Below, in pieces: positions 1-64,000 of a DNA stretch of 64,000 nucleotides. How positions within the stretch are numbered: the first letter of the stretch is position 1; each line of letters begins with the position of its first letter. This DNA comes from a virus. The position numbers and the translations under genes were made by a program. A model generated the notes under the pieces. That model did not search any database. It was given only the letters and a program-made list of their open reading frames with translations, and was not told where the DNA came from. Location: IMG/VR virus record IMGVR_UViG_3300049324_000002, positions 82,491 through 146,490 of that record; one strand, 5' to 3'.

Positions 1-2600
1 GTTCGGATCGATTCGCCTCGGCTCGCGTAGTCAACTGAGAAGGAAAGATCTGAATGGAAGAGTCGGACTGGAAACGTCGAGGGCTGACCTGAAACGAGTA
101 GTCGGACTAGGAATGCCAAGAAACGATTAGCATCGAGTAGTCGGAATAGAATAGCTAAGGCAAGACAAGATCAGTCGGAACAGACAGGACTCGCAAAGGA
201 ACAGAAGTGCCATGAGTAGTCGGTCCGACGTGAATCGACAATGTTAGGAATAGTCGTACGGGGCCGATACGCCTCGACTTGAACTGTCGAAACGAAATGA
301 CTTGGCGGGCATGGAGAAGTCGGTCTAGAAACGACAAGATCTGCAACGGCTAGTCAGATCGGAGGGAATTGACTGGTATGGAAGCGGGAAGTCGGATGGG
401 GAATGACTGGATTGGAAAGCGGGTAGTCACGCGAGACGAATCGACACGCATAGTCGAACAGACATGATAGGAAACGCGTCGAGTAGTCGTCAAGGACTGA
501 CCCGACACGAGTAGTCAAAAGGCACGCATCGTCTGGAAACGAGTAGTCAAACGGGGTGAATCGCCACGCACAGTCAACCGACTCGATCTGACCCGTAAGG
601 AAACGAGTAGTCGGAAAGAAAGGAAGCGAAGACGGAACGCGTCGAGTAGTCGGAACGGATGAGTAATGAAATCGCATCGCCACGAGTAGTCGGCATGGCA
701 GGGGAGAGGCGAGAGTAGTCGAAAGGACGTGAACCGATATGAATAGATTCGTCGTATCGAGCTGAGGGGATGAGAAACGCATCGCGTAGTCAGACGGGAC
801 TGGACATGATTAGTCGGATAAGACGTGAGCGGTAAAGAGTAGTCGGAAGTGTGCCGCTAGGACCTGACACGTCAAGCGAACAGAGTCGATCTGACCCGTC
901 AACAGAAGTGACACGTAAAGAATAGTCGGACCCGGAAGGTAGGGAACGGACCTGACACGTCACCAGAGCAGAAGTGGCACGCAAAGAGTAGTCAACTGAC
1001 ACGGAGTGAGTGGACGTGGATAGCGTAGTCAATCGAGACGACCCGAAACGCAAGGAGAAGTCGGAAAAGATACGGACAGAAAGTGGATTGAGTAGTCATA
1101 CGAGACGACACGGAACGTAAGGAGAAGTCGTGCGATTCGAATCGATAGGAATCGAAGTAGAGTAGTCGAACGGACCCGACGTGGGAGGAAAAGGGCAGTC
1201 ACCTGACCCGGCGCGGACCGAGCGGGAAAGAGTAGTCGAGGTGGAGAGCCCAGAATCGATCTGTCGAAGCGGACCGAACGGTCGTGAATTGAGTAGTCGT
1301 ACTGAGTTGGAATCGAGTGGGAATGAGTAGTCAACTGAGCGGAATTGTACAGAGTAGTCAAACGAATCGAAGCGGTATCGCGCGGGAATGAGTAGTCGCA
1401 CAGTATTGAGCGGGCTCGCGTTGAGTAGTCAACTGACACGAAGGGACGTGGCACGATCCGTCAGGTCACATCGCATCGAATAGACGTGAGTAGTCGAAAC
1501 GAAGGGAAACGACTCGGGTCGGCTCGAACAGAGATGTCGAAACGAATCGGCGGGATATGGAAAGTCGTAACGGGTCGGCGGGATGTGAGATGTCGAAAAG
1601 ATAAGACACGACCGGAAAAGAAGAAAGAGACGCGACTGGTCGAACGAAAAGAATCGGAATGGATCGCGTAGACTCGTCACCAGAACAGAGCGGGTCGGTA
1701 GTGATCTGTCGGGCGACAAGACACGGCGCGATGTGAAAAGTCGAAAGAAACGACCTGAACCGTAGAGCATCGACAGGTCGCTGGGAACGAATTGTCCGGG
1801 CCAGAGAAGTCACACGAGTGGGAACGAATAGGTCTGTCACTCGAAATGAGTTGACGCGGTAATGGGTAGTCAAGTGAAAAGACGTGGCAGGAATGGACGT
1901 GAGTAGTCACACGATCCGATATGATCGGAAGGGACTTGTCGGTATAGTAAGAATGGATCGGTGACGATCAGTCGAATAGACCGGGAACGACACAACGCGA
2001 CATGAGTAGTCAATCGAATCGATAAGCGTGGCATGGACTTGTCGGACTAGCAAGGACCAGAAAAGATCTGTCGAACGGACCTGACTCGACCAGCATGGAC
2101 ATGAGTAGTCAACTGACACGGATCGAGTGGCATGGACTTGTCGAAACGAAGGGATACGCCTCGACTTGACCTGTCAAAAGACCGGAAAGGACCAGACTCG
2201 ACGCGATAGGTCACATCGAAACAAATAGACGCGAATCGTCAAACGATAAGACAAGATGCGAAACGACTGGACCTGTCGAAATGATCGGACGGGCAGTGAT
2301 TTGTCAAATGAAGCGATTGGACGGGAAATGACACGTCACATGAATCGACCGGGAGCGACCCGATAGGTCGTACGAAGTGAAAGGGCAGGAAAGGACATGT
2401 CAGCATGAACAGAAATGTAGCGATCTGAACGGTCGTGCAGAAGTGGGGTGATGGGAAAGGACATGTCAGTGCGAATGGACCGGGCATGACTTGCCACGTC
2501 AAGCGACCAGACCAGACTAGACTCGAAGCGATAGGTCGAACAGGAACGACGCGACTCGATAGGATATGTCACAACGACCGGAATCGACGCGTCACGACGC
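1..2600. repeat. Pentamer-word array (GANNN)n/GTC, gene-free
   Basis: A stretch of about 2.6 kb without a convincing gene, running from the window edge. On the + strand it is built of 5-nt words starting GA (sometimes GG), interrupted by GTC followed by 4-5 nt. From about 2226 the pattern is almost perfect: GTC blocks of 7-8 nt, then two to six GANNN words, with GTC-to-GTC distances mostly 27-38 nt and often 32. In the left 1.5 kb the last word before GTC is usually GAGTA, giving GAGTAGTC about every 30-60 nt. The words are not copies of one another; only phase and first bases are kept. Long open frames on the - strand follow from the TCNNN phrasing, lack ribosome sites and give Ser/Arg/Thr-rich nonsense. 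Confidence 0.85.
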
Positions 2601-2614
2601 GATATGTCACACGA

Positions 2615-2633
2615 TACCCAGACCACTGGGGTA
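2615..2633 (-). terminator. Hairpin between tRNA-Lys and pentamer array
   Basis: The sequence TACCCAG, a 4-nt loop ACCA and CTGGGGTA form a 7-bp stem with one bulged G. It lies downstream of the tRNA and separates the leftmost minus-strand operon from the array. Confidence 0.5.
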
Positions 2634-2708
2634 CCACCATCATACCCCACCCGGCCACCGCCACTCAAACAAAAGCAAAAGAACACAAACAATAAAACGG
2701 TGCAGCCG

Positions 2709-2780
2709 TGCCCCCAGGGAATTCTGCCATCCCGACCCACGCTTTAAAAGAGCGTTGCTCTGCTTCTGAGCTATAGGGGC
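2709..2780 (-). tRNA. tRNA-Lys (UUU) with aberrant D and T loops
   Basis: A 72-nt cloverleaf can be folded. The acceptor GCCCCTA pairs with TGGGGGC, the D stem GCTC pairs with GAGC, and the anticodon stem ACGCT pairs with AGCGT around the loop CTTTTAA, anticodon UUU. The variable loop is 5 nt and the discriminator is A; no CCA is encoded. The elbow is abnormal: the D loop AGAAGCA lacks the GG pair, and the T loop GGCAGAA lacks TTCRA, with a T-T mismatch closing the T stem. It begins 10 nt after the stop of the 2791 gene, so it is probably processed from that operon's transcript. It could be a decoy or nuclease-resistant tRNA rather than a normal elongator. Confidence 0.7.
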
Positions 2781-2790
2781 CAATATTTAA

Positions 2791-3126
2791 CTAGGAAACC
2801 TCAGAATTAGTTGACTGCCAATGAGCCAACAAATCCTCATCGACGTCACCCAACGAATCCACCCGCTCAGTAAAACCATACGACGCCCACCACTGACCCG
2901 GGAGCACGTCACCCTCCACCAACCGCTGATCCAACGACTCAAACGCCCACGCCGCCGACCCATACAACAGAAGCTTCTGCTCAGGATCAGAAACCTCAGC
3001 AGCCTGCTTCAACGTACCCCTAATATAACCCAACCCCTGCGACGCCGATCCACCAAACCTAGAATCCCTACTAGCTCGCAAACCATGCGAGTCCTTAGCA
3101 ACAGAAGGCTTATCAACACCAGACAC
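2791..3126 (-). CDS. Hypothetical protein, 111 aa
   Basis: Last protein gene of the leftmost operon. A GTG start at 3126 is chosen because TTAGGAG lies 7 nt upstream, where the TAG is the stop codon of the preceding small membrane gene. The start also drops an implausible Trp/Cys-rich extension. The product is soluble, with a basic glycine/serine-rich N-terminus and a mostly helical second half containing LLLYGSAAWAFESLDQR. I do not recognise a family. The tRNA-Lys follows directly. Confidence 0.8.
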   Translation of the reverse strand: MSGVDKPSVAKDSHGLRASRDSRFGGSASQGLGYIRGTLKQAAEVSDPEQKLLLYGSAAWAFESLDQRLVEGDVLPGQWWASYGFTERVDSLGDVDEDLLAHWQSTNSEVS

Positions 3127-3136
3127 GACAACACTC

Positions 3137-3259
3137 CTAACTAGACAACCCGATAACAAACAACACCACCAGTATACCAAACGCCACCACACAACCCAGT
3201 ACAAAACCCGCTAACACAGTCAACACCATGCCAGCCAACATAGCGATCACAGCGCCCAT
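3137..3259 (-). CDS. Small two-segment membrane protein, 40 aa
   Basis: ATG at 3259 follows the SD CGGTAGGA by 6 nt. The TAG in that SD is the stop of the upstream 33-aa membrane gene. The product is almost entirely hydrophobic (MGAVIAMLAGMVLTVLAG, then a second apolar run ending LFVIGLSS). Its own stop TAG is part of the next gene's SD TTAGGAG, so the three genes look translationally coupled. Function unknown. Confidence 0.7.
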   Translation of the reverse strand: MGAVIAMLAGMVLTVLAGFVLGCVVAFGILVVLFVIGLSS

Positions 3260-3267
3260 CACACATC

Positions 3268-3369
3268 CTACCGACGATTCTCCAACAACCAACACACGCC
3301 AAAAACAATCAAAGCCAACAAAAACATACCAAGCAGTATGTAAAGAAGAACACCCAACGACTCTAACAC
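3268..3369 (-). CDS. Single-pass membrane micro-protein, 33 aa
   Basis: GTG at 3369 overlaps the TAG stop of the upstream gene (TAGTG). One hydrophobic segment (about residues 7-29) is followed by the polar tail ENRR. It ends CGT CGG TAG inside the CGGTAGGA ribosome site of the next gene, the same arrangement as the genes ending at 10237 and 17083. Function unknown. Confidence 0.6.
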   Translation of the reverse strand: MLESLGVLLYILLGMFLLALIVFGVCWLLENRR

Positions 3370-3602
3370 TAAATAGCCTCAATACTATCAGCCCACTGCC
3401 GCGCCCACTGACCAATCCTAGAAAAAAACTCCTCTTTCTCACCATCAGAGAGACCGCGAAACAAATTAGAATAAGTAGAACTAGCTTCAACCCGAACACG
3501 CCACTCAGCATCCAACAACTTATTAAGCATACGTATTTTCTCAGAAGAAGAAAACAAAATTATATACTGATTAAACGTATCATCAACTTTAGAATCAGAC
3601 AT
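3369..3602 (-). CDS. Small helical paralogue with LS[DE] motif, 77 aa
   Basis: ATG at 3602 overlaps the end of the 3595 gene by 8 nt. The protein is predicted helical, with a C-terminal motif FRGLSDGEKEEFFSRIGQW that recurs in its neighbours at 3595, 3806 and 4283 (consensus LS[DE]xxxxE[FLV]xxR[ILV]). This points to tandem duplication. No known domain recognised. Confidence 0.8.
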   Translation of the reverse strand: MSDSKVDDTFNQYIILFSSSEKIRMLNKLLDAEWRVRVEASSTYSNLFRGLSDGEKEEFFSRIGQWARQWADSIEAI

Positions 3603-3813
3603 CAGAACCACCCGGGCCAAACTCGATATCTAACCTATCATTCAACTCGCGCATCTGACTCTCCGACAACCCACTAACCATAGCAGCAAACTCACCATCA
3701 AGCTTGCATGCAATATCAGTCACATGATCTAACTTAACTCTAGCCTCGCTAACATCAGCTTTCGCTGACTGTAAATCACGAAACACCACAATGATTTCAA
3801 TAATCTCATCCAT
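3595..3813 (-). CDS. Small helical paralogue with LS[DE] motif, 72 aa
   Basis: ATG at 3813 overlaps the end of the 3806 gene by 8 nt. The N-terminal half is a heptad-like helix (LQSAKADVSEARVKLDHV), followed by VSGLSESQMRELNDRLDIEF, the family motif. It is probably an oligomeric coiled-coil protein of unknown role. Confidence 0.8.
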   Translation of the reverse strand: MDEIIEIIVVFRDLQSAKADVSEARVKLDHVTDIACKLDGEFAAMVSGLSESQMRELNDRLDIEFGPGGSDV

Positions 3814-4039
3814 TAGAACCACCCGGCAAAGCATTAACACGCTCAGTCAACTCACCACGCTGAGCCTCAGACAACCTACGCAACGCAACACCATACCGAT
3901 CAATAGACCTCTCCTGCACACCCAACGCCTCATCCAACAACTTCCTAGCCCGACCCACCCGAGCCTTATCCTCCTGCAACGTCACATAAAGGCGAAAAGC
4001 TGTGTACACATCGTCGAAATCGTCAGTGCGAAGTATCAT
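3806..4039 (-). CDS. Small helical paralogue with LS[DE] motif, 77 aa
   Basis: Its ATG overlaps the TGA stop of the upstream 4036 gene (ATGA). An acidic start (MILRTDDFDD) leads to a long helix, then LRRLSEAQRGELTERVNAL, the family motif. Same operon and probably the same fold as the 3595 and 4283 products. Confidence 0.8.
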   Translation of the reverse strand: MILRTDDFDDVYTAFRLYVTLQEDKARVGRARKLLDEALGVQERSIDRYGVALRRLSEAQRGELTERVNALPGGSNG

Positions 4040-4296
4040 GACCCCTTCAACTCTCCACCACTAAACGCATACGTCCAACCAGCATCCACAACATGACGAA
4101 CCAACGCGTCACTCGCGTCCTCACCGAAACTAGCCGCTATATAAAGAATCTCCTCACACAACAACGCACGCTGCAACCGCACACCCAACTTCTCAAAACC
4201 AGGACGCGACCACTCACGACGACAAGAAGACAACGCAATCTCAAACAACCCAGCCGTATCAACATTAAAATCAGTATTACTATTAGTGCCAGGCAT
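4036..4296 (-). CDS. Hypothetical protein, 86 aa
   Basis: ATG at 4296 overlaps the 4283 gene by 14 nt. A longer frame upstream would add a Trp-rich extension made of antisense composition. The product is mixed alpha/beta with two Cys (SSCRREW, LLCEEIL) and lacks the LS[DE] motif although it sits inside that gene cluster. Unknown function. Confidence 0.75.
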   Translation of the reverse strand: MPGTNSNTDFNVDTAGLFEIALSSCRREWSRPGFEKLGVRLQRALLCEEILYIAASFGEDASDALVRHVVDAGWTYAFSGGELKGS

Positions 4297-4537
4297 CAGG
4301 ACCACCACCCTCCGACACCACTGACCCGGCCACACCCAACGACGCCAAACGGTCATTCACCTCTTGAACCTCACCATCAGACAACCCACTCAGCAAACTA
4401 CAAAACCGAGCGTCCGCGTTATTCTTCGCGATCTGCGCCTTCAACAACTCCTGCTGAGCCAACTCAACACCCACACGAGTCTCCTGCAGCACGCGATACG
4501 CATCAAGGGTTTCAGTAACAACATCAACACTGTCCAT
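4283..4537 (-). CDS. Small helical paralogue with LS[DE] motif, 84 aa
   Basis: First gene of this sub-operon, with ATG at 4537. It holds a long central helix (VELAQQELLKAQIAKNNA), then LLSGLSDGEVQEVNDRLASL, the shared motif, and a Gly-rich tail. A TTGACA at 4571-4576 lies upstream but has no good -10 at 16-18 nt, so its promoter is unassigned. Confidence 0.8.
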   Translation of the reverse strand: MDSVDVVTETLDAYRVLQETRVGVELAQQELLKAQIAKNNADARFCSLLSGLSDGEVQEVNDRLASLGVAGSVVSEGGGPDAWH

Positions 4538-4635
4538 AACGAATCAACTCACCCTGTCACGATTATTTGTTGTCAACACCCGAATGCTATATCCCCTGGG
4601 GAGGGGACCCTCCTACCGAGGAAAACAGACCAAGA

Positions 4636-4923
4636 TCAACGTGGGCTAGTGCGAGCCTCACGAGCAAGACGAGTGGCCTCAACAAGAGCACCCTGCCAAT
4701 CATCCAACTGATCCCGTAAATCCTTCAACGACCCCTTGATATCAAACAGAGAATCAAGAATAGGATGATCTACAGGAACAAGACCCGTATCCTTAATCTT
4801 AAACTCCTCAACAACCAAATCACAACTCATATGATAAAGAGTCCTAGCCACAACATCCAATACTCCACTCAAAGCATCACGCTGATCTTCAGTCAACGTA
4901 GTAACACCAGGAATACTAGCCAT
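4636..4923 (-). CDS. Hypothetical protein, 95 aa
   Basis: ATG at 4923 follows GTGAGGA by 5 nt, preferred over an ATG 12 nt upstream. The protein is helical with an acidic middle and the segment DIKGSLKDLRDQLDDWQG; a single Cys follows YHM. No recognised family. A GC-rich stretch with CGGTAGGAGG follows its stop but has no start codon at a usable distance. Confidence 0.8.
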   Translation of the reverse strand: MASIPGVTTLTEDQRDALSGVLDVVARTLYHMSCDLVVEEFKIKDTGLVPVDHPILDSLFDIKGSLKDLRDQLDDWQGALVEATRLAREARTSPR

Positions 4924-4924
4924 C

Positions 4925-5200
4925 TTAATCCTCACTCATTTCAGAATGCAGCACCTCACGGGAAACCGATAACAACCAACGACACACCAAAGCCGTAATA
5001 TTAGCAAGAGAAGTGCTAGCCTGAGTAGCAAACGCATCAAACTCAGCTAACACCACACCATCCGTCACAGACAGATCACACTGATCAATCATGTGAACAG
5101 CAACACTCAAATTCTGTTGACACTCACGAACAGCCGACAACGCAGCCATCAGCTCATCCTGCGTCTGCAAAGAATTCATGCGAATGAGATCTGACCTCAT
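4925..5200 (-). CDS. Hypothetical protein, 91 aa
   Basis: ATG at 5200 follows AAGGGG by 5 nt. The protein is mainly helical (LQTQDELMAALSAVRECQQ) and ends in an acidic tail SEMSED. Two nucleotides separate its stop from the next gene's ATG. Unknown function. Confidence 0.8.
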   Translation of the reverse strand: MRSDLIRMNSLQTQDELMAALSAVRECQQNLSVAVHMIDQCDLSVTDGVVLAEFDAFATQASTSLANITALVCRWLLSVSREVLHSEMSED

Positions 5201-5209
5201 CAAAACCCC

Positions 5210-5422
5210 TTAAAGATCTAGTCGAAGCTGACCGTGATCCATCCAATACTGTGCTTCAGTGATCCACCGCTCCCGACCCCTCACAGGACCCTCAAGCCAG
5301 CGAACCTTCAGACTCCAACTAGTACCCTCCGTGCGCTGCAGCACAACAGCCCTCGTCGTTTTATCCTTCTCAACCCACAACACATTCTCACCACGCTTAG
5401 GCTTCCCAGAAGGCGTAGGCAT
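5210..5422 (-). CDS. Basic SH3/KOW-like small protein, 70 aa
   Basis: ATG at 5422 overlaps the TGA of the 5422-5559 gene (TGATG). The Trp/Arg-rich beta-type pattern (VLWVEKDKTTRAVV, WSLKVRWLEGPVRG) suggests a small nucleic-acid-binding barrel, by appearance only. Confidence 0.75.
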   Translation of the reverse strand: MPTPSGKPKRGENVLWVEKDKTTRAVVLQRTEGTSWSLKVRWLEGPVRGRERWITEAQYWMDHGQLRLDL

Positions 5423-5559
5423 CACTCATCACTCGCATCCCGGACAGCCCTACGACGATCAGTACTACGCACCCGAGCCCTACCATGAGAACCCGCAGCA
5501 CCGGACCAACGCAGGCGCTGTACGCGCGCCACGCGGGCCGGAACCGGCTGCCTGGCCAT
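5422..5559 (-). CDS. Arg-rich basic peptide, 45 aa
   Basis: This short gene fills the gap between its neighbours exactly. Its ATG overlaps the upstream stop (TGATG) and its TGA overlaps the next ATG (TGATG). The product is very basic (14 Arg), begins MARQPVPARVARVQRLRW and is richer in GC than its surroundings. It probably binds nucleic acid or ribosomes. An apparent Pro/Tyr-rich plus-strand frame here is its shadow. Confidence 0.65.
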   Translation of the reverse strand: MARQPVPARVARVQRLRWSGAAGSHGRARVRSTDRRRAVRDASDE

Positions 5560-6524
5560 CAGCCCACCACCTCCCCATCCCGCGCGTCGTGCCCAATCAA
5601 GAACCGCTCATCTTTGGCAGAAGACTCCAAGTCAGCAACGAACCGAACCTCAGAGCCCGTAGGCGCCGACCGCAGCTCCACAGGAGGCAACGTCCACACC
5701 CGGAAACCATTACCCTGCACCAACATCTTGCCAGCCTTCAAACTCATAATCTTACCAGTCACCAGAGTAACACCAGACGGGATAGGCAAATACGGTGCAG
5801 GAATAGGACCACTCACCACACGCATCACCGCAGAAACCTGACGCTCCGTCAACGTCCCACGCGTCACCAAATCCTCAGCAAGCGAGCAATAAAAGCACTT
5901 CTCAGCACCAACACAACCCGCAGTAACATGCTCCTGAACCGTCCGGTACAAAAACCCAGACACCCGCCTATTCTGCGGAGACGCAGCCAACCACTCACGC
6001 CTCGTCTGGTCGATCTTCGTCCAACGCTCCGCAGCCTCAGCCGGAACAGCCTCCTCAGCCGCCCGCGCCTTCTTCCGCATCCCAGCCACGAACTCGCGCA
6101 ACGCGCCCGCTCGAGCGGCAACCTCAGACATCTTCGCCGCACCCATCGAAGCAGCACAATCCACACCAGTCGTAATGACACCCGACTCGCCGTCAATATC
6201 AGGACGCCACGACCACACCACCGCATAACGAATATGTGCACCACAGATGGAACACTGAGACAACGCACGACGATCACCCACCGCACGACGCGCGTACCGA
6301 GCAGCCTTCACCTTCTGCTTCTCAGCGAACGACAACCACGCACCCGGGACACGAGCACGCGTCACCAACGCAGCAACATCATCCTTAGCGTTGCCAGCAT
6401 AAAGATCAAGAACATCCACGAACACATAGTGCTCAGGGACAAGAACACCAACACGATGCTCGTCAACACGCTGCGTGGCCATCACGCCTCCCTGCCTTGG
6501 GGAAACCTTCTCGGTGTTCGTCAT
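5559..6524 (-). CDS. Zinc-binding protein of MTN leaderless class, 321 aa
   Basis: ATG at 6524 lies exactly 6 nt after a -10 (TAACCT), so the mRNA is probably leaderless; the protein begins MTNTEKVSPR. A knuckle CSICGAH at about residue 91, followed by GVITTGVDCAAS, suggests a zinc site. The middle is an Ala/Arg-rich helix, then CVGAEKCFYC and a beta-rich C-terminal third. I do not recognise the family; nucleic-acid binding is a guess from the zinc and basic content. It is the first gene of an operon running left. Confidence 0.85.
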   Translation of the reverse strand: MTNTEKVSPRQGGVMATQRVDEHRVGVLVPEHYVFVDVLDLYAGNAKDDVAALVTRARVPGAWLSFAEKQKVKAARYARRAVGDRRALSQCSICGAHIRYAVVWSWRPDIDGESGVITTGVDCAASMGAAKMSEVAARAGALREFVAGMRKKARAAEEAVPAEAAERWTKIDQTRREWLAASPQNRRVSGFLYRTVQEHVTAGCVGAEKCFYCSLAEDLVTRGTLTERQVSAVMRVVSGPIPAPYLPIPSGVTLVTGKIMSLKAGKMLVQGNGFRVWTLPPVELRSAPTGSEVRFVADLESSAKDERFLIGHDARDGEVVG

Positions 6525-6530
6525 ACCCGT

Positions 6531-6559
6531 AGGTTAGCATGCAGGCAGCACGAGGTCAA
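6531..6559 (-). promoter_or_regulatory. Promoter of leaderless gene 5559-6524
   Basis: TTGACC, 17 nt, TAACCT, then 6 nt to the ATG. Same geometry as the other MTN promoters but with a consensus-like -35. Confidence 0.75.
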
Positions 6560-6591
6560 CTAGAATCTAGAGATCTACAGGATTTGCGAGA

Positions 6592-7134
6592 TCAGACAGC
6601 AGAGCAAGAAGCTCTATAATGACCAATGATCTCGTAAGCAAACCACACGATAGCAAAAGCCTCAACACCACAAAACAACATCAAAATAATCGAAGGATGA
6701 GGAACCATAATACCGTAAACTAAAGCGGCTGCCCAACCAACACCACAAAAAACAAGAATATCTATTGACATCTGAATAAACTTAACTCTACGTCTATTCT
6801 TTACAGAACGATGAAATGACTCCCAACCCAAAACAGTGACATAAGAAGAATTGTATAGCTTAGGAGACAACTCCGTACGGATATAATTACCAATCTCAGT
6901 TATCTTTGTATCGTTAGCTAAATAAGTCCACCCAAACACTAAACACACAGGAGGAAGCAATAGTAAAGCAACAACATGTGGAGATGAACTACCAAACGCA
7001 AAAAACACCACAGCAGCTACAGAAGTAAAAGTAGCATAAATCAAATTATCGCGAACAGTAATACGAGAACGCTGCTCCTCTTTCAAAAGCTTATACTCAG
7101 TTAAATACACTTCAGTCAGATCAGAAGAATCCAT
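6592..7134 (-). CDS. Integral membrane protein, 4 TM, 180 aa
   Basis: ATG at 7134 overlaps the stop of the small Cys gene (TAATG). A charged N-terminal helix (YLTEYKLLKEEQRSRITVRD) precedes a TM pair at about residues 32-72, a soluble loop with WESFHRSVKNRRR, and a second TM pair at about 128-172. This layout is common among uncharacterised actinobacterial membrane proteins; function unknown. Confidence 0.85.
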   Translation of the reverse strand: MDSSDLTEVYLTEYKLLKEEQRSRITVRDNLIYATFTSVAAVVFFAFGSSSPHVVALLLLPPVCLVFGWTYLANDTKITEIGNYIRTELSPKLYNSSYVTVLGWESFHRSVKNRRRVKFIQMSIDILVFCGVGWAAALVYGIMVPHPSIILMLFCGVEAFAIVWFAYEIIGHYRASCSAV

Positions 7135-7238
7135 TACACCCAACCGCTCCCCGTCAGCAAATCCCAACAATAATAACAATACCCATGAATAACTGCATCT
7201 TCACTGCAAGACATACACTTACTAGAAACTCGAGACAA
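7134..7238 (-). CDS. Four-cysteine zinc-ribbon peptide, about 34 aa
   Basis: The frame ends KCMSCSEDAVIHGYCYYCWDLL, a CxxC...CxxC zinc ribbon, and its TAA overlaps the next ATG. A TTG at 7238 is proposed as start because the ATG at 7214 would lose the first Cys; no strong SD is visible. Start uncertain, frame likely real. Confidence 0.5.
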   Translation of the reverse strand: MSRVSSKCMSCSEDAVIHGYCYYCWDLLTGSGWV

Positions 7239-7272
7239 CTTTATGTTAAAGAAATGCCACAATAAAATCTTA

Positions 7273-7500
7273 TCATGAAGCAACTCGAGCCGATGAATGC
7301 AACTTCGCAATAGACATATTAATATCACGGACCAGCTCCTCCATCGCCCACAACTGCGAACTCAAACCACTAAGCTTGTCAGCATACTCAGGACTCATTT
7401 GCATAGCATCATCAATATGAGTAGCACCCTGACGCAACGAACTCACAGCATGACGGGTATTCATCTCGGCAGCATCAAGCTCTTCTAAAAAGTTTCTCAC
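7273..7500 (-). CDS. Helical hypothetical protein, 75 aa
   Basis: GTG at 7500 follows AGGGG by 5 nt. The protein is entirely helical with heptads (LSGLSSQLWAMEELVRDINM). Probably a coiled-coil; no family recognised. Confidence 0.8.
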   Translation of the reverse strand: MRNFLEELDAAEMNTRHAVSSLRQGATHIDDAMQMSPEYADKLSGLSSQLWAMEELVRDINMSIAKLHSSARVAS

Positions 7501-7508
7501 AACAACCC

Positions 7509-7916
7509 CTAAACTCTAGCAGGAAAACCAGCCTCAATTAAAACAGGACACTCAATAGTCAGGTGCCCCTTAGCCCCACGAATAATGTTCATGTCAGAAC
7601 AAGCTCCACACCCGGAGCAATGCTTATTCTGCGCTCGAGCGCACGCAGGACACGGACCGCGCGAGAACTCACCAGCCTGCTTATGATTATGCGCAGCAGC
7701 TTTGCGTAGTTCCCGCACGGCCCGTAAAAGCCCGTCCCTCTTATGAAGCGCAGCTACATCACCCGGAGATGAATACAGAGTACCACCTCGTGAGGCTTGA
7801 GCATTTAGCTCATTAGCCTCAAGCTGCAACGTACTAGCGACATCACTCAGCCACTTATACGCTGCAATAAAACCATCTACCTGAGCCTTCGTCACCGCTG
7901 AAGTAGTAGCCACCAT
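7509..7916 (-). CDS. Cys-rich zinc protein, 135 aa
   Basis: ATG at 7916 has the SD CGGTAGGA, whose TAG is the stop codon of the WhiB gene, so the two are probably coupled. A helical N-terminal half is followed by CPACARAQNKHCSGCGAC, a clear multi-Cys metal site. Its place next to a WhiB-like regulator suggests a shared regulatory context, but no function is evident. Confidence 0.8.
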   Translation of the reverse strand: MVATTSAVTKAQVDGFIAAYKWLSDVASTLQLEANELNAQASRGGTLYSSPGDVAALHKRDGLLRAVRELRKAAAHNHKQAGEFSRGPCPACARAQNKHCSGCGACSDMNIIRGAKGHLTIECPVLIEAGFPARV

Positions 7917-7921
7917 ACATC

Positions 7922-8209
7922 CTACCGGAAAGCGTAAGCCTCCTGCTCGGCAACGTGCTCCAAAGGCTGGCCAGCCCGCTGAGCACGACGCTTCAACGAC
8001 CGACGCTCATCCTCAGACAAACCACCCCACACACCAGCATCCTGTCCAGACTTCAAAGCCCAGATCAAACACTCAGTAGCGACGGGGCACCGACGACAAA
8101 CCGCCTTCGCCTTATTAACCTGCACCAAAGCAGGACCACTTTGCCCTACAGGAAAAAACATCTCCGGATCCTCTTTACGACAAGCAGCACGGTGACGCCA
8201 ATCAGCCAT
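7922..8209 (-). CDS. WhiB-family iron-sulfur transcription regulator, 95 aa
   Basis: Four cysteines at 10, 38, 41 and 47 (C-x27-C-x2-C-x5-C) match the Wbl [4Fe-4S] ligand set. GVWGG follows, then a basic tail (RRSLKRRAQR) typical of WhiB C-termini. ATG at 8209 follows GGAGG by 8 nt. WhiB-like proteins partner with the principal sigma factor in actinobacteria, and phage copies are known to interfere with host Wbl function; here it could switch host or phage transcription. Length is normal for the family. Confidence 0.95.
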   Translation of the reverse strand: MADWRHRAACRKEDPEMFFPVGQSGPALVQVNKAKAVCRRCPVATECLIWALKSGQDAGVWGGLSEDERRSLKRRAQRAGQPLEHVAEQEAYAFR

Positions 8210-8299
8210 CGGAAACACCTCCTCGCCACTAAGAACAGGACACCCACGTCCTACCCAACAACACCAAGGAAGGAAGCAGAGATATAAAGCATACAACAA

Positions 8300-8345
8300 C
8301 GACACGAGGGTGCAACCCATTTACATGAGATGCACCCTCGTGTCG
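8300..8345 (-). terminator. 15-bp perfect inverted repeat terminator
   Basis: CGACACGAGGGTGCA, a 16-nt loop and its exact complement. It follows the lipoprotein gene on the minus strand and closes that operon ahead of the WhiB gene. Confidence 0.85.
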
Positions 8346-8372
8346 ACAAAACAGAACGCTTACCCGGGCGAC

Positions 8373-8879
8373 CTACCCAAGCTTCGGGGCATCAATAGCC
8401 GGGATAGGACGATCCGACTGGATGTAATCGAGGTTAGTTACGATCTTAGTACCATCCGCAAGGAAGAAGAAAATACCAGGATCTCCATTACCATACGAAC
8501 CATCATCCTGAGGACCATCAACCACAACAGGCTGGCAACCGTAGTAACCAGTAGTCCCGCCACAAGTCCAATGCACATCCTGCTCAGGAGTGGCCTGACT
8601 ACCATTAGAACTAATCTTGCCACGAGTCACGTAGTAACCCTTGATCTGACCAAAACTCATCACATACAAGTAACCAATAGCATCAGGGTTCTCTTCGCGC
8701 TTACGCTTCTCCTCAAGATTCGACTTCTCAAGAGTAGGACCCGTAGCCTTCTGAGCCTGCAAAGTATCACGAGCCTTATCATCAGCCGTCTGATTATCAC
8801 ACCCGGCTAGCACAAGAGCGGCCGAAAGCAGAACACCAATCACGCCAGCCCTACGAGTAGGAGTCTTCAAATTAATCAA
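8373..8879 (-). CDS. Predicted lipoprotein, 168 aa
   Basis: A TTG start at 8879 overlaps the upstream TGA. A basic N-terminus (TPTRRAG), a hydrophobic run and the lipobox LVLAGC (Cys at about 26) mark a lipoprotein. A charged helical linker follows, then a compact Gly/Asp-rich domain with two Cys (WTCGGTTGYYGCQ). Phage lipoproteins sometimes block superinfection, but nothing here proves that. It forms a pair with the membrane protein upstream. Confidence 0.85.
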   Translation of the reverse strand: MINLKTPTRRAGVIGVLLSAALVLAGCDNQTADDKARDTLQAQKATGPTLEKSNLEEKRKREENPDAIGYLYVMSFGQIKGYYVTRGKISSNGSQATPEQDVHWTCGGTTGYYGCQPVVVDGPQDDGSYGNGDPGIFFFLADGTKIVTNLDYIQSDRPIPAIDAPKLG

Positions 8880-9352
8880 CCCTTACAGTCAGTAGCAGTA
8901 TCGTTATTATCAATCTGGAAAGGAAGGTCAGTCGAACGGAAATCTTCCATAGAGAACTTACGCGTATCAGCATTATACTTGCCCACAAGAGCAACACAGT
9001 ACTGCTCTTGACCAATAAGCTGAGTCTTCAACTGAGGATTAGTAGGATCCTGAGCAATAGCCAAAGAACTGATCACGACAGTACGGTCGGCAGCAAGAAT
9101 ATCCTGATACCGAGTCTCAAACAACTCCTGAGCCTTCACACGATTAGGCCCAGCATTCTTAATCTTCTGTGCATCCCCCTGACCCTTAATATCACTAGAG
9201 AACACACCAAACGCCCACAATGCAATACTCAACGCACCAACAAGTATAACCGCAATAACCGCTAGAACCCAACCCCACGCAAGAGCGCCAGCGGCACCCC
9301 GCACCGGATGCGCCTCAAACCTAGCCTCACGCGTCTCCCAATCACGAGCCAC
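8876..9352 (-). CDS. Single-TM protein with extracytoplasmic domain, 158 aa
   Basis: GTG at 9352 follows AGGGG by 8 nt and removes an unlikely upstream extension. A short cytoplasmic part is followed by a TM segment at about residues 23-49 (GWVLAVIAVILVGALSIALW), then a soluble helical domain with Cys in EQYCVAL and TATDCKG. Its stop overlaps the start of the lipoprotein gene; the two products may work together at the membrane. Confidence 0.8.
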   Translation of the reverse strand: MARDWETREARFEAHPVRGAAGALAWGWVLAVIAVILVGALSIALWAFGVFSSDIKGQGDAQKIKNAGPNRVKAQELFETRYQDILAADRTVVISSLAIAQDPTNPQLKTQLIGQEQYCVALVGKYNADTRKFSMEDFRSTDLPFQIDNNDTATDCKG

Positions 9353-9398
9353 CGCACACACCCCTAACGTTAGGTACCACACACTGACTAAGCAATAG

Positions 9399-9659
9399 TC
9401 AGGAAACCTTCACACCCTTACCAGTCTTCTCCACAGACGCGTACCACTTACGACTCTTCGCTGGATCAGGGCCAACCACATTAAGAATCGTACCAGCAGG
9501 AACCTCATCGCCACGAATCAAAGACTGCGAACCAAACTGTGACGTAGGATAAAAAGTAATGGTCTGAGGATTCTTCTTTATAGCCTCACCTAAAGCTTTC
9601 TTAGTAGGAACATTACTACCATCAGCGTTCCTAGCACCAACATTAATGTGATCAGCCAT
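9399..9659 (-). CDS. Small beta-rich protein, 86 aa
   Basis: ATG at 9659 overlaps the TGA of the protease gene. It contains FYPTSQFGSQSLIRGDEVPAG and ends with a Lys/Gly tail. No family recognised. Confidence 0.8.
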   Translation of the reverse strand: MADHINVGARNADGSNVPTKKALGEAIKKNPQTITFYPTSQFGSQSLIRGDEVPAGTILNVVGPDPAKSRKWYASVEKTGKGVKVS

Positions 9660-10228
9660 CACGAACTCCCAGCAGTAGCAGGATCATACAACTTAGGCTG
9701 TATGACACGAACACCAGAATCAGACCCAGCGGAAATATGTCTCGACACCATACGAGTATTCAACCGCTCACGATCCGACAAAATATCGGCAAGCAACTCA
9801 ATCACAGGCCAATTACGTAAGATGATTTTATCAGTCTCAAGCCTTGCACCAGCCTCACTAAAGTCTTCGAGATGCTGAGCAATATTACGATAATTATTCA
9901 TATCAGTGCCAGATCCAGGACGAGTAATACCACGCGCCTCCGATATCGAAAACCCATACGTCCTAGACAACCACAACGACTCAGCCTCTTGACCAGCAAG
10001 ACAACCATAACAAAGGATCTTCAAATCCTCCCAATCAATCACATACTGAAGCTTCTCACCATAAGACTTAGGCATCGTCCAACACGTCTCACCAGAAAAC
10101 TGTGAACTAAGGAAAGCCTTCTGAATGGTTACACTCGTCACCACCAACCCGGCCAGGGAGCGTAACAGCGCATGCCCCATCTCATGGACGGCGGTACCGA
10201 CACGCCAATCAATCTCAACAGTCTCCAC
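9659..10228 (-). CDS. Solitary M41-like (FtsH-type) metalloprotease, 189 aa
   Basis: HEMGH at residues 15-19 in AVHEMGHALLRSLAG matches the FtsH peptidase (M41) active site. GSGTDMNNYRNIA about 90 residues on could supply the third Asp ligand. There is no AAA ATPase part, so this is a stand-alone protease domain. The start GTG at 10228 is preferred to a longer frame because CGGTAGGA lies 6 nt upstream and its TAG ends the 38-aa membrane gene; translation is probably coupled. Substrate unknown; the adjacent membrane peptide may tether or regulate it. Confidence 0.8.
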   Translation of the reverse strand: METVEIDWRVGTAVHEMGHALLRSLAGLVVTSVTIQKAFLSSQFSGETCWTMPKSYGEKLQYVIDWEDLKILCYGCLAGQEAESLWLSRTYGFSISEARGITRPGSGTDMNNYRNIAQHLEDFSEAGARLETDKIILRNWPVIELLADILSDRERLNTRMVSRHISAGSDSGVRVIQPKLYDPATAGSS

Positions 10229-10236
10229 GGAGGATC

Positions 10237-10353
10237 CTACCGAGAATGAAGCTGCCGTAAAGCCTCCCGCTTCCACTCCACCCTCGCCCGCCTACGCGCG
10301 TGCAACCCCACCCCAAGCACCCACGACGAAAACACCACCACCGTAACTAGCAT
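10237..10353 (-). CDS. Membrane micro-protein, 38 aa
   Basis: ATG at 10353 overlaps the end of the 10347 gene by 7 nt. A short hydrophobic segment (MLVTVVVFSSWVLGVG) is followed by a basic tail (HARRRARVEWKREALRQ). It ends CGG TAG within the SD of the protease gene. It may anchor or time synthesis of the protease. Confidence 0.65.
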   Translation of the reverse strand: MLVTVVVFSSWVLGVGLHARRRARVEWKREALRQLHSR

Positions 10354-10565
10354 GCATCATCGTACCGACAAACCTGATTACCAAACCACTTACCATGCAC
10401 ACGACGAAAATGCTTCTCGCCATCACTCCAAACCTGCACAACCAACGTCCCGTACTTATCAGCAGGAACTACAACACGAACAGTATAAGACTTATAAGGC
10501 CAAGCAGGAATACGATAAGAAAGCTGCCATACCTCATCGAAAGAAGGACTCGGCACCGCACCCAT
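10347..10565 (-). CDS. Hypothetical beta-rich protein, 72 aa
   Basis: ATG at 10565 follows TTAGGAG, whose TAG is the stop of the 56-aa gene upstream. It contains YKSYTVRVVVPADKYG and VVQVWSDGEKHFRR, suggesting a small beta barrel. Function unknown. Confidence 0.8.
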   Translation of the reverse strand: MGAVPSPSFDEVWQLSYRIPAWPYKSYTVRVVVPADKYGTLVVQVWSDGEKHFRRVHGKWFGNQVCRYDDAC

Positions 10566-10573
10566 CTAAACTC

Positions 10574-10744
10574 CTAACTCAGCTTCCTGTCGAAATCAGA
10601 CAACGGTATTGTACGAACATAATTCTGGTAATCGACTCTGACAACTTTCTCCTCGTCTGGAAGAGACAGAATAAACACTTCAACCGGGCCGTAAGGAGAA
10701 CCTCGCTTCAACACCCATCTCTCACAAGGCTCAGGATTAACCAT
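10574..10744 (-). CDS. Hypothetical protein, 56 aa
   Basis: ATG at 10744 overlaps the TGA of the preceding gene (TGATG) and the stop TAG lies in the next gene's SD TTAGGAG. The pattern WVLKRGSPYGPVEVFIL, then VVRVDYQNYVRTIPLSDF, resembles the SH3/KOW-like small proteins of this operon (11413, 11602). Confidence 0.75.
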   Translation of the reverse strand: MVNPEPCERWVLKRGSPYGPVEVFILSLPDEEKVVRVDYQNYVRTIPLSDFDRKLS

Positions 10745-10938
10745 CACTCTTCAATCTCTTCAAGAAAATCATTAATATCAACATAAGCAACAACCGTACG
10801 AAGAACGCGAACCCGGCCATCAGTAGATGGCTCCTGTACTACGCGCACAGTCTCAGTAGCGCCATTTGCAACGCCCAAAGTAGCAACAATCCACCACTCA
10901 CCGGGAGCAGGCTCCATTTTATTATGGTCGAAAGCCAT
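10744..10938 (-). CDS. SH3-like small protein, 64 aa
   Basis: ATG at 10938 is placed by AAGGAG 9 nt upstream; an ATG 9 nt earlier is also possible. It reads APGEWWIVATLGVANG, then RVRVLRTVVAYVDINDFLEEI, the same closing pattern (valine-rich strand, then short acidic helix) as the 11413, 11602 and 11784 products. Confidence 0.75.
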   Translation of the reverse strand: MAFDHNKMEPAPGEWWIVATLGVANGATETVRVVQEPSTDGRVRVLRTVVAYVDINDFLEEIEE

Positions 10939-10939
10939 A

Positions 10940-11413
10940 TCATCCATCTCCTTCCGCAAGAAATGCGCGAGCCGCCGTAAGTCCGCTAGGAGTGAGAACA
11001 ATAACAGCGCCAATATTAGCGTCAAGCTCAAGGCGACCGAAATAATCAGGTAGTCCATTTGGCGTACCTCTTAATTCAATAAAGCTCCAATCAAGAAGCT
11101 CCTGGATAACACCATTATGGTACGTATTCATACGAACCAAATCACCAAGAGGATTAAGAATAATCAATCCATACTTACGAACAGTATCAGACGCAATAAC
11201 AAGATAGCTAGTAGAGTCATTAACATCTTCCAACTCTTCCAGCAACTGCCGTGCTTCATCACTTATAGAAGGCAACCCTCGATCAGACATCGGAACACCA
11301 TTCCTCAATCCATACAACGAATCCCCATACAATGACTTCCAGTACAACCCAAACCTATGAACTAAATCACAAGCCTCCTCCAAAGTAATTTCTCGGTTTT
11401 CAGGAACCCACAT
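10940..11413 (-). CDS. Hypothetical protein, 157 aa
   Basis: ATG at 11413 overlaps the upstream TAA. Helical N-terminal half (ITLEEACDLVHRFGLYWK), central acidic helix (EARQLLEELEDVND), then a mixed region ending TPSGLTAARAFLAEGDG, which looks like the last helix of a winged-helix domain. No certain family. Confidence 0.8.
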   Translation of the reverse strand: MWVPENREITLEEACDLVHRFGLYWKSLYGDSLYGLRNGVPMSDRGLPSISDEARQLLEELEDVNDSTSYLVIASDTVRKYGLIILNPLGDLVRMNTYHNGVIQELLDWSFIELRGTPNGLPDYFGRLELDANIGAVIVLTPSGLTAARAFLAEGDG

Positions 11414-11598
11414 TATGACTCCCTAAGATCCGATACATTAACAAGCACGCTAGTCATCTTCAAAGTAAACCCAACCAAGACAGTACCATCCTCAGAAGGA
11501 TAATCCTCAAGCTCAACAAGCAATTGCTGTGAGGGCACTGGAATACTCATGCCAGAACGACCAACGAGAGTAACAATTTTGCCTGGATAAAGTCTCAT
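11413..11598 (-). CDS. SH3-like small protein, 61 aa
   Basis: ATG at 11598 immediately follows AAGAG after the upstream stop. It reads PGKIVTLVGRSGMSIPV and ends DGTVLVGFTLKMTSVLVNV before SDLRES. It clearly matches its neighbour at 11602 (DGTVLVSFMVYTHVHASDL), so the pair arose by duplication. Confidence 0.8.
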   Translation of the reverse strand: MRLYPGKIVTLVGRSGMSIPVPSQQLLVELEDYPSEDGTVLVGFTLKMTSVLVNVSDLRES

Positions 11599-11601
11599 CT
11601 C

Positions 11602-11784
11602 TTAACTCGCTATCTCTTGTAAATCAGACGCATGAACATGAGTATAAACCATAAACGAAACTAACACAGTACCATCATCAAGAAGAGGGGGACGCTCAAC
11701 CCACACTATCAAATCACTAGGAAGACGAATATCCAACTGTGCATCATCACGCAAAACCATATGACGACCACTATCAATATTCAT
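11602..11784 (-). CDS. SH3-like small protein, 60 aa
   Basis: ATG at 11784 overlaps the TGA of the upstream gene. Paralogue of the 11413 product, sharing the C-terminal DGTVLVxF...SDLxE pattern. Function unknown. Confidence 0.8.
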   Translation of the reverse strand: MNIDSGRHMVLRDDAQLDIRLPSDLIVWVERPPLLDDGTVLVSFMVYTHVHASDLQEIAS

Positions 11785-12191
11785 CACAAATGCCTTTCCG
11801 CCAAATCACTTACATGCACTAAACAAGTACATCTCACAGAAACCAACCCTGCATCATTCGGGCCATTCATAATCTTCACTGCACGCCCCGTAAAATTAGG
11901 GACTGCGTGCGGCGCAAGAAAATAGTACTCGCCAGGGTGTACAGGACGAACCGGCTCAAGATCCGGCTGCTCCAGCGCCAGTATCGTCTCCCTACGAGGC
12001 CACGTGTCACGACCACGATGCCACTCCATCTCGGGCTCTGTCCAAACATCCAACTCAAGGATATATACCTCGCGAGTGATATCGTAACCAATCACAGTAG
12101 CCGAACCACCAAGCTGATACGAGTCAGGATCCTCCATACAAAAAACACGCGCGCCATTAGGATAACGATCAAACGGAGGAAGATCCGACAT
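11784..12191 (-). CDS. Tandem SH3-like protein, 135 aa
   Basis: ATG at 12191 follows CTAGGAG, whose TAG ends the 36-aa membrane gene. The first half (YQLGGSATVIGYDITREVYILELDVW) and the second half (HPGEYYFLAP...GLVSVRCTCLVHVSDLAE) each look like one copy of the small domain seen alone at 11413 and 11602, so this may be the two-domain ancestor. Confidence 0.8.
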   Translation of the reverse strand: MSDLPPFDRYPNGARVFCMEDPDSYQLGGSATVIGYDITREVYILELDVWTEPEMEWHRGRDTWPRRETILALEQPDLEPVRPVHPGEYYFLAPHAVPNFTGRAVKIMNGPNDAGLVSVRCTCLVHVSDLAERHL

Positions 12192-12199
12192 CACAACTC

Positions 12200-12310
12200 C
12201 TAGCGGTAGAACAGATGGTTAGCGTAATTCGTACCAAGATTAATTCCATAACACAAAGCCAAAACCAGAACAACAACACCAAGAACTAAAACAGTCCAGT
12301 TAACTCTCAT
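12200..12310 (-). CDS. Single-pass membrane micro-protein, 36 aa
   Basis: ATG at 12310 overlaps the upstream gene by 11 nt. A TM segment (WTVLVLGVVVLVLALCYG) is followed by a short polar tail ending FYR. It stops at CGC TAG within the SD CTAGGAG of the next gene. Confidence 0.65.
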   Translation of the reverse strand: MRVNWTVLVLGVVVLVLALCYGINLGTNYANHLFYR

Positions 12311-12536
12311 CCGCAAGACCCAACTCCCTCTCCAACGCCTCCACCCGACCAGCCAACTCGATGCCAAAATCAGTCATCACATGCCTAGCCATAGCGCCCG
12401 CACAAGCCGAACGCTCCGCGCTATCCGCAGGAAACAACGTAACAGGGAAACAATCAGCAACAGCAAAACACTTATTCTTCCATTCCTTCAACTCAGTAAG
12501 AACTGCCTGCTTCTCAGCCTTCACATAACTATCCAT
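12300..12536 (-). CDS. Helical hypothetical protein, 78 aa
   Basis: ATG at 12536 overlaps the TGA of the 25-aa membrane gene (TGATG). It contains VLTELKEWKNKCFAVADCFP and ends in the helix ELAGRVEALERELGLADES. Two Cys; no family recognised. Confidence 0.75.
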   Translation of the reverse strand: MDSYVKAEKQAVLTELKEWKNKCFAVADCFPVTLFPADSAERSACAGAMARHVMTDFGIELAGRVEALERELGLADES

Positions 12537-12613
12537 CACAACCCCAATGCCAGGCAGATCGCAAACAGGACACCACCGACAGTCACGAAAAAGAACACCA
12601 GCGGTAGCAGCAT
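12536..12613 (-). CDS. Membrane micro-protein, 25 aa
   Basis: ATG at 12613 follows CGGTAGGAGG by 4 nt, the strongest ribosome site in this operon. The product is one hydrophobic helix (MLLPLVFFFVTVGGVLFA). First gene after the promoter at 12665. Confidence 0.6.
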   Translation of the reverse strand: MLLPLVFFFVTVGGVLFAICLALGL

Positions 12614-12664
12614 GACACCTCCTACCGAGAACTACAGTCACTACCAGCAACACCAACAAGTACA

Positions 12665-12693
12665 ACTCTACAGGCTCAATGCAAGATTGTCAA
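12665..12693 (-). promoter_or_regulatory. Promoter of the 12.6 kb leftward operon
   Basis: TTGACA, 17 nt, TAGAGT. It gives a 5' untranslated region of about 45 nt containing the SD of the 12536 gene. Confidence 0.75.
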
Positions 12694-12699
12694 CTATGC

Positions 12700-12841
12700 A
12701 GGATCACGAGGTCCCTCCGATCCATCTTCCCGGGGGGCAAATCCAGGGAGCGATCGATCGTAGATCAGTAGACACCGTACATGCGAGGGCGTGACCAGCA
12801 CATACAAGAATTACTGGCGAATACAGAAAGCAAGCGCAACG
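12700..12841. other. Intergenic stretch, no gene seen
   Basis: It separates two minus-strand operons. It has a GC-rich patch (CCCGGGGGG) and a CGATCGATCG palindrome but no convincing hairpin terminator or open frame. Confidence 0.4.
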
Positions 12842-13108
12842 TCAGCCAGTAATAACATGCCAACCTTTAATGATAGTGTAACCAACCACCAATCTATCAA
12901 AACCATCAGAATGCACAAGAACGGGAGAGTCACCAAGAAAATGTGACTTCACCATATCCAACACTAACCCGGCCGCATACTCATACTGACAAGCATACTC
13001 AGTCTGATCAGACATACCATCAAAATAAGATTCCAAAATCCTATTCAACTCTGCAGCCCAATCAGTAGCCGCATCCATACAAGCGGGAGAAGTCACTAAC
13101 TTATTCAT
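12842..13108 (-). CDS. Tandem-family protein, 88 aa (copy 1)
   Basis: ATG at 13108 overlaps the upstream TGA. Member of a family of about 88 aa repeated at 13105, 13566, 13825 and 14217. Shared features are LVT near the N-terminus, an A..WA..LN helix, a central helix with AA/AG, then DSPVLVHSDGFDRLVVGY and a closing W. It is probably an alpha/beta protein of unknown role. Confidence 0.8.
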   Translation of the reverse strand: MNKLVTSPACMDAATDWAAELNRILESYFDGMSDQTEYACQYEYAAGLVLDMVKSHFLGDSPVLVHSDGFDRLVVGYTIIKGWHVITG

Positions 13109-13371
13109 CGATTAACAACCGCCATCCACTGATCAAGCCAAAACCAAACCACCATCATCTGATCAAGAGACACCAACACCGGGTCATCAGTAATAAACGC
13201 ACTACGAGTAGGATGAATCTTCACACCACCAACCTCAAAGTAAAGACCAGCCGCAAACAAAACATCCTCAACATCTAAATCCTTGTCGCGCATACGATCA
13301 TTAAGACGCAGAGCCCACGCATTCGCCTCCCCAACATAAAAAGCATTAGTCACAAGCTCAGAAGTATTCAT
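13105..13371 (-). CDS. Tandem-family protein, 88 aa (copy 2)
   Basis: ATG at 13371 overlaps the upstream TGA. It has SELVTNAF, ANAWALRLNDRM, VLFAAGLYFEVG and DDPVLVSLDQMMVVWFW, the clearest match to the family pattern, alignable with the 12842 and 14217 products over its whole length. Confidence 0.8.
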   Translation of the reverse strand: MNTSELVTNAFYVGEANAWALRLNDRMRDKDLDVEDVLFAAGLYFEVGGVKIHPTRSAFITDDPVLVSLDQMMVVWFWLDQWMAVVNR

Positions 13372-13550
13372 CGTTGCCTCAACTTTATAGGAACTCTCAC
13401 CCTAACAAGCTTACCATTCTCAACATCCCACGTCGCATGCAACACATCATACGTATTACCATGCAGCGCCACACGATCACTATCCGGGGGGACAGCCGGG
13501 AGAACCACATCGTAATAAGAATTGTCGGGAAAAACAAACCTAACGTCCAT
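13368..13550 (-). CDS. Small beta-rich protein, 60 aa
   Basis: ATG at 13550 follows GAGG. Strand-rich (MDVRFVFPDNSYYDVVLPAV) with a basic tail (LVRVRVPIKLRQR). It sits among the 88-aa paralogues but is not one. Confidence 0.75.
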   Translation of the reverse strand: MDVRFVFPDNSYYDVVLPAVPPDSDRVALHGNTYDVLHATWDVENGKLVRVRVPIKLRQR

Positions 13551-13565
13551 CACCCAACCTCACAA

Positions 13566-13832
13566 TCATCGTGGTTCCAACACCGCAAAGAAGCCCTCAC
13601 CCGGGCTCAACCGAACAACAAGCAACCCAGTATAAGACACCAACCGCACATCATCCCGAGTAAAATCACACAACTTCTTATCCAACCTCACATTACCAGC
13701 AACACCAGTCAACAAAGCATTATCAATAACAGTATCCTCTCCCCAATCATGCATCCTCGAAGTCAAAGACAACGCCCAACCCACCGCCATCTGCCCACAA
13801 CCAGGAGCGGTCACAAACTCAGTCTTAGACAT
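13566..13832 (-). CDS. Tandem-family protein, 88 aa (copy 3)
   Basis: ATG at 13832 overlaps the 13825 gene by 8 nt. It has EFVTAPG, AVGWALSLTSRM, then LVSYTGLLVVRL. It lines up best with the 13825 copy (both carry FTRDD or FTIRG before the final strand). Confidence 0.8.
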   Translation of the reverse strand: MSKTEFVTAPGCGQMAVGWALSLTSRMHDWGEDTVIDNALLTGVAGNVRLDKKLCDFTRDDVRLVSYTGLLVVRLSPGEGFFAVLEPR

Positions 13833-14091
13833 TAGAAACCACAATCCACTCATCACAAGCATGAACATACCTAATAACAAACCAACGATTAATCGACACT
13901 AACAAAGCACCACGAATAGTGAAATCACTCACATTGCGATCCAACCAAACATCACAAACATTCGCATGCTGCTGAGCCTGCTCCAACACCCCAGCTACAC
14001 CAACATGACCAGTAAACTGATCCACCGCGTCACACCACAACTGAGCAAAATCAACATAGTCAGGATGACTCACAGGATCGGCAAAAAACAT
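13825..14091 (-). CDS. Tandem-family protein, 88 aa (copy 4)
   Basis: ATG at 14091. It reads AQLWCDAVDQF, VLEQAQQHANV, then GALLVSINRWFVIRYVH and a closing W. The N-terminal LVT is lost (VSHPDY). Paralogue of its neighbours. Confidence 0.75.
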   Translation of the reverse strand: MFFADPVSHPDYVDFAQLWCDAVDQFTGHVGVAGVLEQAQQHANVCDVWLDRNVSDFTIRGALLVSINRWFVIRYVHACDEWIVVSNV

Positions 14092-14112
14092 CACAACTCA
14101 CTCTCTAAAACA

Positions 14113-14211
14113 TCAACGAGAATTCCCAATCGCCTCCGCAATCTCAATCGCAGAAGTCAACGTCGCATCCGTAATAACAGCAGCATCAACCTGAGTCATT
14201 TCCTCAGCCAC
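14113..14211 (-). CDS. Short Ala/Thr-rich peptide, 32 aa
   Basis: GTG at 14211 follows GGAGG by 8 nt, just after the stop of the 14217 gene. The product (EEMTQVDAAVITDATL and a helical tail) has no recognised family. The good ribosome site and exact fit support it. Confidence 0.5.
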   Translation of the reverse strand: MAEEMTQVDAAVITDATLTSAIEIAEAIGNSR

Positions 14212-14216
14212 AACAC

Positions 14217-14492
14217 TCACCTCCTCACACGCCACGAATCTCTGGCAAACACAACAACCTTGTTCTGATCAAAAGAAACCAACACCACAAACATCCCACC
14301 CGGGCCATGACTCACAGACGAAGCAACACAAGAAATCGATTCCTCCGCAGTCCACCCCAACGCAAAAGCAGTATCAACCTGCGCCTCAACCAAACGATAA
14401 TTATTGCGAAGCTGAAAATTCAACTCATCAACCCAAGACTGCGCCTCATCATCAAACTCAGGCTCCGTCACCAACCTCGAAGTGTTCGTCAT
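14217..14492 (-). CDS. Tandem-family protein, 91 aa (copy 5, MTN start)
   Basis: ATG at 14492 begins ATGACGAACAC and lies 6 nt after TAGGAT, so it can be read as leaderless, though CGGTAGGA also makes a fair SD. It has SRLVTEPEF, AQSWVDELNFQL and FVVLVSFDQNKVVVF, the family features. First gene of the leftward operon holding the other four copies. Confidence 0.85.
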   Translation of the reverse strand: MTNTSRLVTEPEFDDEAQSWVDELNFQLRNNYRLVEAQVDTAFALGWTAEESISCVASSVSHGPGGMFVVLVSFDQNKVVVFARDSWRVRR

Positions 14493-14498
14493 ACACAC

Positions 14499-14527
14499 AT
14501 CCTACCGTACATCACACACAACGACAA
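14499..14527 (-). promoter_or_regulatory. Promoter of gene 14217-14492
   Basis: TTGTCG, 17 nt, TAGGAT, then 6 nt to ATG. The TAGGAT sits inside CGGTAGGAT, so promoter and SD readings overlap. Confidence 0.55.
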
Positions 14528-14773
14528 CCTGGGGTACAACAAAACAGGGGGTTTCGTTGGAACTAGAGCCCGAACCTACAACGAACGTTGCACCCCCAGC
14601 CACACCACACCGGGGCTGTGTTGGAGCCTCCCGCCCTCATCCACCCGGCCCGCCAGCCACACTCCAACCCAGCATTGGCGCCGCTTGGTCACACCTTGGA
14701 CAAAGCTAGGAACCGAAACAATCCAACCTAAAAACCCAGTAAAAACTGATAGAAAGGAAACGGGACTCCGGCT
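14528..14773. promoter_or_regulatory. Divergent intergenic region
   Basis: It separates leftward genes from the plus-strand pair. On the + strand TTGGTC, 16 nt and TAGGAA (ending near 14711) is a possible promoter for the genes at 14774 and 15118. No open frame of interest. Confidence 0.35.
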
Positions 14774-14998
14774 ATGGGACCCATCGGTTTTAGCGTAAAG
14801 GCAGTCAAAATTTTAGATAAGAGAATCCCGTTCTGGAGGGGTTTCTGTGGACACCCCCTAGAACAAACATGGGGAACAGGGGTTAAAAAATGGACATGCT
14901 ACAAATGCTTATCAGTCTTTGTGCTGGACGAAGTAGAACAGGTGTGGAAACACGAAGACGGTAGACCAACAGTATGGCACAGCCTCGGAATCAAATGA
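14774..14998 (+). CDS. Plus-strand zinc-finger-like protein, 74 aa
   Basis: One of only two plausible plus-strand genes. It contains FCGHPLEQTW, then KKWTCYKCLSVFVL, two possible metal pairs, and a well-formed C-terminus. The SD AAAGGA is far (about 15 nt) from the ATG. The sequence around the start (GGGACTCCGGCTATGGG) recurs, slightly changed, at 15310 inside the next frame. A more AT-rich codon choice than its neighbours suggests recent acquisition. Confidence 0.6.
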   Translation: MGPIGFSVKAVKILDKRIPFWRGFCGHPLEQTWGTGVKKWTCYKCLSVFVLDEVEQVWKHEDGRPTVWHSLGIK

Positions 14999-15117
14999 GG
15001 GAGAGAGAGAAGTACAGAATACAAAATTGCAAACAGCTAAAGGACAACCACAGCGGGAGACACCCAGAGAGTTGAAGATTAAGAGCATCGTAAACCCGTA
15101 CTCGTAAAACAGAAAAT

Positions 15118-15477
15118 ATGGGACCCAACCATAAAGGACCCGTATGGGACCCATTGGAAAAATCGAAAATAGTTACTATGAAAATCGGTAGCTCCAAAAC
15201 TGGGAGCGGCTGGGAGCTAGCTTGGAACTCCCAGGTCAGAAAGGAGATCGTGAATGCGTATGCATGGGACCCCGCGTGCAACTGGTGGGGGCTGATGCCA
15301 CGACGCAACGGGACTCCGACGATGGGTCCCCCTATAAGCCAAATCCTAGATACAATCCTACCACACATCGTAGAACCAGTCAAGCTAGTAGGATCACACG
15401 ATTGGGTGACTAGGCGAGGGCTAACGGAGGGCCGCGCACATACAACCCACACAGAGGGCAAAGCAAAAGCACAATGA
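15118..15477 (+). CDS. Plus-strand hypothetical protein, 119 aa
   Basis: Open from an ATG without a clear SD; ATG at 15178 is an alternative start. It is Trp-rich (WELAWNSQ, WDPACNWWGLMPRRNG) with a polar Thr/Lys tail. It shares the phrase ATGGGACCC with the preceding gene several times, so the DNA may contain a repeat independent of coding. Moderate confidence that it is a gene. Confidence 0.45.
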   Translation: MGPNHKGPVWDPLEKSKIVTMKIGSSKTGSGWELAWNSQVRKEIVNAYAWDPACNWWGLMPRRNGTPTMGPPISQILDTILPHIVEPVKLVGSHDWVTRRGLTEGRAHTTHTEGKAKAQ

Positions 15478-16207
15478 ATTCATGCATTAAAATAAAACGA
15501 TTTAAAAGAATGAACTAAAGTAATTCACACAATGCAATAGAACACACTAGGCTAATGCATTCATCACATACATGCAATGCAATCATGAATCAATCATCAC
15601 ACATACACACAATGCAATAGAGTACACACATCACACACGGTGACGTGCGTGCGCACGTGCATGTGCACCCCACGTAGGCTTGACCACAGACACCCACACC
15701 ACCACCAACAAGACACCCACACACAACACCCGTGCCCACCACACCACCACCCACACAGGAGGCCACCACACCACCCACGTGCCCACACCCACCACCACCG
15801 TGGTCAGGCACACCTTCACCCACACCCACCCGGCCCGCCACCACGGTGAGGACAGGGCCAACAACAGACCGCTCCCCACCGCCACCCCAGACGCCATACA
15901 CAAGGGCAACAACACCACCCTGCAGAGCAGCACCACCAACACAGGTGACCCCCACACAGCACACACCACCACAACACCCAGTACAGCCCACCAACCCACA
16001 GAAGACACAATATGAACAACAACAATCAATTGACGTAAAGGACCACGTAAACAACGCATAGGGACGGCCCTATATAAAGGCCTGTCTAGAAAGGCCCCTT
16101 TACGGAAAGCCGGTACTTGAGGGGGGTTTACAGTCACGATTCAATCCCCTGAATTGAAGAACCCAATAACCGGGATTCCCCATACAACGAACCCAGGAGA
16201 AACAAGA
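15478..16207. repeat. CA-rich gene-free region with short repeats and Z-DNA-type tract
   Basis: About 730 nt with no credible gene; the plus frame at 15680-16015 is Thr/His low complexity. It has two copies of ACACAATGCAATAGA (15527 and 15607) and extra ATGCAAT words. It has a 26-nt perfectly alternating purine-pyrimidine tract (15643-15668, core GTGCGCAC), then about 350 nt that is almost free of G on the + strand. Such asymmetry is seen at some origins and strand-switch points. The right end (16070-16135) has overlapping GGCC/TATATA palindromes. Confidence 0.6.
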
Positions 16208-16238
16208 AACGGGCCTACGAAAAATCGTAGAACCCGTT
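16208..16238. terminator. Bipartite hairpin between converging units
   Basis: AACGGG pairs with CCCGTT outside CTACG/CGTAG around a 6-nt A-rich loop. It lies after the 16267 gene on the minus strand and could stop traffic from both sides. Confidence 0.6.
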
Positions 16239-16266
16239 CCCTGGATAAAGCCTATTTAGTTTAGAT

Positions 16267-16401
16267 TCAGAGCCCGAAAGTTGATTTACCCTTCCTTTCC
16301 CGCCTATCCAACCACAAACCAATTCCTGCAAGAATCGTACAAAGAAGTGCGCCCACTGCCATCCACAAAAGGAAACTAATCAAACCACTTAAGATATCCA
16401 T
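16267..16401 (-). CDS. Single-pass membrane protein, 44 aa
   Basis: ATG at 16401 follows AGGGGG by 9 nt. One TM helix (ISFLLWMAVGALLCTILAGI) is followed by a basic tail (WLDRRERKGKS), so an N-out/C-in topology is likely. Function unknown. Confidence 0.7.
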   Translation of the reverse strand: MDILSGLISFLLWMAVGALLCTILAGIGLWLDRRERKGKSTFGL

Positions 16402-16435
16402 TCTAGAAAGCCCCCTAAATTGCAATGAACGAATA

Positions 16436-16627
16436 TCAGCTAAGCGATTTAAGCGGAACCCAAGAAATGCGATTACTACCATCAAATCTCACCGGAACCG
16501 TACCATCATCGGAAACAGGCCCCATAACATAAGCCTGACCAATCTTATCCGTATCAAAACCCACATTCACATAAACTTCGGAGTCCTTGAAAATCCTGGA
16601 GGGATCGATCCATTTGGAGTTCGTCAT
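16436..16627 (-). CDS. SH3-like protein with MTN start, 63 aa
   Basis: ATGACGAACTC start 6 nt after TATGCT. The end, DDGTVPVRFDGSNRISWVPL, resembles the closing strands of the 11413/11602 small-domain family. Expected to be leaderless. Confidence 0.8.
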   Translation of the reverse strand: MTNSKWIDPSRIFKDSEVYVNVGFDTDKIGQAYVMGPVSDDGTVPVRFDGSNRISWVPLKSLS

Positions 16628-16633
16628 GCTAGA

Positions 16634-16662
16634 AGCATAGCACCACCACGCGGACAACGCAA
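16634..16662 (-). promoter_or_regulatory. MTN promoter for 16436-16627
   Basis: TTGCGT, 17 nt, TATGCT, 6 nt to ATG; upstream TTTACCTAC. Confidence 0.8.
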
Positions 16663-16678
16663 GTAGGTAAACCCTGTA

Positions 16679-17074
16679 TCACCCGTTCGGGTTGACGCGA
16701 CCAGACTTATCGACCACATCAGGCGTCAAGCGGAACGCACCCGCAAACTCCAACCCCGGGGGCAGCGCAGGACGGCCACGCTTCACAGACCCGCTACGTG
16801 GGGCAGAGCGGGACGGTGACGGCCTAGCAGCCACACGCGGGACACCACCCACCCGGCCCGCAGAGCGGGACACAGCAGGCACCGCAGCAGGCTCAAACAG
16901 CCCGTCAGAAACAACCTCGTCAGCAGGCGCATCACACAGCACGTACGGCTCACCAGACACCGGAACCGCAGCGCACGGCAAGTGCGAATCAAACGCACCC
17001 ACAGACGGGAAAACAACGTGGCAAGAACCACACCCCGCAGATTCAGCATTCCAGCCATTCGGATACCTAGCCAT
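16679..17074 (-). CDS. Zinc-finger protein with basic proline-rich tail, 131 aa
   Basis: ATG at 17074 follows CGGTAGGA by 6 nt, with the TAG being the stop of the 45-aa membrane gene. CGSCHVVFPSVGAFDSH at about residue 15 is a C2H2-type finger, followed by an Ala/Pro/Arg/Ser-rich linker and a conserved-looking end (GLEFAGAFRLTPDVVDKSGR). The finger is a type common in actinophage proteins; probably DNA-binding. Confidence 0.8.
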   Translation of the reverse strand: MARYPNGWNAESAGCGSCHVVFPSVGAFDSHLPCAAVPVSGEPYVLCDAPADEVVSDGLFEPAAVPAVSRSAGRVGGVPRVAARPSPSRSAPRSGSVKRGRPALPPGLEFAGAFRLTPDVVDKSGRVNPNG

Positions 17075-17082
17075 AGTAGGTC

Positions 17083-17220
17083 CTACCGCCTAACCAAAGA
17101 AGCCCGCACAAACCGCCAAAGATCGTAGCCAATCAGAAAACACAAAGCAAACCACAAAGAATTATCTGAAACAACATCCCACACCGAACGAAACACATCA
17201 ACAACAAATGAAACAAGCAT
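17083..17220 (-). CDS. Membrane micro-protein, 45 aa
   Basis: ATG at 17220, 5 nt after the stop of the 17226 gene. An amphipathic start (VVDVFRSVWDVVSD) is followed by a TM helix (LWFALCFLIGYDLW), ending ASLVRR. The stop is CGG TAG within CGGTAGGA of the next gene. Confidence 0.65.
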   Translation of the reverse strand: MLVSFVVDVFRSVWDVVSDNSLWFALCFLIGYDLWRFVRASLVRR

Positions 17221-17225
17221 TGCAA

Positions 17226-17465
17226 TCACGCCACTTCGAGTTGGTCAGCAACCAAACCTGAACAAATCTTTTCCACTCCACCCTCAACCGACGACGATTC
17301 AAAGCGGCAGGAAAGGCCCCCGTCACGATTTGCGAACGTCATCGAGTAGGACCACGTAACCGCGTGCACGTAAACCGGTAACGAGTTGGGAACCAAAGTG
17401 ATTGGCACTAAAACCGACCCAATCACCGCAACGATCGAAGCAAGCACACCCATGATGTTCGTCAT
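17226..17465 (-). CDS. Membrane-anchored protein with MTN start, 79 aa
   Basis: ATGACGAACAT start. A hydrophobic N-terminus (GVLASIVAVIGSVLVPITLV) is followed by an exported-looking domain with two Cys (GLSCRFES, EKICSGL). The upstream DNA lacks the good TATGCT/TTGCGT pair found elsewhere (CGACAT in the -10 position), so its promoter may be weak or different. Confidence 0.75.
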   Translation of the reverse strand: MTNIMGVLASIVAVIGSVLVPITLVPNSLPVYVHAVTWSYSMTFANRDGGLSCRFESSSVEGGVEKICSGLVADQLEVA

Positions 17466-17499
17466 ACCCGTATGTCGGTGCAGCGACCGCAAACGTTAC

Positions 17500-17767
17500 A
17501 CCAGGGGAAATGAAAAATTCCACACGAACGGGCGCGGTTTCAGGCCAGTCCAGGAGTAACGAAAAGCAGACTTACAACGATACACACTATTTAGATATCA
17601 AAGAATACAGGGTCTAACACCTAGCCATTCCACCAGGCCCTTTACCCAATAACAGCCCACCCGGGGGCACAGATACTCATACCGGCTAAACACACATCTC
17701 AATTCATGAAAAGCCAGTCAATCAATGATCGTGATTTGGAGATTGGGGAAGATAAACGAGTCACGAT
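17500..17767. other. Intergenic region, about 270 nt
   Basis: No gene or clear promoter seen. It holds a GC-rich patch with CACCCGGGGGCAC at 17648 and a GAGTCACGATTTA near its right end, similar to TCACGA words elsewhere. Confidence 0.35.
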
Positions 17768-17980
17768 TTAGACGAAGGCAGGCCACACATCCTCACGACC
17801 ATTAAAAGAACGGAACACAGTCATCAAATCTGAATACAATGCACGAACAATGAATACATTTGCCTCCTCGTGAGACACAGAAAGGACAGGTGAATCAGCG
17901 GATTCATTAATTCCATCAAGCACATCCATAACAGAATCGACAGAACCGGGGGCACATATAATCTGCAAAGACTGAAACAT
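17768..17980 (-). CDS. Hypothetical alpha/beta protein, 70 aa
   Basis: ATG at 17980 follows TGAGGT by 6 nt. It reads FQSLQIICAPGSVDSVMDVL, then VFIVRALYSDLMTVFRSF. The pattern of strand, helix, strand, helix and a final aromatic end is shared with the 19110 product. Confidence 0.8.
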   Translation of the reverse strand: MFQSLQIICAPGSVDSVMDVLDGINESADSPVLSVSHEEANVFIVRALYSDLMTVFRSFNGREDVWPAFV

Positions 17981-18032
17981 TGCAATACCTCACATCACGT
18001 GAAAGAGGATTGAATTGGGGGGAACAATCGAG

Positions 18033-18248
18033 TCAGAACTTAGTTGCACCATAAACGGCACCGCCAAGAGCGATCACAGACAGCAAGGCGAAAGCAATCG
18101 CGTCCAACGGGTGCGGGCTCGTGATCAATGAAGTGGCATAAGCACCACTCACCATCGACACCAACAGCAAGAAGAAAGCCATCACCACATCAGGAAGCTT
18201 AGCGATTCGAGAGGACTTCGAGGACTTGGGGGATTCGGTGTTCGCCAT
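18033..18248 (-). CDS. Two-TM small membrane protein, 71 aa
   Basis: Start ATGGCGAACAC (MANT), a one-base variant of the shared start, 6 nt after TATGCT. A Ser/Lys-rich N-terminus is followed by two TM helices (VVMAFFLLLVSMVSGAYA and IAFALLSVIALGGAVYG). Function unknown. Confidence 0.8.
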   Translation of the reverse strand: MANTESPKSSKSSRIAKLPDVVMAFFLLLVSMVSGAYATSLITSPHPLDAIAFALLSVIALGGAVYGATKF

Positions 18249-18254
18249 AAAAGA

Positions 18255-18283
18255 AGCATACCGTGAAACCACACACCACGCAA
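18255..18283 (-). promoter_or_regulatory. MTN promoter for 18033-18248
   Basis: TTGCGT, 17 nt, TATGCT, 6 nt to ATG. Upstream it carries the CGTGTATGTCTAC element. Confidence 0.85.
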
Positions 18284-18354
18284 GTCAGTAGACATACACG
18301 ATCAGGTACGTAACGTCAGGGACCCCACCCGCGATAGCGGGCAGGGCCACCAAC

Positions 18355-19005
18355 TCAAGCAGTCAGCAAACGCAGGTTCTGAGAACCCAACACATAAGCC
18401 ATACCAGTCAAAAGAACACCAATCAAAAGACCGGCAAGACCATCCCACACACCAGAACCAGTAGCCATTGTCAAACTCAAACCAATCGAACCAAGAACAC
18501 AACCAATCATATCAGCAGTGTCCTCAGATAAAACAGTTTTCGCATTCACATTAGTAGTGGTGCGAAGCAATTCGATCCAACCAATACCTCTCGAAACACG
18601 CTCCTCATTTAATGCTTTATAAGCATTCCACCAAGAAGTGGCCTCCAAACAGAACGAGATAGCCAAAACAAGAATACCAACCCCATTCAGTGAATTAGAA
18701 ACCTCATCACCGAACACTGAACGAATACCCTCGTAAATGGCGTACAAACCACCAATCACAAACATATTCACAGAAGCAACCAACGCCCAGAAGAACTGCG
18801 CCTTACTCCAACGCTTTGAGTGCCACACACCACCCAAAAGAATCAATTCAGTGGAGCTATCAACCAATGAGTGCGCCGCTTCAGACAACATAGCGGCAGA
18901 ACCAGTGAGAAAACCAATTCCCGCTTTAGCAACGAAGATCGTCGTGTTCACACCCAACGCCCAAACGACGGGGCCTGAACTGTGGGTTTCCGTGGTGTTC
19001 GTCAT
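18355..19005 (-). CDS. Cation diffusion facilitator (CDF) transporter, 216 aa
   Basis: LTGSAAMLSEAAHSLVDSS carries the CDF TM2 site H45xxxD49, and LSEDTADMIG matches the TM5 metal site region. About six TM helices can be traced. CDF proteins exchange Zn, Fe, Mn or similar ions for protons. Usual members are about 300 aa; this one lacks the C-terminal cytoplasmic metal-sensing domain. ATG at 19005 carries the shared ATGACGAACAC start behind its own promoter. A metal exporter in a phage-like genome is unusual and suggests host manipulation during infection. Confidence 0.9.
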   Translation of the reverse strand: MTNTTETHSSGPVVWALGVNTTIFVAKAGIGFLTGSAAMLSEAAHSLVDSSTELILLGGVWHSKRWSKAQFFWALVASVNMFVIGGLYAIYEGIRSVFGDEVSNSLNGVGILVLAISFCLEATSWWNAYKALNEERVSRGIGWIELLRTTTNVNAKTVLSEDTADMIGCVLGSIGLSLTMATGSGVWDGLAGLLIGVLLTGMAYVLGSQNLRLLTA

Positions 19006-19011
19006 ACAAGA

Positions 19012-19040
19012 AGCATAACGTAAGCACGACGACAACGCAA
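19012..19040 (-). promoter_or_regulatory. MTN promoter for the CDF gene
   Basis: TTGCGT, 17 nt (includes ACGT), TATGCT, 6 nt to ATG. The upstream element CGATCGTGTATGTCTAC is shared with 18255 and partly with 22413. Confidence 0.85.
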
Positions 19041-19075
19041 GTCAGTAGACATACACGATCGAGTAGTAACACAAC

Positions 19076-19104
19076 TGGCCCCACCTACGATGCAAGTGAG
19101 GCCA
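19076..19104 (-). terminator. Hairpin after gene 19110
   Basis: TGGCCCCAC and GTGAGGCCA pair with one mismatch around an 11-nt loop. Confidence 0.65.
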
Positions 19105-19109
19105 ATCGA

Positions 19110-19337
19110 TTAAACAAACCTCGGGAAATCAATTGAATAGGTCCAAGCAGGAAGCGCATGATACAATCTACGAATCACATCAAAAAGAATGGCAGTATCA
19201 CCACTCACAGTATAAATAGCAGCAACAGAATTCAATTCAACCTCAAGACCAGGATTACCACCAGTAGCATCAAAGAAAACAGCTTCAATGGTGGTACTGA
19301 AATCACTATTCATATTGATTTTAATAAACGAATCCAT
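19110..19337 (-). CDS. Hypothetical alpha/beta protein, 75 aa
   Basis: ATG at 19337 is chosen over an in-frame TTG upstream; the SD is weak. It reads FIKINMNSDFSTTIEAVFFD, then AILFDVIRRLYHALPAWTY. A weak paralogue of the 17768 product. A 23-bp sequence at 19356-19378 upstream is repeated before the next gene. Confidence 0.75.
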   Translation of the reverse strand: MDSFIKINMNSDFSTTIEAVFFDATGGNPGLEVELNSVAAIYTVSGDTAILFDVIRRLYHALPAWTYSIDFPRFV

Positions 19338-19355
19338 TTGCTTAACCAATCCAAG

Positions 19356-19663
19356 AATGAATCACCAAGAAACGATTAACAACAATCAATCTTCAATTAC
19401 AACATTACTAGAATGAATCCACGCCATGTGCCCAACAAAGTCACCTTCGCTTTCTGGCCAAACATAAAGCCAACCACCATTCTCAACAGCACCCAAAGAA
19501 CACAAAACAACGTCATCAGCATGTCCAGAAATTTCACCACTCTGACCATTCGGCTTAAACACAACATCGCATTTCAGAATAGCTCTAACAGTATCAGTGT
19601 GGTGATTCTTAAAATTAGACACAATGACCCCCAATAAGAAAATGAATCACGTAGAAACGATTA
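19356..19663 (-). repeat. Two copies of a 23-bp leader repeat
   Basis: AATGAATCACNWAGAAACGATTA occurs at 19356-19378 and 19641-19663, each about 18 nt upstream of a minus-strand start. It is a candidate shared promoter or operator. Confidence 0.55.
19386..19622 (-). CDS. Beta-rich hypothetical protein, 78 aa
   Basis: GTG at 19622 follows GGGGG by 5 nt, preferred over a TTG 12 nt earlier. It contains VVLCSLGAVENGGWLYVWPE, then GHMAWIHSSNVV, which looks like a small barrel. Unknown function. Confidence 0.75.
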   Translation of the reverse strand: MSNFKNHHTDTVRAILKCDVVFKPNGQSGEISGHADDVVLCSLGAVENGGWLYVWPESEGDFVGHMAWIHSSNVVIED

Positions 19664-19694
19664 CGAATTACCGACCGCCAATAGGTGAAAGACA

Positions 19695-19892
19695 TTACGG
19701 GGCAGTCAAAACCTTTTCAGCCGGGACATCGTCAACCGCAACACGGCCACGCAACGCACGAACCGCCCGTACGCGCACCACACCACCAGCACCGGGATAA
19801 CCATCAACGATCACCGCACGACCCGCCAGCGGCGAATCAACGCCCTCAGCCAACCGACCACGCACACCCGGGAACAACCGCGAATCACGCAC
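19695..19892 (-). CDS. Basic barrel-like protein, 65 aa
   Basis: GTG at 19892 follows GGAGG by 5 nt. The 5' leader CAAAAACTTGGAGGT is the same as before the 21246 gene, which decides the start for both. It reads PLAGRAVIVDGYPGAG, then VVRVRAVRALRGRVAVDDV. Function unknown. Confidence 0.7.
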   Translation of the reverse strand: MRDSRLFPGVRGRLAEGVDSPLAGRAVIVDGYPGAGGVVRVRAVRALRGRVAVDDVPAEKVLTAP

Positions 19893-19949
19893 CACAACCT
19901 CCAAGTTTTTGTGACTACACCCAGTACATCGTAAAACCACGCAAGAACG

Positions 19950-20291
19950 TTACGACCGAACAGCGTGAATCTGGGCAAGAACCTCATCAGACAAATCCAC
20001 CACACCCATATCTTCAAGAACAGAAAGCGCGCCCTCAATGTCACCCTCACCCGGACCATCCGCACACATCTCAATAACCGCATTCAACAAACCACGATCA
20101 CCCAACAAACGCATTCCCAAACGCGACACAACAGCGCTCACAGAAGCGTGCTCCTCCAACAAATCAGAACGACCAGCGGTTGACAATTCAATCATTGAAG
20201 TCACCGCACCATCAAAAGCCTTTGCAAGCGTAGAATCCAGAGGACCGGCAAACACGAAATCAGCCATTTCATTTCCCTCGATGTTCGTCAT
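19950..20291 (-). CDS. GPLD-family helical protein, MTN start, 113 aa
   Basis: ATGACGAACAT start with its own promoter. It shares with the 21246 product GPLDxxxxKAFD, RLGMRLLGxR and a closing LxDxVxAQ helix, so the two are paralogues. Mostly helical; no known family. Confidence 0.8.
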   Translation of the reverse strand: MTNIEGNEMADFVFAGPLDSTLAKAFDGAVTSMIELSTAGRSDLLEEHASVSAVVSRLGMRLLGDRGLLNAVIEMCADGPGEGDIEGALSVLEDMGVVDLSDEVLAQIHAVRS

Positions 20292-20297
20292 GATGAA

Positions 20298-20326
20298 ATC
20301 ATAGCACAGTTGGACAGACCACGCAA
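20298..20326 (-). promoter_or_regulatory. MTN promoter for 19950-20291
   Basis: TTGCGT, 17 nt, TATGAT, 6 nt to ATG. Confidence 0.85.
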
Positions 20327-20336
20327 GTAGGTAAAC

Positions 20337-20603
20337 CTAGCGATTCAGGGGAACGCCCGCAGCGACAGACAGAGCAGCATCACGAGCGGCGGCCAAACGA
20401 TCCCGGCCAGCGGCCGTCAGGCGCACCCGCAGACGCACAACACGACCGCGACGCACCGACACCACCTCAGCCAAACCAGCGGACACCACCTCGTCAACAG
20501 TCGACAGAAGCGACGCACCCACCTCAACCAACTCAGGCTCACGACCAGCCAGCTCCAGCGCGCTGAAAACCAACCGAGGCCGGGAAAACTTTGTGTTCGT
20601 CAT
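20337..20603 (-). CDS. Winged-helix-like protein, MTN start, 88 aa
   Basis: VDEVVSAGLAEVVSVRRGRV, then RLRVRLTAAGRDRLAAARD, reads like the recognition helix, wing and last helix of a MarR-type winged-helix domain. A DNA-binding regulator is plausible, small for the family. Leaderless-type start at 20603. Confidence 0.75.
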   Translation of the reverse strand: MTNTKFSRPRLVFSALELAGREPELVEVGASLLSTVDEVVSAGLAEVVSVRRGRVVRLRVRLTAAGRDRLAAARDAALSVAAGVPLNR

Positions 20604-20609
20604 GATGAA

Positions 20610-20638
20610 ATCATAGCATAGCTGGACCCAACACGCAA
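20610..20638 (-). promoter_or_regulatory. MTN promoter for 20337-20603
   Basis: TTGCGT, 17 nt, TATGAT, 6 nt to ATG. The upstream element CTAGAAATTCTTG is present. Confidence 0.85.
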
Positions 20639-20657
20639 GCCGGTAAAGCAAGAATTT

Positions 20658-21143
20658 CTAGCAAACCTCAAGAGCAGAGCGCAGCACCCAACCAACACAC
20701 GAAGTGCTACCGCCCCGACGCACCCAAGTCACCCGGACCGATTCATCGTCAAGCGCACCACGCGCGCACCAAACAATTGCACCTTTACTAACACGCACAT
20801 ACGTATCACCATCAGATAAAGAAACAACAGTCAACAAACGACACTTAACACGCTCAGAAGTAATGTCAGGATTAATCATTGCACCGGCTTGAGCAATTAC
20901 AGTAGCGGGACTAGAAACAGGTAATGGCTCTTTGGCATAATCACCAGTACCATTCTTACAATCACGCCTATCCTTTTGCACACATCGAACAAACAACGAA
21001 ACAAGGTAACCAATCAACAACATCAACCAAAAGACACCAGTAATCGTAAAATATGTCATGGGAGAAACGAATCCAGTAATGAATTCAAGGGCAGTGAAAC
21101 CACCCCACCAAGCAATGGAATGAATCGCAATAGTGTTCGTCAT
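20658..21143 (-). CDS. Two-TM membrane protein, MTN start, 161 aa
   Basis: Two N-terminal TM helices (about residues 9-27 and 31-53) are followed by a cytoplasmic Cys-containing part with a barrel-like end (RVSKGAIVWCARG, VRVTWVRRGGSTSC). Start at 21143 by the conserved ATGACGAACAC. No family recognised. Confidence 0.8.
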   Translation of the reverse strand: MTNTIAIHSIAWWGGFTALEFITGFVSPMTYFTITGVFWLMLLIGYLVSLFVRCVQKDRRDCKNGTGDYAKEPLPVSSPATVIAQAGAMINPDITSERVKCRLLTVVSLSDGDTYVRVSKGAIVWCARGALDDESVRVTWVRRGGSTSCVGWVLRSALEVC

Positions 21144-21149
21144 GCAACA

Positions 21150-21178
21150 AGCATAGCATAGCTGGACACGACACGCAA
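21150..21178 (-). promoter_or_regulatory. MTN promoter for 20658-21143
   Basis: TTGCGT, 17 nt, TATGCT, 6 nt to ATG. Confidence 0.85.
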
Positions 21179-21245
21179 ATCGGTAGCGACAAACAGAAGA
21201 TCCCCCACCCGGGCAGGCGAGGGACCGTCTGGAGCCATAGACCAA

Positions 21246-21581
21246 CTACCCAACGGAGGCACACGCCGCGAGCACCTGAGCAGCCACAACATCGTCAAGC
21301 TCCACAATGCCCTCACTCCACAACCAACCCAGAGCGCCCATCAGCCCAAACGTAGAATCAGGGCCTGACGGAACATCACGAACCACACCCATTACTTCCT
21401 GAACCACCCGACGCGAACCAAGCAAACGCATTCCCAAACGAATGATTGAATCTTGCAATTCCATTTCACCATCAACAATGAAATCAGGAATGGCATCGAA
21501 TTCGTGCATAGCATCAAGCAACCGATCAAACGCTTTAACCATTGCCAGATCCAGCGGACCGGTCACAGACAACTTAGCCAC
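21246..21581 (-). CDS. GPLD-family helical protein, 111 aa
   Basis: GTG at 21581 follows GGAGG by 5 nt. It reads VTGPLDLAMVKAFDRLLDAM, then SIIRLGMRLLGSRR, matching the 19950 paralogue. It has an SD rather than the MTN start, so the duplicates use different expression signals. Confidence 0.8.
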   Translation of the reverse strand: MAKLSVTGPLDLAMVKAFDRLLDAMHEFDAIPDFIVDGEMELQDSIIRLGMRLLGSRRVVQEVMGVVRDVPSGPDSTFGLMGALGWLWSEGIVELDDVVAAQVLAACASVG

Positions 21582-21619
21582 AACGACCTCCAAGTTTTTG
21601 ACCACAACAACGGGATGAA

Positions 21620-21868
21620 TCAGTACTCGAAACGAGGGAAGTCAGGAATATCAATTCCCTGCTCTTCCATGATTTCAGAAGCAACACGCAATGCGGACTT
21701 CAACTCAATAGCAGCAATAGCCACATTCCGAGCCGCACGCTTAATCGTTTCGACGTCAGTCACATCCAAGAAATCTTTACCATTCTCAGCAAGAGAATCG
21801 AGAGTGGACTCGACACAACCAGCAATGTCACTCACGGTGATGGCTGGCTTTTTCGTTGTGTTCGTCAT
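21620..21868 (-). CDS. Helical protein, MTN start, 82 aa
   Basis: ATGACGAACAC start with its own promoter. A helical hairpin-like sequence (VETIKRAARNVAIAAIELKS) with an acidic aromatic end (IPDFPRFEY). Unknown function. Confidence 0.8.
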   Translation of the reverse strand: MTNTTKKPAITVSDIAGCVESTLDSLAENGKDFLDVTDVETIKRAARNVAIAAIELKSALRVASEIMEEQGIDIPDFPRFEY

Positions 21869-21874
21869 GCTGAA

Positions 21875-21903
21875 AGCATAGCATAAGCACGAACACCACG
21901 CAA
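21875..21903 (-). promoter_or_regulatory. MTN promoter for 21620-21868
   Basis: TTGCGT, 17 nt, TATGCT, 6 nt to ATG. The upstream element GTCTAGAAAATCTTG is present. Confidence 0.85.
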
Positions 21904-21931
21904 CCCTGCATAACAAGATTTTCTAGACAAA

Positions 21932-21973
21932 AGCCAGGAGCCCCCACCCACTCGGGGCAAGAGGCTCCTGGCT
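21932..21973 (-). terminator. Terminator of the tRNA-like gene
   Basis: The 11-bp stem AGCCAGGAGCC/GGCTCCTGGCT is followed by TTTTGTCT on the minus strand. Confidence 0.85.
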
Positions 21974-21976
21974 AAA

Positions 21977-22051
21977 CCACCTAGGTAGGGAGTCGAACCC
22001 TACTTACCACCCCCTCACGAAGTGGCGTCCTTCCGACTAAACGACTAGGTA
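21977..22051 (-). tRNA. tRNA-like gene with irregular anticodon arm
   Basis: A cloverleaf can be drawn. The acceptor TACCTAG pairs with CTAGGTG, the D arm GTTT/GGAC carries GG in its loop, and a normal T arm has GTTCGACTC. The anticodon arm does not fit the rules. It pairs best as CCACTT/GGGTGG around CGTGAGG, or with a standard-length loop gives GUG without U33. The anticodon therefore cannot be assigned (His GUG or Ser UGA are candidates). It has its own MTN-type promoter and terminator, so it is a real transcription unit. No CCA encoded. It may be a tRNA mimic. Confidence 0.6.
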
Positions 22052-22074
22052 GCTGGTGTTTCGGTGATGTAAGA

Positions 22075-22103
22075 AGCATAGCACGACACAGCGAACCACG
22101 CAA
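22075..22103 (-). promoter_or_regulatory. MTN-type promoter of the tRNA-like gene
   Basis: TTGCGT, 17 nt, TATGCT. The predicted first base is A at 22068, and the transcript begins ATCACCGAAACACC, which resembles a decayed ATGACGAACACC. Confidence 0.85.
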
Positions 22104-22137
22104 CCCTGTAGAGCAAGATTTTCTAGACAAAACAGAA

Positions 22138-22169
22138 GCGATCCCCCACCCGGGCAGGCAGGGGATCGC
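22138..22169 (-). terminator. Terminator after gene 22185
   Basis: The stem GCGATCCCC/GGGGATCGC encloses the loop CACCCGGGCAGGCA. A related but imperfect hairpin with almost the same loop lies at about 21200 after the 21246 gene. Confidence 0.85.
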
Positions 22170-22184
22170 GAGGGACGAAGCAGG

Positions 22185-22406
22185 TCAAGAGCCATACGCA
22201 CGGCGCAGCTCAGTCAACGCGTCAGCCACCTGACGGACCTGAGCGGCATAAGGCAACCGAAACCACGTGCCAGCACCCAAGTGAGCATCAACCTCAACCG
22301 GTGCCCATTTCCAAGCCAACCCAAGATCAGAGCTAGCAGTCAGCTCAGTACCATCAGAAGCGACAATGGACATTTCGCCAATCAGAGCAGATCCGGTGTT
22401 CGTCAT
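22185..22406 (-). CDS. Hypothetical protein, MTN start, 73 aa
   Basis: ATGACGAACAC start. It reads GEMSIVASDGTELTASSDLG, then WFRLPYAAQVRQVADALTEL, with a short beta part and a helix. Unknown function. Confidence 0.8.
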   Translation of the reverse strand: MTNTGSALIGEMSIVASDGTELTASSDLGLAWKWAPVEVDAHLGAGTWFRLPYAAQVRQVADALTELRRAYGS

Positions 22407-22412
22407 GCAAGA

Positions 22413-22441
22413 AGCATAGCACGACCACGTGGATCACACAA
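22413..22441 (-). promoter_or_regulatory. MTN promoter for 22185-22406
   Basis: TTGTGT, 17 nt, TATGCT, 6 nt to ATG. The upstream element CGATCGTGTGAATCTAC is a variant of the second upstream class. Confidence 0.75.
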
Positions 22442-22476
22442 CCTCGTAGATTCACACGATCGAGTAGTAACGAACC

Positions 22477-22641
22477 CTACCTAGACGTGCCAAGAATGAA
22501 CAAAAGAAACACAGAAACCATGAAGACAATGAAACAAATAATAAACAATTGAGACAACGCCAACGAAAGACCAACAAACGTAAGCACCAAAGACACAAAT
22601 GCAATTATCGATAAGCTCCAGAAAACAAATAGATCAAACAT
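22477..22641 (-). CDS. Two-TM micro-protein, 54 aa
   Basis: ATG at 22641, 12 nt after the stop of the 22654 gene. Nearly all hydrophobic (LVFW-rich), with two helices joined by SLALSQ, ending LGTSR. No strong SD. Function unknown. Confidence 0.6.
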   Translation of the reverse strand: MFDLFVFWSLSIIAFVSLVLTFVGLSLALSQLFIICFIVFMVSVFLLFILGTSR

Positions 22642-22653
22642 AATAAACACCAA

Positions 22654-22899
22654 TCACGATGAAACAGGATCGGGAATAGAACTAGGATCAGTGCAATCAG
22701 TGATATCTGGATTAGACACATGCAATTTATGCATTGCAGTACAAATACCATCACGCTCAGCAGGAGTTAGCTGATGAACATCAGAACTGGTAACAGGATT
22801 AGCAGGAACAGTCGGTGTAGCAGTAGGAGAACCAAACAAACCAATGAGCACAAGAATGATAACAACCATAAATACAATGTTCCTGATCTTCTTTTTCAT
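22654..22899 (-). CDS. Secreted or anchored small protein, 81 aa
   Basis: ATG at 22899. Lys-rich N-terminus, TM/signal helix (NIVFMVVIILVLIGLFG), Pro/Thr linker, then a domain with two Cys (DGICTAM and DITDCTD) that may form a disulfide outside. Function unknown. Confidence 0.75.
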   Translation of the reverse strand: MKKKIRNIVFMVVIILVLIGLFGSPTATPTVPANPVTSSDVHQLTPAERDGICTAMHKLHVSNPDITDCTDPSSIPDPVSS

Positions 22900-22900
22900 C

Positions 22901-23071
22901 TTAATCCCGTGCATTCCTGAGCAAAGTCACTTGCTCTTCCTTATAATGGTCAACGCCATCAGAAAACTCAATAGACAAAGGCCAATCCGAACCATCGTCA
23001 ATACCAATAATCAACCCAGTATCGTCTTCACCATTCCTAGTGTAATAAACCACATCACCAACACGAAGCAT
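22901..23071 (-). CDS. KOW/SH3-like small protein, 56 aa
   Basis: ATG at 23071 follows TTAGGAG by 5 nt. It reads MLRVGDVVYYTRNGEDDTG, then LIIGIDDGSDWPLSIEF, a typical small barrel of the KOW type. Same style as the N-termini of the 23986 and 27938 products. Confidence 0.75.
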   Translation of the reverse strand: MLRVGDVVYYTRNGEDDTGLIIGIDDGSDWPLSIEFSDGVDHYKEEQVTLLRNARD

Positions 23072-23118
23072 AACAACTCCTAACAAAAAGAAATGGAATA
23101 AAAAATAATAGTCAAATA

Positions 23119-23223
23119 TCAGCTAGTATGCATAATCATAGCTATTACAAATGCAACAATGACGGAAGTCAAAAAAAGAAGAAGCACACTACTACCTGAA
23201 ATTTTCTTTTTCACGTTTGCCAT
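23119..23223 (-). CDS. Single-TM micro-protein, 34 aa
   Basis: ATG at 23223; begins MANVKKKIS, then one TM helix (SVLLLFLTSVIVAFVIAMIM). No good SD; supported by its coding pattern in an otherwise empty gap. Confidence 0.5.
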   Translation of the reverse strand: MANVKKKISGSSVLLLFLTSVIVAFVIAMIMHTS

Positions 23224-23296
23224 TACAGATCCCATCTTCTTAACAAATGGAAACCGCTGACCCGGACGGCCATGGTCAACTCATCCAGGCCAACGG

Positions 23297-23470
23297 CTAG
23301 CTCTTTTTCGCCTCACGCATTAACGTATTGTGGTAAGGACAAAGGAATGCAGGAGGAGCATTCTCACGAACAAACAAAACAGTGCCAGGCTGATCGCAAG
23401 ACTCAAGAGTGAAATCGCATTTACCAAACACCAAAAGCCTAAACCAAGCGACAAACCTAGTCCAGCTCAT
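23297..23470 (-). CDS. Cys/His zinc protein, 57 aa
   Basis: ATG at 23470. It has FGKCDFTLESCDQ and FLCPYHNTL, a C...C...C..H ligand set for one zinc. It resembles the C..C H-type pattern of the 28553 product. Unknown function. Confidence 0.65.
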   Translation of the reverse strand: MSWTRFVAWFRLLVFGKCDFTLESCDQPGTVLFVRENAPPAFLCPYHNTLMREAKKS

Positions 23471-23509
23471 CACATACCACCAATCATCTCGAACAACGAA
23501 GGAAAACGA

Positions 23510-23737
23510 TTAACGATTTCTAGGAGCCTCGTTGAAATCAATACCTGGGTATTTAATCGCCAACGCCGCCTTAGCCTTTGCTACATGTTTAGCGTTAGAC
23601 GGTTTCCAATAAGGACCCTGAAATGTATGCACACCAGTCTTTGTCCCATAAACCACTCGAGTCTCATCATCGAAATAAACAAACCCAAATGGATAAGAAT
23701 CATCACCCGAACGATTCTCAATACTAGTGACCTCCAT
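23510..23737 (-). CDS. Hypothetical protein, 75 aa
   Basis: ATG at 23737 overlaps the 23724 gene; an ATG 9 nt upstream is possible. It reads FGFVYFDDETRVVYGTKTGV, then a helix KHVAKAKAALA. Unknown function. Confidence 0.7.
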   Translation of the reverse strand: MEVTSIENRSGDDSYPFGFVYFDDETRVVYGTKTGVHTFQGPYWKPSNAKHVAKAKAALAIKYPGIDFNEAPRNR

Positions 23738-23993
23738 CAATCTCATCCCTTTCCGCATCCTTAGCAAGAATGGCACAAACCTCAGTAAGCCCACCACGCA
23801 ACCGAATAGACCAATCTAGATACTCAAACTCTTTAGATAGATCAACCATCCAAGAATGCAGAGCCTCTAAATCCATGGAGAACCGTGAATAACGAAGCCA
23901 CGCATTAGGCTTATCAGGACGAGTAAAGATTGCATACACACCATCTTTATCGTCAGTGGAACTAAACGGTGAAGCATCCCGTAAATCAAGCAT
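23724..23993 (-). CDS. Hypothetical protein, 89 aa
   Basis: ATG at 23993 overlaps the 23986 gene by 8 nt. It contains YAIFTRPDKPNAWLRYSRFS, helices with EFEYLDWSIRLRGGL, and an acidic end. Unknown function. Confidence 0.75.
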   Translation of the reverse strand: MLDLRDASPFSSTDDKDGVYAIFTRPDKPNAWLRYSRFSMDLEALHSWMVDLSKEFEYLDWSIRLRGGLTEVCAILAKDAERDEIDGGH

Positions 23994-24396
23994 CAGAATC
24001 ACCATAAGCCGCAATACGAGCGTAGCAATCAGCGTCAATTCCTGTCTTAATCAACTCACGCTCATCATCAGTCAAGTAAGGAAATGCATTCTGAATAAGC
24101 TCGCCATCAACCCAAGCCTGAATACGCTTAACTGGAAGCTTAAGCGTAGATGCCTTACCACACATAAGGCACGGGCGACAAACAAAGTCAGTAAGCGTTT
24201 CAACATTCAAATCAAACACACGAGCATAGTATTCCATTTGCCCGCCGTGATCACTAACCAAAACCTTCGCAGTACCATTATACTCAGTACCGCGAGTCAC
24301 CATAACAAAAAGCCATTCTTCACCACGAAAAGACACAACAACGTCATCACGCTTAACGACACGACCACTAGCATCGGTCACACGGAATTCATCCAT
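23986..24396 (-). CDS. KOW-like protein with CxxC knuckle, 136 aa
   Basis: ATG at 24396 follows GGGGG by 8 nt; GTG at 24405 is the alternative. The N-terminus RVVKRDDVVVSFRGEEWLFV is barrel-like. FVCRPCLMCG is a metal knuckle. The C-terminus (IQNAFPYLTDDERELIKTGI) matches a conserved end seen in many phage and plasmid proteins of unknown function. It follows an 11-aa leaderless leader peptide on the same transcript. Confidence 0.8.
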   Translation of the reverse strand: MDEFRVTDASGRVVKRDDVVVSFRGEEWLFVMVTRGTEYNGTAKVLVSDHGGQMEYYARVFDLNVETLTDFVCRPCLMCGKASTLKLPVKRIQAWVDGELIQNAFPYLTDDERELIKTGIDADCYARIAAYGDSDA

Positions 24397-24422
24397 TTTC
24401 AGCACCCCCGGGAGAACCTATC

Positions 24423-24458
24423 CTACCGAAGGGGAAAACCCCCTGCGGTGTTCGTCAT
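24423..24458 (-). CDS. Leaderless leader peptide MTNTAGGFPLR
   Basis: ATGACGAACAC start at the usual 6 nt from TATGCT, but the frame stops after 11 codons. Its stop is CGG TAG within CGGTAGGA upstream of the 23986 gene. It looks like a leader whose translation delivers ribosomes to the next start. Confidence 0.6.
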   Translation of the reverse strand: MTNTAGGFPLR

Positions 24459-24464
24459 GCTGAA

Positions 24465-24493
24465 AGCATAGCATAACTGGACACAGCACGCAA
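24465..24493 (-). promoter_or_regulatory. MTN promoter for the leader peptide and 23986 operon
   Basis: TTGCGT, 17 nt, TATGCT, 6 nt to ATG. It drives the run of genes down to about 22.5 kb. Confidence 0.85.
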
Positions 24494-24515
24494 GTCAGTA
24501 GACATAGAAAAGCAA

Positions 24516-24553
24516 GAGGCCCAGCTCACCGGGGCAGGCGTGAGCTGGGCCTC
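24516..24553 (-). terminator. Terminator after gene 24564
   Basis: 14-bp stem GAGGCCCAGCTCAC/GTGAGCTGGGCCTC, loop CGGGGCAGGC. Confidence 0.9.
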
Positions 24554-24563
24554 AGAGCCAACG

Positions 24564-24839
24564 TCAGCGGACGGGAGGGCAGGGCAACCCAAGATCAGGG
24601 ATCTGGTAACCAGGGACCACAGAGCGACCACAGCGGAAGCACAGAGCCTCAGGCTCAAGAGCAATCGCCGCCAACGCATCATCCAATTTCTCAAACGTGC
24701 CGACCGTTGAAGTGGGCATTTTATCAACAACACGCTCCACCACAAACAAACCAATCGACAACTCAACCAACTTACAGCTACGGAGGTAAGCGAAACGACC
24801 GCCACCCACAGTGGCATTATTCCATCTGATGTTCGTCAT
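24564..24839 (-). CDS. Cys-knuckle protein, MTN start, 91 aa
   Basis: ATGACGAACAT start. The N-terminal part is beta-rich (GGGRFAYLRSCKLVELSIG), then a helix, then ALCFRCGRSVVPGY with a later Cys (GLPCPPV), probably one zinc. Unknown function; single-gene unit with its own promoter and terminator. Confidence 0.8.
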   Translation of the reverse strand: MTNIRWNNATVGGGRFAYLRSCKLVELSIGLFVVERVVDKMPTSTVGTFEKLDDALAAIALEPEALCFRCGRSVVPGYQIPDLGLPCPPVR

Positions 24840-24845
24840 GCTAAA

Positions 24846-24874
24846 AGCATAGCATAGACAGACACAGCATGCAA
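24846..24874 (-). promoter_or_regulatory. MTN promoter for 24564-24839
   Basis: TTGCAT, 17 nt, TATGCT, 6 nt to ATG. Confidence 0.8.
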
Positions 24875-24875
24875 A

Positions 24876-25133
24876 TCAGTAGCGGCCAGAAAACATGGAG
24901 CCGGGAGGAGGACCATAACCAAGAACACCAACCATACGGTCAAACTCGTTTTCCGCGCGGGTTTCCTCCGTGCCAGCCTCAGCCGCACGAAGCCAAGCAC
25001 TCTCAGCCCAAATCTCAGCCGCCGACTCAAGCTGCTGAACCATGATCTGATCCCAACACGACCGGACCTCGTCAACCGTAGAATGACGGTGCGGAACGCC
25101 TGGGATGTTGCCACATCGAATGGTGTTCGTCAT
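24876..25133 (-). CDS. Helical protein, MTN start, 85 aa
   Basis: ATGACGAACAC start at 25133. It reads HSTVDEVRSCWDQIMVQQLE, then an acidic Ala-rich helix and a Pro/Gly tail. The HxTxxxVxxCW phrase resembles C-terminal tags found in several actinobacterial phage proteins, but no function follows. Confidence 0.8.
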   Translation of the reverse strand: MTNTIRCGNIPGVPHRHSTVDEVRSCWDQIMVQQLESAAEIWAESAWLRAAEAGTEETRAENEFDRMVGVLGYGPPPGSMFSGRY

Positions 25134-25139
25134 GAAAGA

Positions 25140-25169
25140 AGCATAACACAACCCACACACATCACGCAA
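25140..25169 (-). promoter_or_regulatory. MTN promoter for 24876-25133
   Basis: TTGCGT, 18 nt, TATGCT, 6 nt to ATG. The upstream element ATAGAAGATCTTG is present. Confidence 0.8.
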
Positions 25170-25188
25170 GCAGGTAGAACAAGATCTT

Positions 25189-25344
25189 CTATTCGCGAGT
25201 GCGGGCACGCAAGGCGCCAAACGCAGACGTAATCAAGAACAAAATAATACCAACAACCGCCAACCACAATAAAGTCTTAAACGCAAACCCAATAACAATG
25301 CACACAGCCCAAAGAAACAGTAGAAACACGATAAGAGCGATCAT
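25189..25344 (-). CDS. Two-TM micro-protein, 51 aa
   Basis: ATG at 25344. Two TM helices (IALIVFLLFLWAVCIVIGFA and LLWLAVVGIILFLITSAFG) and a basic end RARTRE. No SD; TATACT lies 3 nt upstream of the ATG, an imperfect fit to the leaderless pattern. The longer frame upstream runs into the terminator and is rejected. Confidence 0.65.
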   Translation of the reverse strand: MIALIVFLLFLWAVCIVIGFAFKTLLWLAVVGIILFLITSAFGALRARTRE

Positions 25345-25380
25345 GTCAGTATAACGAGCACGAAACACAACCGATACGAA

Positions 25381-25422
25381 CAGCGACCTCGGAAGGGGAA
25401 CGGCACCCAACCGAGGTCGCTG
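25381..25422 (-). terminator. Terminator after gene 25458
   Basis: 12-bp stem CAGCGACCTCGG/CCGAGGTCGCTG, 18-nt loop. Confidence 0.85.
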
Positions 25423-25457
25423 AAAGGGAAACGTCGACACGTCATCCCAATAACCTA

Positions 25458-25733
25458 TTAAGTTCTGCCAAGACCATTCAAAAACTCATAAGCCATGGTC
25501 TCATTCAAAGCAGCAGGAGCAGTATTGGTCGGGGGAACAATAACATCAGCAGCGACCAATTCATTGTAGCATTCAATCTGCCGTGGGATCATCTCAATGA
25601 AATCGTGAGTAGCCTTACGATTACGCATCACCCGCATACGGAAAGTAAGCTCACCATTCCGAAAACAAATACGACCCTCACGAGCACAAACAATGAGAAG
25701 CCTGTAAGTCGACCCACCTCTGCTATCAGCCAT
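25458..25733 (-). CDS. Hypothetical protein, 91 aa
   Basis: ATG at 25733 overlaps the end of the 25726 gene by 8 nt. It reads YRLLIVCAREGRICFRNGEL, FRMRVMRNRKATHDFIEMIP, then a helical end. Second gene of a two-gene unit. Unknown function. Confidence 0.8.
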   Translation of the reverse strand: MADSRGGSTYRLLIVCAREGRICFRNGELTFRMRVMRNRKATHDFIEMIPRQIECYNELVAADVIVPPTNTAPAALNETMAYEFLNGLGRT

Positions 25734-26019
25734 TACCTTTCACCTGTTCACGAATAGAACCCACAAGAACGCCAACATAATCGACATTCTCATCGCCAGC
25801 GTTATCAAAAGCATCCTGAACAGCCTGAGAAGCTACAGGATAACGAGACTCCAATTCATCAATCATCCAAGCTCGAGCCAATTTCTCAGAAGAATCAAGA
25901 GAATCGACATCAGTATCCAAAACCAACAAAGCCTGAATCAAATTGATGTCAGAAGTATTCCTCAGAATATGATTCCGACGCGTGCCAATATTTTCAGAAG
26001 AACTCGATGTGTTCGTCAT
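25726..26019 (-). CDS. Acidic helical protein, MTN start, 97 aa
   Basis: ATGACGAACAC start. It reads IQALLVLDTDVDSLDSSEKL, then a helix AWMIDELESRYPVASQAVQD, acidic overall. Unknown function. Confidence 0.8.
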   Translation of the reverse strand: MTNTSSSSENIGTRRNHILRNTSDINLIQALLVLDTDVDSLDSSEKLARAWMIDELESRYPVASQAVQDAFDNAGDENVDYVGVLVGSIREQVKGNG

Positions 26020-26025
26020 GCAAGA

Positions 26026-26054
26026 AGCATAGCATGACATCGCACACCACGCAA
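26026..26054 (-). promoter_or_regulatory. MTN promoter for 25726-26019
   Basis: TTGCGT, 17 nt, TATGCT, 6 nt to ATG. The upstream element CTAAAGATTCTTG is present. Confidence 0.85.
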
Positions 26055-26089
26055 GTCGGTAGAACAAGAATCTTTAGCCCAAACGCCAG

Positions 26090-26121
26090 CGGACCCCTCA
26101 ACCCTTGCGGGGAGGGGTCCG
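26090..26121 (-). terminator. Terminator after the antisense hairpin
   Basis: 10-bp stem CGGACCCCTC/GAGGGGTCCG, 12-nt loop, 5 nt downstream of the hairpin at 26127-26171. Confidence 0.85.
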
Positions 26122-26171
26122 TGGCAGTGCGGCCCGGTAGATATTTATGACGAACACCCTTCGGGCCGCAC
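26090..26171 (-). ncRNA. Candidate antisense RNA against MTN mRNA starts
   Basis: A perfect 10-bp stem (26127-26136 with 26162-26171, GTGCGGCCCG/CGGGCCGCAC) presents a 25-nt loop. On the minus strand, the direction of transcription here, the loop reads GGGTGTTCGTCAT, the exact complement of ATGACGAACACCC, the 5' end of the leaderless mRNAs. A terminator hairpin follows at once, giving a compact two-hairpin RNA of about 82 nt. It lies 22 nt after the stop of the 26193 gene; no separate promoter is clear, so it may be a processed 3' end. Read on the + strand the same loop encodes a 10-codon frame starting MTNTL, but no plus-strand promoter is seen. Confidence 0.55.
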
Positions 26172-26192
26172 CAGCCTAGGGAGCCTAACAGA

Positions 26193-26519
26193 TCAGACAG
26201 ACGGCAAATCAACCAGGAGGCCAAGCACCGCCCGAGAAAACCGAGCAAACGGTACGTTATTCAATCTCACACGATAGATCTCAGGACCAAAATGCTTACG
26301 GCCACCCAATTCAATCACCTCGTAAACACGCAAGTCAAAGTCGCCAGCTTCGATATCCTCAACTCGACATGTGACAGGAAGCTCACTGTGCTTATAAAGA
26401 CCATTCGAGGACATACGAACAGCATCAGTATTCAGCGGGACAAAACCAGAATCAAGAAGAAACTCGACGCAATCCAGAGTATTTACAATGGACTTTGAGG
26501 TATTCGCTGTGTTCGTCAT
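26193..26519 (-). CDS. Hypothetical protein, MTN start, 108 aa
   Basis: ATGACGAACAC start. It reads LDCVEFLLDSGFVPLNTDAV, a beta-rich middle (FDLRVYEVIELGGRKHFG), and a hydrophobic end. The candidate antisense RNA lies immediately downstream on the same strand. Unknown function. Confidence 0.8.
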   Translation of the reverse strand: MTNTANTSKSIVNTLDCVEFLLDSGFVPLNTDAVRMSSNGLYKHSELPVTCRVEDIEAGDFDLRVYEVIELGGRKHFGPEIYRVRLNNVPFARFSRAVLGLLVDLPSV

Positions 26520-26525
26520 GCAAGA

Positions 26526-26554
26526 AGCATAGCATCATGTCAAACCATCCGCAA
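26526..26554 (-). promoter_or_regulatory. MTN promoter for 26193-26519
   Basis: TTGCGG, 17 nt, TATGCT, 6 nt to ATG. The upstream gene's 3' end (26540) lies inside it. Confidence 0.8.
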
Positions 26555-26821
26555 GTCGGTGGTACAAAGATTTACTGGAAGGGCTGACCCGGGGCAGCGG
26601 CCACCACCCGCAAGCAGGAACGTCGCGTCACAAACACGCACGCGGCACTGGCAGAAACCACACCGACGCACCCACGGAGCCACCTGAGACGGCACCACAG
26701 CACCCACAGGAGGCTCATCGTCCAACGACAACCCCGCCAACGCCGTCGACCCCGCAAGCAACGACACCGCAGCCTGATCAGACCAACCCCAAGCAGCAAA
26801 CCAATCCCGGATAGTCAGCAT
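26540..26821 (-). CDS. Cys-rich zinc protein, 93 aa
   Basis: ATG at 26821 follows GGGGGAAG. A Trp-rich helical start (IRDWFAAWGWSDQAAVSLLA) is followed by RRCGFCQCRVRVCDATF and RCPGSALP, five or more Cys for metal binding. Its stop falls within the promoter of the next gene, so transcription through it would cross that promoter. Confidence 0.7.
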   Translation of the reverse strand: MLTIRDWFAAWGWSDQAAVSLLAGSTALAGLSLDDEPPVGAVVPSQVAPWVRRCGFCQCRVRVCDATFLLAGGGRCPGSALPVNLCTTDLRMV

Positions 26822-26890
26822 TCAAAACATCTTCCCCCAAAAGGGACGACTCCGCCACCCACAAAGGTAACGGAGCCATCACAGAAAGAA

Positions 26891-27238
26891 TCAATCAGAA
26901 GGATAAATAACAACGGAAAACGAGTAATAAGGCTCCAAACGAACCGAAACAGGAATCTGCAAAGGAAGTTCCATAGCCCTACGCAAAGCACCACGCAAAG
27001 GCATACCAAACTCGTAATAAAGAGTGTCAGCAATCTCTCCGCTCACACCGCCAGCGGCAGCACGCAGAGCCCATTCATCAGGACCACCCTCCCAAACAAT
27101 ACCGAAATGACCAGTCTCCATATAATTGTCAATCAACATAGGATGGCCGCAATCATCCATCAAGCCCTCATAACGCAACTCAATGGCTCTAAGAACGCGC
27201 TTAGCATTCTCACGGGAAACACTCTCGATGTTCGTCAT
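26891..27238 (-). CDS. Hypothetical protein, MTN start, 115 aa
   Basis: ATGACGAACAT start. A helix (AKRVLRAIELRYEGLMDD), then HFGIVWEGGPDEWALRAAAG, a helical segment, and final strands (VRLEPYYSFSVVIYPSD). The phrase around IVWEGGPDEWA resembles short actinophage proteins of unknown role. Confidence 0.8.
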   Translation of the reverse strand: MTNIESVSRENAKRVLRAIELRYEGLMDDCGHPMLIDNYMETGHFGIVWEGGPDEWALRAAAGGVSGEIADTLYYEFGMPLRGALRRAMELPLQIPVSVRLEPYYSFSVVIYPSD

Positions 27239-27381
27239 GCTGTAAGCCTACCATACCTAGAAAAGGTGGTCAAGTTTGGATAGGCCGGATCTGACGTAGC
27301 CCGACACCATAAGCACCCCAGCAAATAAATGCCTGCGATCAAGTGCTCATATAGTGCGTCCGTGCCTATACGGGTAACCAT
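27235..27381 (-). CDS. Doubtful small frame, 48 aa
   Basis: ATG at 27381 just after the stop of the 27386 gene; the stop overlaps the next ATGACG. It reads IAGIYLLGCLWCRATSDP. It covers the promoter at 27245 and has no SD, so it may be an open intergenic region. Confidence 0.3.
   Translation of the reverse strand: MVTRIGTDALYEHLIAGIYLLGCLWCRATSDPAYPNLTTFSRYGRLTA
27245..27273 (-). promoter_or_regulatory. MTN promoter for 26891-27238
   Basis: TTGACC, 17 nt, TAGGCT, 6 nt to ATG. Together with 6531 the variant with a near-consensus -35. Confidence 0.75.
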
Positions 27382-27385
27382 GGGA

Positions 27386-27883
27386 TCAGTCGAAGAACAG
27401 ATCCACAGGACGACCATTCAACAGCATCCGATCCTGACCAATAAATCCAGGTGAGCACGGACACATAGAACAGCCAGCATTGATACTGAACTTCCACTCA
27501 TCAAACTGCGGCAAAACAATCTCAATGCCGCACTCACGTAAAGCCTCGGCAATCGTAGCCAACACACCATTGTGCTGCATGTACTCTCGAGCATCCTTAA
27601 TAGACCGACGCTGGAAAGCAGCCAACACAGGATCCTTTACATCAGGATTCCGATCATTAGCTTCACGGACCAATTCAGTCTCACGATCACTAAAACCAGG
27701 AACGAAAGCATCCAACACACCATACGCCCGAACCTTAGCCCAGTAAGAACGGCTATCTCTTCCAGAAGGAAACGGGCGAATAACCAAGTGAACCTTAAAC
27801 TTCGAACCACAAACCTGATAATGTCCATTCTTGTCGATGGAAACGATGGCGGAGCCGGTAGATGTCTCAACTGTGTTCGTCAT
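27386..27883 (-). CDS. Cys-cluster protein, MTN start, 165 aa
   Basis: ATGACGAACAC start. A beta-rich front (HYQVCGSKFKVHLVIRPF) and a helical middle are followed by INAGCSMCPCSPGFIGQDRM, a tight CxxCxC site found near the C-terminus of several phage proteins; it may bind metal. Unknown function. Confidence 0.8.
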   Translation of the reverse strand: MTNTVETSTGSAIVSIDKNGHYQVCGSKFKVHLVIRPFPSGRDSRSYWAKVRAYGVLDAFVPGFSDRETELVREANDRNPDVKDPVLAAFQRRSIKDAREYMQHNGVLATIAEALRECGIEIVLPQFDEWKFSINAGCSMCPCSPGFIGQDRMLLNGRPVDLFFD

Positions 27884-27889
27884 GTCACA

Positions 27890-27918
27890 ACCATAGCATG
27901 GACGGGGGCAGCACGCAA
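27890..27918 (-). promoter_or_regulatory. MTN promoter for 27386-27883
   Basis: TTGCGT, 17 nt, TATGGT, 6 nt to ATG. The upstream element CTAGAAATTCTTG is present. Confidence 0.8.
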
Positions 27919-27937
27919 GTCGGTAGACCAAGAATTT

Positions 27938-28279
27938 CTAGCCGATCGGCAGATGATCCTCACGCTCATCAACCAAACGGAAATGAACATTTTTCTGAAA
28001 ACCAATCTCAAGTAAACGCTTACAATCCTGAGCATTCACATAAGGAATGTAATCAAACACAACATCCCTGAACTGAACATCAGCCTGGAGAATGTGATGA
28101 TGTGGGTGCCAATCAAAAGAAGCTTCCTCAAGACCTATACGAGTATTAGCATCATGCCTAACTCTATAATCTTCACCATTCTCAGAAACTTCAAGAATAG
28201 AACCAGTACCCCATAAGTAAGCAAAATGGTATCGCTGACCTCGAGTACGAACACGATCGCCGACTCTTAAACCTTTCAC
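27938..28279 (-). CDS. KOW-like protein, 113 aa
   Basis: GTG at 28279 overlaps the upstream TGA. The start MKGLRVGDRVRTRGQRYHFA is a KOW-type barrel; the middle is His-rich (FDWHPHHHILQ). The rest is alpha/beta with a Cys. Unknown function. Confidence 0.75.
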   Translation of the reverse strand: MKGLRVGDRVRTRGQRYHFAYLWGTGSILEVSENGEDYRVRHDANTRIGLEEASFDWHPHHHILQADVQFRDVVFDYIPYVNAQDCKRLLEIGFQKNVHFRLVDEREDHLPIG

Positions 28280-28542
28280 GACTCCTCCGCTTTCAGATCA
28301 TAAACAATAGACTGCCAGTCAATACGCTCAAGGTCATTAGGTGCAATCTCTTGTGCAACATGCCAAGCAGCCGTATTCTTTGGAGCTAAACGAAGAACAG
28401 CAGTCACATATCTCTTCAATGCCTTAGGACCACCCAAAGCAACCTGACGCGCAAAATCAATCAAATCCCCATCATTACAAATCCACACACTCACATGATG
28501 GGTAGCAACCTCATCGTGCTTAAAGGAAGCATAATCTAACAT
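28276..28542 (-). CDS. Helical hypothetical protein, 88 aa
   Basis: ATG at 28542 has TAGGA 8 nt upstream, whose TAG is the stop of the 28553 gene; an ATG at 28551 is the alternative. It reads HHVSVWICNDGDLIDFARQV, then helices. Unknown function. Confidence 0.75.
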   Translation of the reverse strand: MLDYASFKHDEVATHHVSVWICNDGDLIDFARQVALGGPKALKRYVTAVLRLAPKNTAAWHVAQEIAPNDLERIDWQSIVYDLKAEES

Positions 28543-28552
28543 ATAAATCATC

Positions 28553-28819
28553 CTATCGAATAGGAACCTGATCTACAACACGAAAGTTAACACCCTCAAA
28601 ACCAATAGGATTCTGTCGTGCATGTCGAGAACACATTCTCATTTCATGAACAGTGCTCTTACCCTCACCAATAGCATAAATCCAAGATTCAGTAGAAACA
28701 ATGATTGTAGCTCGAGTAGAACATCCTACCCGGGACCGGGACGATCCTCCACACAAACGACCCTCACGCCTATTCTTTTCGAGTTTATCGTGCAACTCAG
28801 CTGAAATAGAATAACCCAT
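28553..28819 (-). CDS. Cys/His protein, 88 aa
   Basis: ATG at 28819. A basic Arg/Gly-rich front with two Cys is followed by EMRMCSRHARQNP, possibly a zinc site with the earlier Cys pair. Second gene of the 28982 unit. Confidence 0.75.
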   Translation of the reverse strand: MGYSISAELHDKLEKNRREGRLCGGSSRSRVGCSTRATIIVSTESWIYAIGEGKSTVHEMRMCSRHARQNPIGFEGVNFRVVDQVPIR

Positions 28820-28820
28820 T

Positions 28821-28982
28821 TTACTCGTCTCCCAATTCCAGAATCAAATCGATTTGGGAACGGACCGCGCGCTCACGTTCAGTGATCCGCCAAGCCTCAC
28901 GACCCAGCTCAACCAGATCCGCACGGAGCTGCGCCAACTTGCGCTGCCTGAAATCCAAGATCTTAACCTGAGTGTTCGTCAT
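28821..28982 (-). CDS. Coiled-coil peptide, MTN start, 53 aa
   Basis: ATGACGAACAC start at 28982. One long heptad helix (LDFRQRKLAQLRADLVELGR onward). Likely an oligomerising or partner-binding peptide. Confidence 0.75.
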   Translation of the reverse strand: MTNTQVKILDFRQRKLAQLRADLVELGREAWRITERERAVRSQIDLILELGDE

Positions 28983-28988
28983 ACAGGA

Positions 28989-29018
28989 ATGATAGCATAC
29001 GAGGTTGCAGGCAGTCAA
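28989..29018 (-). promoter_or_regulatory. MTN promoter for 28821-28982
   Basis: TTGACT, 18 nt, TATCAT, 6 nt to ATG. Confidence 0.7.
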
Positions 29019-29090
29019 GACGGTACAGAAGCACAGCAGACTGCAGGAAACACCACGTCAGGAACCCAAGCAAGAGTGCCCAGACAGAGA

Positions 29091-29128
29091 TCGAGGCTGC
29101 CCACCACAGCGGTAGTAGGCAGCCTCGA
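29091..29128 (-). terminator. Terminator after gene 29153
   Basis: 11-bp stem TCGAGGCTGCC/GGCAGCCTCGA, 16-nt loop. Confidence 0.85.
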
Positions 29129-29152
29129 GGGGAGGGGCAAACGGATGACAGA

Positions 29153-29542
29153 TCAGCCAAACTGGACAATACCACGACAATCCGGGCACGCCCACCCATG
29201 CGCCTCACAACCCCGCGCAGTCCAACGCTCGTAATACTGCCAATCATCCTCAGACAAAGCAATACAATCACACCACGTTCTAGAAACATTCAATCCATCA
29301 GAAGAAGCAATAACTTCACTCGGTGGAATGTGAATATAACGACCATCCCACACTCGGGCAGCGACAATCAGAGAAGGAGTACCAAACCTAACAACCTCAG
29401 TACCAATCTCAGCAGTCAAAACCTTTTCAGCATTCTCCCGAGCACGCGCCGCCCAATCAGCAGCCTCAGCGTAATCGTGAGCAGTCAGAGCGCTCCACAG
29501 GAGCACCGCAGGAGGCTTAGAAGTATCTGTAGCGTTCGTCAT
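29153..29542 (-). CDS. Zinc-ribbon protein, MTN start, 129 aa
   Basis: Start ATGACGAACGC (MTNA). A helical N-terminal half (YAEAADWAARARENAEKVLT) and a beta-rich middle are followed by TWCDCIALSEDD and EAHGWACPDCRGIVQFG, a C-terminal CxxC ribbon. Unknown function. Confidence 0.8.
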   Translation of the reverse strand: MTNATDTSKPPAVLLWSALTAHDYAEAADWAARARENAEKVLTAEIGTEVVRFGTPSLIVAARVWDGRYIHIPPSEVIASSDGLNVSRTWCDCIALSEDDWQYYERWTARGCEAHGWACPDCRGIVQFG

Positions 29543-29548
29543 GTCACA

Positions 29549-29577
29549 ACCATAGCATAGCTCGTAGAACCACGCAA
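29549..29577 (-). promoter_or_regulatory. MTN promoter for 29153-29542
   Basis: TTGCGT, 17 nt, TATGGT, 6 nt to ATG. Last of the dense series. Confidence 0.8.
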
Positions 29578-29673
29578 CTCAGCCTCCACGGAGACAAACC
29601 TGCAGGTCAACCCGATAATGAAACCCCAGGATGCAAAGTGCATTGAAACTGGGAGAGAACAAACAAGTCACGA

Positions 29674-30885
29674 CTAAACAAAGAATGGCATGAATGCATC
29701 AGGCTGAGACGGTGAAACCTGATGAGAAGTAGAGAAATCAGAAGTGCCATCCCAAACCCAACCAACCGTATCACCATCAAGATACGCAAGCTTCTCAAGC
29801 GACCAATCATAGCGAATACATGAAATAGAGATTACATCACCAGCTCCAAAAGAAAAGCCAGACTGTGGCTCAATATCAATATCAACGAAAGCTGTATTAG
29901 CTGGAGCACCAGCATTCCAAGCAGAAACTATCTGAGGATTAGTATCTAATGTGAACGCTGAAGACAAGTTATTAAGGAATGCCCCAGCAGCATCATGGAA
30001 GTTAAAGAAAATGTTAATAGGAGTGCTTCCAGTTTTAGAGCATTCAATATAAAAAGACCAAACTTCACCAACACCAGCAGGAATTGGTGGCGTATTCAAA
30101 GCAGCAGTGCTAGTAGCTCCACCAATTGTAAACTTTACACCAGTAGTCCTAGAAAAGCCAGAAACAGACGTGGCAACTAAAGTTGAAACACCAGCACCAG
30201 TATTAGACCACCCAACAACAGACGCTGACCCGGCCGCAGGATTAGGACACAAATTCTTAGGATTAGGACTCTTAGCAGACAAAACCTGATTAGGATCAGA
30301 GAACTGAATATACCCATTCAGAGTGGTGACAACAGTATCACCAGAGAACAAATCAGTATTAAAAGCACCGCCATAATTCATGGTGCCTGTAAAAGAAGTG
30401 GTTACTGTATTTGATGCCCTATAGCCAACTTCAACAACAACACGATCTCCGACTTGCACCGCAACAGAAGTAAGAGCTTTATCAAACTCTGTTGTAGCAG
30501 TAGCTGTAAGAGGCCATTCAGTAGCACCAATGTTATCTGTAAGAACAGTTCCACGAACAGTATTCGTATCACCAGCAGTGACAAAGATATGAATATGATC
30601 AAAAGCATTCATGCTAGCGCTTGATTCTTTAAAACCTATAACCCAACTAACAACACCAGAAAGGTTACCAGCCGCAACCGCTGGGGCCGATACCCAACGG
30701 CCCAGCATTACATCCCAGTTATTAGTGACATTTACTTCAGCAATACCAATCGTAGTAGCAGTGCCACCAGGAGTCGCACCCAATAACTTAGTAACAGAAG
30801 AAGTGCTTGAATCCCAAGCTCCACGAAAGGCAGTAGTCGGAGTATAAGGTGCAGTGGAGTTAGTAAAGTATAAACGAGTTGCCAT
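29674..30885 (-). CDS. Tail-associated structural protein, 403 aa
   Basis: Begins MATRLYFTNSTAPYTPT, an opening common in actinophage minor tail proteins. It is Thr/Gly/Val-rich and almost all beta. The C-terminal half (NLCPNPAAGSASVVGWSN onward) looks like a jelly-roll carbohydrate-binding module, followed by a short end DAFMPFFV. It probably binds host surface sugars. Last gene of the tail cluster. Confidence 0.85.
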   Translation of the reverse strand: MATRLYFTNSTAPYTPTTAFRGAWDSSTSSVTKLLGATPGGTATTIGIAEVNVTNNWDVMLGRWVSAPAVAAGNLSGVVSWVIGFKESSASMNAFDHIHIFVTAGDTNTVRGTVLTDNIGATEWPLTATATTEFDKALTSVAVQVGDRVVVEVGYRASNTVTTSFTGTMNYGGAFNTDLFSGDTVVTTLNGYIQFSDPNQVLSAKSPNPKNLCPNPAAGSASVVGWSNTGAGVSTLVATSVSGFSRTTGVKFTIGGATSTAALNTPPIPAGVGEVWSFYIECSKTGSTPINIFFNFHDAAGAFLNNLSSAFTLDTNPQIVSAWNAGAPANTAFVDIDIEPQSGFSFGAGDVISISCIRYDWSLEKLAYLDGDTVGWVWDGTSDFSTSHQVSPSQPDAFMPFFV

Positions 30886-30886
30886 A

Positions 30887-31459
30887 TTAATACCCGCGAG
30901 AAAGAGCTATCACAAACCACTTACTAGCAGTCGAATTATAAATAGCACCAAGGAAATCACGCTTAGCTGCCGTAGCAGTTAAATTCACAACAGACAAATC
31001 AGTTCCCAAAGCAAAAGCCGAGCCTAATGTTATAGTACGACTACCAGTGCCATCCTGAATCAATTCCCAAATACAACGCTGACCATCAGTCGGATTAGTC
31101 GGATTACTTAACGTTCTATTCCCAGCTAACGTCACACGAAAATGATTACCTAAAGAAGCATCCGTAGCAATCGTAGCACCATCAGTGAGAGGGACCGGAG
31201 CGAACGGGACCACAGACACCCGCGCGTCATTACCCTGCACCGCAGTGCCAGACGCCGACCCGTAAGCCACGGTCAGCGTCCGGTCAGCAGACAGAGCACC
31301 GCCACCCGTGAGGCCCGTCCCGGCCACCACAGACCGCGTAGTGGGCACCCTGGTGGCAACGCCAGCGTCTACATAGTCCTTGGTTGCAGCCTGCAGCCCG
31401 GAAGCAGGATCCCCCGGCAGCTCGACAGGAGTAAGAAACTTACGTGCACTAGGTGGCAC
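30887..31459 (-). CDS. Tail fibre-like protein, 190 aa
   Basis: GTG at 31459. The N-terminal phrase FLTPVELPGDPASGLQAATK, then DYVDAG, repeats the opening and collar motif of the 31463 product. TRSVVAGTGLTGGGALSADR is the glycine-rich fibre shaft motif; the end is a compact beta domain. A shorter paralogue of the neighbouring fibre. Confidence 0.85.
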   Translation of the reverse strand: MPPSARKFLTPVELPGDPASGLQAATKDYVDAGVATRVPTTRSVVAGTGLTGGGALSADRTLTVAYGSASGTAVQGNDARVSVVPFAPVPLTDGATIATDASLGNHFRVTLAGNRTLSNPTNPTDGQRCIWELIQDGTGSRTITLGSAFALGTDLSVVNLTATAAKRDFLGAIYNSTASKWFVIALSRGY

Positions 31460-31462
31460 TAA

Positions 31463-32599
31463 TCATCCAATTATCGAAACGTAGTACTGATTAGCAGAAG
31501 GGGCAGCAGGCAAAGTCAAAACAATGTTATTAGCGTCACTAGCCAAATCATCGGCCTCGAGTCGCGCACCAGGAGTAGCACCAGAAGAGTAATAACGCAA
31601 AACCAAATCAGCGCACCAGTTACTCAAACCATGGTTAATCGTTACAACAGCACCAGAAACAGAAAAGATGCCAGAACTCGAAGCCGGGATAATCCCCTTA
31701 ACCCTCTGAGGAACAACAGCAGTATCAATCGCAACGCTGTCAGAAGCAACACTGATACCAGTGCCAGCCCCAACATCAAACGTAGTGCCAGTAAGAGTAA
31801 GTCCATTACCAGCAATATAAGCAGCACCAGAAGCGGAAATGAATGTGAAAGCAGGAGTGGTCGTGCCTAGCGTGATTGCAGAATCATTAGTGAGGACGGC
31901 AAAGTTATCCGCCTTCGAGCCTTCACGAACAATCCAGTAAGAACCAAGAACAGCCTCAGCAGTAGTATCCCAGTTAGTAGAACGAACCAAAGCACTACCA
32001 GAAGCAGACCAAACATAAGGACCATTCTGACTACCAGTAGTCTGCGCAGTCAGCAAAAACACATCATTAGCTGCTGCGGTCAATCCATCAATAGTAGAGC
32101 CAGGAGAAGCAGTATTAATGTTAGTCAAAACAGCAGCACGAACAGAACCCTTAATGACCTGACCAGTAGCAACCGAAGCAAAAGAATCATCAACATACTT
32201 CTTAGTTGCAGCATCCTGATTGGATCCAGGATCCGTAACGTTAGTCAGCTTATGACTGTTAATGGAAAGGTCAGAAGTAGGAACAGCAAACTGATCCAAG
32301 CGATAAGCCTGAACAGCAGTCGCTAAATCACTAATGGTGCTAGCAACCTGAGTGCCAGTATGATTACCACGCGCCAAATGATAAGCACTACTCTGACCCT
32401 GCAACAAATCAGAATCAGTAGCCTTCAACTCAGCGGCAGAACCATTCCAATACTTAAGCCTATTACCAACAGTATTAAACCACACCAAACCCTTATCACC
32501 AGACACTAACCCAGTAGGGTCAGAAGCTAGCAAATGAATCTTTGCATTCTGCAGCTCAAAGCCTGCGAGATCAATAGGGGTAATAAACTTGCGGGCCAC
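31463..32599 (-). CDS. Tail fibre or tail-tip protein, 378 aa
   Basis: GTG at 32599 has an SD containing the upstream stop TAG (TAGGAG). It starts RKFITPIDLAGFELQNAKIH, then NRLKYWNGSAAELKATDSD. It has a collar motif DAATKKYVDDSF, a fibre segment (AYIAGNGLTLTGTTFDVGAG), and a C-terminal domain with WCADLVLRYYSSG. This order is typical of trimeric fibres of Streptomyces phages. Confidence 0.9.
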   Translation of the reverse strand: MARKFITPIDLAGFELQNAKIHLLASDPTGLVSGDKGLVWFNTVGNRLKYWNGSAAELKATDSDLLQGQSSAYHLARGNHTGTQVASTISDLATAVQAYRLDQFAVPTSDLSINSHKLTNVTDPGSNQDAATKKYVDDSFASVATGQVIKGSVRAAVLTNINTASPGSTIDGLTAAANDVFLLTAQTTGSQNGPYVWSASGSALVRSTNWDTTAEAVLGSYWIVREGSKADNFAVLTNDSAITLGTTTPAFTFISASGAAYIAGNGLTLTGTTFDVGAGTGISVASDSVAIDTAVVPQRVKGIIPASSSGIFSVSGAVVTINHGLSNWCADLVLRYYSSGATPGARLEADDLASDANNIVLTLPAAPSANQYYVSIIG

Positions 32600-32609
32600 G
32601 TTGCTGCTC

Positions 32610-33035
32610 CTAGCTCAGATCCGCATAACCAGACATAGGACGACCAGTAAAAAGCAAAACAGTAGTATCAGTATCTACATGAATAATGTCAGCAGGTTCA
32701 ATGATGTCATTAATGGAATCGTAAGCAGTGATTCCGCCAGGAAAGAAACCAAGATTATGAAGAATGGTCCAAATCTCATCAGCACTAAGCTGGTCGTGGT
32801 GGTAGCTCACGCCGCCCGACAGCGACCCACCCGGCTCAGGGCGCCAGACCCCGTCAGAGTCCTTCACCAACACATTGCCGGGGTTCGCGCCCGCAGCACC
32901 GTCAACGTCCGACAGCCCGTCCAGCGCGCCCACAGCGGGCAGCGGAGGGGGATCCAGGACGTAGGCAGGCGCACCGACCGACAGCCAGCTCACCACGAAA
33001 GGCTCGCCCGCGTGCACACCACCGGGGGCCGTCAC
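32610..33035 (-). CDS. Tail protein, 141 aa
   Basis: GTG at 33035 overlaps the upstream gene. A Pro/Gly linker with GALDGLSDVDGAAGANPGNV, then WTILHNLGFFPGGITAYDS, the His-Asn-Leu-Gly motif of a small beta domain common in phage tail and fibre proteins. It probably caps or links fibres. Confidence 0.8.
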   Translation of the reverse strand: MTAPGGVHAGEPFVVSWLSVGAPAYVLDPPPLPAVGALDGLSDVDGAAGANPGNVLVKDSDGVWRPEPGGSLSGGVSYHHDQLSADEIWTILHNLGFFPGGITAYDSINDIIEPADIIHVDTDTTVLLFTGRPMSGYADLS

Positions 33036-33379
33036 CCGTACACCCCGTCAGGAGTCACACGCATATCGAAATCGTCAATACGCGCAACACGATTCTCAGT
33101 ATCAGTCAACTTAATCTGAAAAGCACCAACATACCAATCCCACCCAGACGATTCATCCGCGTCAACATGAATCGTCACAGTAGAATTCGTTAACGTGATA
33201 TTCGCAGGAGGATCAACACTCGACCACTCATGCAAAACACCTAACCCACCAACCCACCGATTAGGACGAACCTGCGCACGCGCTGACCACCCAGTCAAAT
33301 CAACAAGACTATTATTCTCATCATAGATAGGCCAGCCATAAGCCCAAGTGGTGCCAGCGGGAATAGTGATAGAACTCAA
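33032..33379 (-). CDS. Baseplate/tail-tip-like protein, 115 aa
   Basis: TTG at 33379 is proposed because AGGGG lies 8 nt upstream; a GTG at 33388 is closer to the SD than usual. It reads TIPAGTTWAYGWPIYDENNS, LTGWSARAQVRP, then an Ig-like end (RIDDFDMRVTPDGVYG), a pattern of small phage tail proteins. First gene of the tail group. Confidence 0.8.
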   Translation of the reverse strand: MSSITIPAGTTWAYGWPIYDENNSLVDLTGWSARAQVRPNRWVGGLGVLHEWSSVDPPANITLTNSTVTIHVDADESSGWDWYVGAFQIKLTDTENRVARIDDFDMRVTPDGVYG

Positions 33380-33451
33380 AAAGACCACCCCTCGTCAGCA
33401 CTCAAACAGAGTGCAACAAGAGATGGTCTATTCACATATGGATATTCGACA

Positions 33452-33808
33452 TCAGGCAGGGATAAAGGGCAACCGAGGACGTATTACTTTCTTATCAGAA
33501 AAAACATCACGTTGTGGTTTCCAAGCAGGATCACCACCAAACGAGTAAAGACGCGCCCTCAAATGCGCATAACATAAATTACGATTACGATCGCGTGCCC
33601 AATTCCCCCGACCCGGGCGCGCAATCTGCCACTTCATAACCTCGTCAACATCCCACACGCGCTCCCCCGTCTCAGGAGAGAAACCTCGAGACGGGGGAGC
33701 ACAACGTCGCGTCACCATAGACAACCACGATTTAGGAAGGCACCCCGCAACTGCAGCACACTCATCAGCAGTAAAAGTCGCGCCAGTCGCTAAAGCGAGT
33801 TCAAACAC
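33452..33808 (-). CDS. Helix-turn-helix protein of excisionase/MerR type, 118 aa
   Basis: GTG at 33808 has a short SD (TAGG) that includes the upstream stop. FTADECAAVAGCLPKSWLSM, then a wing and VWDVDEVMKWQIARPGRG, match the actinobacterial HTH layout used by AlpA/excisionase-like proteins (helix, turn, then W-D-xx-V-xx-W and PG). The basic C-terminus RDRNRNLCYAHLRARL is an extension. It may regulate the neighbouring promoters. Confidence 0.7.
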   Translation of the reverse strand: MFELALATGATFTADECAAVAGCLPKSWLSMVTRRCAPPSRGFSPETGERVWDVDEVMKWQIARPGRGNWARDRNRNLCYAHLRARLYSFGGDPAWKPQRDVFSDKKVIRPRLPFIPA

Positions 33809-33814
33809 ATAAAC

Positions 33815-34168
33815 CTATTCGGAAGGCTGCTTAGCGCTCTTCCGCCTAGCACGAATAGCAAGAGATTTCTTAACCCTCTCACGACGCAACCATTCCGCAC
33901 GATACTCATCTTTAGAAGCGGAGAAAGTATAATCGATAGGATACCTATAACTCCTAGCCCAAGAAGTGCCATCCGAATTTACATTCTCAGGTCGAACAGT
34001 ACCACAATCACATCTATTCTCTACACGACCACTAGAAGTACCATCTTTAAATTGATAATCAGGAAGTATCACCGGATCCCAACCGTGCCCGAAAGCATGA
34101 CACTTCAATGCGGCATCAGGAAGCTCATCGAGGCTCCTGGCCCTCTTCGGCTCTCCACTAGGACTCAT
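33815..34168 (-). CDS. Zinc-ribbon protein, 117 aa
   Basis: ATG at 34168 has CGGTAGA upstream. It reads ALKCHAFGHGWDPV, ENRCDCGTVRPENV, then RYPIDYTF, a C...H/C..C.C ribbon arrangement frequent in actinophages. A basic C-terminal helix (RERVKKSLAIRARRKSAK) suggests nucleic-acid binding. Confidence 0.8.
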   Translation of the reverse strand: MSPSGEPKRARSLDELPDAALKCHAFGHGWDPVILPDYQFKDGTSSGRVENRCDCGTVRPENVNSDGTSWARSYRYPIDYTFSASKDEYRAEWLRRERVKKSLAIRARRKSAKQPSE

Positions 34169-34188
34169 GAGCCGATTCTACCGAGACA

Positions 34189-34482
34189 CTACCAGCAAGG
34201 CATATCAAATCGACTGGTATAACCTTCAGACTCAATCCAAAGAATATTACAGCAACGCTGACACAAAATCACTCTATCGTCTTCAACCGTAACAGGAGTA
34301 CTAAGAATGTGATTATTACGATTACGCTTCTTCGGTAACTTAGGAACATGTGTAATCATACGCTCAGCAACTTGTCTCTCTTCCTTCGAAAGATAAGAGA
34401 CACCCTTATTGTGTCGATTATCGCCTCTATCATGAGAACGCAATCGACGTCTCGATAAACGCCTACGCCAATCCTTACTCAT
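34189..34482 (-). CDS. Basic zinc protein, 97 aa
   Basis: ATG at 34482 overlaps the upstream TGA. A strongly basic start (DWRRRLSRRRLRSHDRG) and a middle helix are followed by ILCQRCCNILWIESEG with a final Cys (FDMPCW), a zinc ribbon. Probably nucleic-acid binding. Confidence 0.75.
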   Translation of the reverse strand: MSKDWRRRLSRRRLRSHDRGDNRHNKGVSYLSKEERQVAERMITHVPKLPKKRNRNNHILSTPVTVEDDRVILCQRCCNILWIESEGYTSRFDMPCW

Positions 34483-34865
34483 CACCAATTAGCCACAAAG
34501 CCCTTATTAATAGCAAAACCAAAATTAGTACAGATCATCATTAAAGCTACAGTGAACAACACCAGAGCTGCGAAAGGATGTCCATAAATATCTACAGTAA
34601 ACCCAACGATAGAAAGCACCAGCGCACTAACCGAAGTAAGAAAATACACAACAGCAGTATCCAACAAACCGAACCCAAGGATAATGACAAACATGAAACA
34701 AAACCCAGCAATACTTATTGGAGGATAACCAGCTTCAGTATGCTTAACCAACGTGCCCGCAACCAAGTCAGCGTATCCAAACATTAAACCAATAAATCCA
34801 AATAAACAAGCAACTCCACCAATACGACCATACACAGAAGGCATCTGCCTCGTCATCGTAACCAT
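34482..34865 (-). CDS. Four-TM membrane protein, 127 aa
   Basis: ATG at 34865 follows AAGGGG by 10 nt; the longer frame would enter the terminator hairpin. Four hydrophobic helices separated by short loops, no motif. Function unknown. Confidence 0.75.
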   Translation of the reverse strand: MVTMTRQMPSVYGRIGGVACLFGFIGLMFGYADLVAGTLVKHTEAGYPPISIAGFCFMFVIILGFGLLDTAVVYFLTSVSALVLSIVGFTVDIYGHPFAALVLFTVALMMICTNFGFAINKGFVANW

Positions 34866-34887
34866 TACAATCTCACCCCTTAAAGGG

Positions 34888-34962
34888 AGGTTCGGGTGTG
34901 GTATTACACTCCGGTCCTCATTCATCAGAACAAGGTATCAATGATACCACACCCGAACCTCA
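34888..34962 (-). terminator. 18-bp perfect inverted repeat after the helicase gene
   Basis: The two arms (34888-34905, GAGGTTCGGGTGTGGTAT, and 34945-34962) are exact complements with a 39-nt loop. It works in either direction; it closes the helicase transcript. Confidence 0.85.
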
Positions 34963-34968
34963 CGAACA

Positions 34969-36762
34969 TCATACCGCAGGAACCAACGCCGCAACCCGAT
35001 CTCGAGCAGCCTGCGCGATCGTCAACCCAAACTGCTCAGCGACCTGCAAAGCAGCAACAGAAGCGAGACACGTGTTCACCTTCATATCACCATTATACTC
35101 AGCCCAGTACTTACGCCTAGGCAATTCACGCTGAGCAGCAACCAACCGAGGATCATACTTCGTATTGCGGAAAACCAATTTAGTCTGGTCGTTCGGATCA
35201 CAAATCACCTGAGCATCCGCACCCGGCTCCAGCACAACCTCGACCCGCTCAGGCACCTCAGCAGCAGGCATAATCACCCGCTCCCGACCCTGATCCGCTG
35301 CAGCCGCGCTCAACCAATCCCCACCGCCAGGAGACTCCTGGTAATTCGCACCAACCAAAGTAGGATCAAGAAAACGCTTAGCCCGAGTAACACAAACATA
35401 AGTCAACATCAATTCATCCCTGCGGAGATTACCTTCCTCGTCAAACGGGGGAGGAAAATCACCAGCTAACTTAACGCTATCCCATTCCAGCCCCTTAGCC
35501 TTATGGCCAGTCGAAATCTTTAGATGAGCGTAAGCCGCAGGAACCGAACGCTGCACAGCAGTAAGAATATTCTGAGCACCATAACGATTCACAAGCTTCA
35601 CCAATACCTGCAAATCCCGAGCATCACTAGAATCAGATTCAACGTAGTCACAAACCTGACCCCAGTTATCGAAAGCAAGCAGCTCAGGATGCGTCGTCCG
35701 GCGACCACTCGTCAGGTCAAGAGCAGCTTTCGCCAGAGCCTCCACAGCGGCCGTGCCACCCACCAGACCCGCCTTCACACCCAACGCCTGAGCCGCCAGC
35801 AACCGAGCAACAGCCTCAGAGTTGGTGCGACACAACACCGCCTCAGGATCCGTCAACTGAGCCAAACGAGAATCCGGTCCACAACCCTCCAACCGCAAAT
35901 CAGTACCCAACAACTCCAAAATGGTATTAGCAACATCCGCAATATCAGGACCAAACCTAAACGACTTCCTCAATGGAAGATCATTACCATCAGGAACATC
36001 GAAATACTCGAGAGCGTCAATGGCTCCCATCCAAGGATAAAGCTGCTGGAAACTGTCACCAACAATCACAAGCTCAGCATTCTGTTGTTCAACAATATTA
36101 CGCGTAAGAGGAGTAGCATCCTGTGCTTCGTCAAACAAAATGACCTTACCCGGGAGGACAGGATTACCCATTCCCCACAACTTCAAATAAACAGAATGGT
36201 CGAAACGCAACTGACCATCAAGGCTCGTCAGATCTTCCCAAGCACGCTCAACATAAGGAATTAGAAACTCAGTCAAAGCAAGACGTGCTGCAGGAGTAGT
36301 CAATCCAGGAACCTTAGGAACAAACCGACCACTAATCTCAGCATCAGCAGAACTGCAGAAACGCTTAACCGTCTCATTCACCAAACCAACAAGCTGGAAA
36401 CTACGCATCGAAAACTCACCAAACTCGAAACGCTCAGGCAACCCCATAATACTAGCGGAACGGTGAGTAGGGACGCGGCCACCATTCATACGATGCTGAA
36501 AACGCTCACCCATCACAGCATAAGCAAACGCATGCATCGTATTGCAAGTGACATTAGACGGAAACTTGGTCTTAGCATACTCTGCAATCGCACGGTTAAA
36601 CGCGACATACGTCATCAACTCATTAGGACGCATATGAGCGAGATAATCCAAAGTAGTGGTTTTACCCGTCCCGGCAAGGGCTCGAACTTTCAGGTTCCCC
36701 CTACGCGCCTCGAACGCATCACCAATAGCAAGTTGCTCGTCAGTATAAGGAAAACTAGCCAT
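34969..36762 (-). CDS. UvrD-like superfamily 1 helicase, 597 aa
   Basis: Walker A RALAGTGKTTTL at about residues 26-37, Walker B LFDEAQDATPL, motif III GDSFQQLYPWMGA, motif V region STGHKAKGLEWDSV and motif VI VCVTRAKRFLD all occur in order, defining an SF1A (UvrD/Rep type) ATP-driven helicase. ATG at 36762 follows AAGGGA. The C-terminal 90 residues after motif VI are not recognised. Shorter than UvrD (about 720 aa), with reduced accessory subdomains. It likely acts in phage replication or recombination with the nuclease genes further right. Confidence 0.92.
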   Translation of the reverse strand: MASFPYTDEQLAIGDAFEARRGNLKVRALAGTGKTTTLDYLAHMRPNELMTYVAFNRAIAEYAKTKFPSNVTCNTMHAFAYAVMGERFQHRMNGGRVPTHRSASIMGLPERFEFGEFSMRSFQLVGLVNETVKRFCSSADAEISGRFVPKVPGLTTPAARLALTEFLIPYVERAWEDLTSLDGQLRFDHSVYLKLWGMGNPVLPGKVILFDEAQDATPLTRNIVEQQNAELVIVGDSFQQLYPWMGAIDALEYFDVPDGNDLPLRKSFRFGPDIADVANTILELLGTDLRLEGCGPDSRLAQLTDPEAVLCRTNSEAVARLLAAQALGVKAGLVGGTAAVEALAKAALDLTSGRRTTHPELLAFDNWGQVCDYVESDSSDARDLQVLVKLVNRYGAQNILTAVQRSVPAAYAHLKISTGHKAKGLEWDSVKLAGDFPPPFDEEGNLRRDELMLTYVCVTRAKRFLDPTLVGANYQESPGGGDWLSAAAADQGRERVIMPAAEVPERVEVVLEPGADAQVICDPNDQTKLVFRNTKYDPRLVAAQRELPRRKYWAEYNGDMKVNTCLASVAALQVAEQFGLTIAQAARDRVAALVPAV

Positions 36763-36805
36763 CTTCGATCCCTTCGGGTTTATCCCCTGTGAAGCTCGTA
36801 CAGCT

Positions 36806-36835
36806 ATACTAGCATGCGGCCTAGTGAAGCTGCAA
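36806..36835 (-). promoter_or_regulatory. Promoter of the helicase gene
   Basis: TTGCAG, 18 nt, TAGTAT, overlapping the end of the SLOG gene; leader about 40 nt with SD. Confidence 0.7.
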
Positions 36836-37276
36836 GTCTTGTTCTCGCTCATACCTGACCTTGCCATCCGGCCAGACCAGCAAGCGCGACCGCTTCACCG
36901 ATCTAGCAAGTCGAATCGTCGTCCACGTACCGGAACGACGAACCTCATGAAACGTATCTGGACACGCTACCAACAACCGAACAGCACGCACAATCACATT
37001 ATTACGAACCAACGGAGGAAGCGGCTCCTCCACAATATCAGAAGGAAAAAACGCTCTATACCTTTCAATCTCACTAGGATGAGAATGAAGTATAAACCCA
37101 AAATCAACAGCCAACTTACAAGCCTGCGAATCCGCGCCAGTAGCATCGCCATGATGAAAAACAACGTAACGATCACCAAAAACACTAAAAATATTAGCTA
37201 ACGAAGGAATCTGATTAATCGACAAACCAGACCGAGGTCCAGAAAAACCAACATGCAAGGGAATCACTGAAGTCAC
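36821..37276 (-). CDS. SLOG/DprA-like nucleotide-binding protein, 151 aa
   Basis: GTG at 37276. It reads GFSGPRSGLSINQIPSL, VVFHHGDATGADSQACKLA, LHSHP, then VRNNVIVRAVRLLVACPDTF and RRSGTWTTIRLAR. This order (GDATGAD and a late RSGTW loop) is the SLOG fold of the YspA/DUF2493 type, which binds nucleotides or nucleotide-derived signals. Phage copies have unknown ligands. Confidence 0.85.
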   Translation of the reverse strand: MTSVIPLHVGFSGPRSGLSINQIPSLANIFSVFGDRYVVFHHGDATGADSQACKLAVDFGFILHSHPSEIERYRAFFPSDIVEEPLPPLVRNNVIVRAVRLLVACPDTFHEVRRSGTWTTIRLARSVKRSRLLVWPDGKVRYEREQDLQLH

Positions 37277-37284
37277 TAATACTT

Positions 37285-37656
37285 CTACCGACGTTCCATG
37301 GCAGGCGACGCATGCGCAGCCCGCAACTCAACTATCCGTAGAGTCAGAAACTCAGAAGGACGAAGCAGCGAAACCAACAAAGACGACATAATCGCATAAC
37401 CAATTAATTGAACTATAGAAGGATCAATCCACCAGTGCAAAACGTCACTCGCAACAGTCAAACTCAGAAGAATCTGCATAAACCGTTGAAACCGTACCTG
37501 ACCTCTCAAAGTCTTCCAATTAGGACAATGTAGAATTGCAAACTTCAATGCATCAGTACGAATAACAAGATAAACAGCAAACCCCAACAACGCAATCCCA
37601 CTCAAAAGAGGATAACGTATCAAAAGAAACGGATCACCCACTCTGCTCGGATCCAC
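37285..37656 (-). CDS. Multi-TM membrane protein, 123 aa
   Basis: GTG at 37656 follows AAGGAG by 7 nt. Three or four TM helices (YPLLSGIALLGFAVYLVIR; FMQILLSLTVASDVLHWWI; QLIGYAIMSSLLVSLL). A short coding frame with a better SD (37634-37693) overlaps its start, so translation may be coupled. Function unknown. Confidence 0.75.
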   Translation of the reverse strand: MDPSRVGDPFLLIRYPLLSGIALLGFAVYLVIRTDALKFAILHCPNWKTLRGQVRFQRFMQILLSLTVASDVLHWWIDPSIVQLIGYAIMSSLLVSLLRPSEFLTLRIVELRAAHASPAMERR

Positions 37657-37693
37657 CGTCCATCTCCTTAATCTCTCTAAACCGAATACCCAT
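37634..37693 (-). CDS. Possible coupling peptide, 19 aa
   Basis: ATG at 37693 follows CGGTAGGAG by 5 nt and the frame (MGIRFREIKEMDGGSEQSG) ends inside the start region of the 37285 gene. Its codons contain the SD (AAGGAG) of that gene. Either a small regulatory peptide or a coupling leader. Confidence 0.45.
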   Translation of the reverse strand: MGIRFREIKEMDGGSEQSG

Positions 37694-37708
37694 AACAACT
37701 CCTACCGT

Positions 37709-37972
37709 CTACAGGAAAGGTATGCGAGAACGTCGACGCGACCGCGTGCGACGACGGGTACGAGTGCGGCGCACCCGGCCACCACCACCCAGGACAGAAA
37801 AAAGCCACCCAAGAACAAAAATCAAGACATACGGACCCCACGTGGGCATCGTGACAGCTAGCCACGACAGATCGATCGCGCCACCCAGCTTCATGACCAC
37901 CAGCACGCACGTAAGAAGATTCAACCAGGAGAACAACCCACAACCTGGCAAATTAGCTGCAGACCTAGCCAT
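37709..37972 (-). CDS. Two-TM protein with Arg-rich tail, 87 aa
   Basis: ATG at 37972 follows AAGGGG by 7 nt. TM helices at about residues 14-32 and 37-60 are followed by a very basic tail (RVRRTRTRRRTRSRRRSR). The tail should face the cytoplasm and could contact nucleic acid at the membrane. Confidence 0.75.
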   Translation of the reverse strand: MARSAANLPGCGLFSWLNLLTCVLVVMKLGGAIDLSWLAVTMPTWGPYVLIFVLGWLFSVLGGGGRVRRTRTRRRTRSRRRSRIPFL

Positions 37973-38009
37973 GACCCTGCCCCTTTAACGGTGTCCTACA
38001 GATGTAGTA

Positions 38010-38038
38010 AAACTAGCATACATCGTAGAACCATGCAA
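38010..38038 (-). promoter_or_regulatory. Promoter of gene 37709-37972
   Basis: TTGCAT, 17 nt, TAGTTT, leader about 30 nt with SD. Confidence 0.75.
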
Positions 38039-38047
38039 ATCAGTTAC

Positions 38048-38731
38048 TTACAGCCGCGCATCGTCACTCAAACGCTGTACTCGCTCAAGAACAACTTTCA
38101 CTGTATTACCATGATCTACAATTATTTGTTGCAGCGGACCCAAATCAATATCATCACCATCAACAACCAAACGCAACGGTACAAAGTCAGAAACAGAATC
38201 CGCATTCGCACGAGTAACCAACGTATCAGTAGCAAAAACCTTCATCCTGTTTATAGCTTCATCACCAATAGCAACCCATGAAACAACTGGACTAGGAACA
38301 AACGTCTCATCCCTAGTCATCACCCAAACAATAACATCCGTATATCGCTGAACAAAGACATACTGTCCACGCATGCGAATCAAATGACCAACCAAAGTAG
38401 AAGTACGCTTAGCACCCGCATCAGGACCATCAAAATGAATACGTGCAACCTCAGAACCCTGTAACGGGAAAGCAAAAACCGAACCCTCTTCAGCCACACC
38501 AGCATCAGTCAAAGCCTCAGCATTGCCACCTAACGAAAGCTTAGGGAGATGGCCGCCAGAAAATACAAGACCTAAATCTACACAAATCTCATTGGCTTGC
38601 TTGGCAGTCCTAGCAAAGATAACCAAATAACCCTGACGCACCCAACTAGGTGCCTTCAGTGTATGAAGAACATCTATAGGAAGATTGACGTCATAAGAAT
38701 CATACGAATAAGCTCGTAACTGACGGACCAT
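38048..38731 (-). CDS. Hypothetical beta-rich protein, 227 aa
   Basis: ATG at 38731 follows AAGGAG by 6 nt. Strand-rich throughout with no TM helix: VRQGYLVIFARTAKQANEIC, RMRGQYVFVQRYTDVIVWVM, then a charged end. No recognised family. Paired with the 38743 gene behind one promoter. Confidence 0.8.
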   Translation of the reverse strand: MVRQLRAYSYDSYDVNLPIDVLHTLKAPSWVRQGYLVIFARTAKQANEICVDLGLVFSGGHLPKLSLGGNAEALTDAGVAEEGSVFAFPLQGSEVARIHFDGPDAGAKRTSTLVGHLIRMRGQYVFVQRYTDVIVWVMTRDETFVPSPVVSWVAIGDEAINRMKVFATDTLVTRANADSVSDFVPLRLVVDGDDIDLGPLQQIIVDHGNTVKVVLERVQRLSDDARL

Positions 38732-38742
38732 GACAAGCTCCT

Positions 38743-39066
38743 TTATCGGATTTGGAGAAGAGTAGTACCGATTCTTGCTAACTGGGTTACACGATCAATA
38801 CGAACTCGTTTAAGATAATCAGTAGACTGAATGTCAGAGTCAATATAATCTAAAATCTCAAAAACGCTGTTCACAGAAACAAAAACACCAACATGATTAA
38901 ACGAATGAGTAACTAAAATCTGTGCTCCACTAAAAGGTGTATCTAATACAGTAGAATCAGCATACATAGTGCTATCAGCATTAAGCGCCCCATCATACAC
39001 ATAACCACGCTTAATCACACCAGACCCAACATCACGAACAGTTCCTAGCACAACAGGATTAACCAC
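38743..39066 (-). CDS. Hypothetical protein, 107 aa
   Basis: GTG at 39066 follows AAAGGAG by 7 nt. Beta-rich with Asp/Ser repeats (ADSTMYADSTVLD) and an end of alternating charges (DYLKRVRIDRVTQLARIG). The SD leader TTTACCGG/AAAGGAGC is like that of the 38048 gene. Unknown function. Confidence 0.75.
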   Translation of the reverse strand: MVNPVVLGTVRDVGSGVIKRGYVYDGALNADSTMYADSTVLDTPFSGAQILVTHSFNHVGVFVSVNSVFEILDYIDSDIQSTDYLKRVRIDRVTQLARIGTTLLQIR

Positions 39067-39103
39067 GACGACGCTCCTTTACCGGAAATCATGCATTCCT
39101 GTA

Positions 39104-39133
39104 AGACTAGCAGACCTCGTACACAGCATGCAA
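39104..39133 (-). promoter_or_regulatory. Promoter of the 39066 operon
   Basis: TTGCAT, 18 nt, TAGTCT. Confidence 0.75.
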
Positions 39134-39157
39134 GTCGGGCACGTCGTAGTCATACCG

Positions 39158-39925
39158 TCAAACCGAGGTGACTCCCAGAGCCTCCCGCAGCGGAGCACCC
39201 ACCGCCCACAAAGCACGCTGCGTCACGATCGCCCGTGCCACGTCCGGGGCCGAACGATGCTGCCACTCCCCCTCCAACCACGAAGCAACATCACGATTAC
39301 CAAAACAAAACCGTGGAGACTCATCCAAATCAATAAAAGTATTCCCAGACTCACTATCAATGTACCATTTAATAATTCCCTGCTCTAGTTTAGAACCAAC
39401 CAAACCAGTCAAATTGCTAGAAGTATCCACAGGACGATAACTGACCTGGCCACGCACCCCAGAAGGAACAACAACTCGAGGACAATGCAAACCTAGAATC
39501 GAGAAATCAAAACGAGCCGCGCCAGCACCACAGATATGAACAGTCTCATCAGGATCGCACACATTAGCAATATTATCCAAAAGCAACCGCTCAAGCTCAA
39601 AACCATCACGTAAAACTAAATCAGGATTACACGCAATATGATCCTGAAACAACAAAGACTTCTCAGCCATACTACGAGCAAACTTCTCGGTCTCACCAGA
39701 CCGCTGCTCGTTATTCTTCCAATAAGCTTTCTCATTACCACGCTTAAAAGGAATAATCTGTGGGCTATGCCCCAACTTATTATTATAGATAGACAAATAA
39801 CGATGCTGCATAGGAGATCTCATAGAACCACTAGGATCAGTGATAGCCCAAGCGCCCTCCAACAAAGTAATGTCAGAGACTCTCAACCCAGTAGCTTCGA
39901 AGTCAATAGCAAGGAAGGCAGTCAT
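39158..39925 (-). CDS. DEDDh 3'-5' exonuclease, 255 aa
   Basis: Motif I FLAIDFEATGL (Asp and Glu near residues 7-9), motif II GAARFDFSIL, and motif III HRSAPDVARAI (H-x4-D) are in the right order for a DnaQ/oligoribonuclease-type nuclease. ATG at 39925 overlaps the TGA of the clamp gene (ATGA). Co-translation with the sliding clamp suggests a proofreading or recombination partner in phage DNA synthesis. Confidence 0.88.
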   Translation of the reverse strand: MTAFLAIDFEATGLRVSDITLLEGAWAITDPSGSMRSPMQHRYLSIYNNKLGHSPQIIPFKRGNEKAYWKNNEQRSGETEKFARSMAEKSLLFQDHIACNPDLVLRDGFELERLLLDNIANVCDPDETVHICGAGAARFDFSILGLHCPRVVVPSGVRGQVSYRPVDTSSNLTGLVGSKLEQGIIKWYIDSESGNTFIDLDESPRFCFGNRDVASWLEGEWQHRSAPDVARAIVTQRALWAVGAPLREALGVTSV

Positions 39926-41256
39926 GAGATCCAATCACTCCGAACTTGTGATAAAGCCGACTGAACAGTCTTAGAACCATCCTGAACCACAACCCAAGCA
40001 GGACGTGACCTAGAACGTGGCTGCCCCAACAACAACGTCACCGACCCCGCATCAGTAGCATCATCAGACAAAGGAGACGCAGCAACAGCCGCCTTCACCG
40101 CCTTAGACAACGTATCCAAATTAAGTACGACAGTACGTGCAGAAGCAACAGTCTCCGAACCATCTACAACAAACTTACCATCGATCGTTTCCTCAGACAA
40201 ATCACCATACCGATTACGAGTAGCAATCTGAATCTTGCCGTCCTGAGGGAACCCAACACGCAAAGCAACAGCCGACGTCTCTTCATCAGAAGTAGGAGTA
40301 GCCCTACGCAAAGCATCAATCAACACATCAGCATTAACAGTCAAAGCATCACGATTCTCCGTCAACGGAGCAACCAAAGCAGACCGAGCAGTAGAAGGAA
40401 ACTCCCGCATCAACTTAGCAACAACAACACGATCCGGTGCATTCAACGCACCAATCTCAGCAATGACATGAAAATCAGTATTCGCAATCCTCAACTCAGG
40501 CGAGTCATTACGATCCAACATCTTAGTCAACAAATCAACACCAGTGGAAGGGAGATCGAAAGCCAACTCAACAGGCAGAGCACCCCTCACCCGGGCAAAG
40601 CACGAATCATCCGTCGAAACAACATCCCCACCAGACATACTAACCTGAGTAATAAAATCTTTATTAGAATCCCTAGACACAGCAAAACGCGTGCCATCAA
40701 AAGCGCGACGCAAAGCGTGTCGATCAACATCACACCACGTGATATCACCAAGATCAGGAGAAGCAGGATAATCCTGCGCTGCAGCCACCCGCAACGACCA
40801 CGAAGCAGTCCCCGACGACAAATGCATCATCGTGCCCTCACAACGGATCGTGATAGACGCGCCAGCCGCCTTAGACACCACAGACGCAAACCGAGACGCA
40901 CCAATCAGCACCCGGCCAGGATGCTCAACCTGCAACGCAGACGTCGAAGACAACACCCACGACGTAGAATCAGAACCAATCAAAACAAGCTTATCATCAG
41001 AAACTTCAATAACAACATTCTTAAGGGGAGGGTAGAAATCTCGAGTAGGAACGACCAACATCACCTGAGCAAGCATGCTCGAGAAAACCATACGAGACAT
41101 GGTAAAAGCAGGAGGAGCATCCGGCTCCTCCGCAACCATATCAAGCTCATCCAAACCTGCAGTATCTCCACTCAAAGCACTAACAGCCTCAGTCAAATCA
41201 TCAGCACCCAAAGCAATACCAAGATCTGCCAACATCTCCACGCCAGCGTCAGACAT
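39922..41256 (-). CDS. DNA polymerase III beta sliding clamp-like protein, 444 aa
   Basis: Three repeats of the clamp fold can be followed after an acidic N-terminal extension of about 50 residues. They include the strand motifs LVVPTRDFYPPLKNVVIEV, WSLRVAAAQDYPASPDLGD, and LRRAFDGTRFAVSRDSNKDF. Bacterial DnaN is about 370-380 aa, so the N-terminal extension and a longer third domain are extra. ATG at 41256 follows AAGGGG. A phage-encoded clamp implies it recruits its own or host polymerases. Divergent, but the fold call is supported by these phrases. Confidence 0.85.
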   Translation of the reverse strand: MSDAGVEMLADLGIALGADDLTEAVSALSGDTAGLDELDMVAEEPDAPPAFTMSRMVFSSMLAQVMLVVPTRDFYPPLKNVVIEVSDDKLVLIGSDSTSWVLSSTSALQVEHPGRVLIGASRFASVVSKAAGASITIRCEGTMMHLSSGTASWSLRVAAAQDYPASPDLGDITWCDVDRHALRRAFDGTRFAVSRDSNKDFITQVSMSGGDVVSTDDSCFARVRGALPVELAFDLPSTGVDLLTKMLDRNDSPELRIANTDFHVIAEIGALNAPDRVVVAKLMREFPSTARSALVAPLTENRDALTVNADVLIDALRRATPTSDEETSAVALRVGFPQDGKIQIATRNRYGDLSEETIDGKFVVDGSETVASARTVVLNLDTLSKAVKAAVAASPLSDDATDAGSVTLLLGQPRSRSRPAWVVVQDGSKTVQSALSQVRSDWIS

Positions 41257-41530
41257 TATTCACCACCCCTTGCCTACAGCAATATTCAACGGCAGCTTGC
41301 AAAAAAGCATCCGTAGGACAACAGCAATCAGAACAAACAAAAATAGGAAGCCCAAGAGTTCCTATAAAAGAAAACCCTGCCTTACGTGCATTCGTACACT
41401 TACACACAGGTGAAGCTGGGCAAGGAGACTGATCTGAAAAACCAACGCCACAATTCTTACACTCAGAAACACCAATAACTTCTGTAGAGGCCATTTCATG
41501 GCCCCATGTGATATTATCAAAAACTCTCAC
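41249..41530 (-). CDS. Cys-rich zinc protein, 93 aa
   Basis: GTG at 41530 overlaps the upstream TGA (GTGA); ATG at 41494 is an alternative. It contains SECKNCGVGF, CPASPVCKCTNARK, VCSDCCCPT and YCCRQG, about twelve Cys, enough for three metal sites. Function unknown. Confidence 0.75.
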   Translation of the reverse strand: MRVFDNITWGHEMASTEVIGVSECKNCGVGFSDQSPCPASPVCKCTNARKAGFSFIGTLGLPIFVCSDCCCPTDAFLQAAVEYCCRQGVVNNV

Positions 41531-41793
41531 GATGTAGAACCGGTCTTATCCAACTGATTACGAACACGATCAATCTCAGTAGCAATCTCTTCATCCAAAG
41601 TACCAAGCAATTCACGAGCAGCCTCGAGCGTAGTCACCCGAAACTCTTTCTGCAATTTATCAAGTAAACGAACCTGCTCCTCTTCAGCGGCAGCGACACG
41701 AGCCTCAGCACGCGCCTGCTCGTCACGAAGCTGATCCACTTCACCACGCAACGCAGTGACCTCAGCAGCCAAATCACGGGTAGGGGCAGTCAC
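41527..41793 (-). CDS. Coiled-coil protein, 88 aa
   Basis: GTG at 41793 follows GGAG. Regular heptads from residue 8 on (LAAEVTALRGEVDQLRDEQA onward), then an amphipathic end. Probably a dimeric or trimeric coiled coil that assists the clamp or nuclease. Confidence 0.8.
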   Translation of the reverse strand: MTAPTRDLAAEVTALRGEVDQLRDEQARAEARVAAAEEEQVRLLDKLQKEFRVTTLEAARELLGTLDEEIATEIDRVRNQLDKTGSTS

Positions 41794-41834
41794 GTCACAT
41801 CTCCAAATCAGTGTGGGGAAAGTCTAAAAGAGTC

Positions 41835-42707
41835 CTACCCGCGCGACCGCGCCCGGACCGGAGTGAACACCCTATTAGAACTGGTGAACTTCTTACAAGC
41901 CTGTCGAACTGGGCACATAGAACAACCAGCAGAATCAGGCTTAGCGTCATCCTCTTCGCGCCAACGACGATGCGCAACACGCACTATCCGCGCCAACATA
42001 TCCATACGATCCTGATCTGAAATCACCACATCAGCAAAAGGATTCTCACGAACAGCAGGCTGCAGGAAAGAGAACCGTCTAGGTGAAACGCCAAACTGCG
42101 CGCGAATCGCCAAATCATAAAACGTGCCCTGACCAAGAGTCTTATTCAAATAAGTAGGATCCTTAGTAGCCTTCAAATCGAAAGCAGTCCAAACCTGAGG
42201 TACCTCAGACTCACGAACAAGAATATCAATACCGCCAGTAAGATTAATAACAACGAGAGTCTTATTGTCAAGCCATGGGATCCTAATAGGAACCTTGAAT
42301 CTATGCTCAGGCTCATACTCAAAAGGCACAACCCATTTCAACAACATGGGCTCGAGGCCAGTAAGGACAGTACGACAATGCGAAGCCAACGTCGCGCGAT
42401 CACCAGCATTACGCCAACGAACTACACCATCACCAGTATCTTTAGCTTCGTCTAAACACCTAACAATGAAATCCTCAACCATCCCCGGCATCTGACCCGG
42501 GAGGGGAGACTCACTAGACAACCAAGCACGCATAATACGGTCACAAACCGTACCATGAAAGTAATTACGAATATCAGTAGCTTCAGACTTCTTACCAGCA
42601 CGCATCAAATTAGACTTGTGCATGCACAATTCCATAGTCTGAAGTGCAGACCAACTAATATTGATGCGGGTCGGCTCAGCGACACACACCGACCCCGCAC
42701 CAGTCAT
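41835..42707 (-). CDS. Cas4-like PD-(D/E)XK exonuclease with Fe-S cluster, 290 aa
   Basis: Cys28 and the C-terminal CSMCPVRQAC (262, 265, 271) form the four-Cys cluster ligand set of Cas4/AddB-type nucleases. GGIDILV, then WTAFDLKATKD (about residue 175), gives the D...D-x-K core; a Gln/Tyr follows (LGQGTFYDLAIRAQ). ATG at 42707 follows GGAGGG. Such phage nucleases process DNA ends during recombination. They are Cas4 relatives without CRISPR. Confidence 0.9.
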   Translation of the reverse strand: MTGAGSVCVAEPTRINISWSALQTMELCMHKSNLMRAGKKSEATDIRNYFHGTVCDRIMRAWLSSESPLPGQMPGMVEDFIVRCLDEAKDTGDGVVRWRNAGDRATLASHCRTVLTGLEPMLLKWVVPFEYEPEHRFKVPIRIPWLDNKTLVVINLTGGIDILVRESEVPQVWTAFDLKATKDPTYLNKTLGQGTFYDLAIRAQFGVSPRRFSFLQPAVRENPFADVVISDQDRMDMLARIVRVAHRRWREEDDAKPDSAGCSMCPVRQACKKFTSSNRVFTPVRARSRG

Positions 42708-42743
42708 ATTGAACCCTCCGCTCAGCTACTCCTACCGCTCAAA

Positions 42744-42968
42744 TCAGCCAGTCAAACCACGGAAGTAGTAAGCCAAACCTCGCATCTGCTCACGGTTAAT
42801 AACAACAGGTGGAGAATTCTTACGACAAGTTGATATAACACAATCTCCACCACGCTCCGCAACAAAAATCATCTGACAGCGCTCATCGGAATTACTCCAA
42901 TGCGCCTCAACAACAGCTCGTAAACCATCATCAGACACAGTAAACGGAACATTCCATGGCTCACTCAT
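42744..42968 (-). CDS. Hypothetical protein, 74 aa
   Basis: ATG at 42968. A beta-rich front (FTVSDDGLRAVVEAHW), MIFVAERGGDCVISTC, then a helix ending GLAYYFRGLTG. Between methyltransferase and nuclease genes in the same operon. Unknown function. Confidence 0.75.
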   Translation of the reverse strand: MSEPWNVPFTVSDDGLRAVVEAHWSNSDERCQMIFVAERGGDCVISTCRKNSPPVVINREQMRGLAYYFRGLTG

Positions 42969-42986
42969 AACTTCGACGCCCCTCGG

Positions 42987-44111
42987 CTAGACACTAGCAA
43001 GCTGGTCAACACGTCGACATTGCGCACGGCGCAACCTCGACTGAACCAACTGAATCGAGGAAGCGTCTCTCTCCACAGCAATGATTCGCCGTCGCTCAAG
43101 AACAGCAGCCTCAATAGTGCTGCCACTACCAGCAAACGGTTCTAGAATCAAACCACCACGGAAAGAAATAAGCCTAATAAACCAGCGCATAAGGCTAAGC
43201 GGTTTAACAGTATTGTGCGCAATCTCATCAGCATAATGATTCGGGTTCAGCGGTACCCAATCATTATGGGGGCATATAGGATGTGGCACAGACGAAAACG
43301 TCTGGCTCTTGCGCATATAGGACTGAGTAATAACCCCACAGACTCGACACTTCCAATGCCGTAACTCTCCAATCGTGGAAAGTTTGCCCGTCCCCTCACC
43401 GGGCGCCACCTCCACCCGAGGACGCTCAGCACTCGACGGCTTGTCAGACCAGTAAAAAGCAGGAAACAAATGCCCATTCGGACCAAGCTGCGAAACTACA
43501 CACCACGATACACACAAACCACCGATCTCGCACTGAGGATCATGCGACACCACAACATTACTCGGCCCAGCATTAGAAGGCGTGTCAGTAGACGTCACGT
43601 CTAGAGTAGCAGTTCCCCACTCGGCAATGGTATTAGTCAAACCACCGGACATAGGGGCACGAGCCAACACAAAAGGCTCACGACGCGACTTCACATAAGT
43701 CGCACGACCAGCCATCTCCTGAATTCTTTCAGGAGTATTATTCTTCGTAAGACGTGCTTCGAGATTCACAGCACGATGAAAAGAAGAAGAATAAAGCCAG
43801 TCAATAACGTCTACAATTTCCCAACCTGCATCCTCGACACCTTGCGTCAAACGATGAGCCGTCCTCGCTGACCCGGCCGCAACCATCCAGGCCCCCGGCT
43901 TCGCCACACGCAACGCCTCCACAGCCCAGGACTCACACCACGCCGCAAACGCACGGGCGCCGTAAGAATCCCAACCCTTCGTGCCGCCACCCATATCCAA
44001 AGCATAAGGAGGATCAGTGCAAATAGCATCAACACAATTATCAGGTATTAGTAGCAAGGCGTCTGCGACATCCCCATGAAGTAGAGAAACAGGATTATCG
44101 AGACTTATCAT
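42987..44111 (-). CDS. Site-specific DNA methyltransferase (N6A/N4C), 374 aa
   Basis: DPPY (residues 33-36) near the N-terminus and LEPFAGSGSTIEAAV near the C-terminus give the beta-class order (catalytic motif before the S-adenosylmethionine motif). A CRVCGVITQS zinc knuckle and a second Cys pair lie in the inserted target-recognition region. ATG at 44111 overlaps the preceding gene. No matching restriction gene is adjacent, so it is an orphan, perhaps protecting phage DNA from host restriction. Confidence 0.92.
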   Translation of the reverse strand: MISLDNPVSLLHGDVADALLLIPDNCVDAICTDPPYALDMGGGTKGWDSYGARAFAAWCESWAVEALRVAKPGAWMVAAGSARTAHRLTQGVEDAGWEIVDVIDWLYSSSFHRAVNLEARLTKNNTPERIQEMAGRATYVKSRREPFVLARAPMSGGLTNTIAEWGTATLDVTSTDTPSNAGPSNVVVSHDPQCEIGGLCVSWCVVSQLGPNGHLFPAFYWSDKPSSAERPRVEVAPGEGTGKLSTIGELRHWKCRVCGVITQSYMRKSQTFSSVPHPICPHNDWVPLNPNHYADEIAHNTVKPLSLMRWFIRLISFRGGLILEPFAGSGSTIEAAVLERRRIIAVERDASSIQLVQSRLRRAQCRRVDQLASV

Positions 44112-44271
44112 TTCTCTTGCTCGTTCCAGTAAAAGAAGCGATTACAGAAATTATAAAAGCAACAACTATACCAGTGACGAACCAACGCCACTCCCCCAAC
44201 CAAACCCAAAGCAAAAAACCTGAACAAAACGTAGCAGCAATAAAGAACAGCAAAATCTTCTCAAGATTCAA
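44095..44271 (-). CDS. Two-TM membrane protein, 58 aa
   Basis: No ATG is available; a TTG at 44271, overlapping the upstream gene by 11 nt, is the best start. TM helices LLFFIAATFCSGFLLWVW and FVTGIVVAFIISVIASF are followed by a basic tail. Overlaps the methyltransferase start by 17 nt. Function unknown. Confidence 0.6.
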   Translation of the reverse strand: MNLEKILLFFIAATFCSGFLLWVWLGEWRWFVTGIVVAFIISVIASFTGTSKRNDKSR

Positions 44272-44482
44272 CCTTGACCACCTTATACCCAGCGGCCAAA
44301 AGACTGGAAACAATATCCTCTGCACGTTCGCTATACATATACTTTGTCGCAATATCCAGACTAATCCAACGATTGCTATCTGAGAGAATACGTCCACAGT
44401 TATTCCCCCCTAACTCTGCTAATTTCCAAGCAAGAAACTCAGACAAATCTGATAGCACATCTTCATCACTCACTAATGTCAC
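44261..44482 (-). CDS. Hypothetical protein, 73 aa
   Basis: GTG at 44482 overlaps the TGA of the SbcD gene (GTGA). An acidic helix (VLSDLSEFLAWKLAELGG), then CGRILSDSNRW, a helix and a final strand KVVKVES. Unknown function. Confidence 0.75.
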   Translation of the reverse strand: MTLVSDEDVLSDLSEFLAWKLAELGGNNCGRILSDSNRWISLDIATKYMYSERAEDIVSSLLAAGYKVVKVES

Positions 44483-45468
44483 TTCAGCGCCCCCGCAATA
44501 GCAGCAGTCAAAACTTCCTCAGCAAGAGACATCTCAGTAACAGACAAATTCATAGCGCGGACCTCTTCCAACACAGACTCCACAGAAGTCACAGACACCT
44601 GAGTCTGACCAACCGCACTAAGAAACACATTCAACCTATCACGATAATCAGTCTTAGCAACATGCTCAGCAAGACGGAAAACCTCACTAGCAGGTGGAGC
44701 CGACTTCAACACAACACGCTCAAACGCTTCACTACCCGAACGATTCGAATCCCAAATCGTTACGGCCGGAATACGACTAATATCCTCTTCATGCAAAGAA
44801 CCACGCGATAACGCACCCTGATTACAAAACACAACGCCATCAGTATCAAACACACCATGACAAGGATGAACATGACCGTAATAACAATAACCAAGATTAC
44901 CCATCCACCCGGCCACGATAGGAGCCGGAACATTCTCCCACGGCAACTCCTGACCAACCGGATACAACGGAGCATGCGTAACAATCAGTGACTCAGAAAT
45001 TCTCTGAGGCTCCAGCACCCAATCAGTAAAAGCCTTACCCGCATTCTGCCAATCCTGCTGCCACGAAACACCATACAAAGGCAAATCGCAATCAGCGCCA
45101 TACTCATCAGGAGCCCAACCAGACAACAACCTAGCACCACTATGTAACAAAACACCAAAAGGCTGAGTCTCATGAATCGACTCCACACGATCCTGCTGAA
45201 TATCGTGATTACCAATCACAAAATATACAGGCGCACGAAAAGACTGCACAACACCAATCATGCGCTGCACAGTACGATGACTAGTACGCATAGGAATCTT
45301 ACTATGGAAAATATCACCAGCAAACACAACCGCGTCAACATAACGTTTACCGGCAATATCAACTACTTCATCAAGCATCCTAAACAATTGATCATTATAA
45401 TCATCAGTGCAGTTACTCGGTGGCTTATCAGATAAATGGAGGTCACCTATGCACAGGATCGTAGTCAT
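44479..45468 (-). CDS. SbcD/Mre11-like metallophosphoesterase, 329 aa
   Basis: The five phosphoesterase motifs are clear: GDLHLSD (8-14), VFAGDIFHS, VIGNHDIQ, LIVTHAPL and GHVHPCHG. That is the two-metal Mre11 nuclease core; the C-terminal capping/ATPase-binding part is short and helical. ATG at 45468 follows CGGTAGGA by 7 nt. With the 46497 ATPase it should form an SbcCD-type complex that opens hairpins and protein-blocked ends. Confidence 0.92.
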   Translation of the reverse strand: MTTILCIGDLHLSDKPPSNCTDDYNDQLFRMLDEVVDIAGKRYVDAVVFAGDIFHSKIPMRTSHRTVQRMIGVVQSFRAPVYFVIGNHDIQQDRVESIHETQPFGVLLHSGARLLSGWAPDEYGADCDLPLYGVSWQQDWQNAGKAFTDWVLEPQRISESLIVTHAPLYPVGQELPWENVPAPIVAGWMGNLGYCYYGHVHPCHGVFDTDGVVFCNQGALSRGSLHEEDISRIPAVTIWDSNRSGSEAFERVVLKSAPPASEVFRLAEHVAKTDYRDRLNVFLSAVGQTQVSVTSVESVLEEVRAMNLSVTEMSLAEEVLTAAIAGALK

Positions 45469-45512
45469 ACACATATCCTACCGAGACGGCACGACAGCCC
45501 CTACCCGGCCCG

Positions 45513-46007
45513 CTACCCAAGCAGCTCCTCCGCAACAGCCAACACACCATCAAGACCAACATAACGAACATACACACGGTACACAGCGTTACCGTTACTA
45601 TCGCGTTCTCGCACACTCCGAGCATCATAACAACCTCGAGGCTGAAAAGCTTTCAACCTACCCTGCTTTATTAAAGAAGCTCTATTTGATAATCTAGCTC
45701 GTTCTTTAACATTAGAATGAGGATTACTGTAAAGACCAATTTCATCAATACATACCCAATCGCCATGATGCTCTTTAACAACCGCAGCAACCTCGTGCAT
45801 ACCGCCAGTAGTCACTACAGTATCAGTTCTACGTTTAAGAATTAGAACATTGGACGCAGGGACATGCGATACATCATTCTGGCCGTCTGCTAGAACTTCT
45901 AGCATATCATCAGACGTATAATTCTCAAATCTCCCCAACTTAGCAAGACCAGACTCAAAAAAGATAACTAGGTCTCCCCACCTAAATCCTCTGTCGATGT
46001 TCGTCAT
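45513..46007 (-). CDS. Hypothetical protein, MTN start, 164 aa
   Basis: ATGACGAACAT start 6 nt after TAGGAT, an outlier far from the main MTN series. A KOW-like front (RWGDLVIFFESGLAKLGRFE), then beta segments with HEVAAVVKEHHGDWVCIDEI, and a basic region NVKERARLSNRASLIKQGR. Unknown function. Confidence 0.8.
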   Translation of the reverse strand: MTNIDRGFRWGDLVIFFESGLAKLGRFENYTSDDMLEVLADGQNDVSHVPASNVLILKRRTDTVVTTGGMHEVAAVVKEHHGDWVCIDEIGLYSNPHSNVKERARLSNRASLIKQGRLKAFQPRGCYDARSVRERDSNGNAVYRVYVRYVGLDGVLAVAEELLG

Positions 46008-46013
46008 ACCAAC

Positions 46014-46042
46014 ATCCTAGCATGATGGTAATCAGGATGCAA
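46014..46042 (-). promoter_or_regulatory. MTN promoter for 45513-46007
   Basis: TTGCAT, 17 nt, TAGGAT, 6 nt to ATG; lies within the end of the 46032 gene. Confidence 0.7.
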
Positions 46043-46460
46043 CTCTCGCCTTAGCCTGGCGCCTCGGCGAGGGAACACCACCCGGGCCGTCGACAAACAC
46101 AATCGGGGAACTCGTCTGCTGAGGCAACTGAAGAATCCAACGAGCAATATTAGTAGCAGCAATAACATCATCGTCAGAAGCTCGTTCAATAGCATCCCAG
46201 TCCGCACCGCGCGCAATACTCATCAACTCAAGACACAAAGAAGTCCTACGAGTACTGCCAGAAAAAACAGGTACAGATTTATAACCAGGATGCTCAGATA
46301 AAACCTCGAAAGCTAAACGAGCAATAACAAAAATATCACCCAACCTATCACCAGGAGCAGACAAACGAATTTTACGGAGAAGTAGAGAACTACTGCATTC
46401 CGACCAACACCCGGTCACAACTCCATCATCAGACAGAGTCAAGCCAGAGTAAACCTCCAT
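46032..46460 (-). CDS. RuvC-like/RNase H fold candidate, 142 aa
   Basis: ATG at 46460 has CGAGG upstream. VYSGLTLSDDGVVTGCWSEC at the start could be the first strand of an RNase H-type fold, and the end ILQLPQQTSSPIVFVDGPGG could hold a late Asp. The rest is helical. I cannot confirm catalytic residues, so this is only a suggestion. A basic tail (PRRQAKARVAS) may bind DNA. Confidence 0.7.
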   Translation of the reverse strand: MEVYSGLTLSDDGVVTGCWSECSSSLLLRKIRLSAPGDRLGDIFVIARLAFEVLSEHPGYKSVPVFSGSTRRTSLCLELMSIARGADWDAIERASDDDVIAATNIARWILQLPQQTSSPIVFVDGPGGVPSPRRQAKARVAS

Positions 46461-46496
46461 GAGATATTACCTCGTAATTTCCGAAAACAAACGTGG

Positions 46497-47588
46497 TCAA
46501 TGACCTACGCGCTCCATTTGCGCGTGCACAGCGTCCGCGCCACAAACCGGACACACACCAGCCTCCAATAGCACGGTACCTAACCGATCTCGAGCCTGCG
46601 CGCTATCCCCAACAGCACTAACAGCCAACGCTCTGGATTCCACCAAATGCGCAACAACACCACTCAACTCTTCGATCGCCCGCGCCAGCTCAGCGCGGCG
46701 AGCAGCAAGAAAAGCCAGCTCCACCACATCAGGAACCGAAACAATCGACACAGAATCTCGGCGATCCCTCGCGTCTGATACACCCGACACCAACCCGGCC
46801 AGGCGATCCCTCGCGGAAGCCAGCGCAGTGAGCCTGGAGACGTCAGGAACCGGCCTAATTACAGCCCGTGAGGCCACCACCCGATCGCTCGCATTATCCG
46901 CGTCAACAACACACCCAACCAGGGACCGGCGTTGCTCAGACAGCCTCAGAGCCCGCTCCAAAGAGATCTCCGCGTCACCACACGCCTCGACCTGAGCGCG
47001 TAGATCAACATAACCTCTTAGCTTTTCCTTAACCTGCTCAAGCTCCACGGAAAGAGCCGTCTGATTCTGCTTGGCCGCTGCAGCGCGACGATTCAACTCC
47101 CGAACCGAAGCATAAATCATCGTCACATTCGTCAACTCACCGAGCACGCGTGCAATTTGACTGCCAGTCTCATCCAACAAGAAAGGACGATCAAACTGAC
47201 CAGCTAACCACAATTCGCCATCACCGAAATCAAGTGCAGAATGAATAACCTCAGGCGCAGAAGTGCCACACTTAGTGAACACCTGAGTATCATCACTAGG
47301 AGGCTGAAGCTCGTAAGCAGAAACGCTCTTACCACGATCAACAGCAACACGTATCTGCGCATCCAAAGGATCGCCAAGGGACTTAGCCGAGTATACCTCA
47401 ATCCGCGCCTTACCCGCACCATTCCGCACATACGACGTACCTCGAGAGTTCTGTGACAAAACACGCAAAGCACGCACAATGGCGGTCTTACCGGAACTAG
47501 AAGGACCGACAATCACAGTAAACGGACCAAGCTGTAAGCTGGTCCGTTTATGAGACTGAAAGTCAGTCAAATTAAGTAGTGTTAACAC
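46497..47588 (-). CDS. SbcC/Rad50-like ATPase half, 363 aa
   Basis: Walker A GPSSSGKTAIV (28-38), a Q-loop-like region (LWLAGQFDRPFLLDETGSQ), then heptad-rich coiled coil from about 165 to 340. CPVCG (346-350) is the zinc hook, and the protein stops 14 residues later. In SbcC/Rad50 the hook lies mid-protein and a second coil plus the signature and Walker B lobe follow; here that half is absent. GTG at 47588 follows GGAG by 7 nt. Either a real half-protein or one whose partner lobe is encoded elsewhere. Confidence 0.88.
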   Translation of the reverse strand: MLTLLNLTDFQSHKRTSLQLGPFTVIVGPSSSGKTAIVRALRVLSQNSRGTSYVRNGAGKARIEVYSAKSLGDPLDAQIRVAVDRGKSVSAYELQPPSDDTQVFTKCGTSAPEVIHSALDFGDGELWLAGQFDRPFLLDETGSQIARVLGELTNVTMIYASVRELNRRAAAAKQNQTALSVELEQVKEKLRGYVDLRAQVEACGDAEISLERALRLSEQRRSLVGCVVDADNASDRVVASRAVIRPVPDVSRLTALASARDRLAGLVSGVSDARDRRDSVSIVSVPDVVELAFLAARRAELARAIEELSGVVAHLVESRALAVSAVGDSAQARDRLGTVLLEAGVCPVCGADAVHAQMERVGH

Positions 47589-47792
47589 TTATGTACTCCA
47601 CCTCAAGGAGATAATGGTTGGAACACAATCTTTATTAGACCTATCAGTCCTACCAACTCTAGGTCCCCACAAAAGAAACCCACAACGCTTGCAATAAACT
47701 AAATCTCGAATCAATGCATTACCCTCTGGGTTCAATTGAACTGGAATATGGGTACCAAAATCACCTAAATCTTCTAAATTTATACTCTCCAC
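47589..47792 (-). CDS. Zinc-ribbon-like protein, 67 aa
   Basis: GTG at 47792 follows CGGTAGGA by 7 nt and overlaps the previous gene. VYCKRCGFLLWGPRVG plus a later Cys (NKDCVPT) could hold one zinc. Its stop directly abuts the ATPase GTG, so the two are coupled. Confidence 0.75.
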   Translation of the reverse strand: MESINLEDLGDFGTHIPVQLNPEGNALIRDLVYCKRCGFLLWGPRVGRTDRSNKDCVPTIISLRWST

Positions 47793-48301
47793 GGGAGCAT
47801 CCTACCGAAGAACCGAGACACGCGAGAATATAAAGACTGACTATTAGTATCACCAGGCACTACAGAGTACAAATCTTGATAACGAACTCGAACAATTTTC
47901 TCATTTACCATAAGATTAGCTCTAGGAGAAAAACCAGTATGCTCATGGATTAAACCATACACAAAATAACCACTATCTTTATCAAGATAGCAAACAGTCG
48001 ACCCAACAGGAAACTTATCAACAAAAGCTAAAAACTCCATCTTATATCGAAGACTTCTCTCGCGTCGAATCTCATCATCAACAGAAACATAAGAATTACG
48101 ATGCCGTTCGCCATACAAACGCGTTTCTTTGACAGCAGGCCCTCTACAACTACCACACATCTCCACGCCCATAGGCTGACCACCATTATAGCCTATATAG
48201 ACAGGACGCGCTAGCTGACAACGCTGACACACACCAGCCTTGACCGTGTCACCAAACCACGCCACACCCCAATCCCGGGGCACAATCTCATCATCAGCCA
48301 T
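47780..48301 (-). CDS. Zinc protein with beta-rich tail, 173 aa
   Basis: ATG at 48301 follows GGGTAGGA, where the TAG ends the HNH gene. GVCQRCQLARPVYIGYNGG, then EMCGSCRGP, is a four-Cys ribbon; later a barrel-like stretch (VGSTVCYLDKDSGYFVYGLI). Function unknown; coupled to HNH. Confidence 0.8.
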   Translation of the reverse strand: MADDEIVPRDWGVAWFGDTVKAGVCQRCQLARPVYIGYNGGQPMGVEMCGSCRGPAVKETRLYGERHRNSYVSVDDEIRRERSLRYKMEFLAFVDKFPVGSTVCYLDKDSGYFVYGLIHEHTGFSPRANLMVNEKIVRVRYQDLYSVVPGDTNSQSLYSRVSRFFGRMLPWRV

Positions 48302-48309
48302 AACGTATC

Positions 48310-48576
48310 CTACCCAACCAACACCAGAGCCGGTGACCACTCAACCTTGTTACTCCGTGCGAGATTGCAGCCACGGCACGCGGGCTGCACGTTGCTCCGA
48401 GCATACGACCCACCCGGGACGATCCGATCTGCCTCGACGGTCTCATAGGTCAAGATCGCACCACAGTGCACACACGGGCACTTCACGCCATCACCCCAGG
48501 TGACCAGCATCCAGAACTTGCGCCGACGACGATCAGTAGAGTTGCCCCGCTTCTCGCCACCGGGTCGCATGCTCAT
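48310..48576 (-). CDS. HNH endonuclease, 88 aa
   Basis: KCPCVHCGAILTYETVEADR, then ARSNVQPACRGCN, is the zinc-bound HNH core with the first His replaced in ADRI. ATG at 48576 (or 48570) follows AAGGGA. The length is small but normal for phage HNH proteins that aid packaging or nick DNA. Its own promoter lies upstream. Confidence 0.88.
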   Translation of the reverse strand: MSMRPGGEKRGNSTDRRRRKFWMLVTWGDGVKCPCVHCGAILTYETVEADRIVPGGSYARSNVQPACRGCNLARSNKVEWSPALVLVG

Positions 48577-48613
48577 CGTACTGTTCCCTTCGGATTTATC
48601 TCCTTGTGGAACC

Positions 48614-48643
48614 AACATACCATGCAAACATCGCGATGCGCAA
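48614..48643 (-). promoter_or_regulatory. Promoter of the HNH operon
   Basis: TTGCGC, 18 nt, TATGTT, leader of about 30 nt with a GAAGGGA SD. Confidence 0.7.
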
Positions 48644-48670
48644 GTAGATCTATAAAATCTTGCATAAATG

Positions 48671-49381
48671 TTACTGCATGAAGTTAGTGGACTGTGACGC
48701 TCTGAAGTCTTCAGGTCGCATATGAATACCAAACTCACCAATATGCAAAGCACGCGAAACCTGAGGATGCACAAACGTCATACCAAAACGCGGCAGAATC
48801 CGACGTCGAATATTCCAATCCCAACCAGCCTCAGACCCGTCAGGATTCCCTGTCGAATAATCCTTATCCCACGTATCGCGAAGGAACTTATACCAACGAT
48901 CACGCCACGTCCCCCACACCAAAGGACAAAAATCAGCAGCCGTATACATCACAGAAGGATCGCCTTGCTCATGAAAACTAGAAGCACAAACACCCAACAC
49001 ATCTAATTCATCTCGATAAGTCATGTGAGCTTCAGACATATACTCGAGCAAACCAGAAGACACAATAATGTCTTCCTCAACCAAAACAGTGAAGTCGGCG
49101 CCAGCCTTAAAAGAACTATCTAATGCATACCAAGGATTACCTAGAACACCAAGACGGCCCTCATTACACACCACAACCGTATCAGTTAACTCAGACTCAG
49201 CTATCCACCTATTAATAGCAAGTAGCGTATCCTCTTGGAACTCACCAGGCTCCACAAAGAAACTAAACGACCACTTATCTAAATCACGAACATGCAACCA
49301 TGAAGCAAGAGTCGCACGCAAATACGCAAGTCTATGCTCGTACGAGGACACCGTCATAACAACAGCCAAAGATTTATTCAT
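48671..49381 (-). CDS. Glycosyltransferase-like protein (GT-A fold), 236 aa
   Basis: ATG at 49381 overlaps the dehydrogenase stop. LAVVMTVSSYEHRLAYLRAT is the first strand and helix of a GT-A domain, and FTVLVEEDIIVSSGLLEYMS holds the acidic metal triad (EED, as in GNT-I-like enzymes). Later WGTWRDRWYKFL, then HPQVSRALHIGEFGIH. Part of a three-gene sugar module. Confidence 0.8.
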   Translation of the reverse strand: MNKSLAVVMTVSSYEHRLAYLRATLASWLHVRDLDKWSFSFFVEPGEFQEDTLLAINRWIAESELTDTVVVCNEGRLGVLGNPWYALDSSFKAGADFTVLVEEDIIVSSGLLEYMSEAHMTYRDELDVLGVCASSFHEQGDPSVMYTAADFCPLVWGTWRDRWYKFLRDTWDKDYSTGNPDGSEAGWDWNIRRRILPRFGMTFVHPQVSRALHIGEFGIHMRPEDFRASQSTNFMQ

Positions 49382-50628
49382 GACTTACGTCCAATACGAA
49401 TAACAGTAACATCCTCTCGATCAGGAACGAACCCAAACGGATCCAGCACCACCGACCCAGGCGCATAAGCCAACGTACTAAAATCAGTATGCCTAGTTCC
49501 AATCACATACAAAGCCTTACCACTAACCTCATGCTCTCCATCAACATACGGATCATACGAACTAGCATCAATACCACGATCCATCAACATACTAAGAAGT
49601 AACAAAGCAGGAGAACCATAAACCAAATCAGACTGCGGCTTATACGACTTACCTAAAAGCAATACATTCAACCCAGTAAGATCGTGCCAATGCTCAACTA
49701 ACCCGGCCAACCACTCCGTCTGCGATTCTCTAGCACTCGCCATATAACCCATTAAATCAGTAGACAAATCGAGTCGCTCGGCCAACCAAGACATTGCAAT
49801 TAAGTCCCTAGGATGGCAAGCGCCACCGTCACCCATCCCACCGCGCATATAAGCAGGAGAAACAACACGATCTGTAGCCAAAGACAAAGCATCAACCACA
49901 AGGTCACAATCAGCACCAGTCTTATGCGAAACTTCCATTAACATATTAGCGAACACAATCTTCATACTAATGAACGTATTATAAGCAACCTTGACTAACT
50001 CAGCAGTATCGATAGGAGTAACAAACAAAGGCTTATCATGGACTAAACTATAAACCTCCCTTAGCCTATCGACATGTTCACTCTCACCATCATCGGAACC
50101 AACCAAAACAAACTCAGGATTCTCTAAATCACTAATAGTAGAACCCATAGCGATAAAGAACGGATTATAGATAAGGTGAGCATAAGGATTCTGCAGAGAA
50201 CGTAAATGACGACTGAACGTGCCAGGCAACGCTGTCGACACCACAACCGCCGTCACCGACCGACGCTGCCGCTCCGCTGCCCCGGCCGCATCCCGAACAG
50301 CCTGCGCCAAAAACCCGTACTCGAAGTCACGGCGCTCAGCAGGCATACGATTCTCACCGCCATACGCAGGAGCATGTGGAGTCTGAACCGCCACGAACAC
50401 CACGTCCGACTCAGCGACCACACCATCGATCGTGTCAGCAAGCTTCAGCGACGTCCGCGCCAGCAACGCCTCAATACCCGCCTCACGAGGAGGAGGCGCC
50501 ACGCCATCTAAAATCCTATCAGGCAAATCCGAAACATCATAACCAATAACCTGATGTCCATGATACGCAAACGTAAGAGCGCAAGGCAATCCGAGCTTGC
50601 CTAAACCGACCCAGCCGATTTTAGCCAC
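49378..50628 (-). CDS. UDP-glucose/GDP-mannose dehydrogenase family enzyme, 416 aa
   Basis: NAD-binding GLGKLGLPCALTFA (8-21), a helical middle with NTFISMKIVFANMLMEVSHK, and catalytic GGACHPRDLIA (Cys in GGxCxxRD), then the C-terminal UDP-binding half with GKSYKPQSDLVYGSPA. These enzymes oxidise a nucleotide sugar to the uronic acid. GTG at 50628 follows AAGG by 7 nt. Near the normal length (about 430 aa). It may supply a uronic acid donor to the neighbouring transferases. Confidence 0.92.
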   Translation of the reverse strand: MAKIGWVGLGKLGLPCALTFAYHGHQVIGYDVSDLPDRILDGVAPPPREAGIEALLARTSLKLADTIDGVVAESDVVFVAVQTPHAPAYGGENRMPAERRDFEYGFLAQAVRDAAGAAERQRRSVTAVVVSTALPGTFSRHLRSLQNPYAHLIYNPFFIAMGSTISDLENPEFVLVGSDDGESEHVDRLREVYSLVHDKPLFVTPIDTAELVKVAYNTFISMKIVFANMLMEVSHKTGADCDLVVDALSLATDRVVSPAYMRGGMGDGGACHPRDLIAMSWLAERLDLSTDLMGYMASARESQTEWLAGLVEHWHDLTGLNVLLLGKSYKPQSDLVYGSPALLLLSMLMDRGIDASSYDPYVDGEHEVSGKALYVIGTRHTDFSTLAYAPGSVVLDPFGFVPDREDVTVIRIGRKS

Positions 50629-51272
50629 TTAGCAACCTTCTCAATGTCAGTACGTAAGAGAGTTTGCATACGATCAGAGTAAAACTCTTCAGTCCTATAC
50701 CCACTAGAGGATTCGACAAAAGTCTGATCGTTATGGCCACCAGTTAAATCAAACCGGTCATGAAAGACATGAACGTCAAGCTTACGAAGAATGCCCAAAC
50801 TATTAGCCAAGTCCTGCAACCACGAATCAATATGATTAGACAAACTCATATGACCAAGAATACTATACAAAGCTCGAGACATAGCGGGAAAGCAACACAT
50901 AGTGTGCTCAACGCCAGTACTCGAAGGACTCAATACCAACGGTGAGCTACTATCGAATCTATGAAAAATAGAATCCCAACCCTGTAAATCCATCAACGCA
51001 TCATCATTCCACAAAAACAACCAGTCACCATTGGCCAACTCAGCCATACGATTCACATATAGATGAAGCTGATGATACCCAGCTCTCTCATCAAATCTGC
51101 AAGCAAACAAATTCATCTCTTTAGCAATATCACCTGTAGCCGGATCATCTATATCATAACCAACAAACACCCGAATAGAACTGGGATCATCTGCTGACCT
51201 ATACAAAGAAGACACAGACCGGCGCAACGAATCCGGGCGACCGCGAGACGGAAGCAAAACACTAATAGTCAA
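50601..51272 (-). CDS. Glycosyltransferase family 2-like protein, 223 aa
   Basis: TTG at 51272. SVLLPSRGRPDSLRRSVSSL opens a GT2 fold, and GDWLFLWNDDALMDLQGWDS has the acidic DD pair. Late His/Asp (DLTGGHNDQTF) could be the catalytic region. Overlaps the dehydrogenase gene by 28 nt. Possible targets are phage virion proteins, DNA or host surface; unknown. Confidence 0.82.
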   Translation of the reverse strand: MTISVLLPSRGRPDSLRRSVSSLYRSADDPSSIRVFVGYDIDDPATGDIAKEMNLFACRFDERAGYHQLHLYVNRMAELANGDWLFLWNDDALMDLQGWDSIFHRFDSSSPLVLSPSSTGVEHTMCCFPAMSRALYSILGHMSLSNHIDSWLQDLANSLGILRKLDVHVFHDRFDLTGGHNDQTFVESSSGYRTEEFYSDRMQTLLRTDIEKVAKWLKSAGSV

Positions 51273-51274
51273 TG

Positions 51275-51637
51275 TTATGAACTTTCTCTATTTTCCAGTC
51301 CAACAGCGCTCTTCAACTGAGCACAAACATCAGGAGACTCAATAATCTCACAAAGACTAAAAGCTATCGCATTCAACTTACGCTGAACAGCAGCATCAGC
51401 ACGCTTCTGCGTATTCTGCAACAAAGCAACCAAAAGAAACGTGACGATAGTTGTTAGCGTATTTATAATCAACTGCCACGTATCAACACTAGGGAACACA
51501 AAATAAGATGGTGCCCACAATATCACAGTCAATACACAAAGAAGAAAAAACCAAGCACGCGAAACAAACTCACTCACAGTATTAGCAAACCTATCAAACA
51601 AAGACTGATGGCCAGAAACGTCCAAAGGCATTGTCAT
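51275..51637 (-). CDS. Low-affinity iron permease-like membrane protein, 120 aa
   Basis: ATG at 51637 overlaps the 51634 stop (TCATGA). WFFLLCVLTVILWAPSYFVF, then WQLIINTLTTIVTFLLVALL and QNTQKRADAAVQRKLNAIA, match the core of the iron permease (Fet4-type) family. Bacterial members of this length are common and of uncertain substrate. With the CDF gene it is the second metal-related transporter of the window. Confidence 0.85.
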   Translation of the reverse strand: MTMPLDVSGHQSLFDRFANTVSEFVSRAWFFLLCVLTVILWAPSYFVFPSVDTWQLIINTLTTIVTFLLVALLQNTQKRADAAVQRKLNAIAFSLCEIIESPDVCAQLKSAVGLENRESS

Positions 51638-52020
51638 GACATAAGCCTAAGAAACTTATCGACTACATCATCATACGTACTAGCAGAGAAAACAGTCAAA
51701 CGCAAAAGAGCATCAGCACCAACCGTCAAGTCTGAATCAATAGCCTCGGAAGCGGCTACCTTGGCGCCCTTCGCATCCGCCCGTGCCTTCTTCGCATCCC
51801 ACTGAGCAATAGCCGCTGCAGCCTTAGCCTGAGTCTTCGCATTCACACCTTTACCAGTAGCCCACACCCTACAACGTGAAATAGCAATAGGAATCGCAGA
51901 CTCCAGATCCTTACCACCACGTTCTATCGCTCGAGCAATCTCACAAATATACTCAGGTAGGCCACCCTCATTCTCTACCCAGTTATGCTTACTGCTTCTA
52001 TCGAGACTGCACCCAGCCAT
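51634..52020 (-). CDS. Phage helical domain protein (KHNWVE type), 128 aa
   Basis: ATG at 52020 follows GAGGAG by 9 nt. KHNWVENEGGLPEYICEIAR, AIPIAISRCRVWATGKG, then AKAAAAIAQWDAKKARADA, is a domain often found in phage structural proteins or fused to prohead proteases and similar proteins. No catalytic residues are seen. Coupled with the iron-permease gene. Confidence 0.8.
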   Translation of the reverse strand: MAGCSLDRSSKHNWVENEGGLPEYICEIARAIERGGKDLESAIPIAISRCRVWATGKGVNAKTQAKAAAAIAQWDAKKARADAKGAKVAASEAIDSDLTVGADALLRLTVFSASTYDDVVDKFLRLMS

Positions 52021-52041
52021 AGTGAAGCACTCCTCACCGAC

Positions 52042-52067
52042 CCAAACACTATTAACAAAGTGTTCGG
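52042..52067 (-). terminator. Hairpin after gene 52085
   Basis: CCAAACACT/AGTGTTCGG with one mismatch and an 8-nt loop. Confidence 0.65.
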
Positions 52068-52084
52068 ATAAAGAAAGGAGTGAC

Positions 52085-52300
52085 TTAAACTTCTATCTGT
52101 GACATCAGATGATCTACATAACGTTTCATCCAAGCATCACGCTCTGACTGAGTGCGGCATGACTGAAACCCGTAACGCCAAACAATGTCAGAGATACGAA
52201 TGCAATTGGTGAAACGAGAATCATCAGGACCATCTATCACAAGGTCAAGAACTGACCCGGGGAGTACCGGGGGCCTACCGAATGGAAGATCACGGTCCAT
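52085..52300 (-). CDS. Hypothetical protein, 71 aa
   Basis: ATG at 52300 follows GAGG. SVLDLVIDGPDDSRFTNCIR, then an aromatic helix (CRTQSERDAWMKRYVDHLMS). Unknown function. Confidence 0.75.
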   Translation of the reverse strand: MDRDLPFGRPPVLPGSVLDLVIDGPDDSRFTNCIRISDIVWRYGFQSCRTQSERDAWMKRYVDHLMSQIEV

Positions 52301-52325
52301 AACCACCTCGAATCCTGCGAGGGGC

Positions 52326-52355
52326 GGCTCACGCCCACACCAAGGAGCGTGAGCC
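52326..52355 (-). terminator. Terminator after gene 52431
   Basis: 9-bp stem GGCTCACGC/GCGTGAGCC, 12-nt loop. Confidence 0.8.
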
Positions 52356-52430
52356 GGACGCTACGCTACGTAGCCACTTCGGATCAAGAGAAAGAATGGT
52401 CTTACACATCTTGACCTTCGAAGATCACTA

Positions 52431-52874
52431 CTACGAAGAACGGTTCTCAAGAATAATAAACCCGTCTGGAGTCTGAGATACCACTCCCAGACTCTCCAAC
52501 TGACGAAAGAAAACCTGAATCGTATCACGGGACCAACCCAAACTATCAACAACATCAATAAAATCTGAATTATAAAGAAGCACTCTGCCTTGCGCCTTCA
52601 ACTCGTGAAAACGATTCATCATGCGATTGCCAAACTGCTCGCCCACACTCATATCTTTCTCTTCAATCATTTGAAGCAAGGCACGCAAATCTCCGAAAGT
52701 AAGACCAGTTACAATATCATCTCCATACACATAAGACGTGGCAACAAGCAACTTAGTGTCATCTGGCGTTTCACTGTAAACAGCAATTGTATGCTTTAGA
52801 TTGCCAATAGGAGTACCATCAGTCTCAGGGACTCCTCTCAGTTCCAACTCTCTCACAAACTTATGCCTGTTCAT
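52431..52874 (-). CDS. Winged-helix protein sharing the FtsK C-terminal domain, 147 aa
   Basis: The last 60 residues (RFHELKAQGRVLLYNSDFID, then SLGWSRDTIQVFFRQLESLG and TPDGFIILE) align with the C-terminus of the FtsK/TraB translocase at 60244 (RFKELKAQGK..., ...GWARTIIYPRL..., ...TPDGFVIV). This is a stand-alone copy of that DNA-recognition domain. The N-terminal 80 residues are mixed alpha/beta (IAVYSETPDDTKLLVATSYV). ATG at 52874 follows GGGG. Confidence 0.85.
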   Translation of the reverse strand: MNRHKFVRELELRGVPETDGTPIGNLKHTIAVYSETPDDTKLLVATSYVYGDDIVTGLTFGDLRALLQMIEEKDMSVGEQFGNRMMNRFHELKAQGRVLLYNSDFIDVVDSLGWSRDTIQVFFRQLESLGVVSQTPDGFIILENRSS

Positions 52875-53055
52875 GCTTAATCACCCCATAATCAGAAGTT
52901 ACACGAGCCGAACGATTCCTCACTGCCTCATCACAATGCATACTACAAAGCAACAACCAGTACATCACACCCTCGTGTTTAATAGCAAAAGGTGCAGTAT
53001 GTTCGTTATCACACCGATGAAGATTATTATCGATATGAACGCATCTCTCAGACAT
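52861..53055 (-). CDS. Cys/His zinc protein, 64 aa
   Basis: ATG at 53055 overlaps the upstream TGA. SERCVHIDNNLHRCDNEHTA, then LLLCSMHCDEA, supplies C/H ligands for a zinc. Unknown function. Confidence 0.75.
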   Translation of the reverse strand: MSERCVHIDNNLHRCDNEHTAPFAIKHEGVMYWLLLCSMHCDEAVRNRSARVTSDYGVIKHEQA

Positions 53056-53288
53056 CAGAAATTCCTCTTTCTCCAAGTATCTACTCTTTCATTCTTCAAA
53101 ACAGAAACACTAACAAAAATAGGTTCCGCTAAACCAGTACCAGGAATTCTACTCTCACGAACCTGAATACAACCATCCTCATTAGGAACACCATGATTAA
53201 TTACCAAACCGAAACAACGACCATTAGGTCGACCAGCACACGGCCAACTAACAGCATCATGGAACTCAAACGACTGCTGGTCTCTCAT
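53055..53288 (-). CDS. Hypothetical protein, 77 aa
   Basis: ATG at 53288 overlaps the upstream TAA (TAATG). It reads FHDAVSWPCAGRPNGRCFGL, then a beta-rich end. Coupled at both ends. Unknown function. Confidence 0.75.
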   Translation of the reverse strand: MRDQQSFEFHDAVSWPCAGRPNGRCFGLVINHGVPNEDGCIQVRESRIPGTGLAEPIFVSVSVLKNERVDTWRKRNF

Positions 53289-53464
53289 TAAAATTCACCA
53301 GTCCTTACATCATGTACAAGACAGACAAGGAAAACTACCAAAACGCTAAGCGCAAATGCAGGCACCATTAACATAGCGATTATAGCCAAAGGAAGCCAAA
53401 TAAAAGAACCAACTATACTAAGTATGAAAAATAAAAACCAGTAACCAAAAAGAAAAATACCCAT
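53288..53464 (-). CDS. Membrane protein, 58 aa
   Basis: ATG at 53464 overlaps the upstream TGA. Hydrophobic nearly throughout (two TM: IFLFGYWFLFFILSIVG and PLAIIAMLMVPAFALSVLVV), end DVRTGEF. Function unknown. Confidence 0.75.
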   Translation of the reverse strand: MGIFLFGYWFLFFILSIVGSFIWLPLAIIAMLMVPAFALSVLVVFLVCLVHDVRTGEF

Positions 53465-53985
53465 CACGTCCACTGAACCTTCCGGCCATGATCCATAGCC
53501 CACTTAGCAATAACCTCAAGCTCGATTAACTTCTCGTCCACGTAACCCTCACGACGACCGCACTGCGTCACTCGAGGCCCACCCGGGGGCGAGTCGTCAT
53601 GCCACGGCACACCAGCATCAGACGGAGCAACCACCATCGCCATCAGCACCCGGCCAAGAAAATCAGCAGCATCCAACGCGCCATCATCGACACAGTAAAA
53701 CAGCCCGTCGATGACGTCAGCGTCCTGCGGACGCAACCCCAGCACCTCCAGGAGCACGGCACCATTCGCGCTCGACACATTCAGCGTGGGGACCACCGTC
53801 ACGTCCTGAATGAAGCAACCATCCAAGTCCGCGCACTCCTCACAACCCTTGACATGAAGATTAGACAACTTCTTCGCGTCACCATACGACTCGACCTCGC
53901 CCACCAACTTATCGTTCTCACAGCACGTCACACGATGACCCGTGATATCGCCCTCTTCGAACGCTGGGCAAAAATCGACAGACAT
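53464..53985 (-). CDS. Cys-rich hypothetical protein, 173 aa
   Basis: ATG at 53985 follows AAGGGG by 6 nt. HRVTCCENDKLVGEVE, VKGCEECADLDGCFIQDV, then an alpha/beta middle and a Gly/Arg loop RVTQCGRREG. Several Cys could bind metal. Unknown function; first gene behind a clear promoter. Confidence 0.8.
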   Translation of the reverse strand: MSVDFCPAFEEGDITGHRVTCCENDKLVGEVESYGDAKKLSNLHVKGCEECADLDGCFIQDVTVVPTLNVSSANGAVLLEVLGLRPQDADVIDGLFYCVDDGALDAADFLGRVLMAMVVAPSDAGVPWHDDSPPGGPRVTQCGRREGYVDEKLIELEVIAKWAMDHGRKVQWT

Positions 53986-54014
53986 GATGACCCCTTCAGG
54001 TTGACAACATCGTA

Positions 54015-54043
54015 AGCATAGCCTGACTCACGGACATCGTCAA
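54015..54043 (-). promoter_or_regulatory. Promoter of the 53985 operon
   Basis: TTGACG, 17 nt, TATGCT, like the MTN core but with a 29-nt leader carrying the SD TGAAGGGG. Confidence 0.8.
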
Positions 54044-54045
54044 GT

Positions 54046-54213
54046 TCACAGCCGTATCATACCCTTACCGTCGCACACAAAACACCAACCGCGCTCCCAC
54101 TCCTCAGAAACAATGTTAAAAACCTGAATCATGCCAGAGCGACATGCTGTACATCTTCGATAATTATCCATAAATCCACGTCGCTTCTTTTTCCTACGAA
54201 AACATTTAAACAT
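54046..54213 (-). CDS. CxxC zinc protein, 55 aa
   Basis: ATG at 54213 overlaps the end of the 54206 gene by 8 nt. A basic front (FKCFRRKKKRRGFMDNYRRC), then TACRSG and CFVCDGKG, a DnaJ-type pair of CxxCxG knuckles. May bind RNA or protein. Confidence 0.65.
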   Translation of the reverse strand: MFKCFRRKKKRRGFMDNYRRCTACRSGMIQVFNIVSEEWERGWCFVCDGKGMIRL

Positions 54214-54784
54214 CGAAAATCTTCTCTAACGTATTCGATGACAAAGCAGCTAACAAAGTCGCAATAGACGGAGGCTCAAGACCGAACCGTACCTCTTCCT
54301 CATCTTCACAACGACAAATTACATCGGCAGAAAGAATTCTAGTCTGACGATCATCATCGAAAGTCCCAGTGAAACTACTCCAACAAGTATCACGAACACC
54401 GCGAAAACGCGACCAATCAATACCACAAGTCAAAAGATGCAATGTCTCAGATTCCCGACCCCAATACGTATTCCCATACGAACCATGTACATCACCGCGC
54501 GATATAACCGCAGCAAGCAACTCCATGTCTGAACAAGGCCGCTGCGAACCCTCAGCGACCGCATCCGAATGCAACTCAACAGCCAAATCCTCTAAAGAAG
54601 GCTTAGGCCCAGTAAAAACACAACTCAGCGTAGGCTGTCCATGATTCTTGCCAATCTTAAAAAGACTGGGAAAAGTCTCAAGAGCCCGTCTGGTAGACGA
54701 ATCCAACCCACCAACGAATAGCTCATTGCCCTGAACATGTCCATCAAGACGAACTAGACGATACTTCAACATATTCAAATACAT
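54206..54784 (-). CDS. Hypothetical protein, 192 aa
   Basis: ATG at 54784 follows AAGGGG by 6 nt. Beta-rich start (KYRLVRLDGHVQGNELFVGG), FPSLFKIGKNHGQPTLSCVF, an acidic helix region and an end of alternating hydrophobics. No recognised family. Promoter upstream is overlapped by an inverted repeat. Confidence 0.8.
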   Translation of the reverse strand: MYLNMLKYRLVRLDGHVQGNELFVGGLDSSTRRALETFPSLFKIGKNHGQPTLSCVFTGPKPSLEDLAVELHSDAVAEGSQRPCSDMELLAAVISRGDVHGSYGNTYWGRESETLHLLTCGIDWSRFRGVRDTCWSSFTGTFDDDRQTRILSADVICRCEDEEEVRFGLEPPSIATLLAALSSNTLEKIFDV

Positions 54785-54801
54785 GATGACCCCTTCACAG
54801 T

Positions 54802-54831
54802 CGCGATGTAGACATACTAGCATCTACATCG
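54802..54831 (-). promoter_or_regulatory. Operator-like 10-bp inverted repeat over the 54813 promoter
   Basis: GCGATGTAGA and TCTACATCGC flank the -10 (TAGTAT), so a dimeric regulator could block RNA polymerase there. Confidence 0.65.
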
Positions 54832-54841
54832 CAACCTCGCA
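54813..54841 (-). promoter_or_regulatory. Promoter of gene 54206-54784
   Basis: TTGCGA, 17 nt, TAGTAT; leader about 22 nt with SD. Confidence 0.8.
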
Positions 54842-54847
54842 AATCGG

Positions 54848-55867
54848 TTATCGCTCGCAACACCACTTAGCCTGCCTGATCGTAGCCATCGCAGCCTCGC
54901 GAGGTCGACGCGCCAACCCGCACGACGCAGCCACATGCACCACCCGATCAGGCACCGACGAACGCTTCACAGCACGCCGGATCCCACCAAGAATCCTACC
55001 CACCTCCGAGTCAGTAAGACCCTCATGCAAAAACCCAGCAACCAACTTCGTCTTAGGATGAATATTAAGAAGACAAAAATCATCGTAAAAAGATGGATCA
55101 GTTATAGGAGTCTTTTCACCCTCAGCAAGCGGAACATGCATATACTCAAAAACACTATCATTTCTAAGTGCTCTCGCATCAACAGAATTAATGAAACTCA
55201 TCATATGTCTAACACTCTTCAACTTACCCTTAGCTTTATGACCCAAATCACCCAAACAAGGGTGGCCACCCACCCGGCCACCCACCGCAATGAAATCCTG
55301 AGGAGCAACCAAATACGATAACAAAGGAATAAGGAACGGTGCCTGCATAGCACCAACAGTAGGTACAGGATACTCAAGCTGGAAAATCAAAGGAATATTA
55401 GCGGAAGAATAAATCCGATGCATCTCACGAACAACAGCATCGTAAAACGCCTTACGATTACGGAACCCCACCACAGGACCAAGAGCAAAAATAGAAGTAT
55501 CAAAGGGATGCGGAACCGTCTCAAGGTATGGAATGTTTAGACCGAAACGCTCCATCGCATCCAGGTACTCATGAATCTCTTCTTCAAACAAATCATTGTA
55601 ACCAAGATTAATATCGAAAGTATTTAGAGTACTCACTCTCAACCCAAGACGGGATCCATGATCGTAATCAGACCAGTCCCCCTCTTTCTTCGTATAAAAT
55701 GCAGACTGCGTAGCTAATCTATTTATTACATCAACAACCCAACGAGGACGATTAGGTGAACCATTCGGTACAGCAATCAAATGCTCGCCCAACTCAGACA
55801 AAGCCACATCGTAGAACTCGCGCATAGAATTAAACGGACCACTGCCAAGAAGCAATGCCTGAGTCAT
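54848..55867 (-). CDS. MetE/UROD-superfamily-like TIM-barrel protein, 339 aa
   Basis: ATG at 55867. The opening GSGPFNSMREFYDVALSELG, then IAVPNGSPNRPRWVVD, a middle with FQLEYP, and HPCLGDLGHKAKGKLKSVRH correspond loosely to the substrate/metal loops of cobalamin-independent methionine synthase-like or UROD-like barrels. VVHVAASCGLARRPREAAMA resembles their closing motif (CGLxxR). Key metal residues of MetE (His/Cys pair in C-L-H) are not conserved exactly. An altered enzyme of this fold is likely; the substrate cannot be told. Confidence 0.75.
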   Translation of the reverse strand: MTQALLLGSGPFNSMREFYDVALSELGEHLIAVPNGSPNRPRWVVDVINRLATQSAFYTKKEGDWSDYDHGSRLGLRVSTLNTFDINLGYNDLFEEEIHEYLDAMERFGLNIPYLETVPHPFDTSIFALGPVVGFRNRKAFYDAVVREMHRIYSSANIPLIFQLEYPVPTVGAMQAPFLIPLLSYLVAPQDFIAVGGRVGGHPCLGDLGHKAKGKLKSVRHMMSFINSVDARALRNDSVFEYMHVPLAEGEKTPITDPSFYDDFCLLNIHPKTKLVAGFLHEGLTDSEVGRILGGIRRAVKRSSVPDRVVHVAASCGLARRPREAAMATIRQAKWCCER

Positions 55868-55877
55868 AGAGTATTCC

Positions 55878-56081
55878 TCACTCCTGTGGTCGACGCGGAC
55901 AATTTCTCATACGATCAGCAATAGTCTTAGCCTCATCAGCAGTATCGCTTAACCAATCCGCTATCTTTGGATAAGTGGAAAAAGAATCAATCAGTACCTC
56001 GGATCGAGAAACCAACTCATCCAACTTAGATACCTTTGCATCCCACTCCACACGAGTAGTAGGCAAAGGCATCCTATACAT
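55878..56081 (-). CDS. Helical hypothetical protein, 67 aa
   Basis: ATG at 56081 overlaps the 56074 gene by 8 nt. Helical with heptads (VSKLDELVSRSEVLIDSFST). Unknown function. Confidence 0.75.
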   Translation of the reverse strand: MYRMPLPTTRVEWDAKVSKLDELVSRSEVLIDSFSTYPKIADWLSDTADEAKTIADRMRNCPRRPQE

Positions 56082-56463
56082 CAGGAACTACAATGATAGC
56101 CTGTGCCTGAGACAAAGCAGTCGCACGACCAAGAACTAACAAAGCAGCCTCCGGCATGCCATCATCCTCCAAATACTTAGCCATCTCCCGCAGTTCGAAA
56201 ATAGCTCTCTCATCACTAGGACCAGGGCCATACCAAACAGTATCCCCTTTATCATCTAGTACAGAAACAGTACTCCACTCGTCGCCCTCCTCACGCCACC
56301 AAAAACCAGGGCCACGACTACCAAACAACGGTCCAGTACACTGATGACAAAGAGTAGGAGTGCCTTCGTTCTCAGCCTCCTCAATAGCAGCTTCAATCGA
56401 GTTAGCCTCAACCACCAATCCAACACTCGAACCAGTCTCAAAAACAACCGTAAAGACAGACAC
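56074..56463 (-). CDS. Hypothetical protein, 129 aa
   Basis: GTG at 56463 follows GAGG by 5 nt, preferred to a TTG 60 nt earlier. It reads FTVVFETGSSVGLVVEANSI, LCHQCTGPLFGSRGPGFWWR, and a helical tail. The HQC segment may bind metal. Unknown function. Confidence 0.75.
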   Translation of the reverse strand: MSVFTVVFETGSSVGLVVEANSIEAAIEEAENEGTPTLCHQCTGPLFGSRGPGFWWREEGDEWSTVSVLDDKGDTVWYGPGPSDERAIFELREMAKYLEDDGMPEAALLVLGRATALSQAQAIIVVPDV

Positions 56464-56550
56464 AACAACCTCACAAAGTATTAGAGTAGTGGAGGTGGGC
56501 GACGGCTGTATTCTCTGCTGCAATCACAGATAGCGTTGTCGTTTAACTTC

Positions 56551-56576
56551 TTCTCAGCAACGCCTTTGGCTGAGAA
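56551..56576 (-). terminator. Terminator after gene 56590
   Basis: 8-bp stem TTCTCAGC/GCTGAGAA, 10-nt loop, T/A-rich flank. Confidence 0.7.
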
Positions 56577-56589
56577 CCCACCTACTCAA

Positions 56590-57051
56590 CTACTTCGATT
56601 CACTCTCAGGGAAAACAGTGTCAAACCACGAACGCGGATCAACAATCTCATCAGCAGGATCAACAGGCAATCTAGGAATCTCCTTGTATTCAATAACCAA
56701 GAAACAAGGGTGATCTCCGATTGCTTCCTGCAGTTCCGGCCAATCCATAACACCAACACGATCTCTGTTGCTTGTCACATACCAGCGACTATCAATTCTC
56801 AACGCCACAAACACGTAAGGCTGCTCAGTGCCCGGGAAAGTGCGCTCCCACCGCAACACCGAACCCACCGGGGGCTGCTTCGGGAACCGGCTCTGAATAG
56901 CAGCCACATCCAACACACCCCCCAGCACAGCATGCAACTCAGCCATACGTGCAGCCTGCTCTCGACTCTGCCGCACAGCAAGCTCTCCTCTCTTATCAGG
57001 TCTAGCAGAATAAACTACATCACTGTAAAGATCATCAATATCAGGATTCAT
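56590..57051 (-). CDS. Hypothetical protein, 153 aa
   Basis: ATG at 57051. Helical N-terminal part (RQSREQAARMAELHAVLGGV), then a beta-rich part (PVGSVLRWERTFPGTEQPYV, VFVALRIDSRWYVTSN) that resembles small barrel domains in phage proteins. Unknown function. Confidence 0.8.
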   Translation of the reverse strand: MNPDIDDLYSDVVYSARPDKRGELAVRQSREQAARMAELHAVLGGVLDVAAIQSRFPKQPPVGSVLRWERTFPGTEQPYVFVALRIDSRWYVTSNRDRVGVMDWPELQEAIGDHPCFLVIEYKEIPRLPVDPADEIVDPRSWFDTVFPESESK

Positions 57052-57086
57052 GCATTCTCTCCGATCAAGAATTTGTCTCCATAGTC

Positions 57087-57323
57087 CTACCCGGCCGAAG
57101 GTGCGGGGAGAATCTCCTCAATACGAGCCCGTAACCAAGAAGCCTCCTCGAAAAGATTATCCTGCTCCCATTCATTAGCCATTATAGATAACTCGTGAGC
57201 AAGCATGAAGGGAAATGCCTCAATAAGAGCATCACGGTGAGCTTCCGCATAATTCGTCATACGGAAAGCTCGAGCATAAGGCAAATCAAAAACAGCAGAC
57301 GGAATCTCCAATTCACGTGTCAT
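57087..57323 (-). CDS. Helical hypothetical protein, 78 aa
   Basis: ATG at 57323 follows AGAGGA by 5 nt; the upstream stop TAG precedes it directly (TAGAGGA). Helices with NYAEAHRDALIEAFPFMLAH. Unknown function. Confidence 0.75.
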   Translation of the reverse strand: MTRELEIPSAVFDLPYARAFRMTNYAEAHRDALIEAFPFMLAHELSIMANEWEQDNLFEEASWLRARIEEILPAPSAG

Positions 57324-57332
57324 AACAATCCT

Positions 57333-57557
57333 CTACTCGGGGGCATACTGGGTAAGCAAAATCGTGTCAGTAATTCCTTGCTCAGCACTCCCAATATGAA
57401 CAATCTTAGCGGCATACCAAGCCTCGCCACCCTCAGTCCCAGCAAGCTGAGCAGCCGTCTTATACGCTTCAAGGGCATTCTGAGCGGCAACCAATACTGC
57501 CTGACGCTGACCATAACTAACGTATTCAGAGCGTCGAGTAAGAATAAACAGATCCAT
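57333..57557 (-). CDS. Helical hypothetical protein, 74 aa
   Basis: ATG at 57557 follows AAGGGG by 5 nt. RRSEYVSYGQRQAVLVAAQN, then helical with a single W. Unknown function. Confidence 0.75.
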   Translation of the reverse strand: MDLFILTRRSEYVSYGQRQAVLVAAQNALEAYKTAAQLAGTEGGEAWYAAKIVHIGSAEQGITDTILLTQYAPE

Positions 57558-57567
57558 CATAACCCCT

Positions 57568-57753
57568 TCACGTAAGCCAACTATTATACTTCCATTCACT
57601 CTGTACTTCCAACGCACGAACAAAGATAAAGAACATCTGCCAATCTTGCTGCTTCTTAGTAACTAAGACACCAACAGCAAGAATGGCACCCATATTCTCT
57701 TCAGCTAAATCACGAGCAGCATCCTCAAACCAATCGGGATATACTTCCTTCAT
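57568..57753 (-). CDS. Small hypothetical protein, 61 aa
   Basis: ATG at 57753 follows GGGAG. WFEDAARDLAEENMGAILAV, then an aromatic stretch QQDWQMFFIFVRALEV. Unknown function. Confidence 0.7.
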   Translation of the reverse strand: MKEVYPDWFEDAARDLAEENMGAILAVGVLVTKKQQDWQMFFIFVRALEVQSEWKYNSWLT

Positions 57754-57913
57754 TCTCCCTCACCTCGTCGCACCACGTACAATGATCTATTAGAGTTCGT
57801 TGATGATACCTTTTATGGTACCACTTCATAGAAACAATGCCAGGCTTGAAAGCTAGGAACAAGAAAAAAAGCGCTCCAACAGCGAACAAAACATTAACCC
57901 AAATACTGTGCAT
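57725..57913 (-). CDS. Membrane-anchored CxxC protein, 62 aa
   Basis: ATG at 57913 overlaps the upstream TGA. A TM helix (VNVLFAVGALFFLFLAF) is followed by a basic His-rich stretch (KWYHKRYHQRTLIDHC) with CTWC. Unknown function. Confidence 0.7.
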   Translation of the reverse strand: MHSIWVNVLFAVGALFFLFLAFKPGIVSMKWYHKRYHQRTLIDHCTWCDEVRENEGSISRLV

Positions 57914-58038
57914 CACGTTACCTCTTCCTCACCACAGTCAACACAGTAACGCTTCCCGACCACACGCTCTGGACTAAAATCATGGCCGTACCATTGGCAG
58001 GTGGTCCAATCACACCACGCCTCATCACTGCCATACAT
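57913..58038 (-). CDS. CxxC peptide, 41 aa
   Basis: ATG at 58038 follows GGAGG. AWCDWTTCQWYGHDF, then RYCVDCGEE, a two-knuckle zinc site. First gene behind the 58064 promoter. Confidence 0.65.
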   Translation of the reverse strand: MYGSDEAWCDWTTCQWYGHDFSPERVVGKRYCVDCGEEEVT

Positions 58039-58063
58039 GACCGACCACCTCCAAGTTCCTGCA

Positions 58064-58092
58064 AGACTAGCATAGCCTGCAAAACCTGTCAA
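58064..58092 (-). promoter_or_regulatory. Promoter of the 58038 operon
   Basis: TTGACA, 17 nt, TAGTCT, leader about 20 nt with GGAGG. Confidence 0.8.
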
Positions 58093-58094
58093 AC

Positions 58095-59084
58095 TCACGA
58101 CCTAGAAAAACCGCTGACCAAGCTTCGCAATAAATCCTGCAGGAAAGGTATGCCATGAGGGAAGACGCTGGGGAGCCACTGCAGCATCACCGCATACGCT
58201 AGCGCAATCATCATGAAAATGAGAATCCATTTAACAATGACCTTCTCAAAAAACCCACCAGTATCGAACGGCAGCGGCGAGTAAAACTCCTCCCAAGTAA
58301 GGGGAGAAAGAAAAGCCAGTCCAGCCGTGGTGCACGTATCAGCAAAATCATGCGACAACATGCCCAGAGCGACGCACGTGCCCCACAACCAACCCATGTC
58401 TACAAGATGATCCGCCAACCCGACCACGCCGAAATGAATGGCACCAGTCACGACATACAACGCAAGTACCGGACCGGCAAACACGAGATCCCCGGCCAGA
58501 CCAACGGTAGTCACGAAAACGATAACCGAAATCCACCAAGGCCCAGCGGCGCACATATAACCAATAACCAGTCCAACAAATATAGCCGTAAACACAGAAT
58601 GAGTGAATCCACGATGCGCAGATCTCCACATTCGTTTACGACCTACGAGAAACCATAACCCCTGCGGCAAGTAAGAACACAATGACGTACGGAACCGTCC
58701 GGCCTGAAAATACCCATTCCAAGCAGGTGGATCATGACCACGTCTCGTCAACGTATAGAGAATGCGGTTAATCCAAACCACAATCATATGCAGTGGAAAT
58801 GTTACAGGTGGAAAGGCACGAGTTACAGTAGCGCCATGGTGGTCAATATCATTCCATTCACCAGCACCCCCCACAATGGCAGGCGCAATTAACACATCAG
58901 CGGCCCAGGTAATACCAATTAATTGAGCGCCAAATGCACACCCAGCGAGGCCCCAAACGACCCCCATCCGAACGTGCTGCCTGACTTCCACGGCCGTATA
59001 CCTCTCATCGGGGGAGATTGCAAATACCTGGGAGCCATGTTGCTCCAGATTTGTATCGTTGCACACTCCTACCCGTGAGACCAC
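58095..59084 (-). CDS. YdjM-type membrane-bound metal hydrolase-like protein, 329 aa
   Basis: GTG at 59084 follows GAGG. It reads GEWNDIDHHGATVTRAFPPV, SAHRGFTHSVFTAIFVGLVI, then GMLSHDFADTCTTAGLAFLS before PLTWEEF. The HRGxTHS and SHDFAD patterns are those of the YdjM/DUF457 family of inner-membrane metal-dependent hydrolases; eight or more hydrophobic segments. Homologues sit in Streptomyces plasmids and phages near transfer genes. Substrate unknown. Confidence 0.85.
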   Translation of the reverse strand: MVSRVGVCNDTNLEQHGSQVFAISPDERYTAVEVRQHVRMGVVWGLAGCAFGAQLIGITWAADVLIAPAIVGGAGEWNDIDHHGATVTRAFPPVTFPLHMIVVWINRILYTLTRRGHDPPAWNGYFQAGRFRTSLCSYLPQGLWFLVGRKRMWRSAHRGFTHSVFTAIFVGLVIGYMCAAGPWWISVIVFVTTVGLAGDLVFAGPVLALYVVTGAIHFGVVGLADHLVDMGWLWGTCVALGMLSHDFADTCTTAGLAFLSPLTWEEFYSPLPFDTGGFFEKVIVKWILIFMMIALAYAVMLQWLPSVFPHGIPFLQDLLRSLVSGFSRS

Positions 59085-59310
59085 GCGACCTCGTGACAGC
59101 CTGGGTGTGCTAGGGACGTCACGAAGCTCGTCACGAACCGACCCGCTGTCACGACCCTCTATACCGCCTTCTTATGATCTTTTACGTCACGAGATCTGTC
59201 AAAGGATGTAAAGAACAAATGGGACGTTTCGGGCACCCAAGCTGGCACAAGTGTCACGGACAAAACGGACTGATCAGTGCTTGACAGGACAGTGAACCGT
59301 CACGCCAGGG
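59085..59310. repeat. Iteron-like GTCACGA repeats
   Basis: About 190 nt without a gene, between the YdjM gene and the 59274 gene. It holds four direct copies of GTCACGA (59119, 59131, 59149, 59186), one inverted copy (59092) and two variants (59253, 59299, the latter inside the 59274 gene). Spacing is irregular. It could be an operator, replication or transfer site. Confidence 0.6.
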
Positions 59311-59849
59311 CAGCTACTTTTGCCGCTACGAAAGATCAAACTAAGCAAGAAAAGGCACGCCGGGACACCGACCACCACCGAAAAAATGGCTACCGCATTC
59401 GCCTGAAGCCACGTAGCGACCGCTGAGACGAAACCCCAGAGCTGCAGGCCCAACAGCGACCCCAGGACCACCACAGCCGTGATCCCAAGCCACAACGGGG
59501 CAGCGTTAAGAACGTCAACCCAACGACTCGTGCTAAACGCGCGATCCAAGTCCTCGCGAGAAGAATAGGTCAACTCTCTATTCACGTACTCACGCTGAGC
59601 AGGCTGCTCCGCAACCACAGGCTGAGGAGCAGTCTGAACAGGAGCGTTCTGGGGCATAAACCCCGCAGGAGACTGGCCAGCAGGCAGGTACACACGACGG
59701 CGCGTCACCGTCGTTTCCTCCTCCAACACCACACCAGGCTGCGCGACAGACGCCAACGCTGACCCGGCCACGTGATAAGGACGAAGCGCAGACTCCGCAA
59801 TCCAGTAATCAGTGTTAACAGGGGCGGGTATCACTTCTACGTTTTCCAT
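59274..59849 (-). CDS. Two-TM protein with long cytoplasmic front, 191 aa
   Basis: ATG at 59849 overlaps the upstream TAA. A Pro/Gln-rich soluble half (PAGQSPAGFMPQNAPVQTAP) is followed by TM helices LGITAVVVLGSLLGLQLWGF and AVAIFSVVVGVPACLFLLSL, with a final CPGVTVHCP pair. It resembles the spread (spd) membrane proteins of Streptomyces plasmids in layout only. Confidence 0.75.
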   Translation of the reverse strand: MENVEVIPAPVNTDYWIAESALRPYHVAGSALASVAQPGVVLEEETTVTRRRVYLPAGQSPAGFMPQNAPVQTAPQPVVAEQPAQREYVNRELTYSSREDLDRAFSTSRWVDVLNAAPLWLGITAVVVLGSLLGLQLWGFVSAVATWLQANAVAIFSVVVGVPACLFLLSLIFRSGKSSCPGVTVHCPVKH

Positions 59850-60136
59850 TAGTCCCATCCAAAGAATCGGGCAGCGTATCGCCTCCGCTCCATGCCCTTG
59901 CACCACCAGCAGGAGTAATGACTATACGCACCAAACCAACCATAAACTCTCTTCTTGCCCGCACACCACCAACACGGAATGTACGGACGGACCTTACAGT
60001 GCCCAACATACAACACCAGTACGATCCCAATCACGCTCAGCGAGAGCGTGACATCAATCAGAAACACGTCACATAGTACCGACAACACATGGAAAAACCC
60101 AGACACTAACTCTGTGAGAAGATCCAGCACACCCAC
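59849..60136 (-). CDS. CWWC double-knuckle membrane protein, 95 aa
   Basis: GTG at 60136 (60145 is possible). Two hydrophobic segments are followed by IPCWWCAGKKRVYGWFGAYS and YSCWWCKGMERRRYAARFFG. The repeated CWWCxG knuckle with basic residues is found in Streptomyces plasmid proteins encoded beside tra genes, probably metal- or nucleic-acid-binding at the membrane. Confidence 0.75.
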   Translation of the reverse strand: MGVLDLLTELVSGFFHVLSVLCDVFLIDVTLSLSVIGIVLVLYVGHCKVRPYIPCWWCAGKKRVYGWFGAYSHYSCWWCKGMERRRYAARFFGWD

Positions 60137-60167
60137 AGTGACCACACCCCTATCCCTAAAAAAGGAA

Positions 60168-60193
60168 AACGTAGAGCCCGCAGGCTCTACGTT
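60168..60193 (-). terminator. Terminator after the FtsK/TraB gene
   Basis: 11-bp stem AACGTAGAGCC/GGCTCTACGTT, 4-nt loop, then TTTTCCTTTTTT on the minus strand. Confidence 0.92.
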
Positions 60194-60243
60194 AACCGGA
60201 AGACAGGGGGTAAATCAAAACAACTCAGGTCGGAGGGGACAAA

Positions 60244-62673
60244 CTACCCCTTAACAATAACGAACCCATCTGGTGTCTCAGTTACAATCCCCAGCTCCCT
60301 CTCCCAACTACGAAGACGTGGATAAATAATAGTACGTGCCCAACCAGCCTGAGCAATGACATCAGCGAAGTCTCCACCCTTCACCATATCCTTACCCTGT
60401 GCCTTCAACTCCTTAAACCGAACCATCAGTGCAGCATCGAACTTATCCTGCGGCCACGCGTGCTCCTTAGGCACACCCAACCGCAACGGAGGACGATCAG
60501 CCGGACGCACAGGCAGCGGAGCATCAGGATCGATCCGCTCCAACAACGCAAGATCCTCCGCATCAGGAGCATTCTCACCGTAATCAATAACCTGATCAGC
60601 CAACCCAGGAGTACTAATAGTCATCGTTCGACCATCGGCACTACGTTCAGTAGTGACAAAATCATCGCTTTCGACAACGTGCATATCACCCTCTCCATCC
60701 TCTTCACCGTCGTCATACTCGGTCTCAGTACCATTGATGATGCTTTCAACATCACCATTACGCTCCGTGTAAATCTTCAAAGCTTCCGCCATCTCAGTAG
60801 GGGTAGTTCCCGACAACTGAGCCAAGAAACTCAGCACATCAGGCGTAGCCCCAGGCAGAGCAGGAGTCTCCTCATCGGAAGACCCCTCCAGCGGAACATC
60901 ATCTTCCTCAATCCCAGGACCCATCGCTGGATGACCATTCACAGCATCAGCAGCGTTCTTCAACGCATCACCCGTCACCTTCGTAACATTGCGAACCGAA
61001 CCAACTCGCTTCACAACCTCCATCGGCGTGGTGTGATTAGCCCACAACGGCCCGAACGCTGCAGCAGTAACCGGATCCATCGGCTTCAGCTTAGACGCAA
61101 TCTGCGTGGCAGCCTCAGCAAAAGAAATAACCCCGCAATCAAAGTAAGACCGACGCTCAATCACCTTCTCATCAAGCGTCATACCGCCGCGCTGCATGTA
61201 ATGCATACCCGGGGCGGTATCCTTCCAACGCTCAGGATCAGCGCCAGCCTCGACAACCTCGTCATCAAGAACCATCGTGCCGAACCCACCACCCAAACCA
61301 TAACAACGACGAGTACCAAGCTGCTCACGAACAGTCGTACTAATCATGTCATGGCTAGCACGCTGCAGCGAGATGTTGAGCTGAATCCCAGCCGACCGAG
61401 CAGCCAACGCAATCGCGGTAATTTCATCCGTGTCTACAAGATCCCACGCCTCCTCAATATGCAGACGCACCAACGACAACTTAGACTTCAGCGACCACTG
61501 AGCCAGACCCTCCTGCGCCAAAAACTCAGTACGAGCAGGAATAACCTCCTTCGCAATCCGACGCAAAATCGCCTTAGCAGTACCCTCATCAGTAGCCAAC
61601 CAATGCAACGCAGGAGCAAGAGGACCGAACGTCTGCGTCTTCTTCACAGTATCGATGATAATATTGACAGCACCAAGAGCAGCAGTATAAAGGACAATCG
61701 GCTTCTCGCCCTCGCTCTTACCAGAGCCAGTCATCCCCTGAATCAGAGCGTGCTTCGTGCCCTCAGGACGAACCACCCACAAACCACCCTCATCACCATC
61801 AGAGTCGACACCCGTAGGAATCAAACTCATCAGATTCATGCCACGCTTAATCACCACACCCGGCCACGGCACACTCCCCGCCAGCGGATCCTTCAACATC
61901 ACAATCGCTAGCGCCTTGGCTCGCGCACCAAACACCGGCTTACCAGGCGCAGGAAGGATCCTCGTGCTCTTCCGAGGCCACCCCTTCGCGGACTCAATCG
62001 CCGCGATACTGCCCTGAATGTTCTCCACCGTCATGCCCTTAGGCAAAGTAAGGATGCCCTGCATCTTGTACTCACTGACCTGCTTGACATCACCACTCAC
62101 ACCCGGAACACCACCATCCTCCCAATCATTACTCGGAGGATTCGCAGCATCCTTAATATGCTCTCGACTCACACCCTGACGGATATTCCAAATAATCGCT
62201 GCCGCACCACCAAACATCCACCACAAATCAAACGTGGGATGCTCAGGAACAGGAACCCTCCACAACCACCAACTCACGTAAGACATGTGGAACAATCCCT
62301 GATAGGCAGCAAAAATTAAGAAGATACCAATACCAATAACAGTAGCCAACGTGTGACTCAATGACAATACAGAACGAGATTTAGTGGTATGCCACGCGGC
62401 ATAAGCAACCAACCCCGTGGCACCCACCAAACCAGTATAAGCCAGCCAAGTCCAGTCACTGATAGCCAAGAAGGAAGTGTGCACAAGCTGGCCAATAACT
62501 AACGCAGCGACCAGAACAAGCCAAGGACCCAGTAACACTGCATTCTGTGCCTCAACATGACCCGCAGTCGACTTACGACTACCGCTGGCCGCGCTCACAA
62601 CACGGCCAGCCGAGCGCGCCCCACTACCGGCAGCACGCTTAGCTCCCGCAACACGACCTTTACGAGTGACCAC
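60244..62673 (-). CDS. FtsK/SpoIIIE/TraB-type DNA translocase, 809 aa
   Basis: GTG at 62673. A basic N-terminus is followed by four TM segments (about 44-66, 73-95, 105-125, 150-163), a linker, and the motor with Walker A GMTGSGKS (313-320). Walker B is in the LVRLHIEEAWDLVDTDE region. An acidic linker and a C-terminal winged helix (GWARTIIYPRLRSWERELGI, then TPDGFVIV) follow, in the place of FtsK gamma. Streptomyces plasmid TraB proteins use this layout to move double-stranded DNA at the membrane, recognising short polar 8-bp sites. It sits with DUF2637-like and YdjM-like genes, as in plasmid transfer regions. Confidence 0.9.
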   Translation of the reverse strand: MVTRKGRVAGAKRAAGSGARSAGRVVSAASGSRKSTAGHVEAQNAVLLGPWLVLVAALVIGQLVHTSFLAISDWTWLAYTGLVGATGLVAYAAWHTTKSRSVLSLSHTLATVIGIGIFLIFAAYQGLFHMSYVSWWLWRVPVPEHPTFDLWWMFGGAAAIIWNIRQGVSREHIKDAANPPSNDWEDGGVPGVSGDVKQVSEYKMQGILTLPKGMTVENIQGSIAAIESAKGWPRKSTRILPAPGKPVFGARAKALAIVMLKDPLAGSVPWPGVVIKRGMNLMSLIPTGVDSDGDEGGLWVVRPEGTKHALIQGMTGSGKSEGEKPIVLYTAALGAVNIIIDTVKKTQTFGPLAPALHWLATDEGTAKAILRRIAKEVIPARTEFLAQEGLAQWSLKSKLSLVRLHIEEAWDLVDTDEITAIALAARSAGIQLNISLQRASHDMISTTVREQLGTRRCYGLGGGFGTMVLDDEVVEAGADPERWKDTAPGMHYMQRGGMTLDEKVIERRSYFDCGVISFAEAATQIASKLKPMDPVTAAAFGPLWANHTTPMEVVKRVGSVRNVTKVTGDALKNAADAVNGHPAMGPGIEEDDVPLEGSSDEETPALPGATPDVLSFLAQLSGTTPTEMAEALKIYTERNGDVESIINGTETEYDDGEEDGEGDMHVVESDDFVTTERSADGRTMTISTPGLADQVIDYGENAPDAEDLALLERIDPDAPLPVRPADRPPLRLGVPKEHAWPQDKFDAALMVRFKELKAQGKDMVKGGDFADVIAQAGWARTIIYPRLRSWERELGIVTETPDGFVIVKG

Positions 62674-62707
62674 TCGTACACACCTCTCCTCAAACTCGAC
62701 TTACTTG

Positions 62708-63139
62708 TTACGCAGTGCTAGCAGAACGACGCCTATTAGACCCGCTCTTCTGGTTCAACTTCAATCCATTCTTAGCCGCTGCATTCGTAGTAGAAGTGGT
62801 AGTAGCAAGACCACCATCAGCAGTCCAGTACTGAATGAAGATCTGGAAAGCTGCAGCAGTATCATTCCTAGCAGACTGCACGTTAGTAGCTGCCCGCTTC
62901 AAAGCCTTGGACACCTTCATTGCCTGCGTCTTATTCTCTTTACGCGGATCCATCCCGTGCTTCTGAGAATTCACAACAGGCGTAACAGTCAACGCAGCGC
63001 GCAGGTGATCTCCCGCATCCTCAAGCTCGCGAGACAAATCCTTAAGCAACGCGTTAACCCGATCACTCCACTCCTTGTACTGATCCTCAGTCTGAAAGTT
63101 AGTCTCACCCAACTCAGCGACCCTATTACCCACTGCCAT
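62708..63139 (-). CDS. Helical accessory protein, 143 aa
   Basis: ATG at 63139 overlaps the upstream TGA. Helical with ETNFQTEDQYKEWSDRVNAL, RKENKTQAMKVSKALKRAAT, and a Thr/Ser/Lys-rich basic tail. Its place between the DUF2637-like and translocase genes suggests a transfer-accessory role; no family confirmed. Confidence 0.75.
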   Translation of the reverse strand: MAVGNRVAELGETNFQTEDQYKEWSDRVNALLKDLSRELEDAGDHLRAALTVTPVVNSQKHGMDPRKENKTQAMKVSKALKRAATNVQSARNDTAAAFQIFIQYWTADGGLATTTSTTNAAAKNGLKLNQKSGSNRRRSASTA

Positions 63140-64000
63140 CACATCTCCTCTGTTGAACGGACTGGAGGCTCCAGACCCGCATCTTTACCCCTGCGAACAG
63201 TCGATAAGACTGAACGCAACGACTCCCTCTTCCTATCTGGGAACCGCTCGTACAAATCGGAGGACTCAACTCGCTTCCCCCGCTTCCACACAGAAAGAAT
63301 GTAATCACGTGTGGATATAGTATCGATAGTGCTCTCAGAGACAACAGAAGGCTCCCGACCATTAGTATCGGGAGCCTGCCCTGTCGTACCCGCTGATCCA
63401 TTCAACGACATCGCAGGAACCAACTCAGGCTCAGGAATCTCCATCACCACCGGCTCGGGCATTTCCTCAACCGCAGGCTCAAGCACGGGCACCCGCTGTG
63501 CTGCCGCCACACGCGCCGCCAGGGACTCACCCGGAGCAGGCTGGACGACCGGCCACAACGGCGCTGGAGCGACAGAAACAGGCTCAGGGAGCACCTCCAC
63601 AGTCTCAGGCACGTCAGCAACCTCAGACTCGAGGGGAGCGCCATCACGAAGCAAGTGAGCCAACGACGCACCCAGCCCCAGCACACCCACCGGCAAAACC
63701 GACACCAACGCAGTCACTATCTCCGCCGCTGAAGTAACACCCGCAGCATTCAACAAGTGGAAAGTGACCTGCCCCAAAGCCCCCAACACCAACGCACCGA
63801 TGCTCGACCACTTCGCAAACTCGCGTGCACGATCAGGAACATGGTAACTGTCTCGATTAGCCAGCCACACTCGAATCGCATAAGCAGCATATGCCTCCAT
63901 ACCAATCGGAAGCGTAATCGCAGTGTTAATCTGAAGACCATCCCAGATGCCGGGTAACAGCTTCACCGTGCCAAACCCAGTGAGGCCACGCCCCCCCCCC
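63139..64000 (-). CDS. DUF2637-like membrane protein with C-terminal HTH, partial
   Basis: The frame is open to the window edge; a GTG at 63966 is the first possible start, but the sequence before it still reads like protein (GLTGFGTV). LPIGMEAYAAYAIRVWLANR, two TM helices (SIGALVLGALGQVTFHLL, VSVLPVGVLGLGASLAHLL) resemble the DUF2637 membrane part of actinobacterial plasmid proteins. A long Pro/Glu linker leads to a C-terminal helical domain (TRDYILSVWKRGKRVESSDL, SLRSVLSTVRRGKD) that looks DNA-binding. It is first in the tra-like operon. Confidence 0.75.
   Translation of the reverse strand, partial: GGGRGLTGFGTVKLLPGIWDGLQINTAITLPIGMEAYAAYAIRVWLANRDSYHVPDRAREFAKWSSIGALVLGALGQVTFHLLNAAGVTSAAEIVTALVSVLPVGVLGLGASLAHLLRDGAPLESEVADVPETVEVLPEPVSVAPAPLWPVVQPAPGESLAARVAAAQRVPVLEPAVEEMPEPVVMEIPEPELVPAMSLNGSAGTTGQAPDTNGREPSVVSESTIDTISTRDYILSVWKRGKRVESSDLYERFPDRKRESLRSVLSTVRRGKDAGLEPPVRSTEEM

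What the first reader, a model, noticed from the sequence alone, without database searches (positions are those of the whole stretch)
1..2600. A 2.6 kb array with 5-nt grammar (GANNN)n punctuated by GTC
Seen directly: from 2226 to 2600 the + strand parses almost without error into GTC blocks (7-8 nt) and GANNN pentamers, with GTC repeating mostly every 27-38 nt (often 32, about three helical turns). Further left the pre-GTC word is usually GAGTA. The words differ, so this is not a simple tandem repeat or CRISPR; phase is conserved, not sequence. It lies outside genes, beyond terminators, and extends past the window. Inference: a scaffold for a protein (or RNA-guided complex) that reads one contact every 5 nt, for instance a partition, packaging, DNA-compaction or single-strand-binding site. 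Transcribed, it would be an unstructured sponge RNA. I know of no described element with this grammar.
Basis: seen in the sequence. Interest (0 to 1): 0.92.

Follow-up and report, generated by a model that had tools for sequence, protein, structure and literature searches.

The report
Phage array of gapped guide RNAs
The strange five-letter rhythm is the guide-storage array of a recently described phage system (VIPR): about 145 short RNA guides, marked off by the letters GTC, which a CRISPR-like protein in the same phage probably uses to find and silence rival phage DNA by reading two letters out of every three.

Summary
The period-5 array runs 4 kb (window 1-2617 plus 1.37 kb to the left), with two smaller copies elsewhere in this 146-kb actinophage contig: 145 GTC-delimited blocks. 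The unit is GAM+NN: a conserved trinucleotide alternating with a hypervariable dinucleotide, as in the vrRNAs of VIPR systems (GGY/NN; PMC13142463, 2026). The phage encodes a RAMP protein (256 aa, glycine-rich loop) beside one array. AlphaFold plus Foldseek match it to Csm3 and type VII Cas7, and profile comparison links it to the published SUSP1 Vipr. All 37 homologous loci checked carry a GTC-punctuated G[A/G]NNN array, almost always opposite in strand to the RAMP gene. The VIPR 1-nt-skip code decodes family members. One relative's guide matches 18/18 positions of a phage terminase Walker A; another matches the vipr gene itself in other phages. In both, skips fall on wobble bases and the match spans exactly one GTC-to-GTC block. 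This phage's own targets are mostly unidentified; one helicase Walker A is a candidate. I read it as a VIPR variant with CRISPR-scale arrays of short guides. Transcription, processing and silencing are inferred.

The parts
1..2617 (+). Right two thirds of the main guide array: about 78 GTC-delimited blocks, each GTC + (0-2 nt) + AMNN followed by (GAMNN)4-7. The array continues 1,366 nt left of the window (G000:81125-82490, about 42 more blocks).
   Evidence: shuffle test; parse, profile, block counts; left part
2618..2665 (+). Probable 3' end element of the array (TACCCAGACCACTGGGGT...CATCATACCCCACCCGGCC). Nearly the same element ends the second array (L005 11294-11345). It could act as a 3' tail or terminator, possibly a pseudoknot.
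   Evidence: Seen directly; function inferred
1494..1536 (+). Example guide with 8 units: GTCGAAAC GAAGG GAAAC GACTC GGGTC GGCTC GAACA GAGAT, read as AC-GG-AC-TC-TC-TC-CA-AT. No convincing target found (10 scattered IMG/VR matches).

Best explanation
The region is a guide-RNA array of a VIPR-like system of an actinobacteriophage. The G-rich (+) strand is probably transcribed. Each GTC-to-GTC block is one guide of 5-8 pentamers GAM-NN. RAMP (Cas7-like) subunits encoded by the same phage would polymerise along it, one per pentamer, holding GAM in the protein and presenting NN for pairing. The target is dsDNA read as NNxNNxNNx, with one base skipped, usually the codon wobble base. Bound RNP would silence genes of competing phages or of rival systems of the same kind. 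Shown here: the grammar; the RAMP gene, its fold and its linkage to arrays; the skip-1 code and the guide boundaries in two homologous arrays. Inferred: transcription, strand, processing at GTC, subunit stoichiometry, silencing, and the targets of this particular array.
For: Unit profile GAM-NN: pentamer positions 4 and 5 carry 0.02 and 0.05 bits; the same layout holds over 881 GA-type and 2,936 GG-type units from relatives. RAMP gene at L003:9247-10017 (-), beside a small array. AlphaFold model pLDDT 86; all 50 listed Foldseek PDB hits are CRISPR RAMP complexes, Csm3 or type VII Cas7 (E from 1e-6, prob 1.00). PADLOC Csm4/Csm3/Cas6 matches in several homologs. hhalign to the SUSP1 Vipr family P=6.4e-5 including the G-loop. 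Arrays in 37/37 homolog loci. Unrelated phage contigs gave only two tandem repeats above threshold plus three contigs that are themselves real arrays. Guides of 8+ units in 2.4 Mb of phage DNA: skip 1 gives 2 guides/8 exact hits, skips 0, 2 and 3 give 0, and three shuffles give 0. L097 guide 18/18 on terminase Walker A VRGPHGLGK; in IMG/VR at least 120 contigs, 101 of the 120 examined with the skip at the sense wobble position. L094 guide 16/16 on KVAEGWLK of vipr genes. Neither match continues past GTC. A conserved partner gene in at least 25 loci. The published SUSP1 vrRNA shows the same GG-every-5 design.
Against: No confirmed target for this phage's own guides: 82 guides of 6+ units show no enrichment at skip 1 in the phage DNA at hand. 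The helicase match of guide G000:81567 is only a candidate. No RNA data. The array sits antisense to the neighbouring operon with no obvious room for its own promoter. The scaffold is GAM, not GGY, and guides have 5-8 units rather than 9-16 with individual tails. Homology to the published Vipr is remote, and hhalign probability is only 64%.
Confidence: 0.9

Rival explanations
1. Protein-binding DNA scaffold (partition, packaging or compaction site) read as duplex DNA every half helical turn.
For: Non-coding, purine-rich, long; 32 nt is about three turns.
Against: Spacings of 27.5 and 37.5 break helical phase. The NN positions are near-uniform yet decode as real gapped targets in relatives. The array travels with a CRISPR-type RAMP in 37/37 loci.
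Confidence: 0.04
2. Unstructured sponge RNA that titrates a ring protein reading one contact per 5 nt (as TRAP binds NAG repeats, from general knowledge).
For: Period 5; purine-rich sequence. RNA folding of the array itself was not tested.
Against: A sponge needs no information in NN, but homologous guides match conserved genes at 16/16 and 18/18 positions under exactly one skip rule. The protein found with the arrays is a RAMP, not TRAP.
Confidence: 0.03
3. The C-rich (-) strand, co-transcribed with the flanking genes, is the functional RNA: array as antisense leader (NNKTC units, GAC punctuation).
For: In 23 of 31 upstream arrays the array ends within 40 nt of the start codon of an oppositely oriented gene (median 19 nt), leaving little room for a divergent promoter.
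Against: Published vrRNAs are the G-rich strand (YNNGG) and carry a 3' tail. On the G-rich strand here the conserved hairpin element lies at the 3' end, as in that design.
Confidence: 0.12

Closest known systems
VIPR systems (Viral Interference Programmable Repeat; PMC13142463, 2026), characterised type II of phage SUSP1
   Same: Phage-encoded RAMP with G-loop; conserved trinucleotide alternating with hypervariable NN at period 5; 1-nt skip on wobble bases; two-gene locus (RAMP plus an accessory gene) with arrays in the intergenic regions; some guides aimed at other VIPR systems.
   Different: Scaffold GAM (or GG-N in relatives) instead of GGY; guides of 5-8 units in this phage (9 in the decoded L097 guide) instead of 9-16; guides abut and are delimited only by GTC, with no tail per guide; 145 blocks in one phage instead of 4 vrRNAs; different accessory protein (no similarity to SUSP1 vap1).
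VIPR 'staggered arrays with overlapping vrRNAs' (same preprint, fig. S18)
   Same: Arrays of adjoining guides without clear separators; possibly the same type as here.
Class 1 CRISPR-Cas (type III-A Csm3, type VII Cas7)
   Same: Cas7-like RAMP fold (Foldseek E 1e-6), array of guides, one subunit per repeating guide segment (inferred here).
   Different: No identical repeats with contiguous spacers; period 5 rather than 6; no other cas genes seen beside the gene; phage-borne.
TIGR-Tas (PMC12045711)
   Same: Phage-borne array of short tandem guides used by a small protein.
   Different: Tas proteins are of a different kind (Nop domain, from general knowledge); the protein here is a RAMP, and the array is a period-5 gapped code.

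Membership tests
VIPR | RAMP protein with RRM core and glycine-rich loop | tested here: met
   G-loop GVGASRSGGFGRY conserved in 39 homologs; AlphaFold/Foldseek top 50 all CRISPR RAMP complexes
VIPR | Sequence relationship to the published Vipr (SUSP1 clade) | tested here: met
   hhalign A2 vs A3 P=6.4e-5, 117 columns through the G-loop; remote, probability 64%. ALH47069.1 was taken as the SUSP1 Vipr from its size and place
VIPR | Tandem pentanucleotides, conserved trinucleotide alternating with hypervariable NN (GGY/NN or a related consensus) | tested here: met
   GAM/NN here, GG-N/NN in relatives
VIPR | Target read with a 1-nt skip | tested here: met
   Met in two homologous arrays; not demonstrated for this phage's own guides
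VIPR | Minimal locus: vipr plus one accessory (vap) gene | tested here: met
   Conserved ~180-aa partner on the far side of the array in at least 25 loci; all-helical model without a PDB fold match
VIPR | vrRNA expressed and bound by Vipr; represses the target | not testable with these tools
   Needs RNA-seq, pull-down and a reporter assay
VIPR type II (SUSP1) | vrRNAs of 9-16 YNNGG repeats each capped by a structured 3' tail | tested here: not met
   Blocks of mostly 5-8 units, delimited by GTC; a hairpin element only at the end of a whole array. Not type II
CRISPR-Cas | Identical direct repeats separating contiguous spacers, with cas genes | tested here: not met
   No repeat unit; blocks share only GTC and the scaffold letters; no other cas gene among the neighbours examined
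TIGR-Tas | Tas protein of the described (Nop-domain) kind | tested here: not met
   The linked protein is a RAMP

The most novel reading that the evidence does not exclude
A VIPR type not covered by the seven published ones: CRISPR-scale arrays (145 guides in one phage) of very short GTC-delimited guides on a GAM scaffold, with its own accessory protein and wobble-tolerant guides aimed at the most conserved motifs of phage genes (terminase Walker A, the rival vipr gene itself). The size and diversity of the arrays would imply an unknown way of acquiring new guides in this interrupted code.
Probability: 0.4. Interest if true: 0.93.

Novelty: new variant of a known kind. Interest (0 to 1): 0.83.

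Why it matters
It shows that the recently described gapped RNA code exists at CRISPR scale in actinobacteriophages and a Microcystis phage, with a readable grammar (GTC delimiter, GAM/NN unit). Guides can therefore be extracted and their targets predicted from sequence alone. It also raises a concrete open question: how are new guides written when the information is interrupted every two bases?

Tried and rejected
BLAST of the array and of 20 kb of the phage against GenBank phages: no match. Coding origin: no family matches. Known RNA families: only a tRNA. Guides crossing GTC: not supported by the two decoded cases. Targets of this phage's guides in related phages and in its own genome: chance level. 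Three further IMG/VR scans of its 8-unit guides gave 8, 17 and 10 scattered hits. A fourth gave 20 hits, 17 of them antisense with the skip at wobble, many in a helicase Walker A (LFDEQGTGKT): a candidate only, because other guides also show phase-clustered redundant hits. The search is biased, since its database contained the earlier hits. A guide shared by this phage and its 63%-identical relative (CG-AA-CG-CT-TC-TA on different scaffolds; none in 10 shuffles) is suggestive only. Most of the 78 loci are chance pattern matches.

Full report
Observation. The + strand of window 1-2617 has an extreme 5-nt rhythm: 156 GA-GA pairs at lag 5 against 48.9 +/- 5.9 in 200 dinucleotide shuffles, and a parse score of 573 against a maximum of 28. 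The window is G000:82491-146490 of a 146,490-base IMG/VR virus record. The array begins at G000:81125 and ends at 85107. Smaller arrays lie in L005 (10680-11294, 18 blocks) and L003 (10129-10351, 7 blocks), giving 145 GTC blocks in all. Nothing else in the contig scores.

Grammar. In 385 internal pentamers, position 1 is G, position 2 A (67%), position 3 A or C (77%), and positions 4-5 are nearly uniform (0.02 and 0.05 bits). So a conserved GAM alternates with a hypervariable NN. After GTC, a block starts with 0-2 bases and then AMNN. Blocks mostly hold 5-8 units.

Identification. A literature search led to VIPR (PMC13142463): phage RAMP proteins with vrRNAs of alternating GGY/NN, which read dsDNA with one base skipped per unit. 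I then tested this. Beside the L003 array lies a 256-aa gene (L003:9247-10017, minus strand) with a C-terminal GVGASRSGGFGRY loop. Forty-eight relatives were found in IMG/VR, plus a Streptacidiphilus prophage and two actinobacterial MAGs; a Microcystis phage was found separately in GenBank phages. The AlphaFold model (39 sequences, pLDDT 86) matches Csm3 and type VII Cas7 chains across all 50 listed Foldseek hits. PADLOC Csm4, Csm3 and Cas6 models match several members. Profile comparison with the Vipr family of SUSP1 gives P=6.4e-5. SUSP1 itself shows GG-every-5 runs next to that gene.

Linkage. A detector for GTC/G[A/G]NNN arrays finds one in 37 of 37 homolog loci examined. In 23 of 31 upstream arrays the array ends within 40 nt of the start codon (median 19 nt), on the opposite strand. 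Relatives mostly use GG instead of GA, again with flat NN (0.01 and 0.02 bits, n=2,936). In 241 control loci the detector fired on two ordinary tandem repeats and on three contigs that are themselves real arrays. A second conserved gene of ~180 aa sits on the other side of the array in at least 25 loci. It has no convincing Pfam match, only weak PHROG hits and no PDB fold match, and resembles the vap gene of VIPR loci only in position.

Code. NN strings of each block were searched in 2.4 Mb of phage DNA with arrays masked. For guides of 8 or more units, skip 1 gives 2 guides with 8 exact hits; skips 0, 2 and 3 give none, and three shuffles at all four skips give none. The L097 guide GT-CG-GG-CC-CA-GG-CT-GG-AA matches VRGPHGLGK, the Walker A of a phage terminase (named from the motif), at 18/18 positions in two phages that differ at the skipped wobble bases. 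The L094 guide AA-GT-GC-GA-GG-TG-CT-AA matches KVAEGWLK of the RAMP gene itself in other phages (16/16). Both matches begin and end at the GTC boundaries, so one block is one guide. The preprint reports the same wobble alignment and vrRNAs aimed at rival VIPR systems.

This phage. Its own guides show no enrichment in the phage DNA at hand or in its own genome. Guide TT-CC-GT-CC-TG-TC-TC-AA (G000:81567, left of the window) has 20 IMG/VR matches, 17 antisense with the skip at wobble, many in helicase Walker A LFDEQGTGKT: a candidate target. Two arrays end in the same hairpin-containing element.

Mechanism. By analogy with the tested SUSP1 system, RAMP subunits would coat each block, one per pentamer, and silence the matching DNA by binding. 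No nuclease was seen at the locus. Transcription, processing at GTC and the coding strand are inferred; the crowded 5' ends leave the promoter unexplained.

Verdict. A VIPR-type guide array in a GTC-delimited, short-guide, high-copy architecture. Whether this is one of the seven published types (possibly the 'staggered' one) could not be checked, because the supplement was not available.

Noticed in passing
window 2709-2780 (-): A tRNA gene (Rfam RF00005, 45.6 bits; anticodon loop reads CTTTTAA, so probably Lys-TTT) just right of the array, missed by ARAGORN. The tRNA-Ser that ARAGORN gives at 21977-22051 is in turn not reported by Rfam.
   Followed up: partly
window 3369-4537 (-): Four small neighbouring ORFs share a motif like SGLSDGEVQEVNDRL, so they look like a tandem family of paralogous small proteins.
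   Followed up: no
L002:7133-8616 (-): Several short adjacent ORFs left of the array look like paralogues of one another.
   Followed up: no
window 7922-8320 (-): WhiB-like transcription regulator, pointing to an actinobacterial host; contig GC is about 50%, low for most actinophages.
   Followed up: no
L237 and L247: Contigs fetched because they carry the terminase target of the L097 guide hold GTC arrays themselves, so targets and shooters overlap.
   Followed up: partly
L029 reverse complement 5428-5498: Inside the relative's array a short true tandem repeat GTATTAAAAGAATC interrupts the grammar.
   Followed up: no
L003:8078-9223 and L088:2576-3697: A DNA polymerase clamp-loader subunit gene follows the RAMP gene in both G000 and G001.
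   Followed up: no
L101 (reverse complement, after 7940 and 9810): Strong hairpins (TGCCGGGGAG...CTCCCCGGCA type) directly follow the 3' ends of two of its three arrays, possible terminators or tails.
   Followed up: no

What the first reader, a model, noticed from the sequence alone, without database searches (positions are those of the whole stretch)
26090..26171. Hairpin RNA whose loop is antisense to the shared MTN mRNA start
Seen: a perfect 10-bp stem presents a 25-nt loop that, on the minus strand, contains GGGTGTTCGTCAT. This is the exact complement of ATGACGAACACCC, the predicted 5' end of about 20 leaderless mRNAs. A strong terminator follows 5 nt later, making a typical two-hairpin antisense RNA. 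It is the only place I found where the start sequence is inverted relative to its neighbours. Inference: one trans-acting RNA could pair with up to 12-13 nt at the 5' ends of the whole MTN regulon and switch it off, or stabilise it. Paired with the shared start cassette, this would be a new phage riboregulon.
Basis: partly seen in the sequence, partly recalled or inferred. Interest (0 to 1): 0.9.

Follow-up and report, generated by a model that had tools for sequence, protein, structure and literature searches.

The report
Hairpin RNA against shared gene starts
This phage appears to carry a small hairpin RNA whose tip is complementary to the first letters of about twenty of its own gene messages; phages of another lineage carry a hairpin matched to their own gene starts, which suggests a single RNA switch for a whole gene set.

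Summary
On the minus strand a perfect 10-bp stem (26127-26171) carries a 25-nt loop containing GGGTGTTCGTCAT, the reverse complement of the start shared by 20 predicted genes, most of them promoter-linked and probably leaderless. A strong hairpin follows 5 nt later. In the whole 146,490-bp record ATGACGAACAC occurs 13 times in gene orientation and once inverted, in this loop. The decisive test, conservation elsewhere, came out positive. Two phages of another lineage (Microbacterium phage Zeta1847 and IMG/VR contig G015) each hold one inverted start, also in a hairpin loop 2 nt before a strong hairpin. Each loop matches its own genome's start (ACACC in Zeta1847, ACAAC in G015), while the stems differ completely. 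An analogous case exists in Cluster K mycobacteriophages: the long-noted single opposite-orientation SAS lies in a hairpin loop in 5 of 9 genomes examined. The best reading is a trans-acting antisense RNA that masks the 5' start of a phage regulon, most likely repressing it. Against: no transcript is shown, no cassette-type promoter precedes the hairpin, the terminator lacks a U-tract, and Honk (10 such starts) lacks the element. New variant of a known kind.

The parts
26127..26171 (-). Hairpin A: perfect 10-bp stem with 25-nt loop that carries the anti-start
26147..26159 (-). Anti-start GGGTGTTCGTCAT in the loop; predicted exposed tip CGUCAUA
26090..26121 (-). Hairpin B: strong GC-rich hairpin 5 nt after hairpin A, presumed terminator or 3'-end stabiliser; no U-tract
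26182..26187 (-). Possible -10 (TAGGCT within TGTTAGGCT) that would start an RNA near 26175; no -35. Weak: this motif occurs about 2 per kb on this strand
26193..26519 (-). Upstream gene, 108 aa, itself an MTN start with cassette promoter; hairpins A and B lie in its 3' UTR
26020..26054 (-). Cassette promoter (TTGCGT-17-TATGCT-6-ATG) of the next MTN gene
25726..26019 (-). Downstream MTN gene, 97 aa, PHROG 6135 (unknown function)
45999..46007 (-). Target start ATGACGAAC(ATC)
29534..29542 (-). Target start ATGACGAAC(GCT)
28974..28982 (-). Target start ATGACGAAC(ACT)
27875..27883 (-). Target start ATGACGAAC(ACA)
27230..27238 (-). Target start ATGACGAAC(ATC)
26511..26519 (-). Target start ATGACGAAC(ACA)
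26011..26019 (-). Target start ATGACGAAC(ACA)
25125..25133 (-). Target start ATGACGAAC(ACC)
24831..24839 (-). Target start ATGACGAAC(ATC)
24450..24458 (-). Target start ATGACGAAC(ACC), followed by a frame of only 11 codons
22398..22406 (-). Target start ATGACGAAC(ACC)
21860..21868 (-). Target start ATGACGAAC(ACA)
21135..21143 (-). Target start ATGACGAAC(ACT)
20595..20603 (-). Target start ATGACGAAC(ACA)
20283..20291 (-). Target start ATGACGAAC(ATC)
18997..19005 (-). Target start ATGACGAAC(ACC)
17457..17465 (-). ATGACGAAC(ATC) start without a cassette promoter
16619..16627 (-). Target start ATGACGAAC(TCC), pairs over 9 nt only
14484..14492 (-). Target start ATGACGAAC(ACT)
6516..6524 (-). Target start ATGACGAAC(ACC)

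Best explanation
The minus-strand element 26090-26171 is a trans-acting antisense RNA module. It is made as the 3' end of the transcript of gene 26519-26193, or as an RNA of about 86 nt from a weak -10 just upstream. Hairpin B ends or protects it. Hairpin A presents the exposed tip CGUCAUA, complementary to the first nucleotides (AUGACG) of about 20 leaderless mRNAs. Pairing starts at the tip and zips to 11-13 bp as the weak upper stem opens. Covering the 5'-AUG should block ribosome loading on these leaderless messages, so one RNA damps the whole MTN regulon. The parent transcript starts from the same promoter cassette, so this would be a delayed negative feedback. Shown here: anatomy, complementarity, rarity, and conservation with matched change in another phage lineage. 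Inferred: transcription, trans action, repression, feedback.
For: (1) Single inverted copy, in the loop, 13 reverse to 1 forward. (2) The same design in another lineage: G015 has 13 reverse to 1 forward and Zeta1847 11 to 1. In both, the single copy is in a hairpin loop with a strong hairpin 2 nt later. Expected sense-strand 12-mer counts by an order-3 Markov model are 0.04, 0.002 and 0.005 for G000, G015 and Zeta1847; observed 1 each. (3) Matched change: Zeta1847 starts are ACCA or ACCC at positions 10-13 in 11 of 11, and its loop reads GGTG. G015 starts are AACA in 9 of 13, and its loop reads TGTT. Across the three start sets compared, the G015 loop and the Zeta1847 loop each pair best with the starts of their own genome; stems differ completely. 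(4) Starts that depart from the loop complement mostly do so by changes that keep G.U pairing: 19 of 20 pair over 11-13 nt with G.U allowed. (5) Mean duplex energy of own loop against own starts -18.8 (n=18), -19.1 (13) and -20.9 (11) kcal/mol; 0 of 200 shuffled loops reach it. Net of opening the upper stem: -11.9, -15.7 and -14.5. (6) In all three the predicted unpaired tip is CGUCAU. (7) ATGACGAAC is not part of the promoter: the tRNA-Ser promoter at 22068 has the cassette without it. (8) In Cluster K phages the single opposite SAS also sits in a hairpin loop.
Against: No transcript data. The unit lies in the 3' UTR of a gene, with no cassette-like promoter upstream (best score -10.5, rank 1262; the 19 model starts score 7.1 or more). 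No U-tract after hairpin B. The element is absent in Honk (10 starts) and Cen1621 (5), and only a 7-nt version exists in G064. Two lineages give few independent events. The window loop is not tuned to its own starts alone: it pairs better with Zeta1847 starts (-21.1) than with its own (-18.8), and the Zeta1847 loop does about as well on the window starts (-18.6). The Cluster K hairpin shows no covariation beyond shuffles.
Confidence: 0.62

Rival explanations
1. Cis-acting 3'-UTR element. The anti-start pairs with the 5' end of its own mRNA (whose start is also MTN in the window), closing the message into a loop or regulating only that operon, without trans action.
For: The nearest upstream cassette start in all three genomes is an ATGACGAAC start, 324, 567 and 826 nt upstream; no independent promoter found.
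Against: The complement follows the family consensus rather than the parent start: the parent 26519 reads ACACAG, pairing over 11 of 13. A strong hairpin lies between start and element in G015.
Confidence: 0.13
2. Ordinary tandem terminator hairpins; the anti-start is a chance match or debris of an inverted start.
For: Strong hairpins between genes are common in this phage, and hairpin B resembles them.
Against: Expected counts 0.04, 0.002 and 0.005, yet one in each of three genomes, each inside a two-hairpin unit and matched to that genome. 8 of 8 phages with few MTN starts have no GTTCGTCAT on the sense strand. Of 47 IMG/VR stretches found by two loose patterns, only the G015 stretch is such a unit.
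Confidence: 0.12
3. DNA-level site: ATGACGAAC is bound by a phage protein as duplex DNA, and the inverted copy is an extra operator, as stoperators are near terminators.
For: Short asymmetric repeats near starts can be protein sites (Cluster A stoperators, named in PMC3203893 section 15).
Against: The inverted copy is in a hairpin loop in three genomes; the sequence starts exactly at the predicted RNA 5' end and is absent from the same promoter in front of tRNA-Ser.
Confidence: 0.08
4. Same antisense RNA but activating: pairing protects the 5' ends of leaderless mRNAs from decay and raises expression.
For: 5'-end duplexes can block 5'-to-3' decay (recalled); the complementarity data fit equally.
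Against: The AUG itself is covered; leaderless initiation needs a free 5'-AUG (recalled).
Confidence: 0.05

Closest known systems
Start Associated Sequences (SAS) of Cluster K mycobacteriophages (PMC3203893, section 15 part 1 read)
   Same: A short, highly conserved asymmetric sequence at the starts of 11-19 phage genes. [quoted passage not shown] here that copy proved to lie in a hairpin loop.
   Different: SAS sits at the ribosome-binding site, not at the AUG of a leaderless mRNA; the sequence is unrelated. The part of the paper that I read leaves open whether an RNA or a protein binds the SAS and proposes no antisense hairpin.
C-rich-loop staphylococcal RNAs (RNAIII recalled; RsaA abstract start seen, PMC3961350)
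   Same: Works like: a hairpin loop pairs with the translation start region of mRNAs and blocks initiation.
   Different: Those are host RNAs against Shine-Dalgarno sequences; here a phage loop is matched to a repeated leaderless start.
Phage-encoded antisense or small RNAs (lambda OOP, P22 sar, P1 c4 recalled; PreS and VpdS named in a passage of PMC12197685)
   Same: Phage RNA acting by base pairing.
   Different: None known to me targets one shared start across about 20 leaderless phage genes.

Membership tests
Trans-acting antisense small RNA | Complementarity to several separate mRNAs beyond chance | tested here: met
Trans-acting antisense small RNA | Exposed seed in predicted structure | tested here: met
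   Tip CGUCAU unpaired, probability 0.96-1.0 in G000, 0.97-1.0 in G015 and 0.82-1.0 in Zeta1847
Trans-acting antisense small RNA | Seed-target complementarity kept in other genomes | tested here: met
   Kept in G015 and Zeta1847, partial in G064, absent in Honk and Cen1621
Trans-acting antisense small RNA | Own promoter (or defined processing from a longer RNA) | tested here: inconclusive
   No cassette-like promoter; a TANNNT hexamer suitably placed but no -35
Trans-acting antisense small RNA | Discrete transcript and effect on targets | not testable with these tools
   needs RNA-seq, Northern, reporter
Intrinsic terminator | GC-rich hairpin followed by U-tract | tested here: not met
   Strong hairpin B, but CTGGCGTTT follows and one search does not list it
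Cluster K SAS | GGGATAGGAGCCC-like 13-mer a few nt before the start codon | tested here: not met
   The repeat here is the start codon itself plus codons 2-3
Known Rfam families | Score above gathering threshold | tested here: not met
   Only tRNAs in L001, L100, L119, L307, L310; no hit at E<=1 overlapping the element

The most novel reading that the evidence does not exclude
Actinophages that give many genes one shared start element have repeatedly evolved a single hairpin RNA whose loop is the antisense of that element: leaderless MTN starts in the window phage and in the Zeta1847/G015 lineage, and the SAS in Cluster K. The RNA acts as a master off-switch for a phage gene set, for example at the early-to-late change. 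This would explain the unexplained single opposite SAS of Cluster K, which in Adephagia lies in the gap between genes 92 and 93 where late transcription is reported to start (PMC11373665).
Probability: 0.38. Interest if true: 0.92.

Novelty: new variant of a known kind. Interest (0 to 1): 0.8.

Why it matters
If true, a phage controls a whole regulon with one short RNA matched to a start sequence that its genes share, and the start sequence and the loop change together. It gives leaderless mRNAs, which lack a Shine-Dalgarno site to hide, a dedicated repressor. It also offers a testable answer to a question open since 2011, namely what the SAS repeats of Cluster K phages are for, in phages with established genetics in M. 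smegmatis.

Tried and rejected
DNA-level relatives of the window: none in the phage collection. The neighbouring gene 26519-26193 has no relative found. The hairpin itself has no BLAST match. The helicase relatives are distant; of the 80 loci returned, the whole records of 14 were tested for ATGACGAAC, and none has a cassette family like the window's (G009 has 5 forward and 1 reverse copies; the two that I read, in L103, follow no cassette promoter).

Records G020 and G060 looked like further cases because a forward and a reverse ATGACGAAC lie about 100 nt apart. They are divergent MTN gene pairs, each with its own promoter, and were rejected. In one search one of these (G020) has a 6-bp stem around it by chance, made of promoter sequence.

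BLAST hits of the G015 hairpin region in Gordonia phages and in Honk, Cen1621 and Zeta1847 (near gene 42-43) were only terminators or unrelated.

Homology of the flanking proteins between window phage and Zeta lineage: not found, so the shared design is not explained by a shared gene block.

Cluster K covariation: 96.6% of cells paired, but only 1 pair with change on both sides, and shuffles equal it in 102 of 500, so no claim is made from it. Rows used: 6 of the 9 Cluster K genomes; Keshu, Pixie and TM4 were left out because the loop is replaced or missing there.

The cassette in host genomes: 6 stretches in the GTDB collection, scattered over unrelated taxa, so the cassette is not a host trait at that stringency.

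Full report
What is there. The window is bases 82491-146490 of a 146,490-bp virus record; a 7-kb stretch around the finding has no DNA match in the phage collection. On the minus strand 20 starts read ATGACGAAC. Most follow a promoter cassette TTGCGT-17-TATGCT-6-ATG (13 exact matches to a strict form; 18 under a looser rule with an open frame of at least 30 codons). With 6 nt between -10 and ATG these mRNAs are predicted to be leaderless (inference). Between gene 26519-26193 and the promoter of gene 26019 lie two hairpins: a 10-bp stem with a 25-nt loop (26127-26171) and, 5 nt on, a stronger hairpin (26090-26121). The loop holds the reverse complement of the shared start. ATGACGAACAC occurs 13 times in gene orientation and once inverted in the whole record.

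Chance. On the sense strand of the record the expected number of GGTGTTCGTCAT is 0.02 (order 1) to 0.04 (order 3). A geometric scan for a stem of at least 5 bp with a 14-28-nt loop, followed within 12 nt by a GC-rich stem of at least 7 bp, finds 3 units in the 146 kb; one is this hairpin. Chance alone for this one genome is unlikely but not excluded, so other genomes were needed.

Conservation. A pattern for the cassette led to G015 (IMGVR_UViG_3300013308_000029, 46,734 bp, GC 0.69), with 13 reverse and 1 forward ATGACGAAC. The one forward copy lies in GCTCGCCC-[CTGTTGTTCGTCATAAAGCACCC]-GGGCGAGC, 2 nt before GGCCCCCGA..TCGGGGGCC. Its relative, Microbacterium phage Zeta1847 (found), has 11 and 1. 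The one inverted copy lies in CCCGC-[AGGTGTTCGTCATACCACC]-GCGGG, 2 nt before a stem of 11 bp. G015 starts mostly read ATGACGAACAAC, Zeta1847 starts ATGACGAACACC, and each loop carries the matching complement while the stems share nothing. A contig related to phage Honk, G064, keeps two hairpins upstream of an MTN gene whose homologue in Zeta1847 also follows its unit, with a loop that carries only TTCGTCA. Among 9 genomes or pieces with at least 3 cassette ATGACGAAC starts (G000, G015, Zeta1847, Honk, Cen1621, G016, G020, G060, G064), 3 have the full element, 1 a partial one and 5 none; among the 4 with at least 10 such starts, 3 have it. None of 8 phages with fewer than 3 has GTTCGTCAT on the gene strand. 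Two loose patterns for an anti-start before GGGC and CCCC returned 27 and 20 stretches in IMG/VR; only the G015 stretch has the two-hairpin unit.

Structure and pairing. In all three phages the 5' part of the anti-start pairs with the 3' side of the loop (weakly in G015), and the tip CGUCAU stays free. Opening the inner stem costs 3.4-7.0 kcal/mol and the duplex gains about 19-21, a net of -11.9 to -15.7 (no pseudoknot or entropy terms; 19, 13 and 11 starts there). Own-loop duplex energies average -18.8 (18 starts), -19.1 (13) and -20.9 (11); 0 of 200 shuffled loops reach this. The loops of G015 and Zeta1847 pair best with their own starts; the window loop pairs better with Zeta1847 starts (-21.1) than with its own. 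In the window, 19 of 20 starts pair over 11-13 nt if G.U is allowed, and a variant start at 18248 (ATGGCGAACACC) pairs over 12.

Transcription. No cassette-like promoter lies upstream. A TANNNT hexamer stands so that a start 12 nt on would fall within a few nt before the hairpin in the window (TAGGCT), G015 (TAGACT), Zeta1847 (TAGAAT) and G064 (TAAGCT), read by eye. Three of these overlap a stop codon and none has a -35, so this is weak. In all three genomes the nearest upstream cassette start is itself an ATGACGAAC start, hence the feedback idea; in G015 a strong hairpin lies between.

A parallel in Cluster K. PMC3203893 (section 15 part 1) reports 13-bp SAS repeats at gene starts and one opposite copy in Anaya, Adephagia, Angelica and CrimD not associated with a gene. 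I examined 9 genomes at up to 2 mismatches: forward/reverse Angelica 17/1, CrimD 14/1, Adephagia 16/1, Anaya 16/1, LilPharaoh 15/2, Amohnition 17/1, Keshu 17/0, TM4 11/0, Pixie 19/0. In the first four the reverse copy forms the tip CCTCCTATCC of a long hairpin, downstream of another strong hairpin. LilPharaoh keeps CCTCCTATCC at the same place; its fold of the longer stretch used does not close the same stem alone, but the stem partners are kept in the alignment. Amohnition has a variant tip CCTCCTTCCCC at the same locus, and its one listed reverse hit is elsewhere. Keshu and Pixie keep the locus but not the tip. The other LilPharaoh reverse hit (8188) is a 2-mismatch site elsewhere. These genomes are related, so the conservation is partly descent; covariation in the stem is inconclusive. 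In Adephagia the site (58682-58694) lies between gene 92 (ends 58446) and gene 93 (starts 58879), the gap in which late transcription is reported to start (PMC11373665 section 19); whether the transcript includes the hairpin is not known to me. 143 phage records match this region; I read 8 Cluster K loci in sequence.

Literature. Searches with the terms in the open PMC library showed no paper in the listings that describes an antisense RNA against a shared phage start; this was judged from titles and abstract starts. I read passages of PMC7302621, PMC3203893, PMC11373665, PMC12699233 and PMC12197685, section 15 part 1 of PMC3203893 and section 19 of PMC11373665; a term search in PMC13402561 found nothing. 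The ZoeJ paper that others cite for SAS regulation is not held under the identifier I tried and was not read.

Verdict. The anatomy and its conservation make a functional antisense element the best reading (0.62). Repression is my commitment but rests on recalled knowledge of leaderless initiation, not on data here.

Noticed in passing
window 22051-22068 (-): tRNA-Ser(TGA) (21977-22051) is driven by the same promoter cassette, with ATCACC in place of ATGACG at the start point.
   Followed up: partly
window 15348, 38003, 54807 (-): Cassette-like promoters without the ATGACGAAC start; two of them share GGTTCTACGATGT in the spacer. They may drive leadered genes or small RNAs.
   Followed up: no
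window 24423-24458 (-): An ATGACGAAC start with the best-scoring cassette promoter but a frame of only 11 codons: a decayed gene or a tiny peptide.
   Followed up: no
window 18248 (-): A cassette gene starting ATGGCGAACACC, which would still pair with the loop over 12 nt through G.U.
   Followed up: partly
L307 (Angelica 58503-58850): Annotated gp92 of Angelica overlaps the anti-SAS hairpin; CrimD, Anaya and Adephagia have no gene annotated there, so gp92 may be spurious.
   Followed up: no
L313 and L314 (Keshu, Pixie): The Cluster K hairpin locus is kept but its tip is replaced by another insert; it may target something else.
   Followed up: no
L210 and L211 (G020, G060): Two further phages use MTN starts, in divergent gene pairs about 100 nt apart, without an anti-start hairpin.
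   Followed up: partly
window 39922-41256, 49378-50628 (-): A DNA polymerase III beta-clamp-like protein and a UDP-glucose/GDP-mannose dehydrogenase in this large phage.
   Followed up: no
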